Both the position numbers and the translations under genes were made by a program. A model generated the notes under the pieces. It was not told the origin of the DNA, made no database searches, and worked only from the letters and a program-made list of their open reading frames with translations. DNA of 35,186 nt, from NCBI GenBank assembly GCA_011390645.1, contig JAABRY010000024.1:1-35186 (forward strand). The letters run 5' to 3'. Origin of the DNA: Gemmatimonadota bacterium (lineage in GTDB: Bacteria; Gemmatimonadota; Gemmatimonadetes; Gemmatimonadales; GWC2-71-9). Every line of letters begins with the position of its first letter. The first letter of the stretch is position 1. Below, in pieces: positions 1-35,186 of this stretch.

Positions 1-1
1 C

Positions 2-1543
2 GCCAGGCTCGGTTTCACCGCCCGGCGCGCGCCGGGCTGCTGGATCCGGCTCTTCCTCGCGGCCGGCATTGCGATGCTCGGCCTCGTGCTCGGCAGCACG
101 GCCGTCGTGATCGGTGCGATGCTTGTGTCGCCGTTGATGGGGCCGATCGTCGAGCTCGGGATGGGCTTCGCCGTGGGCAGTGCGTTCCTCGTCATCCGCT
201 CCTCGCTGCGCGTCATCCTGAGCGTGATCACCGTCGTGCTGGGCACGGCCGTGGTCACCATGCTGCTCCCGTTTCATGAAGTCACCAGTGAGATCGCGGC
301 CCGCACGGTGCCCACCGCACTCGACCTCCTCGTGGCGGTGTTCTGCGCGCTCACGGCCGCGTACACCACCGTGCGGCAGACGTCGGACACGACGTCCGCC
401 GCGGCGGGCACGGCCATCGGCATCGCCCTGGTGCCGCCGCTCTGCGTCATAGGCTACGGTGTGGGCACGCTGTCGGTCGAGGTCGCTGGCGGGGCGGCGC
501 TGCTCTTCGTCGCGAACCTCTCCGCCATTCTCCTCTTCGCGGTGCTCAGCTTCCTGTTGCTGGGGTACAACGAGGTGGACGCGGAGCAGCTCGCCGCCGA
601 TCACCTTGGGGGGGGGAACACCCGCACCGATCAACTGGCCGGGCGCGTGCAACACTGGGTGACCACGGCGTTCGGGTCGCGCTACGGCCTGGGGATGCGC
701 CTGGTGGTCCCGTTGCTCTTTCTGGCCTCGGTCTATTTCCCGCTCCGCAAGGCGCTCGATGAGGTCGCGTGGCAGGTCCGGACGCGTACGGCGGTCGCGC
801 GGATCCTGGAGGCAGAGGCGACCTCGTCGGTCCAGCAGCAAGTGGCGGTGGAACGCGGCGCGGTGGCGGTGCAACTGCTGCAGGTGGGCGATACCGAAGG
901 CGCGGAGACCCTCGAACGACGCCTGGAAACAGCGATTGCCGCTGCGACCGGGGTAACGCCATCGATCCGCGTCCTGGCGGTACCTGACGCACAGTCGTTG
1001 ACGGCGCTCGCCCGCGCACCGGCCCAGGCGGCACCTCCCCCGGAGACGCCGCCCGTCGATGCGGTGCGCGCGCGCCTTGGCGGGGCGATCCAGCGGGTCT
1101 GGCCACGCGAGGCCTCGGGCCCCCTCGCCGGCTGGTCGCTGGAGGTCGCGGTCACGGGGCAGCCGGTGCTCGTCGCACGCCACTTCGGCGCCCCCCTCGG
1201 TCCTGCGGGCGAGGCCCTCCTTGCGGCAGCCTTGGCGACGCCGCTTGGTACCGCGCCGCGGGTTCGGGACGAACCGCTCGACTCCACGCCCATCCTCCCC
1301 GGGGCCAACCTGATGGTGTGGCTCGATGGACTCGCACCTCAGTTCACCCTGGCCCCGCGCCTCGATGGGGCCACGGCATGCGTGATTCGTCCTGCCAGTG
1401 ATTCCACCTCGGCGTTCCTCGCCGAACTGCGGCGACGAGCGACGGCCGCAGGCCCGAGGGTGCGCGTGATGACAGGTGAGAACTGGAGCTTCCGCTGGAC
1501 CACCGGCGTGTGCCAGCCGCCGGCACCGTCGCGGGAACCCTGA
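2..1543 (+). CDS. DUF389 family membrane protein (5' truncated)
   Basis: The reading frame is open from base 2 through the left edge, so the true start lies outside the window; the first internal ATG is at 74. The N-terminal part is a run of hydrophobic helices containing VVIGAMLVSPLMGPI, which is the hallmark of the DUF389 (uncharacterised hydrophobic domain) family. About six membrane segments cover roughly the first 250 residues. The remaining ~270 residues are soluble and rich in Ala/Pro/Arg, probably extracytoplasmic. The family has no settled function. A run of nine G at 608-616 sits in a Gly-rich loop just after the membrane core. The gene ends 68 bases before trxB and need not be cotranscribed with it. 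Family assignment is firm; function is unknown. Confidence 0.85.
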   Translation, partial: ARLGFTARRAPGCWIRLFLAAGIAMLGLVLGSTAVVIGAMLVSPLMGPIVELGMGFAVGSAFLVIRSSLRVILSVITVVLGTAVVTMLLPFHEVTSEIAARTVPTALDLLVAVFCALTAAYTTVRQTSDTTSAAAGTAIGIALVPPLCVIGYGVGTLSVEVAGGAALLFVANLSAILLFAVLSFLLLGYNEVDAEQLAADHLGGGNTRTDQLAGRVQHWVTTAFGSRYGLGMRLVVPLLFLASVYFPLRKALDEVAWQVRTRTAVARILEAEATSSVQQQVAVERGAVAVQLLQVGDTEGAETLERRLETAIAAATGVTPSIRVLAVPDAQSLTALARAPAQAAPPPETPPVDAVRARLGGAIQRVWPREASGPLAGWSLEVAVTGQPVLVARHFGAPLGPAGEALLAAALATPLGTAPRVRDEPLDSTPILPGANLMVWLDGLAPQFTLAPRLDGATACVIRPASDSTSAFLAELRRRATAAGPRVRVMTGENWSFRWTTGVCQPPAPSREP

Positions 1544-1611
1544 CCGACCACTGACGTTCTATCTTTGGCGCGCTGCGCTTCGCATCGACTTCTTTCGACA
1601 GGACACACGAC

Positions 1612-2583
1612 GTGCAGGACTCGACCCACGAAACGCTGGTCATCATCGGTTCCGGCCCAGCGGCCTGGACCGCCGCGATCTACGCGGCACGCGCGAACCT
1701 CAACCCCGTCGTGTACGAAGGCGAGCCGACGCCTGAGATGATTCCGGGCGGCCAGCTGATGTGGACGACTGACATCGACAACTTCCCGGGCTTTCCGGAG
1801 GGGATTGGCGGTCAGGAGTTCATGGACCTGCTGAAGAAGCAGGCCCAGCGGTTCGACACGCGGGTGGTGGGCGAGGCCATTACGTCGGTGGACTTTTCCC
1901 AGCGCCCCTTCACGTTGCGCCCCAGTTGGAGTCCCCCCATCACGGCGGACGCCGTCATCGTGGCGACCGGCGCACGGGCGATCTGGCTTGACCTTCCCAA
2001 TGAACGACGGCTGGCGCAATCGGGCGGCGGTGTCTCGGCGTGCGCGGTGTGCGATGGCGCGTTGCCGTTCTTCCGCGACAAGGTGCTCGCGGTCGTTGGC
2101 GGTGGCGACTCTGCGATGGAGGAAGCGACCTACCTCACCAAGTTCGCGAAGGAAGTGGTGATCATCCATCGACGCGACGAGTTCCGGGCCTCCAAGGTGA
2201 TGGCCCAGCGGGCGCTCACCCATCCGAAGATTCGCGTCGAGTGGAACACCACGGTCACCGACGTCATCGGGGACGATTTCATCACCGGGCTCCGGCTGCA
2301 GAACACTGTGACAGGGGAAGAGTCCGAGCTCGAGGCCGGTGGACTCTTCGTCGCGATCGGCCACACGCCGAACACCGCGTTTCTCGGCGGGCAGGTGACG
2401 ATCAACGAGGCAGGCTACATCGTGCCGACGGTCCCCTTCCGGACCATCACCAACATCGAGGGCGTCTTCGCAGCCGGCGACGTCATCGACGATTACTACC
2501 GCCAGGCGATCACCTCCGCGGGTACGGGCTGCATGGCCGCCATTGATGCCGAGCGGTGGTTGGCCCATCAGGGCGACGCGTGA
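1612..2583 (+). CDS. trxB: Thioredoxin reductase
   Basis: NADPH-dependent flavoenzyme that reduces thioredoxin in the cytoplasm. The protein has 323 residues, the usual size. It shows an N-terminal FAD-binding [16 protein letters not shown] motif near residue 12, the redox centre C144-A-V-C147 followed by D-G, a second nucleotide-binding [10 protein letters not shown] motif for NADPH, and a C-terminal FAD motif containing AAGDV. The start is GTG at 1612, preceded by AGGA about ten bases upstream. The active-site pair and both dinucleotide motifs are intact. The MBL-fold gene downstream overlaps its stop codon, so the two are probably translated from one message. Confidence 0.95.
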
Positions 2584-3224
2584 GCGGCAACGCTCCCGAG
2601 GTCCTCTGCATCACGACTGGGGCGTTCATCCAGAACAGCTGGCTGGTGTGGGACGCGGCGTCACGGGATGCGGTGCTGGTGGATGCGGGGGAAGGGCACG
2701 AGGAGATTCTTGCTGAGGTCGCGGCTCGCAATCTGGTGGTGCGCGGCATCTGGTTGACCCACGCCCACATCGATCATGTCCTCGGTCTCACGGCGCTGCG
2801 CCGGGCGACCGGTGCCCCGGTCTGGTTGCATCCCGATGACTTGCGTTGGTACAACGTGCTCCCGGAGCAGGGAAGAATGTTCGGCGTCGACGGGCTCGAA
2901 CGCCTCGCCCCGCCCGAGCATGCGTTGCAGGCCGGACAACAGCTCCAGGTGGGGCAGTACACCTTCGAGGTACGACACGTCCCGGGACACTCCCCCGGGC
3001 ATGTGGCCTTTCTGGGATATGGGTTGGCGCTCTCGGGCGACGTCCTCTTCGAGGATTCGATCGGTCGCACCGATCTGGCTGGCGGGAGTCTGCCGACGCT
3101 CATCGACAGCATTCGGCGCGAATTGTTGACCCTGCCCGATGCCACGCGGGTCCTGCCGGGGCACGGCGCGGAAACCACGATCGGCCGGGAACGCTCCCAC
3201 AATCCTTTCCTGCTGGGCAACTGA
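2580..3224 (+). CDS. MBL-fold metallo-hydrolase (glyoxalase II-like)
   Basis: Metallo-beta-lactamase-fold hydrolase of the YcbL/glyoxalase II-like type, about 214 residues. The metal-binding motif H61-x-H63-x-D65-H66 is present, with later ligands in GHSPGH, the Asp of [14 protein letters not shown], and the His of LPGHG near the C-terminus. I chose GTG at 2580 because it makes a 4-base GTGA overlap with trxB; an upstream ATG at 2556 would overlap trxB by 28 bases. Hydroxyacylglutathione hydrolase or a related thioester hydrolase activity is likely, but the substrate cannot be read from sequence. Coupling to trxB suggests a thiol-related role, which is an inference. Confidence 0.85.
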
Positions 3225-3251
3225 TCGGCTGGGCCACCAAGCGACTACCCC

Positions 3252-3280
3252 TTGACATGACAAATGTTCACTAGTAAATT
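3252..3280 (+). promoter_or_regulatory. Sigma-70-type promoter of the YceI gene
   Basis: TTGACA at 3252-3257, a 17-base spacer, and TAAATT at 3275-3280. The -35 is a perfect consensus match and the -10 matches four of six positions. The short stretch is much more A/T-rich than its surroundings. Transcription would start near 3287, giving a leader of about 54 bases before the ATG at 3341. Confidence 0.75.
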
Positions 3281-3287
3281 GTTGTCA
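3258..3287. promoter_or_regulatory. 30-bp imperfect palindrome, probable operator
   Basis: The outer arms are TGACAA (3258-3263) and TTGTCA (3282-3287), and the exact centre is ACTAGT (3270-3275). The two halves share one symmetry axis at 3272.5. The palindrome covers the spacer, the -10 element and the start site of the YceI promoter, the expected position for a repressor. The form would suit a dimeric winged-helix regulator of the MarR or HxlR type, but no such gene is adjacent. Confidence 0.6.
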
Positions 3288-3340
3288 TGCGCTGGATGGG
3301 CGCAGGCCAGTTCCTTTTCACGACGACCCGGGAGCACACC

Positions 3341-3883
3341 ATGACGAGCACTGCCATCGCACCCAAGACCTGGACAATTGACCCGACGCACTCGCAGGTG
3401 GAGTTCGCCGCCAAGCACATGATGATCACGACGGTGAAGGGCAGCCTGACCGAGATGGAAGGGGTGATTGCCCTCGATCCCACCGATCCCTCGGCAAGCA
3501 CCACCGAAGTCACGTTCCAGGCGGCGTCCATCACGACCCGCGTCGCGGATCGGGATACCCACCTGAAGAGTGGTGACTTCCTCGATGTCGAGCAGTTTCC
3601 GACGATCACCTTCAGCTCCACATCCGTCGAGGGTGCGGTGGATGGGGCCTTCAAGCTGGTCGGCGATCTGACGATCAAGGGCGTCACGAAGTCGGTGGTG
3701 CTCGACGCCCGCTTCGAGGGACAGGGGAAGGATCCGTGGGGGGGGGAGCGTGTCTCCTTTCTCGCCACCGGGAAGATCGACCGTCGCGACTTCGGCCTCA
3801 CCTGGAATGCCGCGCTCGAGACCGGTGGGGTGCTGGTCAGCAATGAGATCAAGCTGACGCTCGACGTGCAGGCGGTGGGGTAA
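3341..3883 (+). CDS. YceI family lipid-binding-fold protein
   Basis: About 180 residues with the YceI lipocalin-like beta-barrel pattern: WTIDPTHSQVEFAAKHMMI at the N-terminus, then VTFQAASITT, DTHLKSGDFLDVEQFPTITF, LVGDLTIKGVTKSV and DRRDFGLTW. These are the conserved YceI blocks; the family binds polyisoprenoid-like lipids and is often stress-induced. The ATG at 3341 follows GGGAG and begins directly before the conserved domain, so I prefer it over the ATG at 3287, which falls inside the promoter palindrome. There is no signal peptide, so this is a cytoplasmic form. It stands alone, with its own promoter and operator. Confidence 0.9.
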   Translation: MTSTAIAPKTWTIDPTHSQVEFAAKHMMITTVKGSLTEMEGVIALDPTDPSASTTEVTFQAASITTRVADRDTHLKSGDFLDVEQFPTITFSSTSVEGAVDGAFKLVGDLTIKGVTKSVVLDARFEGQGKDPWGGERVSFLATGKIDRRDFGLTWNAALETGGVLVSNEIKLTLDVQAVG

Positions 3884-3893
3884 CAGCGAGCGG

Positions 3894-3989
3894 CGATTGG
3901 TGATTGGCGATTGGTGATTGGTGTCTTGCGGGCGGGAGTCGCACGATTCCTCGGAATCGCCAATCGCCAATCGCGAATCGTCAGTCGCC
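3894..3989. repeat. Inverted heptamer-repeat element A (GATTGG / CCAATCG)
   Basis: Four 7-base units of the form YGATTGG run head to tail at 3894-3921. After a 33-base gap, five units of the form AATCGCC/G run at 3955-3989. The second block is the inverse complement of the first (CCAATCG against CGATTGG), so the transcript could fold into a long imperfect hairpin. An extra short palindrome (GATTCC, two bases, GGAATC) lies in the loop. The element fills much of the 184-base gap between the YceI gene and aspA. It has no CRISPR-like spacers. Confidence 0.8.
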
Positions 3990-4067
3990 AGTTTACCCCT
4001 CTTGCCCTCGCGACTAGGTTCCCCCCGGCCTCCGGGCCGGAACCCTGAACCAGGACGCGAGCACGCC

Positions 4068-5489
4068 ATGACTTTCCGCACCGAGAAGGACCCGCTGGGC
4101 GAGAAGCAGGTCCCTGCTGAGGCGCTGTACGGGATTCAGACCCTCCGCGCCGTCGAGAACTACCCCATTTCCGGCCTTCATCCGCTGCCCGGCTTCGTCG
4201 AGGCGGTCGTGATGATCAAGCGCTCCGCCGCCGTGACGCACAAGCAGACCGGTCGTCTCGAAGCGCCATACGCCGACGCCATCATCCAGGCCGCCGACGA
4301 AGTGCTGGCTGGTCAGCACCGTGAACATTTCGTGGTCGATCCGTACCAGGCAGGTGCGGGCACGTCGCACAACATGAATTGCAACGAGATTCTCGCCAAT
4401 CGCGCGAATGAAATTCTCGGCGCGGCACGCGGGGCCTACGCTCCGGTGCACCCCAACGACCACGTCAACATGGCGCAGTCGACCAATGACGTGATCCCCA
4501 CCGCCATGCGTCTGGGGACGTTGCGCGCGCTGCCGAAGTTGCTGGCCGAGCTCGATGGCTTGGCGGATGCGTTTCTGGCGAAGGGGAAGCAGTTCGACCA
4601 CGTGATGAAGTCGGGGCGGACCCACCTGCAAGACGCCACGCCGATTCGTCTGGGCCAGGAGTTCGCAGCCTATGGCCGCACCGTCGCGCGCCATCGCGCC
4701 AAACTTGCCCAGGCCGCCGAGTGGCTGCGTCCGATGAACATCGGTGGCAGCGCCGTCGGCACGGGGCTCAACGTGGAGCGGGAGTACCCGGCGCTGATGG
4801 TGGAGCACCTCACCGCACTGACCGGTCTGCCGTTGGAGGTGGCGGAGGATCGCATTCAGCTGATGCAATCGATGGGCGACATCGCCACGTTCAGCGGTGC
4901 GTTCCGCGCCTTCGTGCTCGACCTCTGCAAGATCGCCGACGACATCCGCTTGCTGGCGTCGGGGCCGCGCACCGGCCTCGCCGAGATCATTCTGCCGGCT
5001 GTGCAGCCGGGCTCATCGATCATGCCGGGCAAGATCAATCCGTCGATCGCCGAGATGGTCAACCAGGTCTGCTATCAGGCGATCGGGCTCGACACCACCA
5101 TCGCGATGGCTGCGAAGGCCGGTGAGCTGGAGCTCAACGTGATGATGCCGGTGATCACCCACAACATCCTCTTCGGGATGCAGATCGTCGGCAACGCGGT
5201 GCGCATGTTCGACGAGAAGTGCATTCGCGGGATCGAAGCGGATGAGGCGATGTGTGCGCACTGGCTGGAGCGCTCGCCGGCACTCGTCACCGCATTGATG
5301 CCGAAGATCGGCTACGCGGAATCCGCGAAGCTGTCGAAGGAGGCGCTGGCGACCGGCAAGACGATCAAGCAACTCGTGACCGACAAGAAGGTGCTTGAAG
5401 GGAAGGAACTCGAGGAGATCCTCGACCTCCGTGCCATGACCGAACTCGGCGTGCCCGGTGGTGGGAAGGGCGTGCCGGTCAGCGGGTGA
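4068..5489 (+). CDS. aspA: Aspartate ammonia-lyase (aspartase)
   Basis: Fumarase/aspartase-superfamily enzyme, 473 residues, predicted to convert L-aspartate to fumarate and ammonia. The superfamily signature GSSIMPGKIN is at residues 315-324 and includes the catalytic serine loop. The N-terminal ALYGIQTLRAVENY and the NQVCYQAIG that follows the signature look like aspartase rather than class II fumarase (fumarase usually has WGAQTQRSLEN here). The ATG at 4068 begins directly before FRTEKDPLGEKQVPAEALYG; the open frame reaches further upstream, but that stretch translates the repeat element and is not conserved. The following MFS gene overlaps by four bases. Aspartase is favoured; fumarase activity is the alternative. 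Confidence 0.88.
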   Translation: MTFRTEKDPLGEKQVPAEALYGIQTLRAVENYPISGLHPLPGFVEAVVMIKRSAAVTHKQTGRLEAPYADAIIQAADEVLAGQHREHFVVDPYQAGAGTSHNMNCNEILANRANEILGAARGAYAPVHPNDHVNMAQSTNDVIPTAMRLGTLRALPKLLAELDGLADAFLAKGKQFDHVMKSGRTHLQDATPIRLGQEFAAYGRTVARHRAKLAQAAEWLRPMNIGGSAVGTGLNVEREYPALMVEHLTALTGLPLEVAEDRIQLMQSMGDIATFSGAFRAFVLDLCKIADDIRLLASGPRTGLAEIILPAVQPGSSIMPGKINPSIAEMVNQVCYQAIGLDTTIAMAAKAGELELNVMMPVITHNILFGMQIVGNAVRMFDEKCIRGIEADEAMCAHWLERSPALVTALMPKIGYAESAKLSKEALATGKTIKQLVTDKKVLEGKELEEILDLRAMTELGVPGGGKGVPVSG

Positions 5490-6676
5490 CTGACGCCGCG
5501 GCAGGGCGATGGGGTCGGCTGATCCTCCTCGCCCTGGCGATGGTCGGCGGCATGTCCCCCTGGCTCGCGGGGAGTGCCGCCGCGCCAGTGCTCGCCGCCG
5601 ACCTCGGCCTGATGCCAGGCGAGATCGGCTGGCTCACCTCCGCCACGCAGCTCGGCTTCGTGGCGGGGACCCTCACGCTCGCGATGCTCAACCTGGCCGA
5701 CATCCTCCCCGGACGTCGTCTCTTTGCGTTGGCGGCCACGGCCACCGCGGTCGCGAATGCGACGATGTTGCTCGCCGATGGGATCGCACCGCTCCTCGCC
5801 TCGCGCTTCATCACCGGGTTGGCGATGGCGGGTGTCTATCCGCCCGCGATGAAGATGGCCGCGACCTGGTTCGTCGCACGTCGCGGACTCGCGATCGGCA
5901 GCATCGTGGGGGCACTCACGCTCGGCAAGGCCTTCCCGTATCTCCTGCATGGCGTGGACGAGCTCGCCCTCGCCCCGATTGTGCTCATCCCGTCGGCGGC
6001 CGCGCTGCTCGGCGCGATCGCGGTGGGCACCACCTGGCACGATGGCCCGCATGCGTTTCCCTCGCGGCCGTTCTCGTGGGGGCTCGTGGGCGAAGTGGTG
6101 CGTGAGCGCGAGCTTCGCCGGGTGACGGGCGGCTACCTCGGTCACATGTGGGAGCTGTATGCCTTCTGGGCGTGGGTCCCCGGCTTCCTGGGCGCGGCGC
6201 TGGCTGCACGCGGTGCGCCGGGCGGCGGCGAGTGGACCATCGCGTTTGCGGTGGTCGCCATCGGCGCGGTGGGCTGCATCGGGGGTGGCTGGCTCGCGGA
6301 TCGGTATGGGCGCCGCACGGTCGCCAACGGCGCGATGATCACGAGCGGGACGCTTGCGCTGCTCTCACCGGCGCTCTTCGTGCTGCCGACCTGGATCCTG
6401 GTGGCGGCGCTCCTGCTCTGGGGCGTTGCCGTGATCGCCGATTCGGCCCAGTTCTCTGCACTCGCCACGGAAGTGGCACCCTCGCACGCTGTGGGCACGG
6501 CACTCGCGCTGCAGACGTCGCTGGGCTTCCTGCTCACGATCGCGAGCATCCAGCTCGTGCCCGTGCTGGTTGACGGGGTCGGCTGGCGGTGGGCGCTGGC
6601 GATGCTTGCCCTCGGGCCAGCGCTGGGGGTGGCGTCATTGGGGTGGGGGCGAAGGCATGTAGGTCGCAGGTCATAG
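5486..6676 (+). CDS. MFS transporter
   Basis: Major facilitator superfamily permease of 396 residues with about 12 hydrophobic segments. A motif-A-like loop, GWLADRYGRR, is near residue 268, between the presumed helices 8 and 9; the equivalent in the first half is degenerate. The start is GTG at 5486, in a GTGA overlap with aspA, so the two are probably cotranslated. Coupling to aspartase suggests transport of a dicarboxylate or amino acid such as aspartate or fumarate, but this is inferred only from position. The last codons (ending R-R-S) are encoded by a heptamer-repeat element that begins before the stop codon. Confidence 0.85.
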   Translation: MTDAAAGRWGRLILLALAMVGGMSPWLAGSAAAPVLAADLGLMPGEIGWLTSATQLGFVAGTLTLAMLNLADILPGRRLFALAATATAVANATMLLADGIAPLLASRFITGLAMAGVYPPAMKMAATWFVARRGLAIGSIVGALTLGKAFPYLLHGVDELALAPIVLIPSAAALLGAIAVGTTWHDGPHAFPSRPFSWGLVGEVVRERELRRVTGGYLGHMWELYAFWAWVPGFLGAALAARGAPGGGEWTIAFAVVAIGAVGCIGGGWLADRYGRRTVANGAMITSGTLALLSPALFVLPTWILVAALLLWGVAVIADSAQFSALATEVAPSHAVGTALALQTSLGFLLTIASIQLVPVLVDGVGWRWALAMLALGPALGVASLGWGRRHVGRRS

Positions 6677-6785
6677 GGGCCGACAGGTGAAACGTCAAAG
6701 GTGAAACGGGAGGCGGTGACCGCCTGTATTCCGTTTCACCTTTCACCTTTCACCACTCCACGACCTCCGACCTACGACTGACGAC
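6660..6785. repeat. Nested inverted heptamer-repeat element B
   Basis: Reading left to right: TAGGTCG, CAGGTCA and TAGG (6660-6677), then AGGTGAA, ACGTCAA, AGGTGAA (6685-6705), a compact palindrome AGGCGGT-G-ACCGCCT, then three TTTCACC units (6734-6754), then CCACGAC, CTCCGAC, CTACGAC, TGACGAC (6758-6785). The inner GGTGAAA block is the inverse complement of the TTTCACC block, and the outer TAGGTCG block is roughly that of the CTACGAC block. The element sits between convergent genes and contains both stop codons, so it could serve as a two-way terminator. Confidence 0.8.
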
Positions 6786-7326
6786 TTCCTCCCCCACTCA
6801 GCCCCTGCAAGAAGAACCCCGCCAATGCCGCCCGTCCGTCCAGCCCGGACTTGTCGTAGATGCTGACGGCATGCTGCCGGACCGTGCGTTCGCTGCGGCC
6901 CGTCCGCTCGGCGATTTGCCGATGTCCGACGCCCTGCAGGAGGAGGAACGCAATCTCCCGTTCGGTTGGGGTCAGGGCCCAACGCTCCATCTGGGCCTCG
7001 ACAGCCGTTCGCATGCTCTGAAGCGCGTCCTCAGCCGTGGTCTGCCACTCTCGTCGTTCGGTCTCTCGGGCCTCCAGGCTCCGGCGCGCACCGCGCAGCT
7101 CGGCCGACACGTCGCGCCAGCGAAGCCAGAGGGTGCTTGCCAAGGTGATACTGGTCGCGACGAGTGCCAGCTCGAGCACAACGTGAGCTGACAACCAACT
7201 CGTCGGTTCGTCGAGCAACAGATCGACGATCCCGCCGACCCCGACCAAGGCGAGGACGACCATCACGACCCGGTCGAGGGGGCGGACATCGGCGTCGCGA
7301 TCGTCGGGGACTGATGATTCTGGCAT
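6772..7326 (-). CDS. Membrane-anchored LuxR-type transcription regulator
   Basis: A 184-residue protein. Residues ~20-38 and ~46-69 form two hydrophobic helices. Residues ~70-115 are charged and likely a coiled coil. Residues ~118-173 form a LuxR/GerE helix-turn-helix (LTPTEREIAFLLLQGVGHRQIAERTGRSERTVRQH, in pieces). There is no receiver, PAS or autoinducer domain, so the membrane hairpin itself may be the input module. It is divergent from the DUF2231 gene across a 148-base gap, and that gene is its most obvious candidate target (inference). The stop codon and last residues are encoded within repeat element B. Confidence 0.8.
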   Translation of the reverse strand: MPESSVPDDRDADVRPLDRVVMVVLALVGVGGIVDLLLDEPTSWLSAHVVLELALVATSITLASTLWLRWRDVSAELRGARRSLEARETERREWQTTAEDALQSMRTAVEAQMERWALTPTEREIAFLLLQGVGHRQIAERTGRSERTVRQHAVSIYDKSGLDGRAALAGFFLQGLSGGGSRQS

Positions 7327-7327
7327 C

Positions 7328-7377
7328 CGGCAAATGTCGGAGTGTCACCCCGCCACCACAAGCGGACAGATGTCGGA
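7328..7377. promoter_or_regulatory. Paired direct repeat in a divergent promoter region
   Basis: Two copies of ATGTCGGA (7334-7341 and 7370-7377), each preceded by a similar CA-rich half (CGGCAA and GGACAG), lie 36 bases apart in the gap between the LuxR-type gene and the DUF2231 gene. They could be binding sites of the regulator. No convincing -35/-10 pair was identified for either gene. Confidence 0.35.
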
Positions 7378-7474
7378 TGGTGTGCTGCGGGGAAAGGCCC
7401 GACCTTGTCCCCACCAATCGGAACCGCTGATGCCACGCTGGCATGAGGCCGACGTTCCGCACAAGGAGGCCGAC

Positions 7475-7978
7475 ATGTGGTCCACTCTATTGCCCGAACC
7501 CCTTCATGCGGCTGTCGTGCATCTGCCGATGGCGCTGGCTGTCCTGCTCCCACTTGCTGCCGTGCTCGCCTTGGCCGCGATCAAGCGCGGCGCCGCTCCC
7601 AGGCCGACCTGGGGTGTGATGGTCCTGCTGGTCGCGATGCTGATCGGCTCTGGCCTGGTCGCCAAGGAGACGGGGGAAGACGGTGAGGACCGTGTGGAAC
7701 AGCTCGTACCAGAGGGTGCTCTCGAAGCCCACGAGGAGGCCGCGGATCGCTTCCTTGTGGTCGGGGCAGTGGTGCTGCTGGTGAGTCTGCTCGGATTGCG
7801 ACGTGACCGGCTCGGCGGCGGCGCGCGCATCGCGACGACCCTCGGAACGCTTGCCGTGCTGGCAGCGGGTTGGTCGGTCGGTCATGCCGGCGGCGAGCTG
7901 GTGTACCGCTACGGCGGGGCGGCGGCGTACGCCGGGCCTGCCGCGGCGCAGGGGACGCTGGAGCGGGGGGAGGATTGA
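7475..7978 (+). CDS. DUF2231 family membrane protein
   Basis: A 167-residue inner-membrane protein with four predicted helices (about residues 14-36, 46-63, 92-108 and 117-137). The N-terminal LHAAVVHLPMALAVLLP with its conserved histidine, and the H-rich loop EAHEEAADRF before the third helix, match the DUF2231 pattern. Members of this family are often linked to redox or haem proteins, but the function is not settled. The ATG at 7475 is strongly supported by AAGGAGG at 7463-7469; longer upstream starts would be outside the conserved domain. It is monocistronic and is followed by repeat element C. Confidence 0.8.
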   Translation: MWSTLLPEPLHAAVVHLPMALAVLLPLAAVLALAAIKRGAAPRPTWGVMVLLVAMLIGSGLVAKETGEDGEDRVEQLVPEGALEAHEEAADRFLVVGAVVLLVSLLGLRRDRLGGGARIATTLGTLAVLAAGWSVGHAGGELVYRYGGAAAYAGPAAAQGTLERGED

Positions 7979-7984
7979 TATAGG

Positions 7985-8140
7985 GTCGTAGGTCGTCGGT
8001 CGTAGGTCGTAGGCCGTAAGTCGTGGGTCGTATGGGCTGTTGGATACTGGATGCCGGATGCTGGGGGTCGCCGAACAACGATCGGCCCCCTCACCCCTAG
8101 CCCAACACAGGGTGGCCAACTACGACCTACGACCTACGAC
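7985..8140. repeat. Inverted heptamer-repeat element C (GTCGTAG / CTACGAC)
   Basis: Seven 7-base units of the GTCGTAG type run without a break at 7985-8033, with variants GTCGTCG, GCCGTAA, GTCGTGG and GTCGTAT. The exact inverse, CTACGAC, is repeated three times at 8120-8140. About 86 bases separate the arms. The CTACGAC heptamer also occurs once in element B, so the two loci share a repeat family. This element fills most of the 207-base gap between the DUF2231 gene and the Rrf2 gene. Confidence 0.8.
8042..8064. repeat. Short heptamer run (GGATGCT type) inside element C
   Basis: GGATACT, GGATGCC and GGATGCT follow each other at 8042-8062 and end in GG. This is a different 7-base unit with the same period as the flanking GTCGTAG run, in the loop between the two arms. 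No inverted partner was found nearby. Confidence 0.6.
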
Positions 8141-8150
8141 CTTCCACCCC

Positions 8151-8179
8151 GTGACAATCCAGACCAAACCAGTCATATT
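8151..8179 (+). promoter_or_regulatory. Promoter of the Rrf2 gene with IscR-like site in the spacer
   Basis: GTGACA at 8151-8156, a 17-base spacer and CATATT at 8174-8179. The predicted start of transcription is within a base or two of the ATG at 8186, so the message may be leaderless; no ribosome-binding site is visible. The spacer contains GACCAAACCAGTC (8162-8174), which matches 11 of 13 core positions of the Escherichia coli IscR type 1 site as I remember it. The promoter match itself is moderate. Confidence 0.5.
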
Positions 8180-8185
8180 TCTCGA

Positions 8186-8641
8186 ATGCGGGTAACCACC
8201 TGGACTGAATACTCCCTGATCATCTCACTCCACCTCGCCAAGCGGCGCCGCGAAGGCGCGGGCGCCATCGCGGCGCGCGAGCTGGCGGAGGTGGAGCGCC
8301 TGCCGGGCGACTACGCGGAGCAGATCCTGTTGCGACTGCGTCGGAGCGGCCTCGTCGAGGCGCTGCGCGGGGCCAAGGGCGGTTATCTCCTCGCGCGGGA
8401 TCCGGAAGACATCAGCGTCCATGACGTGATGACCGCGGCCGAGCACCAGACCTTCGAGCTCAACTGCGACACGCACACCATCGATTCGCATCGCTGTGCC
8501 CCTGGCGCCAACTGCTCGATCCGCCCCATGTGGCACGCGCTGCAGCAGCGCATTGACGGCTTCCTCCAAGGCGTTTCGTTGGCCGACCTGATGCTCGATG
8601 AGCCCCAGGTGCGCGACCTCGTCTCGCTCGACCGGGCTTGA
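8186..8641 (+). CDS. Rrf2 family transcription regulator (IscR-like, Fe-S type)
   Basis: A 151-residue Rrf2-family winged-helix regulator. The N-terminal WTEYSLIISLHLA and the LRGAKGGYLLAR wing are typical. Three cysteines, C94, C104 and C110 (C-x9-C-x5-C), precede the conserved MWHALQQRIDGFLQGVSLADL tail, as in IscR and similar iron-sulfur sensors, so it probably carries a 2Fe-2S cluster; IscR itself uses C-x5-C-x5-C. The ATG at 8186 is the first residue of the conserved domain; an open frame from 8051 runs through repeat DNA and is not used. It directly precedes a sulfur-transfer gene, which suggests control of sulfur or cluster metabolism and of its own promoter. Confidence 0.85.
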   Translation: MRVTTWTEYSLIISLHLAKRRREGAGAIAARELAEVERLPGDYAEQILLRLRRSGLVEALRGAKGGYLLARDPEDISVHDVMTAAEHQTFELNCDTHTIDSHRCAPGANCSIRPMWHALQQRIDGFLQGVSLADLMLDEPQVRDLVSLDRA

Positions 8642-8655
8642 CGCCGGCGGCGCGC

Positions 8656-9804
8656 ATGGCCGCATCCCCCCCCCTCACATCCGACGAACTGCTGCGCTAC
8701 GCGCGCCATCTCACCTTGCCCGAGGTGGGGCTGGCGGGTCAGGAAAGATTGCGCGCCGCGCGCGTCCTCCTCGTCGGCGCGGGGGGGCTCGGGTCGCCGG
8801 CCGCATTGTATCTGGCCGCTGCAGGCATCGGGACTCTCGGCGTGGTGGACGCCGATGTGGTCGATGCCTCCAACCTGCAGCGTCAGGTGCTGCATGACAC
8901 ACCGTCGATCGGCACGCGCAAGGTCGAGTCGGCGAAGGCCCGCCTGGAGGCACTGAATCCGTTCGTGCGGGTCGAGCCGATCGCTCTGCGACTCACGGCC
9001 GCCAATGCTCGCGAGGTGCTCCGCGGGTGGGACCTCGTGCTCGACGGCTCCGACAACTTCCCCACGCGCTATCTCGTCAATGATGCCTGCGTCCTGGAGG
9101 GCATCCCCTTCGTCTACGGCAGCATCTTCCGCTTCGAGGGCCAGCTCTCGCTCTTCGGTGCGCCGGGCGGTCCGTGCTACCGCTGCCTCTTCGCCGATCC
9201 CCCCCCCCCGGAGCTGGTGCCGAGTTGTGTGGAGGCGGGTGTGCTCGGCGTATTGCCGGGCCTCATCGGGACGCTGCAGGCGCTGGAGGCGGTGAAGTGG
9301 ATCCTCGGCATCGGGCAGTCCGCCGTCGGACGGTTGATCGTGGTGGACGCGCTCGCGCTGCGCGTGCGGGAAGTGACCGTGCGTCGTGATCCGGCCTGCG
9401 TGATCTGCGGCGAGGCGCCGACGATCACCGAGCTGGTGGACTACGACGCGTTCTGTGGCATCGGACCGCTCAGCGCCGATCCGACCGCTTCGGAGATCAC
9501 CACCGCCGAACTCGCCGTGGGGATCGGCGCGAGTCAGCCGCCGCTCCTGCTCGACGTGCGCGAGCACTGGGAAACTGAAATTGCGGTGTTGCCGGGATCG
9601 CAGGTGATCCCGCTCGGCGAATTGCCCGGGCGGCTGGCGGAGGTCCCGACCGACCGGGAGATCGTCACCGTGTGCCACCATGGGATGCGCAGCGAGACCG
9701 CGCGCGCGCTGCTGGTGCGGGCGGGCTTTGCGCGGGTGCGCAGTCTGGCTGGTGGGGTGGATGCCTGGGCGCGGGAGCGCGACCCGGCGATGCGGCGGTA
9801 CTGA
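8656..9804 (+). CDS. moeB: MoeB/ThiF-type adenylyltransferase with C-terminal rhodanese domain
   Basis: Activates a sulfur-carrier protein (MoaD or ThiS type) by adenylating its C-terminus. The E1-like domain has the ATP-binding GAGGLGSPAALYLAAAG at residues 41-57, then DxVDASNLQRQ, a zinc site formed by C174-x2-C177 and C248-x2-C251, and PSCVEAGVLG. Residues ~285-382 are a rhodanese domain with active-site C340 in VCHHGMRS. This fusion resembles MoeZ/MOCS3-type enzymes, so it probably serves molybdopterin and perhaps thiamine or cysteine synthesis. The start could be ATG 8656 or TTG 8638, which overlaps the Rrf2 stop. A nine-C run near codon 4 and an eleven-C run at 9199-9209 encode Pro stretches. 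Confidence 0.88.
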   Translation: MAASPPLTSDELLRYARHLTLPEVGLAGQERLRAARVLLVGAGGLGSPAALYLAAAGIGTLGVVDADVVDASNLQRQVLHDTPSIGTRKVESAKARLEALNPFVRVEPIALRLTAANAREVLRGWDLVLDGSDNFPTRYLVNDACVLEGIPFVYGSIFRFEGQLSLFGAPGGPCYRCLFADPPPPELVPSCVEAGVLGVLPGLIGTLQALEAVKWILGIGQSAVGRLIVVDALALRVREVTVRRDPACVICGEAPTITELVDYDAFCGIGPLSADPTASEITTAELAVGIGASQPPLLLDVREHWETEIAVLPGSQVIPLGELPGRLAEVPTDREIVTVCHHGMRSETARALLVRAGFARVRSLAGGVDAWARERDPAMRRY

Positions 9805-9829
9805 ATGCCGCACTGTCCTGCGGAAGGTC

Positions 9830-9914
<85 letters not shown>

Positions 9915-9924
9915 GTGGGCGGCA

Positions 9925-9954
9925 AACCTACCCCCCTCCCTCCCCGAGCGTCAA
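9925..9954 (-). promoter_or_regulatory. Probable promoter of tRNA-Leu
   Basis: On the minus strand, TTGACG (9954-9949), an 18-base G-rich spacer and TAGGTT (9930-9925) stand about ten bases before the 5' end of the tRNA. The -35 is strong and the -10 weak. The spacer is almost pure purine. Confidence 0.5.
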
Positions 9955-9977
9955 GCGACTGCGGTTATTTTGCGCTG

Positions 9978-10466
9978 ATGGCTGCCAAACCCGTCGATCC
10001 CTCTGAAGAGGGGCGCCTCTCGATCGCCCGCAACCCCAAGGCGACCTACGACTTCTTCGTCCTCGACACGATGGAGGCGGGGCTCGTGCTGACCGGCACC
10101 GAGGTGAAGTCCCTGCGCCGCAAGGGGGCCTCGATCAAGGAGGCGTTTGCCCGGGTGGCGCGGGGCGAGGTCTTCCTCGAGGGGATGAATATCACCCCCT
10201 ACGAGCAGGGCAACCGCTGGAACCACAACCCGGTGCGCTCGCGGAAGCTGTTGCTGCACCGGCGGGAGATCGAGAAGCTGATCGGCTCCATCGAGCGCGA
10301 GGGGCTGACGCTGGTCCCCCTCGAGCTGTACTTCGTCCGTGGCAAGGCGAAGATCACGCTCGCCCTGGCGCGCGGAAAGAAAGCCCACGACAAGCGTGAG
10401 ACCATCAAGCGCAAGCTGGCTGACCGCGAGACTGCGCGGGCGATGGCATGGCGGGGCCGCCAGTGA
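9978..10466 (+). CDS. smpB: SsrA-binding protein SmpB
   Basis: A 162-residue RNA-binding protein that works with tmRNA to rescue stalled ribosomes. Typical blocks are IARNPKATYDFFVLDTMEAGLVLTGTEVKSLR near the N-terminus (cited in part), GEVFLEGMNITPYEQGN, NHNPVRSRKLLLHRREI, and the basic C-terminal tail after KAKITLALARGKKAHDKRE. The ATG at 9978 starts just before the conserved domain; the frame is open further left but would run through the tRNA. The tmRNA gene itself is not in this window. The amidase gene overlaps its 3' end. Confidence 0.95.
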   Translation: MAAKPVDPSEEGRLSIARNPKATYDFFVLDTMEAGLVLTGTEVKSLRRKGASIKEAFARVARGEVFLEGMNITPYEQGNRWNHNPVRSRKLLLHRREIEKLIGSIEREGLTLVPLELYFVRGKAKITLALARGKKAHDKRETIKRKLADRETARAMAWRGRQ

Positions 10467-11659
10467 TTCTGGCGATGGCCCTTCTGCTGCTCGGTCAGGG
10501 CCCTGAACGCCTCCAGGTGACCAGTGCCCGTGGCACCACCGCGGTCGAGCTGCGACAGCATCCGGCGGCCGGCGCGCTGGTGCCGCTCGGTACCTTGGCG
10601 CGGGCTCTCGGCGGCACCGTCGAGATCAGCGATGAGTGGGTGGTGCTACGAACCGGCACTGGTCGCTTCCGCTTTCTGCCGGGGACACCGTTGGTCGAGG
10701 ACGGCACGGCGATGCAGATGATGCCGGCCGACACGCGTCGATCTGGCGACACGACGTGGGTGCCGCTGGCCTTTGTGTCACAGGTGCTGGCCGATCCCGG
10801 ACGCCGTGGCTGGACCTACAGCGCCGCCTCCGCCACCCTCGCGGAGGGGCCACCGATTGATGTGCTCGTCACGCGACCGGCCACCACGAGCGTCGGTGCG
10901 GAAGCGCGGGCGCGACTGCCCTCGGGGTTGCGGCCCGGTCACCGTGTCACGATCGATCCCGGACATGGCGGGACCGACCCCGGCAATCCGGGCCGCTTCT
11001 TCCCGTCGGGGATGACGGAGAAGCACGTGACCCTGGCGGTCGGGCTCCTCGTGCGCGACGAGCTCGAGCGCCGCGGGGTGAAGGTCACCATGACCCGGAC
11101 GACAGACACGCTGATCAATCTCGGACATCGCGCGCCACGGTACTGCCGCGATGATTGCGACCTCTTCGTCTCGATTCACGTCAACGCTCTCGACCCGCGC
11201 CCCGGCTACGACAAGGCGCGCGGCTTCGAGACCTTCTTTCTCGCTGAAGCACGCACCGCCGACGCCGCCCGTGTGGCGGCGATGGAAAACGAGGCGCTGC
11301 GCTACGAAGTCGAGGAGGAGGCCGAGGTGGTGCAGGGCCTCGACTTCATCCTGAAGGACCTGCAGGTGAATGAGTTCCTTCGCGAATCGGCTCGCGCCGC
11401 CCAACTGGTGCAGTCGCACCTGCGCGAGGTCCACGACGGACTCGATCGCGGGGTGAAGCAGGCGAACTTCGCTGTCCTTGGCACCGCGCGACGTCCCGCG
11501 ATTCTGGTCGAGCTCGGTTTTGGTACCAACCGCCAGGACGCCCAGCTGATGACCACCCCGTCCGGTCAGCGTGCGCTGGCGACGTCACTGGCGGATGCGG
11601 TCATCGCCTATCTCCGGGAACATGAGCGCAAGACCGGCACTGGTGAGGGGGGGGGATGA
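10448..11659 (+). CDS. N-acetylmuramoyl-L-alanine amidase (Amidase_3)
   Basis: Exported zinc amidase that cleaves peptidoglycan stem peptides from muramic acid. An N-terminal hydrophobic stretch (VILAMALLLLG) looks like a signal peptide. Residues ~20-130 resemble the copper-amine-oxidase N-terminal-like/stalk domain that often precedes Amidase_3. The catalytic domain begins at VTIDPGHGG: the zinc ligands are H173, E191 and H244, and the general acid is E355 in VELGFGTN, so the active site is complete. ATG 10448 overlaps smpB by 19 bases. GTG 10463 would give the GTGA overlap common in this genome and a slightly shorter signal peptide, and is equally possible. The gene ends in a run of G that abuts the next start. 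Confidence 0.9.
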   Translation: MAGPPVILAMALLLLGQGPERLQVTSARGTTAVELRQHPAAGALVPLGTLARALGGTVEISDEWVVLRTGTGRFRFLPGTPLVEDGTAMQMMPADTRRSGDTTWVPLAFVSQVLADPGRRGWTYSAASATLAEGPPIDVLVTRPATTSVGAEARARLPSGLRPGHRVTIDPGHGGTDPGNPGRFFPSGMTEKHVTLAVGLLVRDELERRGVKVTMTRTTDTLINLGHRAPRYCRDDCDLFVSIHVNALDPRPGYDKARGFETFFLAEARTADAARVAAMENEALRYEVEEEAEVVQGLDFILKDLQVNEFLRESARAAQLVQSHLREVHDGLDRGVKQANFAVLGTARRPAILVELGFGTNRQDAQLMTTPSGQRALATSLADAVIAYLREHERKTGTGEGGG

Positions 11660-13011
11660 TGCGACGCGCGTGGCTGACGCTGCTGCTCCTCGTGGGGGGC
11701 TGTGCCTGGTCGAATTCCTTGTACCATGCTCGGCGCCTCACCAATGCGGCGGAGCGGGCGGATCGTGAGGACCGCTCGTTCGAGGCCGGAGGGTTGTGGG
11801 GTCAGGTGGTGACCAAGGCGGATTCGGCGTACGCCCGCGAGCCGGACGGCGAGCGCGGCGCGGAGGCCCTCTGGTTGCGGGGGCGCGCGCTGGTTCGCAT
11901 GGGTGATTGCACGCAGGCGATCGGGTCGCTGGAGCGGGCAGGCATCCTTGCGCCCTCGGCGCCCTGGCGTGACGCGCTCCGACTGGACCTGGGCCGGTGC
12001 CTCGATCGGCTTGGCGATCCGCGCGCGGCAGACATCTATCGACCGTTGCTGCAGAGCACCGACTCCTCGGTGCAGCTCGAGGCGCGCCGCGGGGCGGGCC
12101 GCGCGTTGGTCACGGCGGGGCGCTGGGATGAGGCACTCGACGCGCTGCAGAATGTCCCGGGTCCGGCGGCGAGGATCGAGCGCGGGATTGCCATGGCGGC
12201 CACCGGTCGCACCGATGATGCCGTGACTGAACTCGAGCCAGTGATTGTCGCGGCGGATACCACGGTTGCGTGGCACCGCATCCTGGGGTACATGGCGGAT
12301 CGCGATGGCCCGGATGCCGAGGCGCTGCTGGCACGCCTGCTGAAGTTCCCGGGGCGTACGCCGCCGCTTGAGGCGCGGTGGCGGCTCGCGGTGGCGCGCG
12401 GCACGGCCGTCGCGCCCGAGGTGCAGCTGCGTCACCTGGAGTCTGCCGCAATGCTCACCGGGTCGGCCGCTGCTGCAGAGGCGCGGGTGGCGCTGGCCGA
12501 ACGATACCTTGCGAAGGTCCGCTCGCCAGAGGGTTTGACCGACGTCGTCGAAGGCTTCGATCGACTCACCGAAGGCGACGCCACCACCCTGCTCGTGTTG
12601 CAGCGCTACGAAAAGCTGGCCGACGCGCTGCTCGAAGACGCCGACACCGTACGCACGGGTGCCCCGCTGGGGGACCTGGCGTTCTTCCATCAGGCAGAGA
12701 TTGCGCGCGACTCGTTGCGGGCGCCCGCGCTGGCGTTGTGGTTCTTCCGTCGCATCGAGACGGAGTGGGCGGCGTCGCCCTATGTGCCGAAGGTGTTGCT
12801 GGCGCGTGTGATGTTGGAGCCCGATTCCTCGGCGGCGCTGCGCGCCCGCTTGGTGGGGTTCAGTGAGAGCCCCTACCTCCGCTTCGTGCGCGGCGAGGTC
12901 ACACCGGCGTTCCGCGCCCTCGAGGATTCCCTCGGATTCTATCTCGGCGATCGCGCTGCGGCGGCGGCCAATCGCCAGATGCGCGGTACCGAGGCGACGG
13001 TCTTCGAATGA
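11656..13011 (+). CDS. TPR-like lipoprotein of unknown function
   Basis: A 451-residue protein with an N-terminal signal and lipobox LVGGC (Cys16), so it is predicted to be lipidated. The rest is Ala/Arg/Leu-rich helical repeats that look like degenerate tetratricopeptide units (for example ALWLRGRALVRMGDCTQAIGSLERAG), suited to protein binding in the periplasm. No catalytic motif is visible. It overlaps the amidase by four bases (ATGA), and the pyrD start overlaps its own end by four bases. Coupling to the amidase hints at a peptidoglycan or division role (inference). A nine-G run immediately precedes the start codon. Confidence 0.75.
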   Translation: MMRRAWLTLLLLVGGCAWSNSLYHARRLTNAAERADREDRSFEAGGLWGQVVTKADSAYAREPDGERGAEALWLRGRALVRMGDCTQAIGSLERAGILAPSAPWRDALRLDLGRCLDRLGDPRAADIYRPLLQSTDSSVQLEARRGAGRALVTAGRWDEALDALQNVPGPAARIERGIAMAATGRTDDAVTELEPVIVAADTTVAWHRILGYMADRDGPDAEALLARLLKFPGRTPPLEARWRLAVARGTAVAPEVQLRHLESAAMLTGSAAAAEARVALAERYLAKVRSPEGLTDVVEGFDRLTEGDATTLLVLQRYEKLADALLEDADTVRTGAPLGDLAFFHQAEIARDSLRAPALALWFFRRIETEWAASPYVPKVLLARVMLEPDSSAALRARLVGFSESPYLRFVRGEVTPAFRALEDSLGFYLGDRAAAAANRQMRGTEATVFE

Positions 13012-13871
13012 CGCTGGCGTGCACGGTGGCCGGGATCTCCTTCGCCAATCCGATTCTGCTCGCCTCGGGGACCGCTGGCTACGGCGTCGAGTTGCTCGGT
13101 GTCTGCGACCTCGAGCGCCTGGGTGGCATTGTCACCAAAGCGGTCTCGCTGGCACCGCGTGCGGGCAATCGCGCGCCGCGCGTGGCAGAATTCCGCGGCG
13201 GAATGCTCAACTCGGTTGGCCTGGCGAACCCGGGTGTTGAGGCGGTGCGCACGACCGCGCTCCCGCAGTTGGCGGCGGCCGTTCGGCGTCCCCAGGTGCT
13301 GGTGAATGTCGTCGGCTTCACGCTCGATGAATACGCTGCGGTGATTGCGCGCCTCGACGACCTCGACACCCATGCGGGGTATGAGCTCAACCTGTCGTGC
13401 CCGAACACCTCCGCTGGTGGCGTGGAATTCGGGGCTGACCCTACGAGCGTTGCGGCGGTGGTGTCGCGGGCACGCGCCGTGACGCGTCGACCGCTCTTCG
13501 CGAAGCTCTCACCTGCGCTACCCGACATCCCCGGCATCGCGCGCGCGGCACAGGAGGCGGGTGCCGATGGCGTCACGGTCGTGAACACCATGCCGGGCAT
13601 GGTCTTCGAGGGTGCCGAGCCCCGGCTGGGCAATGGCTTCGGAGGCGTGAGTGGCCCGGCGCTCTTCGCGACCGGGCTCCTGGCAGTTCAACGCGTTGCC
13701 GACCGTGTCCCCGGGTTGGCGATCATCGGTGTGGGCGGCGTCCGCTCTGCCGATGATGCGCGCCAGTATCTGCGCGCCGGGGCTTCGTTGGTCGGCATCG
13801 GAACGGCCGGGCTCGCCGATCCGCGACGGCCGGAGCGCATCGTCCGTGACCTGGAGTCGACCCGTGGCTGA
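13008..13871 (+). CDS. pyrD: Dihydroorotate dehydrogenase, class 1B catalytic subunit
   Basis: FMN enzyme of pyrimidine synthesis that oxidises dihydroorotate to orotate; 287 residues. The catalytic base is C131 in NLSCPN, which marks class 1 (class 2 enzymes have Ser). Other signatures are ILLASGTAGYG, GGMLNSVGLANPG, FAKLSP and IIGVGGVRSADDA. Class 1B enzymes normally work with PyrK, an FAD/Fe-S subunit that passes electrons to NAD; no pyrK is adjacent here. The ATG overlaps the upstream lipoprotein gene (ATGA), and pyrF overlaps its 3' end by eight bases. Confidence 0.93.
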   Translation: MTLACTVAGISFANPILLASGTAGYGVELLGVCDLERLGGIVTKAVSLAPRAGNRAPRVAEFRGGMLNSVGLANPGVEAVRTTALPQLAAAVRRPQVLVNVVGFTLDEYAAVIARLDDLDTHAGYELNLSCPNTSAGGVEFGADPTSVAAVVSRARAVTRRPLFAKLSPALPDIPGIARAAQEAGADGVTVVNTMPGMVFEGAEPRLGNGFGGVSGPALFATGLLAVQRVADRVPGLAIIGVGGVRSADDARQYLRAGASLVGIGTAGLADPRRPERIVRDLESTRG

Positions 13872-14541
13872 ATTGATTGTGGCGCTGGACCTCCCCGATG
13901 CGCAGAGTGCCGTGGCGTTGCTCGACCAGTTGCCGGAAGGGTGCCCGGTCAAGATCGGCTCGGTCTTGATGACCCAAGCGGGAAGTGGCTTCGTGCGAAC
14001 CCTTGTGGCCCATGGCCACCCGGTCTTCCTCGACCTCAAGTGGCACGACATTCCGAACACCGTTCGCGGGGCCGTGAGTGCCGCGGCTGACCTCGGGGTG
14101 GAGATGGCGACCATCCATGCCCTCGGGGGTGCTGCGATGGTCGAGGCGGCCGTTCAGGCCGCCGCGGGACGACTGAAGCTCGTCGCGGTGACGGTCCTGA
14201 CCTCGCACGACCCGGCAGGCTTCGCCGCTGCCACGGGCCATGCCACGGTAGATCTCGGGGACGCCGTCTCCCGTCTCGCGCGCCTGGCGATGGCGGCCGG
14301 CGCGGATGGGGTGGTGTGCTCGGCCGCCGAGCTGCCCATCGTCGGGCCAATCGTTGGTGCAGGCCGCATTGTGGTGCCCGGCATTCGACGGGCGGATGAC
14401 GGGGCAGGGGACCAGCACCGGGTGGCCACTCCGGAGGCCGCCGCGTCGGCTGGGGCGACGCATCTGGTGGTCGGACGCCCGATTCTCGAGGCCCCAGACC
14501 CCTCCGCGGCCTGGGCGGCGTTCCGGCAGGCGGCCGGCTGA
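13864..14541 (+). CDS. pyrF: Orotidine 5'-phosphate decarboxylase
   Basis: Last step of UMP synthesis. The protein has 225 residues, normal for the short bacterial form. The catalytic motif is D57-L-K59-W-H-D62 within [12 protein letters not shown]. The start IVALDLP and the phosphate-binding end [15 protein letters not shown]...LVVGRPI are typical. GTG at 13864 starts directly on the conserved beta strand and overlaps pyrD by eight bases; a longer open frame from 13651 is a shadow of pyrD. It forms a pyrDF pair at the end of this operon, ahead of the ribosomal promoter. Confidence 0.93.
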
Positions 14542-14561
14542 AGCCGTGTGCGCGCGCGGGC

Positions 14562-14590
14562 TTGCGTCAGGGGCGCCCCTCCAGTATCAT
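14562..14590 (+). promoter_or_regulatory. Promoter of the alpha ribosomal operon
   Basis: TTGCGT at 14562-14567, a 17-base spacer and TATCAT at 14585-14590. Transcription would begin near 14597 and give a ~34-base leader before rpmJ. The pyrF stop lies 20 bases upstream, so the ribosomal genes have their own promoter. No intrinsic terminator separates it from pyrF, and read-through is possible. Confidence 0.6.
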
Positions 14591-14630
14591 TCCCTGCTGT
14601 CCCGAAAACCCGGGTTCCGGAGAGATTGCC

Positions 14631-14747
14631 GTGAAGGTTCGTTCAAGTGTCAAGCCAATTTGTGAGAACTGCAAGGTCGTCAAGCGCCGCGGCGTGACAC
14701 GCATCATTTGCAGTCGCACTCCCAAGCACAAGCAGCGGCAGGGCTGA
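14631..14747 (+). CDS. rpmJ: 50S ribosomal protein L36
   Basis: A 38-residue protein, the typical size of L36. The zinc-binding set C11, C14, C27 and H33 is complete, so this is the zinc-containing form. The start is GTG at 14631, preceded by GGAGA. It is the first gene of the alpha operon; infA, which often comes just before rpmJ, is not here. Confidence 0.95.
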
Positions 14748-14748
14748 T

Positions 14749-15129
14749 ATGGCGCGTATTGCAGGTGTCGACCTTCCGCGCGACAAGCGCGTCGAAATCG
14801 GTCTGACGTACATCTACGGCATTGGTCGGGTCACGAGCCAGAAGTTGCTGGTCGAGACCGGCATCAGCCCCGCCACCCGAGTTCGCGATCTCTCGGACGT
14901 CGAAGTCGGACGCCTCCGCCAGAGCATCGAGCGACTCGTCAAGACCGAAGGTGCCCTGCGCACCGAGGTCGCGATGAACATCAAGCGTCTGATGGACATT
15001 GGCAGCTACCGTGGCGTGCGCCACCGTCGTGGCTTGCCGGTCCGTGGTCAGCGCACTCATACGAACGCCCGGACGAAGAAGGGCCCGCGTCGGGCCATCG
15101 CCGGCAAGAAGAAGGCGACGAAGAAGTAA
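14749..15129 (+). CDS. rpsM: 30S ribosomal protein S13
   Basis: 126 residues. It begins [21 protein letters not shown] and ends with the basic [20 protein letters not shown] tail that reaches the P-site tRNA in the ribosome head. It starts one base after the rpmJ stop, in standard alpha-operon order. Confidence 0.97.
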
Positions 15130-15132
15130 GCC

Positions 15133-15531
15133 ATGACTGCACCCACTGCTGGCCGGACGGGCGGAAAGCGCTCGAAGAAGATCGTCGAGTCGGAGGGGAT
15201 GGTTCACATCTCCGCGACCTTCAACAACGTGATGATCACCATCACCGACCTTCGGGGAAACACGATCACCTGGGGCACCGCCGGCAAGGCGGGGTTCAAG
15301 GGATCGAAGAAGTCCACCCCGTTTGCGGCGACCGTGGCCTCCGAGAACTGCGCCCGCGAGGCCCTGAACATGGGGCTGCGCAAGGTGCACGTTCGCGTGC
15401 AGGGTCCCGGCAGCGGCCGCGAGTCGGCGATCCAGGCGCTGGCGTCGGTCGGGCTGAAGGTCGCCTCGATTCGCGACGTCACCCCGATTCCTCACAATGG
15501 GTGCCGCCCCCCCAAGAAGCGGCGGGTCTGA
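15133..15531 (+). CDS. rpsK: 30S ribosomal protein S11
   Basis: 132 residues with the S11 core [19 protein letters not shown], the [10 protein letters not shown] block, [13 protein letters not shown] and the conserved end [16 protein letters not shown]. It binds 16S rRNA in the platform. It lies three bases after rpsM. Confidence 0.97.
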
Positions 15532-15534
15532 GCC

Positions 15535-16170
15535 ATGTCACGTTATTCTGGTCCGGTCTGCCGCCTGTGCCGGCGCGAAGGCACCAAGCTGTTCCTGAAG
15601 GGCACCCGTTGCCTCACCGAGAAGTGCGCGGTCGAGCGCCGGGCGTATCCCCCCGGCCAGCACGGCAACACGGGTGGCCGCATCAAGAAGATGTCGGAGT
15701 ACGCCAAGCAGCTGCGTGAGAAGCAGAAGGTGAAGCGGATCTATGGTCTCACCGAGACCCAGTTCCGCACCACTTATACCAAGGCGTCTCACCTCCCGGG
15801 CGTGAAGGGCACCAACCTGCTCGTCGCCCTCGAGACCCGACTGGACAACATCGTCTACCGGATGGGCTTTGCCTCGTCACGTCCTGCCGCGCGTCAGCTG
15901 GTGCGCCATGGCCATGTCGAGGTCAACGGCAATCGCGTGGACATCCCGAGCTACAAGGTGCTCCCGGGGATGGAAGTCCGGGTGGTGCCGGCCGATCGCG
16001 AGATGCTCGCGGTGAAGGTCGCGCTCGATACGGCGTCGCGCGGCGCGTCCGTCGCTTGGTTGTCGATCGACACCGAGAAGGTGGCCGGTCGTCTCCTTGA
16101 GCTGCCGACCCGGGATGCGATCCCGTTGGCCGCCCAGGAGCAGCTGATCGTCGAGCTCTACTCCAAGTAA
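15535..16170 (+). CDS. rpsD: 30S ribosomal protein S4
   Basis: 211 residues. The N-terminus carries four cysteines, C9, C12, C26 and C31, so this is the zinc-binding form. The S4 RNA-binding domain follows (LDNIVYRMGFASSRPAARQL, HGHVEVNGNRVDIPSY). S4 is a primary 16S rRNA binder and, in well-studied bacteria, the translational repressor of the alpha operon; no matching mRNA pseudoknot could be verified by eye. Confidence 0.97.
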   Translation: MSRYSGPVCRLCRREGTKLFLKGTRCLTEKCAVERRAYPPGQHGNTGGRIKKMSEYAKQLREKQKVKRIYGLTETQFRTTYTKASHLPGVKGTNLLVALETRLDNIVYRMGFASSRPAARQLVRHGHVEVNGNRVDIPSYKVLPGMEVRVVPADREMLAVKVALDTASRGASVAWLSIDTEKVAGRLLELPTRDAIPLAAQEQLIVELYSK

Positions 16171-16189
16171 CCTGAAGGAAGCGGCTGCG

Positions 16190-17257
16190 ATGAGCATCGA
16201 TTTGAACGGTTTGGTTCGTCCCCAGGTAGTCGAGATGACCCGCCTGGAAGGGAACCCCAACATTGCCGAGTTCCGGCTGCAGCCGCTCGAGCGTGGCTTC
16301 GGCCACACGCTCGGCAACGCCTTGCGTCGGATGCTCCTCTCCTCGCTGCGCGGCAGTGCGGTGTGGGGCTTCCGTCTCGACGGTGTCGTCCACGAGCATC
16401 AGACGGTGCAGGGAGTTCTCGAGGACGTGCACCAGATTGTCCAGCGCCTCAAGGCACTGACGTTGGTGCTCGCCGAGGACGTCGACGAGACGATCCTCCG
16501 CATTCAGAAGAAGGGCCCAGGCCCGGTGACTGCCGCGGACATCCTCGACAATGGTCAGGCGACGGTTACCGACCCGTCCCACGTCCTCTTTCACATCCAG
16601 GATGACCGCGAGGTCTCCATGGAGCTGTACGTGAACAAGGGCCGCGGTTACGTCGAGAGCGAGATGCACCCGATGGACCGGTCGTTCCCGGTGGATCTCG
16701 TGCGCATCGACGCGATCTACAACCCGGTGCGTCGCGCCAACTTCACCGTCAGCGAGACCCGTGTCGGGCAGCGCACCGACTATGACCGCCTGGCGGTTTC
16801 GGTCGAGACGGACGGCACGATTTCGCCCGAAGATGCGATCGCCTACGCGGCGGCGCTGGCGCAGGAGCATTTCCGCTACTTCGTCGAGTTCGGCAAGGTG
16901 CCGCAGGTCGCCGATGTGGTGCCCGCGCCGGCCGCAGGGTCGCAGCCCGCTGCGCCAGTGACCGGTCTCGCCGCCACGCTCGCCCGCTCCATCGACGACG
17001 TCGGCTTGTCGGTACGGTCGCTCAACTCGCTGAAGAACTCCTCGATCCGGTCGCTGCGCGATCTCGTCGAGCAGTCGGTGGACGAGCTGCTCAAGGTGAA
17101 GAACGTTGGAGACAAGGCACTCCAGGAAATTGCCGAGTTGCTGGCCAAGCAAGGGCTCGGCTTCGGCATGACCTTCGAGGAGGTTGATGGTGACCTCCGC
17201 ATCGTGAATCAGGGCCAGTCGCCGTTGACGGTGGCCGGCAACGGAGAGGACGCGTAA
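16190..17257 (+). CDS. rpoA: DNA-directed RNA polymerase subunit alpha
   Basis: 355 residues. The N-terminal assembly domain has LERGFGHTLGNALRRMLLSS and the conserved VRRANFTVSETRVGQRTDYD blocks. A linker rich in Pro/Ala (about residues 240-265) leads to the C-terminal domain with GLSVRSLNSLKNSSIRSLRDL and a helix-hairpin-helix (KNVGDKALQEI), which contacts UP elements and activators. The ATG is preceded by AAGGAAG. Confidence 0.97.
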   Translation: MSIDLNGLVRPQVVEMTRLEGNPNIAEFRLQPLERGFGHTLGNALRRMLLSSLRGSAVWGFRLDGVVHEHQTVQGVLEDVHQIVQRLKALTLVLAEDVDETILRIQKKGPGPVTAADILDNGQATVTDPSHVLFHIQDDREVSMELYVNKGRGYVESEMHPMDRSFPVDLVRIDAIYNPVRRANFTVSETRVGQRTDYDRLAVSVETDGTISPEDAIAYAAALAQEHFRYFVEFGKVPQVADVVPAPAAGSQPAAPVTGLAATLARSIDDVGLSVRSLNSLKNSSIRSLRDLVEQSVDELLKVKNVGDKALQEIAELLAKQGLGFGMTFEEVDGDLRIVNQGQSPLTVAGNGEDA

Positions 17258-17260
17258 GCA

Positions 17261-17617
17261 ATGCGGCACCGGGTCAAGGGACGTCAGCTATCGCGCACGG
17301 CCGCCCACAAGCGGGCGCTGATGCGCAACATGGCGGCGTCGCTGTTCCAGCATGAAGGCATCACCACGACGGTTGCCAAGGCGAAGGAGCTGCGGCCGTA
17401 CGCCGAGAAGCTCGTGACGCTGGCGCGTCGTGGCGACCTGCATGCCATTCGTCAGGTCGAGCGCAAGATCAAGGATCGCGAGATCCTCTCGAAGCTCTTC
17501 AAGCAGATCGGTCCGCGGTTTGCCGCGCGCCCGGGGGGCTATATCCGCATCCTGAAGCTGGGGCATCGCCCTGGTGACGGCGCCGAGATGGCCCGCATCG
17601 AGCTCCTCTCGGAGTGA
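17261..17617 (+). CDS. rplQ: 50S ribosomal protein L17
   Basis: 118 residues with the N-terminal MRHRVKGRQLSRTAAHKRAL and the C-terminal RFAARPGGYIRILKLGHRPGDGAEMARIEL. Last gene of the alpha operon, three bases after rpoA and just before an intrinsic terminator. Confidence 0.97.
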   Translation: MRHRVKGRQLSRTAAHKRALMRNMAASLFQHEGITTTVAKAKELRPYAEKLVTLARRGDLHAIRQVERKIKDREILSKLFKQIGPRFAARPGGYIRILKLGHRPGDGAEMARIELLSE

Positions 17618-17649
17618 CGAGCGTGCTCGTGGTCGGGACCGTGGTACAG

Positions 17650-17676
17650 CGGGGGACTCTCGGGTCCCCCGTTTTT
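17650..17676 (+). terminator. Intrinsic terminator of the alpha operon
   Basis: CGGGGGAC (17650-17657) pairs with GTCCCCCG (17664-17671) around a six-base loop, followed by TTTTT. Flanking GGTAC and GTACC extend the dyad beyond the T run. It stands about 32 bases after the rplQ stop. Confidence 0.9.
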
Positions 17677-17705
17677 GTACCCGCTACCTTCAGTGGCACC
17701 AACGC

Positions 17706-17738
17706 AAACGGGCGGCATCCCGTGGGAATGCCGCCCGT
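17706..17738 (-). terminator. Terminator of rpmB
   Basis: A perfect 11-base stem (ACGGGCGGCAT at 17708-17718, ATGCCGCCCGT at 17728-17738) with a nine-base loop. On the minus strand it is followed by TT and a mixed T-rich tract. It lies 22 bases beyond the rpmB stop codon. The weak T run makes it less typical than the terminator of the facing operon. Confidence 0.7.
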
Positions 17739-17760
17739 GCAGTACAGCGCTGGTGCCCCG

Positions 17761-17973
17761 TCAGACCGTGGCGATCGCCTTGGTGGCCTTGACCACCTTG
17801 CCGGGCGTCTTCAGGCAGGAGGTGCAGACACGAACGCGCCGGGGCGCCTCGTCAATCACCACCCGAACCGTCTGAAGGTTGGGGTACCAGCGGCGCTTCC
17901 GCCGGTTGTTCGCGTGGCTGACATGGTTGCCGGTGGTCGGCCCCTTGCCGCACATGGTGCAGACGCGCGCCAT
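17761..17973 (-). CDS. rpmB: 50S ribosomal protein L28
   Basis: 70 residues: MARVCTMCGKGPTTGNHVSHANNRRKRRW (given here only as its opening) is the classic L28 start. C5, C8, C50 and C53 form a zinc site, so this is the zinc-binding form. The ATG is preceded by GAGGAAG on the minus strand. The gene is alone, with its own promoter and terminator, and converges on the alpha operon. rpmG, a frequent partner, is not adjacent. Confidence 0.96.
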   Translation of the reverse strand: MARVCTMCGKGPTTGNHVSHANNRRKRRWYPNLQTVRVVIDEAPRRVRVCTSCLKTPGKVVKATKAIATV

Positions 17974-17975
17974 GA

Positions 17976-19991
<2,016 letters not shown>

Positions 19992-20008
<17 letters not shown>

Positions 20009-23000
20009 CCTCAAGTCCATCCTCATCGTCGGTTCCGGCCCCATCGTCATCGGACAGGGAGCGGAGTTCGATTACTCGGGCACGCAGGCGGTGCGCGCGC
20101 TGCGGGAGGAGGGGTACCGCGTCATCCTCGTCAACTCGAATCCTGCCACGATCATGACGGACCCCGAGCTGGCCGATGCGACTTACATCGAGCCCGTCAC
20201 GCCGGAGTGGGTGGCGAAGGTGATCGAGCGCGAACGCCCCGATGCGCTGCTGCCGACGCTCGGTGGTCAGACGGCCCTGAACGTGGCCATGGCGCTGGTG
20301 AAGGACGGTACGCTGGAGAAATTCGGCGTGGAGTTGATCGGTGCCAACGAACGGGCGATCCGGATCGCGGAGGATCGCTATGAGTTTGCGCAGGCGATGG
20401 TGCGGCTCGGGCTGGGGTCGCCGACGGGCACCGTGGTGACCACGCTCGAGGACGGGCTCGCCGCCGTCGCCGACACCGGCTATCCCGCCATCATGCGGCC
20501 CTCCTTCACGCTCGGCGGTTCTGGGGGGGGGATCGCCTACAACCGCGACGAATTCGTCACGATGCTCACCCGCGGCCTCGACCTGTCGCCCGTCACCTCG
20601 GTGCTCGTGGAGCGCTCGCTGATCGGCTGGAAGGAGTTCGAGCTCGAGGTGATGCGCGACGCGGCCGACAACGTCGTGATTGTCTGCTCGATCGAGAACA
20701 TCGACCCGATGGGGGTGCACACGGGTGACTCGATCACCTGTGCGCCGATCATGACGCTGACCGATCGCGAATACCAGCAGATGCGCGACGCCTCGATCCG
20801 GATCATCCGTGAAGTGGGGGTCGCGGCTGGTGGGTGCAACATCCAGTTCGCGGTGAATCCCGATACCGGCGAGCAGCTGGTGATCGAGATGAATCCGCGG
20901 GTGTCGCGGTCGTCGGCGCTGGCCTCGAAGGCGACGGGCTTCCCGATTGCACGCATCGCAGCGAAGCTCGCGGTGGGCTACACGCTCGATGAGCTGCCCA
21001 ACGACATCACCAAGGTCACGCCGGCATCCTTCGAGCCGGTCCTCGACTACGTCGTGGTGAAGATTCCGCGCTTCGCGTTCGAGAAGTTCCCCGCCGCCTC
21101 ACCGGTGCTCACCACCCAGATGAAGTCGGTCGGCGAGGCGATGGCGATCGGGCGCACCTTCAAGGAAGCATTCCAGAAGGGATTCCGTGGGCTCGAGATC
21201 GGTCGCGCCGGGTGGGTGATCGGGGAAGGCCCGATCGACGACCGCCTCGGTGACACCCAGCGCGCCACGCTGCTCGCCGCCATTCGCACACCCACGCCCG
21301 AGCGGCTCTTCCAGGTCAAGCGCGCCTTGATCGCTGGCGTGTCGGTGGAGGAGCTCCACGAGGTCTCCAACATCGATCCCTGGTTCCTGCACCAACTCGC
21401 CGAACTGGTCGCGATGGAGGAGGAGTGGATCACGCACCCGCTTGGTGAGGACGATGCGGCCGACCGGGGGATCCTCCTGCAGATGAAGCGCGCGGGATTC
21501 TCCGACTGGCAGCTCGCCGATCTGAAGGATCGCACCGAAACCGAGCTGCGTGCCATGCGACACCGCCTCGGGTTGCGCCCCGCCTACAAGACGGTGGACA
21601 CCTGCGCGGGCGAGTTTCCGTCAAGCACGCCGTATCTCTATTCCTCGTGGGACGAGGAAAATGAGGCGGGACCCGGCGAGGACACGCGCGAAACGGTAAT
21701 CATCCTCGGATCAGGTCCCAACAGGATCGGGCAGGGGGTGGAGTTCGATTACTGCTGCGTCCGGGCCACCCTCGCCTTCCGCGAACTCGGGTATCGCACC
21801 GTGATGGTGAACTCGAATCCCGAGACCGTCTCGACGGACTTCGACATCTCCGATGTCCTGTACTTCGAGCCGCTGACGCTTGAAGACGTGCTCGAAATCG
21901 TGCACGTCGAAAAGCCGATCGGTGTCGTGGTCCAGTTGGGCGGTCAGACCCCGCTCAAGTTGGCACGCGGACTGGAGGCCGCCGGTGTCCCGATCCTCGG
22001 CACCTCTCCGGAGTCCATCGATCTCGCAGAGGATCGTCGCCGCTTCGAGGCGTTGACCCGTGAGCTGGGGGTCCAACAGCCCCCGGCCGGGACCGCCGAG
22101 TCGCTGCCGGAAGCGCTCGTGGTGGCCGAACGGATCGGCTATCCCGTGTTGGTGCGTCCGAGTTATGTCCTCGGTGGACGCGCGATGCGCATCGTGTACG
22201 ACGTCGAGGAGCTGTCGGAGTTCTTCGCGGAGGCACAGCGTGTGGCCCCGGGCCATCCGGTGCTGATCGACTCGTTCCTCGAGGATGCCTACGAAGCGGA
22301 CGTGGACGCGATCTGCGACGGGACGCAGGTGATCATCGGTGGCGTGATGCAGCACATCGAGGATGCGGGCATCCATTCCGGCGATTCCGCCTGCGTGATG
22401 CCGCCGTACGTGCTCACCGAGCCGCAAGTCGAGCAGATGCGCGCGCATACGCGTGCCTTCGCGCTCGCACTTGGCGTCGTCGGTCTGATCAATGTGCAGT
22501 ACGCCGTGAAGGACGGTGTGGTGTACGTGATCGAGGTGAACCCGCGCGCGTCGCGTACGATACCGTTCGTGTCCAAGACGACCGGCGTCCCGCTGGCCAA
22601 GCTTGCGGCGGCGGTGATGACCGGTCGCAAGCTGGCCGACATGGGATTGACGGACGATCCGCATCCGCCGTATGTCTCCGTGAAGGAAGCGGTCTTCCCC
22701 TTTGCCAAGTTCCCCGGCGTGGACGTCCGCCTCGGCCCCGAGATGCGCTCGACAGGTGAAGTCATGGGCATCGCCGATTCGTTCGGGATGGCGTTCGCGA
22801 AGGCGCAGGCCAGCGTGGACGGCGCCCTGCCGCTGAGCGGACGGGTGTTCATCACGGTGAACAACCACGACAAGGACGCGGTGGTGCCGATTGCGCGCCG
22901 CTTCCAGGAACTCGGCTTCGACCTGGTGGCGACGACCGGCACGGCGGCGCACCTCAAGCAGCGTGGCATTCCCGTGGAGCGCGTGCTCAAGGTGCACGAG

Positions 23001-23258
23001 GGGCGGCCCAACGGCATTGACCTCATTCTGTCAGGGCAGGTGCATCTCCTCATCAACACGCCCCTCGGCAAGTTGACGCAACAGGATGACTACTCGATGC
23101 GCCGCGCGGCGCTGCAACACGGGGTGCCGTACACCACGACACTCTCGGCGGCGTCCGCCGCGTGCGATGCGATCATCGCGCTGAAGAGTCGGCCGGGCGA
23201 GGTGCGCTCGCTCCAGGAGTGGCACGCGATGGCGCGTGCAACGGCTCCGAGCGCGTGA
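19992..23258 (+). CDS. carB: Carbamoyl-phosphate synthase large subunit
   Basis: 1088 residues, full length. It makes carbamoyl phosphate from bicarbonate, ATP and ammonia supplied by CarA, for pyrimidines and arginine. The two homologous halves are clear: [19 protein letters not shown] near residue 14 and [19 protein letters not shown] near residue 574, each with ATP-grasp motifs ([21 protein letters not shown]-like, [12 protein letters not shown]). The C-terminal ~130 residues form the MGS-like allosteric domain. carA is not adjacent. It is wedged between rmd (17-base overlap) and murB (4-base overlap), an unusual place for it. A nine-G run codes for the GGG of the first ATP-grasp loop. Confidence 0.97.
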
Positions 23259-24211
23259 CCAACGCGCGCGACACCGCGTTCGCTGCGGCACTGCGCGCGG
23301 CCATACGGGGTGAGGTGCGCGAGGACGAGTCGCTCGCGCGCCACTCCACGTATCGCATCGGCGGCACGGCGACCGTCGTGCTGCCGGGCACTGCGGAGGA
23401 TGTCGCGATCGCGTTGCAGCACGCCACCGCCGCCGGGGTGCCGTGGTTCGCGCTTGGCCTGGGGAGCAATCTCCTCTTTCCCGATGCCGGGCTGGAGGCG
23501 TTGGTGATCAGGATGGGGAAGGGGCTCGACCAGGCGACGCAGGCGGGCGACCGCTGGACTCTCGGGGCTGGTCTGCCGGCGCCCTTGGCTGCGCGGCGCA
23601 CTGCGGCGGCCGGCTACGGTGGCATCCACAAGATGGTCGGGGTCCCGGGCACGGTGGGGGGGGGGATCGTCATGAACGCCGGTTGCCACGGTGCCGAATG
23701 GCGCGACACGGTGGTCTCGGTCCTCGTGGTGGCGCCCGACGGCACCGATCGGGTGGTGCCCGCCGCCGAGGCCGGCTTCTCCTATCGACGGAGTGCGCTG
23801 GGGCAGGTGGTGGTGCTCGAGACCACGGTGGCGCTGCACGAGGCGGACCCGAAGTTGCTCGAAGAGGAGACCGAGGCGCTGTACCGGTGGCGGCGTGATG
23901 GCACCCCCTTCAATCAGCCGTGCTGCGGCAGCGTCTTCCAGAACCCGGTGCTCCCAGCCGATTGGCCGGAGGGCGATCCGCGCACGAGCGGTCAGTTCAT
24001 CGAGGCGACTGGCCTCAAGGGACTCCGCGAGGGGGCGATCGAGGTCTCGCCGATGCATGCGAACTACTTCGTGAATACCGGGGGAGGCACCGCGACGGAG
24101 GTCACCACCCTGATGTCCACGGTACAGAGTCGCGTGGCCGCGCGGTGGGGGGTGGCGCTGGTCCCGGAGGTCAAGCTGATTCGACCTGATGGTACCGTGG
24201 GCACCCCGTAG
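23255..24211 (+). CDS. murB: UDP-N-acetylenolpyruvoylglucosamine reductase
   Basis: FAD enzyme that reduces UDP-GlcNAc-enolpyruvate to UDP-MurNAc for peptidoglycan. 318 residues. Motifs: [36 protein letters not shown] (FAD binding), SYRRSALG, the proton-donor S226 in CCGSVFQNP, and [20 protein letters not shown] with a catalytic glutamate nearby. GTG at 23255 makes a GTGA overlap with carB and starts just before the conserved region; the longer frame from 23162 is a carB shadow. It lies outside a division/cell-wall cluster. A ten-G run encodes the central VGGG. Confidence 0.95.
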
Positions 24212-24239
24212 TCCGTTCACTTCTCGCCAAGGACGTGCC

Positions 24240-24830
24240 GTGTCCGATCATTTCGTCCACGAATCCAGCTATGTCGATGCGGGAGCCATCATCGGCCCCG
24301 GGACCAAAATCTGGCACTTTTCGCATGTGATGGCTGGAGCGGTGATTGGTGCGCGCTGCAATCTGGGCCAGAACGTGGTCGTCATGGACGGCGCGCGCCT
24401 GGGCGACAATGTGAAGGTCCAGAACAATGTGTCGATCTACGAGGGCGTCGAGCTGGGCGATGATGTCTTTTGTGGCCCAAGCTGTGTCTTCACCAACGTG
24501 ATCAATCCGCGCAGTCACGTCTCGCGGAAGCACGAGTACCAGATCACCCAGGTGGGGCGGGGCACTTCGATCGGTGCCAATGCCACCATCGTCTGTGGGG
24601 TCACGCTTGGTGAGTACGCCTTCGTGGGCGCGGGTGCGGTGGTGACCACCGACGTGCCAGCCTATGGGCTGGTCGTGGGGGTGCCCGCCCGTCGGGTCGG
24701 TTGGGCGTGCCAGTGTGGGGAGCGTCTGCAGGTCGAGGCGGGGCACGCGACCTGCGGAGACTGCGGGACGTCGTATCGCGAGGCAGAGGGGCGCCTCGAG
24801 CGCGTTGCCCCGACTTCGGACGGGGTCTAA
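24240..24830 (+). CDS. wbpD: UDP-2-acetamido-3-amino-2,3-dideoxy-glucuronate N-acetyltransferase
   Basis: Left-handed beta-helix acetyltransferase of 196 residues. Hexapeptide repeats run from [15 protein letters not shown] to [12 protein letters not shown]. The blocks [26 protein letters not shown] and [17 protein letters not shown] (cited in part) match the WbpD/WlbB family, which adds the 3-N-acetyl group. The C-terminal ~35 residues hold C-x-C and C-x2-C in the form of a small zinc-ribbon-like tail. The GTG at 24240 follows AAGGA. With the next three genes it forms a full wbpD-E-B-A pathway set. Confidence 0.87.
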
Positions 24831-24874
24831 CTTACGGGATTGACGGCAGTTAGGTCCCCCACCCAGGAAAGCAG

Positions 24875-25990
24875 ATGCCGGTACCGCTTCTCGACCTTGT
24901 TGCCCAGTACCAGACCATTCGTGACGAGATCGAACCCGCGCTGCGCTCGGTGATCGAGCGGCAGGGATTCGTGATGGGACCCGAGGTCGCCGAACTCGAG
25001 GCCGCGATCGCCGCACTCACTGGTGTCCCGCACGCGATTGCCTGTGCCAGCGGGACCGATGCGCTCCTCCTTCCGCTCCGCGCGCTGGCGCTGCAACCGG
25101 GCGACGAGGTGATTGCACCCGCCTTCACCTTTTTCGCGACGGCGGGCGCGATTCACAACGCAGGTGGCACCCCGGTCTTCGCGGATATCGATCCGGTCAC
25201 GTTCAACATCACCCCTGAGGCGATTGAAGCGGCGATCACCCCGCGCACGCGCGCCATCGTGGTCGTGCACCTCTTCGGGCAGATGGCGCCGATGGAGCGG
25301 ATCGCTCCGATCGCCGCCCGCCACGGGCTGGCGGTCATCGAAGATGGGGCGCAGACGATCGGTGCCCGTCGCTTGATCGACGGCACGTGGACGCATCCCG
25401 GACAGCTCGGCACCGTCGCGACGCTGTCGTTCTTCCCCACCAAGAACCTGGGCGGCTGGGGCGACGGCGGGATGATGCTGACGACCGATGCCGAGCTTGG
25501 GGCACGGTTGGGCCGGCTCCGGCTGCATGGAGGGGCGAAGCAGTACCATCACGACGAGGTCGGCTTCAACTCGCGCCTGGACTCGCTGCAGGCCGCCGTG
25601 CTTCTGGTCAAGCTCCGCCACCTGAGTGCGTGGAACGATGCCCGCCGTGCCCATGCCGCCTACTACCAGGATGCCTTCGCGGACATGCCGGCAGTATGCC
25701 CCCCCCGCGTCGATGACGCCAACGAGCACATCTGGCACCAGTACACCATTCGTGTCGAGCGTCGCGATGCGCTGATGGCGCACCTCAAGGACCGTGGGAT
25801 CGGGTGCGCGATCTACTACCCGCTGCCGCTCCACTTGCAGCCGTGCTTCGCGCATCTCGGCTACGCGCCGGGCGCGCTCCCCGTGACGGAGGCCGCCATG
25901 CGCACCGTGCTGTCACTCCCGGTGTATCCGGAGCTCACCGAGGCACACCAGGCCGAGGTGGTGGGCGCCATCCGTGAGTTCTGCGGATGA
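24875..25990 (+). CDS. wbpE: UDP-2-acetamido-2-deoxy-3-oxo-glucuronate aminotransferase (DegT/DnrJ family)
   Basis: PLP-dependent sugar aminotransferase of 371 residues. It shows ACASGTDALLLPLRAL (phosphate loop), APAFTFFATAGAI, the aspartate of VIEDGAQTIGA, and the PLP lysine K190 in SFFPTKNLGGWGDGG. The family transfers an amino group from glutamate; neighbouring wbpB, wbpA and wbpD point to the 3-keto sugar as substrate. The ATG is preceded by AGGAAAG; the 44-base gap before it is one of the largest in this run of genes. A C8 run lies at 25699-25706. Confidence 0.87.
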   Translation: MPVPLLDLVAQYQTIRDEIEPALRSVIERQGFVMGPEVAELEAAIAALTGVPHAIACASGTDALLLPLRALALQPGDEVIAPAFTFFATAGAIHNAGGTPVFADIDPVTFNITPEAIEAAITPRTRAIVVVHLFGQMAPMERIAPIAARHGLAVIEDGAQTIGARRLIDGTWTHPGQLGTVATLSFFPTKNLGGWGDGGMMLTTDAELGARLGRLRLHGGAKQYHHDEVGFNSRLDSLQAAVLLVKLRHLSAWNDARRAHAAYYQDAFADMPAVCPPRVDDANEHIWHQYTIRVERRDALMAHLKDRGIGCAIYYPLPLHLQPCFAHLGYAPGALPVTEAAMRTVLSLPVYPELTEAHQAEVVGAIREFCG

Positions 25991-27069
25991 GCGGACACAC
26001 GCCACGCGGTCTCGTGGGGGCGCCCCCGATCATCGATCGCAAGGTGCGTGTCGCGGTGGTCGGTTGTGGCCGCATCGCCGCGAATCACTTCGAAGCCTTC
26101 GACGCCCACGCGGCGCATTGTGAAGTCGTTGCCGTGTGCGACACGGATCCGACCGCCCTGGCACAGGCCGAGGCACGGACCGGGGCGCCGGGCTTTCGGA
26201 CGCTGGACGCGCTGCTCGCCGGCTCTGACGCCGACCTCGTCGTGTTGGCCACCCCGAGCGGGCTGCACGCCGGGCAGGCGATCCGCTGTGCCGAGGCCGG
26301 GCGCCACGTGGTCACGGAGAAGCCGATGGCCACGCGCTGGCAGGATGGCAAGGCGATGGTGGCTGCGTGCGATCGAGCCGACGTGCACCTCTTCGTGGTC
26401 AAGCAGAATCGCCGCAACGAGACGGTGCAACTGGTCAAACGTGCCATCGATGCCGGGCGCTTCGGTCGGATTCACATGGTGTCGGTCAATGTCTTCTGGA
26501 GTCGACCGCAGTCGTACTACGATTCCGCCGCGTGGCGCGGGACATGGGAGTTCGACGGCGGTGCGTTCATGAACCAGGCGAGTCATTATGTCGACTTGCT
26601 CGACTGGCTCATCGGTCCCGTCGAGAGCGTGCAGGCGTTCACGGCCACGTTGGCGCGACGCATCGAGGTCGAGGATACCGGCGTGCTCGCGATCCGCTGG
26701 CGCAGCGGGGCCCTCGGCACGATGGCGGTGACGATGCTGACGCATCCGAAGAACTTCGAAGGCTCGATCACCATCCTCGGGGAGCACGGCACCGTGCGGC
26801 TCGGGGGAGTGGCGGTCAACACGGTGGAGCATTGGGAGTTCGCCGAACCGCACCCCGATGATGCGAAGGTGGCTGATGCCAGCTACGCGACCACCTCGGT
26901 GTATGGCCACGGGCACCGTGGGTATTACGACAACGTCTTCGCGACCCTGCGCGGCGACGCCACACCGGACACTGACGGGCGCGAGGGATTGCACTCCCTC
27001 GAACTGCTTGTTGCCACGTACCTCGCCGCCCGCGATGGGCGTCGGGTTGCTCTCCCCTTGGAGTACTGA
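25987..27069 (+). CDS. wbpB: UDP-2-acetamido-2-deoxy-glucuronate 3-dehydrogenase (Gfo/Idh/MocA family)
   Basis: Oxidoreductase of 360 residues. After a short leader, VRVAVVGCGRIAANHFEAF is the NAD-binding turn; EKPMATRW is the conserved EKP motif; VVKQNRRNETVQLVKRAI is specific to the WbpB/WlbA group, which oxidises C3 of UDP-GlcNAcA and recycles its NADH with 2-oxoglutarate. GGGAFMNQASH-like residues form the active site (here GGAFMNQASHYVDLLDW). ATG at 25987 overlaps wbpE by four bases. The first ~17 residues are not conserved, so a slightly later start is possible. Confidence 0.87.
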   Translation: MSGHTPRGLVGAPPIIDRKVRVAVVGCGRIAANHFEAFDAHAAHCEVVAVCDTDPTALAQAEARTGAPGFRTLDALLAGSDADLVVLATPSGLHAGQAIRCAEAGRHVVTEKPMATRWQDGKAMVAACDRADVHLFVVKQNRRNETVQLVKRAIDAGRFGRIHMVSVNVFWSRPQSYYDSAAWRGTWEFDGGAFMNQASHYVDLLDWLIGPVESVQAFTATLARRIEVEDTGVLAIRWRSGALGTMAVTMLTHPKNFEGSITILGEHGTVRLGGVAVNTVEHWEFAEPHPDDAKVADASYATTSVYGHGHRGYYDNVFATLRGDATPDTDGREGLHSLELLVATYLAARDGRRVALPLEY

Positions 27070-27071
27070 CG

Positions 27072-28361
27072 ATGTCGCTCGCCAATGAACTGATTGCCCG
27101 CGCCGAACGCCGTGACATCACCTTCGGAATCGTCGGGCTGGGCTATGTCGGCCTCCCGCTCGCCGTCGAGCTCGCACGCGCGGGATTCCGCGTCCTCGGC
27201 TACGACATCTCCGAAAAGGTGTGCGACGGACTCAACGCGGGGCATTCCCACATCAAGGACATCAGCGACGCCGAAGTCGCCGAACTGCGCGCCACCGGTC
27301 GCTTCGAGGCCACCCCCGACGGCCAGCGCCTCGGTGAGACCGATACGATCTCGATCTGCGTCCCGACGCCGCTGTCGAAGTACAAGGACCCTGATGTCTC
27401 GTTCATCGTGGCGGCCACGGAGTCGATCAAGTCCACGCTCCGCCGGGGGCAGGTGATCGTGCTCGAGAGCACCACCTATCCCGGCACCACGCGCGAGATC
27501 ATGCTGCCGGCGCTCGAGAGCACTGGCCTGAAGGTTGGTGAGGACTTCTTCCTCGCGTTCTCTCCGGAGCGGGTCGATCCGGGCAATCCGACCTACCAGA
27601 CCAAGAACACCCCGAAGGTCGTGGGCGGGATCACGCCGGACTGTTCGCGCGTGGCGTGCGCCATGTACGCTCCCGCCATCGATACCCTCGTGCCGGTGAG
27701 CACCACCGAGGCGGCGGAGCTGGTGAAGCTGCTGGAGAACACCTTCCGCAGCGTCAATATCGGTCTCGTCAACGAGATGGCGATTGTCTGCGACAAGCTG
27801 GGCGTCGACGTCTGGGAAGTGATCGATGCCGCCGCCACGAAGCCGTTCGGTTTCATGAAGTTCACGCCGGGCCCCGGGCTCGGTGGGCACTGCATTCCGA
27901 TCGACCCGCACTACCTCGCGTGGAAGATGCGGGGTCTCAACTACAAGACCCGCTTCATCGACCTCGCGGGCGAACTCAACAGCGAGATGCCGCTCTTCTG
28001 GGTGCGCAAGTTGATGGAGGAACTCAACCAGCAGGGGAAGGCCATCAAGGGCGCCAAGGTGCTGGTGCTCGGCGTCGCCTACAAGAAGGACATTGACGAC
28101 CTGCGTGAGTCGCCCGCCCTCGACATTCTCGGCCTGCTCCACCAGTACGGAGCAGATGTGAGCTACCACGATCCCTATGTGGCGCACTTTTCGGAGGCAG
28201 GCTTTGACTACAAGTCAGTGCCGTTGACGGAAGCCGCCGTGCAGGCTGCCGATGCGATTCTGGTGGTGACCGACCACTCCAGCATCGACTGGCCGATGGT
28301 CAAGCGCCACGCGAAACTCGCGGTGGACACCCGCCACGTCCTGGCCAAGCTGCCCGCATGA
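27072..28361 (+). CDS. wbpA: UDP-N-acetyl-D-glucosamine 6-dehydrogenase
   Basis: UDP-sugar dehydrogenase of 429 residues that oxidises C6 of UDP-GlcNAc, the first step of the pathway. It has the NAD motif GLGYVGLPLAVELA near residue 22, STTYPGTTRE, FSPERVDPGN, and catalytic C274 in GPGLGGHCIPIDPHYL. GHCIPIDP and the overall form place it with WbpA/WecC/VipA-type enzymes, not with UDP-glucose dehydrogenases. It begins two bases after wbpB and overlaps ugd by four bases. Confidence 0.88.
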   Translation: MSLANELIARAERRDITFGIVGLGYVGLPLAVELARAGFRVLGYDISEKVCDGLNAGHSHIKDISDAEVAELRATGRFEATPDGQRLGETDTISICVPTPLSKYKDPDVSFIVAATESIKSTLRRGQVIVLESTTYPGTTREIMLPALESTGLKVGEDFFLAFSPERVDPGNPTYQTKNTPKVVGGITPDCSRVACAMYAPAIDTLVPVSTTEAAELVKLLENTFRSVNIGLVNEMAIVCDKLGVDVWEVIDAAATKPFGFMKFTPGPGLGGHCIPIDPHYLAWKMRGLNYKTRFIDLAGELNSEMPLFWVRKLMEELNQQGKAIKGAKVLVLGVAYKKDIDDLRESPALDILGLLHQYGADVSYHDPYVAHFSEAGFDYKSVPLTEAAVQAADAILVVTDHSSIDWPMVKRHAKLAVDTRHVLAKLPA

Positions 28362-29662
28362 AGGTGACCGTCATCGGGTCGGGATATGTCGGACTCGTCG
28401 CCGGGGCGTGCTTCGCGGAGACGGGCAATGACGTGATCTGCGCCGACCGCGATGCGGACAAGGTGGCTCGGCTCAACGCTGGGCAGTTGCCCATCTATGA
28501 GCCCGGACTCGAGCCGCTCGTCGAGCGCAACGCCAGCGCGGGTCGCCTCCAGTTCACGACCGACCTCGCCGCAGCGATTCGCCACGGCGACGTGGTCTTC
28601 ATTGCCGTGGGGACGCCGCCGGGCGAGGATGGCTCCGCCGACTTGAAGCACGTGCTCGAGGTGGCGACCACCATCGGCGAGCATCTGGACCGCTTCAAGG
28701 TCGTGGTCACCAAGTCCACCGTGCCGGTGGGGACCGCGGCGAAGGTGCGCAGCGCCATCCGGGCCGTGACCGACGCGGATGTTGCAGTGGCATCCAATCC
28801 GGAGTTCCTCAAGGAAGGCGCCGCCATCGACGACTTCATGAAGCCGGATCGTGTCGTGCTGGGCACCGATGATGCGCGTGCGGAGTCGTTGCTGCGCGAG
28901 CTGTATTCGCCGTACGTGCGCAGCGGAGCACCGATCCTCTTCATGGACATCCCGTCGGCCGAAGTCACCAAGTACGCTGCGAATGCCATGCTGGCGACGC
29001 GGATCTCGTTCATGAACCAGATTGCGGAGCTGTGCGAGCGCGTCGGCGCCGATGTCTTTGCGGTGCGGCAGGGCATCGGATCGGATGCCCGGATCGGCTC
29101 GGCGTTCCTCTACCCTGGGCCCGGCTATGGAGGGAGTTGTTTCCCGAAAGACGTCCAGGCATTGGTGCACACCGCGCGGCAGGTCGGGATGGAACCCTCG
29201 GTCTGGGAAGCGGTCGAGGCGGTGAATGCGCGGCAGAAACAGGTGCTCTTTACCAAGCTCGAGGGCCTCCTCGGCTCGGTCGCCGGTCGCACGGTCGGCA
29301 TCTGGGGCCTCGCCTTCAAGGCGGGCACCGATGACATGCGCGAGTCGCCCGCGATCACGCTCATCGACGCGTTGCTCGCTGGTGGTGCCACGATCCAGGC
29401 GCACGATCCGGAGGCGATGGATGTGGCGCGTGGCATCTGGGGTGATCGGATCACCTTCGCCAACGATCCGTACGACGCCGTGAATGGGGCCGACGCCCTG
29501 GTCGTGGTCACGGAATGGCTGGTGTATCGCACGCCTGACTTCGCGCGGGTGCGCCGCGGTCTCCGCGCACCGATCCTGGTGGATGGACGAAACCTCTATG
29601 ACCCGGCCCGCATGCGTGCGCTGGGCTTTGCGTACACCGGCATCGGCCGGAAGGTGGCCTGA
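28358..29662 (+). CDS. ugd: UDP-glucose 6-dehydrogenase
   Basis: 434 residues. Makes UDP-glucuronate from UDP-glucose with two [24 protein letters not shown] is the N-terminal fold start, followed by [28 protein letters not shown] and catalytic C261 in [11 protein letters not shown]. This is a second UDP-sugar dehydrogenase directly after wbpA, but its sequence blocks are clearly those of the UDP-glucose type. Its product feeds the next gene, whose ATG overlaps its TGA by one base. Confidence 0.93.
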
Positions 29663-30594
29663 TGCGTCTCGTGATCACCGGAGCCGCGGGGTTTCTCGCC
29701 TCGCATCTCACCGACCGCTTCCTCGAGGCGGGCGATGAGGTCATCGGCATCGACAATCTCCTCACCGGCCGGATGGAGAACCTCGCGCATCTCGAGGGGC
29801 ACCACGGGTTTCGCTTCATTCGCCACGACGTCAGTGCCGCGTTCGACATCGAGGGGACCGTCGATGGCGTGCTCCACTTCGCCTCGGCCGCCTCGCCGCC
29901 GGACTATCAGGCGCACCCGATCGAGACGCTTCGCGTGGGATCCGAAGGGACGCGTCACGGCCTCGAGCTTGCGCGTCAGAAGGGCGCCCGTTTCTTCCTC
30001 GCCAGCACGAGTGAGGTGTACGGGGATCCGCAGGTCAATCCACAACCCGAGACCTACTGGGGCCACGTCAACTCCATCGGACCGCGCTCGATGTACGACG
30101 AGGCGAAGCGGTTCGCCGAAGCGATGACGATGGCCTATCATCGGACGCACGGGGTGGACACCCGCATCGTGCGGATCTTCAACACCTACGGACCGCGCAT
30201 GCGACCGCAGGATGGGCGCGTGGTGTCGAACTTCCTCGTGCAAGCGCTGCGTGGTGAACCGCTGACCGTGTACGGAGACGGCAGCCAGACCCGCTCGTTC
30301 TGCTACGTGTCGGATGAAGTGGAAGGGATCTACCGCCTCTTCAACTCCGATCGCACCTTGCCGACCAACATCGGCAATCCCGTCGAGTTCACGATGCTTG
30401 AACTCGCCGAGGCCGTGCTGGCGGAGACGGGCTCGTCGTCCCCCATTGAATACCGTGCCTTGCCGGGTGATGATCCGAAGGTCCGGCAACCCGACATTAC
30501 CGTGGCGCGGGAAATTCTCGGATGGGAGCCGAAGGTGCCGTTGCGCGAGGGACTGGCCCGCAGCATTCCGTACTTCCGCACGGCGGTCGCCTGA
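29662..30594 (+). CDS. uxs: UDP-glucuronate decarboxylase (UDP-xylose synthase)
   Basis: Extended SDR of 310 residues. Motifs: [34 protein letters not shown], the diagnostic [20 protein letters not shown], catalytic Y145-x3-K149 in SMYDEAKR, and [21 protein letters not shown]. These are the standard UXS blocks; the product would be UDP-xylose. No membrane anchor is present, as usual in bacteria. It is coupled to ugd (TGATG) and, in the same way, to the following TPR gene. Confidence 0.9.
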
Positions 30595-31301
30595 TGCGCC
30601 TGAGCATTCGTGAATTGCTTGGCACGGCGCGTGAGCGCTTCGCGTCTCGTGATTACTACGGCGCGTTGCTCTGCCTTGAGGACGCCGACGGATCCGAGCG
30701 TGCCTACGCCGATGTACACCACTTGCGTGGGCTCTGTCTCACGATGCTGGATCGCCCGGAGGATGCCCTCGCGTCGTTCGGGCAGGCCGTCACCCTCAAT
30801 CCGCGCTATCTCGAGGCCCACCTGCACATGGGGTTGGTGCTCAACCAACTGGGGCGAGCGGCTGAGGCCGCCGTGGCCTTCGAGGCCGCGTCCGCCTCGG
30901 AAGGACCGCCGGTCGCGGGCTTGAGTGGCCCCCTCGCCTCCCGCCTGGCCAACGAGCATGCTCGCCTCGGCGAGCTGTATGCCGAAGCCGGAGCGTTGAG
31001 CGAAGCGGTGTTGGAATATCGCCGGGCTGTCGAGCTCGGTCCGTTGTTCCATGATCTGCGGCTCAGGTTGGCGCGCCTCCTCGTCGAGGCCGGCAATCCG
31101 CTCCAGGCGCGGGAGGAGCTGGAGCTGATTCTCGCGGCACGCCCGGATTGGACCGAGGCGCGCATGCAGCTCGGTCTCTGTCGTTACCTCGCGGGTGACG
31201 TCGCGGGCGCCCGGGATGTCTGGCTGGCGTGCCGGGCCGCACGGCCGGATCTCGAGCGCGTGGACGCCTACCTCGCCATGCTGGAACGCATTCCCGAATG
31301 A
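30594..31301 (+). CDS. TPR repeat protein
   Basis: 235 residues of helical repeats resembling tetratricopeptide units, e.g. HHLRGLCLTMLDRPEDALAS, YLEAHLHMGLVLNQLGRAAEA, EHARLGELYAEAGALSEAVLEYRRAV and RLARLLVEAGNPLQAREELEL. There is no signal peptide, so it is probably cytoplasmic or peripheral. I take ATG 30594, which overlaps the uxs stop (TGATG); the longer frame from 30522 is a uxs shadow. It is the first of three coupled genes that lead to bamD. Function unknown; a scaffold role is likely. Confidence 0.8.
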   Translation: MRLSIRELLGTARERFASRDYYGALLCLEDADGSERAYADVHHLRGLCLTMLDRPEDALASFGQAVTLNPRYLEAHLHMGLVLNQLGRAAEAAVAFEAASASEGPPVAGLSGPLASRLANEHARLGELYAEAGALSEAVLEYRRAVELGPLFHDLRLRLARLLVEAGNPLQAREELELILAARPDWTEARMQLGLCRYLAGDVAGARDVWLACRAARPDLERVDAYLAMLERIPE

Positions 31302-32191
31302 GGTGGTGGCCGCTGGCGGCGCTGGTGCTGGCGGCATGCGGGGGCGGGCCACCTGATCCCGAGCGCGTCGGAGACGCGGCCTGGGTCGAGGGCCGCGTGA
31401 CCGATGCACTGGCGGAGTGGCGACGTGGGGGCGGGTCGCCCCGAGTGCTCGCGAAGCGCGCAGAGGCCGCCCTGGCTGCTGGACAGTTGCCCGAGGCGGC
31501 GGAGTCGTGGGCGCGACTCGCGCGGGCCGATTCGGCCCGCATCGGTGATGCTGCGGCCGGACTGGCGCGCACCGCGCTCGCGGCCGAGCGTAGCGGCGAC
31601 GAGTTGGCCCTGCGCCATGCGCTCATCGGGCTCCGTGAGGTGGCACCCCGCTGGCCCGTGGGACGACTTGCATTGCGGGTGGCGTTGGGCGATGATCTCG
31701 CGGCCGCTGACGTGGTGCGCCTGGTTCCGGCCGTGCTGGCCACGAGTCCCGGACCCCGGCGCACCGATGCGGCCTTGGTGCGCTTGGCCTCGGCGGAGCG
31801 ATTGCAGGGGCGTTGCGACCTCGCAGTCCCCGTGTACATCATGGTGGCACGGCGGAGCCAGAGCGGGCTCGACGCCGGGATGACCGAAGAGTGGGCGAGT
31901 TGCGAGACCCGGTTGGGGCTCGAGGCGATGCTTGCTGATCGGGTGGATGACGCCAAGGAATGGTTGGAGCAGGCCGCTGGCCGCGCACCCGATGGCCCAG
32001 CAGGCCGCCGAGCCCTGGTCGCCCTCGGCGATCTGCACCTCATCGAGGGTGACCCGTTCTCGGCGATGTTGGCATGGCAGTCGGTGGCAGCGGCTCGCGC
32101 GAGCCCCGACACGATTACTGCCCTCGCGTTGGACCGCCTGCGCTCGCAGCCGGCCCTGCCCGTGGCACCAGACAGTTCTGAAAGGCCCTGA
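31298..32191 (+). CDS. Putative lipoprotein with helical repeats
   Basis: 297 residues. The N-terminus MRWWPLAALVLAAC is a lipoprotein signal with Cys14 as the lipidated residue, followed by a Gly-rich linker. The remainder is Ala/Arg/Leu-rich helical hairpins suggestive of degenerate TPR or Sel1-like units, with no catalytic motif. ATG 31298 overlaps the previous gene by four bases (ATGA), and bamD starts on its last base. Lipidation plus proximity to bamD suggests an outer-membrane or periplasmic partner, which is inference only. It resembles the lipoprotein at 11656 in general design. Confidence 0.75.
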   Translation: MRWWPLAALVLAACGGGPPDPERVGDAAWVEGRVTDALAEWRRGGGSPRVLAKRAEAALAAGQLPEAAESWARLARADSARIGDAAAGLARTALAAERSGDELALRHALIGLREVAPRWPVGRLALRVALGDDLAAADVVRLVPAVLATSPGPRRTDAALVRLASAERLQGRCDLAVPVYIMVARRSQSGLDAGMTEEWASCETRLGLEAMLADRVDDAKEWLEQAAGRAPDGPAGRRALVALGDLHLIEGDPFSAMLAWQSVAAARASPDTITALALDRLRSQPALPVAPDSSERP

Positions 32192-32967
32192 TGCGGAACG
32201 TTGTGCTTGTGCTGTCCCTTGCGGTGGTCGCCTGCGGCGGCGGGAATCGTCCGTCCACCACCCCGACCGCGGCGGTGGCGCTGACGCCAGGGCAGATCGA
32301 CTCCCTCTGGACCAACGCCGAAGGGTTGCTTGCTAACCGGAAGTGGACCAATGCGATCATCGCGTTCGAGCGGCTGCAGTTGGAGTTGCCGACACGCGAT
32401 CCGCGACGTCCCGCCGCGCGCTTCATGATCGCCGAGGCGCGCTTGGGTGAAGGCAGCAATCTGCAGGCGGTGCGGGAGTTCCGCCGGGTGGCCGACGACT
32501 TCGCTTCGGATTCCCTGGCTCCCGAGGCACTCAAGCGAGCCGCCGACGCCTATTCCCGCCTCTGGCGCCGGGCAGAACTGGACCCGACCTACGGGATGCA
32601 GGCGATGGCGACGTACCAGGAGGTGCAGAGCCGGTTCCCCGGCACCCCCGCTGCGAGCGCCTCGGGCGTGCGCATCCGTGAGCTTGAGGACATGTTCGCG
32701 CTCAAGACCTACAAGGCGGCCCAGTTCTACATCCGGTACAAGGCACTCGACTCCGCCATCCTGTACCTCAAGGACCTCGTCGCGACCTATCCGCAGGCGG
32801 CCATTGTGCCGGAGGCGCTTGAGCGCTTGGTCGAGACGTATCAGACTCTCGGGTACGTCGAGGAGGTCTCGGAGGCGTGCGCCTACTTCCGCCGCACCCA
32901 TCCTCAGGCGCCCAATCTCGAGGCGACGTGCCCGAGTGCTGATGCCGGAGCGAAGGACGGCGGCTGA
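32191..32967 (+). CDS. bamD: Outer membrane protein assembly lipoprotein BamD
   Basis: 258 residues. The signal MRNVVLVLSLAVVAC has Cys15 as the lipid anchor. Then come TPR-type helices typical of BamD/YfiO (LWTNAEGLLANRKWTNAIIAFERL, RFMIAEARLGEG, and KTYKAAQFYIRYKALDSAILYLKDLVATYP, in pieces). BamD is the essential lipoprotein of the beta-barrel assembly complex with BamA. Its identity is strengthened by the AQFYIRYKALDSAI block. It overlaps the upstream lipoprotein by one base and nadD begins two bases after it. Other BamD-like TPR lipoproteins remain possible. Confidence 0.8.
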   Translation: MRNVVLVLSLAVVACGGGNRPSTTPTAAVALTPGQIDSLWTNAEGLLANRKWTNAIIAFERLQLELPTRDPRRPAARFMIAEARLGEGSNLQAVREFRRVADDFASDSLAPEALKRAADAYSRLWRRAELDPTYGMQAMATYQEVQSRFPGTPAASASGVRIRELEDMFALKTYKAAQFYIRYKALDSAILYLKDLVATYPQAAIVPEALERLVETYQTLGYVEEVSEACAYFRRTHPQAPNLEATCPSADAGAKDGG

Positions 32968-32968
32968 G

Positions 32969-33544
32969 ATGCGTCTGGGGATCCTCGGCGGGTCCTTCGA
33001 TCCGATTCATCACGGGCACCTCATTGTGGCCCAGCTGGCACGCGAGCAGCTGGGCCTCGATCGTGTCCTGCTCATGGTAGCCGCCAGTCAGCCGCTGAAA
33101 GTCGAGCACGGCGCCACTCCCGAGGATCGTGCGCGGATGGTGGAGCTCGCAGTCGCGGAGGTCCTTGGGCTCGAGGTCGACCGCCGGGAACTGGGGCGAT
33201 CGGGCCCGTCGTACACCGTGGACACCCTGCGCGAGGTGGCGACCGAACACCCCGGAGCGGAGCTGGTGCTCCTTCTGGGGGGTGATGCGGCACGGCAGTT
33301 TCCGCGCTGGCGCGCCCCCGACGAGATCCGGGATCTCGCTCGGCTCGCGACCTTCGTGCGGGGCGGGGAAGATCCCCCGGAGGGGATGGGAGATCTGGTG
33401 CAGGTACCCCGCCTGGAACTCTCCAGTACCGCGATTCGTACGCGTGCGGCGGCCGGGTTGTCACTGGCCGGATGGGTTCCAGCGGCCGTGGCGGGTTACA
33501 TTTCCGGGTTGCGATTGTACGGGACCCCAAGCGAGGGTACATGA
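32969..33544 (+). CDS. nadD: Nicotinate-nucleotide adenylyltransferase
   Basis: 191 residues. Transfers AMP from ATP to nicotinate mononucleotide in NAD synthesis. The nucleotidyltransferase motif GSFDPIHHGH is at residues 8-17, and the second motif STAIRTRAAAG is near the C-terminus, with SGPSYTVDTL and LLLGGDAARQFPRW between. ATG 32969 is directly before the conserved core; the longer frame from 32447 is a bamD shadow. secA overlaps it by four bases (ATGA). It is complete and typical. Confidence 0.93.
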   Translation: MRLGILGGSFDPIHHGHLIVAQLAREQLGLDRVLLMVAASQPLKVEHGATPEDRARMVELAVAEVLGLEVDRRELGRSGPSYTVDTLREVATEHPGAELVLLLGGDAARQFPRWRAPDEIRDLARLATFVRGGEDPPEGMGDLVQVPRLELSSTAIRTRAAAGLSLAGWVPAAVAGYISGLRLYGTPSEGT

Positions 33545-35186
33545 TCAAGAAGGTGGTAGAATCGATCTTCGGATCGCGTCAGGCACGGGAAGTCAAGAAG
33601 CTGCAGCCGCTGCTGCAGTCCATTCATGCGCATGAAGCCGAGTTGGCGGGCCTGGACGAGGAGGCCCTCAAGGGGCAGACCGCGAAATTTCGCGGCATCC
33701 TCGCTGAGCGCACCGACGCCCTGCGGGCCGAGGTGGATCGGATCCGGGCGGCCAAGCACGACTGTGCCGACCCCATCGAGCGCGATGCGCTCGAGGGCCA
33801 ACTGGTCGAGGCCGAGACCGCGTGGAAGCAGGGGGTCACCGATGTCCTCGACGACCTGCTTCCGGAGGCCTTTGCGACGGTTCGTGAGGCGTGTCGCCGC
33901 CTGGTGGGCACGACGGTCGATGTGACCGGGCAGCCAACCGAGTGGAACATGGTCCCGTACGACGTCCAGTTGATCGGTGGCGTGAACCTCCACCGCGGCC
34001 GGATCGCCGAGATGGCGACCGGCGAGGGCAAGACGCTGGTGGCCACCCTGCCACTCTACCTCAACGGACTCACCGGGCGTGGCGCACACCTGGTCACCGT
34101 CAACAACTACCTCGCCCGCCGCGACTCGCAGTGGATGGGACACCTCTACAACTATCTCGGGCTCACCGTCTCCTGCCTCGACGACACGATGCCGTCGTCG
34201 CCGGAACGTCGCGAGGCCTATCGCGCCGACATCACCTACGGCACGAACAACGAGTTCGGCTTCGACTATCTCCGCGACAACATGGTCTTCGCGCTCGAGC
34301 AGCGGGTGCAGCGTGACCACGTCTTCGCGATCATCGACGAGGTGGACTCGATCCTGATCGACGAGGCGCGCACCCCGCTGATCATCTCGGGACCCGTCGG
34401 CGATGAGGACAGCACCGTCTACCGCGCCAACAACGCCCGGGTGGCCGAGGTGGTGCGCAAGCAGACCGAGGTCGTCAACACCTTGCTGGCCGAGGCCGAG
34501 AAGCTGCTCGCGGACGAGGCAACGAAGAAGGACGCCGCGATCAAGCTCTATCAGGCGCGCCTCGGGATGCCGAAGAACAAGAAGCTCGGCAAGATGGTGA
34601 ACGAGACCGGCGTGCAGCAGCTGCTGCACCGTGCCGAACTCGATGCGATCGCCGACCGCAAGCTCCCGATCAAGCAGCAGTCGATGCGCGGCGTGGAGGA
34701 TGACCTCTACTTCGTCCTCGACGAGAAGGGCCACTCGGTCCACCTGACGGATCGTGGTGCGGCCGCGCTCTCGCCGGGCGACCCGGCGCTCTTCCTCGTG
34801 CCGGACATCTCGCAGGACATTCACGCGGTCGAGACCGACGAGTCGCTGGAGGCGCACGAGAAGCTGGAGCGCCGCAACGCGATCGAGGCGGCGTACGCGC
34901 AGAAGAGCGAGCAGCTGCACATCATCCACAAGCTGCTGCAGGCGCACGCCCTCTACGAGCGCGAGGTGGAGTACATCGTCCAGGAGGGCCAGGTCCTGAT
35001 CGTGGACGAGTTCACCGGCCGCATCATGGTCGGGCGTCGCTGGTCGGACGGACTGCACCAGGCGGTGGAGGCGAAGGAGGGCGTGACGGTCAAGGGAGAG
35101 ACGCAGACCTTCGCGACCATCACGATTCAGAACTACTTCCGCATGTACGAGAAGCTCGCGGGCATGACCGGCACCGCCGAGACGGA
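33541..35186 (+). CDS. secA: Preprotein translocase subunit SecA (3' truncated by the window)
   Basis: ATPase motor of the Sec export pathway. About 548 residues are visible, and the frame is still open at the right edge. Motifs: NMVPYDVQLIGGVNLHRGRIAEMATGEGKT (Walker A, quoted in part), YGTNNEFGFDYLRDNM, IIDEVDSILIDEARTPLIISG (Walker B; DEVD in place of the more usual DEAD), DEFTGR, RRWSDGLHQAVEAKEG and YEKLAGMTGTA. Between residues ~284 and ~390 there is ~65 residues more than in Escherichia coli SecA, including MPKNKKLGKM; this resembles Bacteroidota-type SecA. ATG at 33541 overlaps nadD by four bases. Confidence 0.97.
   Translation, partial: MIKKVVESIFGSRQAREVKKLQPLLQSIHAHEAELAGLDEEALKGQTAKFRGILAERTDALRAEVDRIRAAKHDCADPIERDALEGQLVEAETAWKQGVTDVLDDLLPEAFATVREACRRLVGTTVDVTGQPTEWNMVPYDVQLIGGVNLHRGRIAEMATGEGKTLVATLPLYLNGLTGRGAHLVTVNNYLARRDSQWMGHLYNYLGLTVSCLDDTMPSSPERREAYRADITYGTNNEFGFDYLRDNMVFALEQRVQRDHVFAIIDEVDSILIDEARTPLIISGPVGDEDSTVYRANNARVAEVVRKQTEVVNTLLAEAEKLLADEATKKDAAIKLYQARLGMPKNKKLGKMVNETGVQQLLHRAELDAIADRKLPIKQQSMRGVEDDLYFVLDEKGHSVHLTDRGAAALSPGDPALFLVPDISQDIHAVETDESLEAHEKLERRNAIEAAYAQKSEQLHIIHKLLQAHALYEREVEYIVQEGQVLIVDEFTGRIMVGRRWSDGLHQAVEAKEGVTVKGETQTFATITIQNYFRMYEKLAGMTGTAET

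Follow-up and report, generated by a model that had tools for sequence, protein, structure and literature searches.

The window, by which we mean the whole 35,186-nucleotide stretch of DNA analysed, is one contig of a 2.93 Mb Gemmatimonadota assembly (86% complete, 295 contigs). Three elements, A, B and C, lie among ordinary genes, namely those of YceI, fumarase, an MFS protein, a LuxR-type regulator, a protein without a Pfam match and Rrf2. The elements share one anatomy: a G-rich or purine-rich arm is followed, after a variable loop, by a C-rich one, both arms being tandem arrays of a single 7-bp unit, and the loop may contain another pair nested inside or a hairpin resembling a terminator. 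The features are as follows.

3892..3923, + strand: element A, G-rich arm, GGTGATT/GGCGATT units (GATTGGY)
3955..3990, - strand: element A, C-rich arm, RCCAATC units, the inverse of the left arm of A
6659..6677, + strand: element B, outer left arm (GTAGGTCGCAGGTCATAGG), degenerate GGTCGTA units that do not reach the TRF threshold and that pair in the fold
6686..6706, + strand: element B, inner left arm, GGTGAAA/CGTCAAA/GGTGAAA, paired in the fold
6734..6754, - strand: element B, inner right arm, three TTTCACC units
6760..6787, - strand: element B, outer right arm, ACGACCT/CTACGAC units, common to element C
7984..8032, + strand: element C, G-rich arm, seven GGTCGTA units, 49 bp, 80% matches by TRF
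8042..8062, + strand: element C, loop units GGATACT GGATGCC GGATGCT, of the GGATGTT family, unpaired in C
8120..8142, - strand: element C, C-rich arm, 3.3 CTACGAC units, exact

Element A starts 8 bp past the stop codon of the YceI gene (gene end 3883) and element C (7984-8142) starts 5 bp past that of the gene spanning 7430-7978. Element B (about 6659-6787) spans a convergent gene junction and is nested, with GGTCGTA-type units outside and a GGTGAAA/TTTCACC pair inside; its outer left and outer right arms overlap the 3' ends of the MFS gene and of the convergent luxR-type gene, respectively. Strong hairpins are predicted on both strands for all three elements (z -3.9 to -7.8): the RNA fold of element A (3884-4000) has an MFE of -66.4 kcal/mol (z -6.9 compared to dinucleotide shuffles), that of element B (6660-6795) -62.2 on the + and -75.5 on the - strand (z -6.3 and -7.8), and that of element C (7979-8150) -85.6 and -86.5, respectively (z -4.4 and -6.2). 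According to the original prediction, GTCGTAG is repeated seven times in element C; TRF does find 7.0 units (80% matches), however, just three of them are exact GTCGTAG. The three CTACGAC copies claimed for the same element are present as 3.3 exact copies in the right arm, and CTACGAC recurs in element B (at about 6771-6777), as had been said. The GGATGCT-type unit noticed in the loop of C has period 7 (8042-8062), however, its inverse partner is absent from C; the GGATGTT family forms paired arms elsewhere in the genome. Element C has 108 matches genome-wide.

Period 7 (together with 14 and 21) is the sole period above the array score in the window. In an unselected sample of 488 kb of the same genome, chosen by contig number, we found 59 period-7 arrays as opposed to 0-3 for each of the other periods between 2 and 30 that are not multiples of 7, while Markov-simulated sequence of equal dinucleotide make-up contained none. 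The claim that one period is kept by differing units thus stands both in the window and in unselected sequence, period 7 alone being in excess. Extrapolated by proportion, the whole genome would hold about 450 period-7 arrays, most of which are arms of palindromes, about 60-200 bp long, that lie between genes. The units do differ, as originally stated, but to call them unrelated goes too far: read on the G-rich strand, 55 of the 59 arrays can be rotated to GGNNNNN, with GGYGANN accounting for about half of the arrays (GGTGAAA, GGTGAAC, GGTGAGG, GGCGAAC, GGCGATT and GGTGATT), the other large group comprising GGTCGTA/GGTCGTT and GGATGTT. This single genome has about ten units, many of them nested within one another or joined in phase. 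Some arrays switch unit in phase, for example from CAATCGC to CCGTTCA (L047 4527-4598) and from GGTCGCA to GGATGTT (L071 16547-16606), so that the unit changes while the register stays. An Rfam search returned only sub-threshold chance matches to microRNAs. Separately, an almost perfect array of 24 GGGGTGA copies (L068:2246-2415, 170 bp) would lend itself well to strain typing or to tests of slippage.

The placement of the arrays was analysed in 680 kb not chosen for arrays, where a slightly lower cut-off yielded 104 of them; genes were called by a codon-usage script, the calls of which were checked on the window. Outside genes, in 8% of the bases, lay 94 of these arrays (overall, about 90% of arrays in 8-9% of bases). 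Neighbouring arrays at most 200 bp apart were convergent, with the G-rich strand first, in 25 cases, same-strand in nine and divergent in none. In 21 of 26 elements the outermost arms shared their unit family, compared to 7.6 expected (permutation p<1e-4), which bears out the pairing of arms as inverse complements that the original prediction had proposed to check. Among gaps of at least 80 bp, the fraction with an array was 12/25 for convergent, 34/124 for co-directional and 4/42 for divergent gaps (convergent versus divergent, p=7e-4). In co-directional gaps the element starts at a median of 6 bp past the upstream stop codon and ends 69 bp before the next start, and 30 of 37 elements are nearer to the stop than to the next start (p=1e-4). 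In elements of co-directional gaps, the 5' and the 3' arm do not differ in how often G has changed to A; selection for G-U wobble pairs in the sense RNA was rejected on the grounds of this symmetry. A Rho-rut reading, prompted by the 7-nt spacing of the C-rich arm, was also set aside, since that arm is the second of the two and the hairpin would sequester it.

Congeneric species carry period-7 arrays made of other units: GAGAGAA, GGAGAAA, GGGAACA and GAGTCGT in G004, GAGAGAC in G005, GGAGAAG in G009 and GGCTATT in G001, the last of which also has matches to GGTGAAA pairs; no period-7 array was found in 70 kb of G008. The units devoid of GG (GAGAGAC, GAGAGAA and GAGTCGT) keep the same layout. 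In G004 the gene order of the window is conserved and none of the A, B and C arrays is present, the gaps at the three loci being about 88 bp, none and 57 bp versus 184, 95 and 207 bp in the window. Three convergent gene pairs have palindromes in both the genome of the window (G000) and G004 with different units, GGTGAAA or GGTCGTA in the former and GAGAGAA or GAGAAAG in the latter; at one of these three junctions G006 has GGTCGTT. Two junctions were read in all species: a non-heptad hairpin is found in G003 and G009 at one and in G006 and G009 at the other, and hardly any gap (0-24 bp) is left in other species, such as G005, G007 and G008, which implies that these junctions can do without a hairpin. 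In G003, at the junction orthologous to L024:6956-7059 (L222), where heptad palindromes are found in other species, lies an intergenic hairpin of 180 bp that is not built of heptads and has a predicted energy of -99 kcal/mol. Across the orthologous gaps of G000 and G004, arrays were present in both genomes in 5, in G000 only in 6, in G004 only in 3 and in neither in 47 (p=0.003); when only the long gaps are considered (4/10 versus 2/17, p=0.15) significance is lost, so that replacement of the unit in place between species is suggested, not proven, by these comparisons.

A phylum-wide probe, a BLAST search with the known units and with hexamer and octamer controls that detects only the units queried, found intergenic heptad arrays in many genera (five convergent, none divergent); matches were also obtained with some of the hexamer controls, mostly at loci without period-7 arrays. 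A further reading would be a phylum-wide 3'-end element that is not defined by its sequence: the place, the purine-first palindrome and the period of 7 would be kept, and the unit would be replaced genome-wide in each species, as the palindromes of G000, G004 and G006 at shared gene pairs suggest. We put this forward tentatively, as a possible but on balance doubtful extension. A single GGTCGTA palindrome fills the gap between two convergent genes in a Geobacter MAG (JACOUQ010000017.1, L121:1037-1130), in the genome of which no second GGTCGTA palindrome was found.

In long GGTCGTA arrays variant units occur in runs, and the runs differ between the two arms of one element, such as in L025 2091-2278, where AGTCGTA is present five times in the left arm versus twelve TATGACC units in the right one. 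The lengths of the two arms of an element are not correlated in either of the two large families, and an arm pairs with its own partner no better than with the arm of another element. Mirror copying of one arm from the other was rejected, as own partners paired no better than swapped ones; uncorrelated lengths and the lack of an own-partner advantage fit independent slippage in each arm. We infer that strand slippage would lengthen and shrink the arms in 7-bp steps, whereby variant units would spread locally and the unit would drift between species. Of the two causes originally offered for the common period, a shared mechanism of growth is thus supported in the form of local 7-bp growth by the runs of variant units, while hairpin length as the selected quantity finds no support in the uncorrelated arm lengths and the pairing results. 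A neutral version of the same process may be considered, in which replication in this phylum slips by a preferred step of 7 and functionless arrays survive where they are harmless, behind stop codons; according to a proposal cited in PMC4692102, the stretch of DNA held in the polymerase active site sets the slippage step. Neutral slippage would account for a period of 7 whatever the unit in several species, for the local runs and the independently growing arms of uncorrelated length and for the many junctions without an array. Slippage alone, however, yields neither two inverse arms of the same family (21/26 versus 7.6) nor an absolute convergent polarity (25 versus 0), nor the common cores and arm-enclosed terminator-like hairpins described below, and we consider a purely neutral origin rather unlikely, albeit the best of the alternatives.

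About 20 GGTGAAA elements have a common core of about 56 nt (the GGCACACC...GCGATGGTG motif; L154-L181), which might represent an RNA with a structure of its own or else a core that is mobile. Many GGTGAAA elements have the same arm register, GTGAAACGTGAAAGGTGAAAGG and its exact inverse, and the homology between them stops where the arms stop. In L076, two nested elements at a distance of 4.3 kb (14377-14505 and 18674-18801) are nearly identical. About one-third of the GGTCGTA pairs (about 11 of some 30 loops) enclose a GGCCGG-type hairpin, rare outside the arms, that is flanked by an A-rich 5' side and a U-rich but interrupted 3' tail and the stem of which is kept through two-sided changes (GGCCGG/CCGGCC, AGCCGGC/GCCGGCT and GCCGAC/GTCGGC). 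Most GGTCGTA loops are unrelated to one another, and a U tract is absent from most elements. The common cores and the enclosed hairpins imply that some elements spread as composites, and whole elements would now and then be copied into new gaps. The original prediction had favoured a shared mechanism of growth over a single mobile repeat; as an either/or this fails, since two subfamilies have a common inner core and arm register at many loci and whole-element copying has therefore occurred too.

Two further dispersed repeats were seen in these gaps. The inverted repeat GTCATTCCGAGCGAAGG...CGAGGAATCTGCACG, together with its inverse, often lies between heptad arms (L047:2825-2958, L047:4384-4564, L069:18154-18368 and L018:9724-9929), and a similar repeat is present in G006 at an orthologous junction. 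A third palindrome, CCGGCGGTTGACACCGCCGGCTG and its inverse, lies in the same intergenic gaps (L071:16570-17051, L059:4227-4506, L047:2825-2958 and L080:4988-5237).

Mobile DNA of the REP/REPIN or MITE kind, in which the heptad arms would be terminal inverted repeats moved by a transposase without any function for the host, is consistent with whole elements sharing core and arm register at about 20 loci, with the L076 near-copies, with the lack of elements amid the conserved gene order of G004 and with a placement like that of REPs (PMC3733652). It is at odds with the absence of Y1_Tnp (RAYT) from the array-bearing, nearly complete genomes G001, G013 and G051, with the sole Y1_Tnp copy of G000 having no array within about 1.5 kb, with the mutually unrelated loops of most GGTCGTA elements and with the lack of a target-site duplication signal (common words in the 12-nt flanks 2.72 versus 2.73 for permuted pairs). 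We regard this explanation as unlikely. Less likely still is that GG every 7 nt on the strand by which transcription leaves the gene forms quadruplexes or stabilises an RNA-DNA hybrid past the stop codon. Two-G tracts with 5-nt loops, the pattern seen here, are weak quadruplex formers, and the GG-free units of the relatives (GAGAGAC, GAGAGAA and GAGTCGT) leave the layout unchanged; for this explanation speak the G-rich strand coming first with no divergent exception, the presence of GG in almost all units, GGGGTGA arrays of up to 24 copies and the quadruplexes formed in vitro by the Xanthomonas and Nostoc repeats (PMC4692102). A telomerase-like enzyme that writes arrays from a 7-nt template would agree with the constant period under a changing unit and with the G-rich strand polarity, but it is most improbable, and an RVT_1-type reverse transcriptase in that role is refuted, as no RVT_1 match was obtained in any of nine genomes, of which eight are nearly complete and the majority have arrays. 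Neither RAYT nor reverse transcriptase is required for the arrays.

Work cited in PMC4692102 drew attention as early as 2007 to an excess of heptamers in bacteria, with neither a cause nor a function put to the test. The nearest known kind is the GGGAATC heptamers of Xanthomonas (Rehm et al. 2015), which are intergenic, lie near stop codons in 2 to 26 copies, form convergent pairs (70 in Xcc and 75 in Xac), are rare between divergent genes and change in length between species; in Xac these G4-type repeats are, compared to control repeats, rarer in the middle of transcripts and commoner at their starts or ends (PMC4692102). The elements described here resemble them in the over-represented 7-bp period, the GG-rich strand, the convergent pairs, the vicinity of stop codons and the rarity between divergent genes. 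The Xanthomonas study dealt with one unit type, whereas here about ten units are present in one genome, often nested or fused, with other units in each relative and with common cores. The three-tetrad quadruplex capacity of GGGNATC is not found either, as most units have just GG. Given this and the GG-free units of the relatives, the elements would work like the GGGAATC family without being literally members of it.

Dispersed intergenic tandem 7-mers are likewise known as the STRR of cyanobacteria, as GGGGA(C/T)T in Nostoc and as TAACTGA in Beggiatoaceae (PMC4679880). The Nostoc repeats have few inverted pairs (PMC4692102), unlike the paired arms found here, and TAACTGA lies upstream of start codons (PMC4679880), whereas our arrays lie behind stop codons. 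The account of Geobacter metallireducens in PMC2700814 gives GGGACCG in four copies at 49 places and class 3 sites composed of five heptamers (MTYCTGA), which in that account are read as regulator or RNA elements and occur within genes as well. REP and REPIN palindromes are scattered over gene 3' ends, in many cases less than 20 bp from the ends of convergent genes, and are presumed to form hairpins (PMC3733652, PMC3116915). The elements share with them the 3'-end placement and the convergent junctions; REPs, however, are palindromes of 20-40 bp tagged with GTAG or CGTC, the GTAG type being tied to RAYT, whereas the elements have heptad arms of varying units. Only the GGTCGTA family happens to contain GTAG, and the target-site duplication of MITEs is not seen. 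What is new is the many units with a common GG register in one genome, a layout that stays constant although the unit differs between species, and the common cores.

Several observations point to termination or a barrier at the 3' end: where the elements lie, how they are laid out, their terminator-like cores and the data on Xanthomonas transcripts. A transcript leaving a gene from either side would meet the purine-rich arm and then the pyrimidine-rich arm, folding into a long hairpin. Such a hairpin would most likely be a bidirectional 3'-end element that terminates transcription or blocks read-through or 3' exonucleases, or at least one that is best tolerated there; the placement behind stop codons fits the mere tolerance of insertions at these sites as well. 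We propose, with a confidence that we put at about even, that A, B, C and their kin are palindromes dispersed over gene 3' ends that fold into hairpins and probably serve as terminators or barriers in both directions, their arms growing by 7-bp slippage.

At stake is whether the number seven comes from the polymerase, by mutation, or from the product, by selection, and whether the palindromes end transcripts. Since the unit differs between species, sequence-based repeat libraries would miss such repeats. A genus in which the species have heptamers of their own in the same layout, some of them between the same genes, makes the question of seven directly testable.
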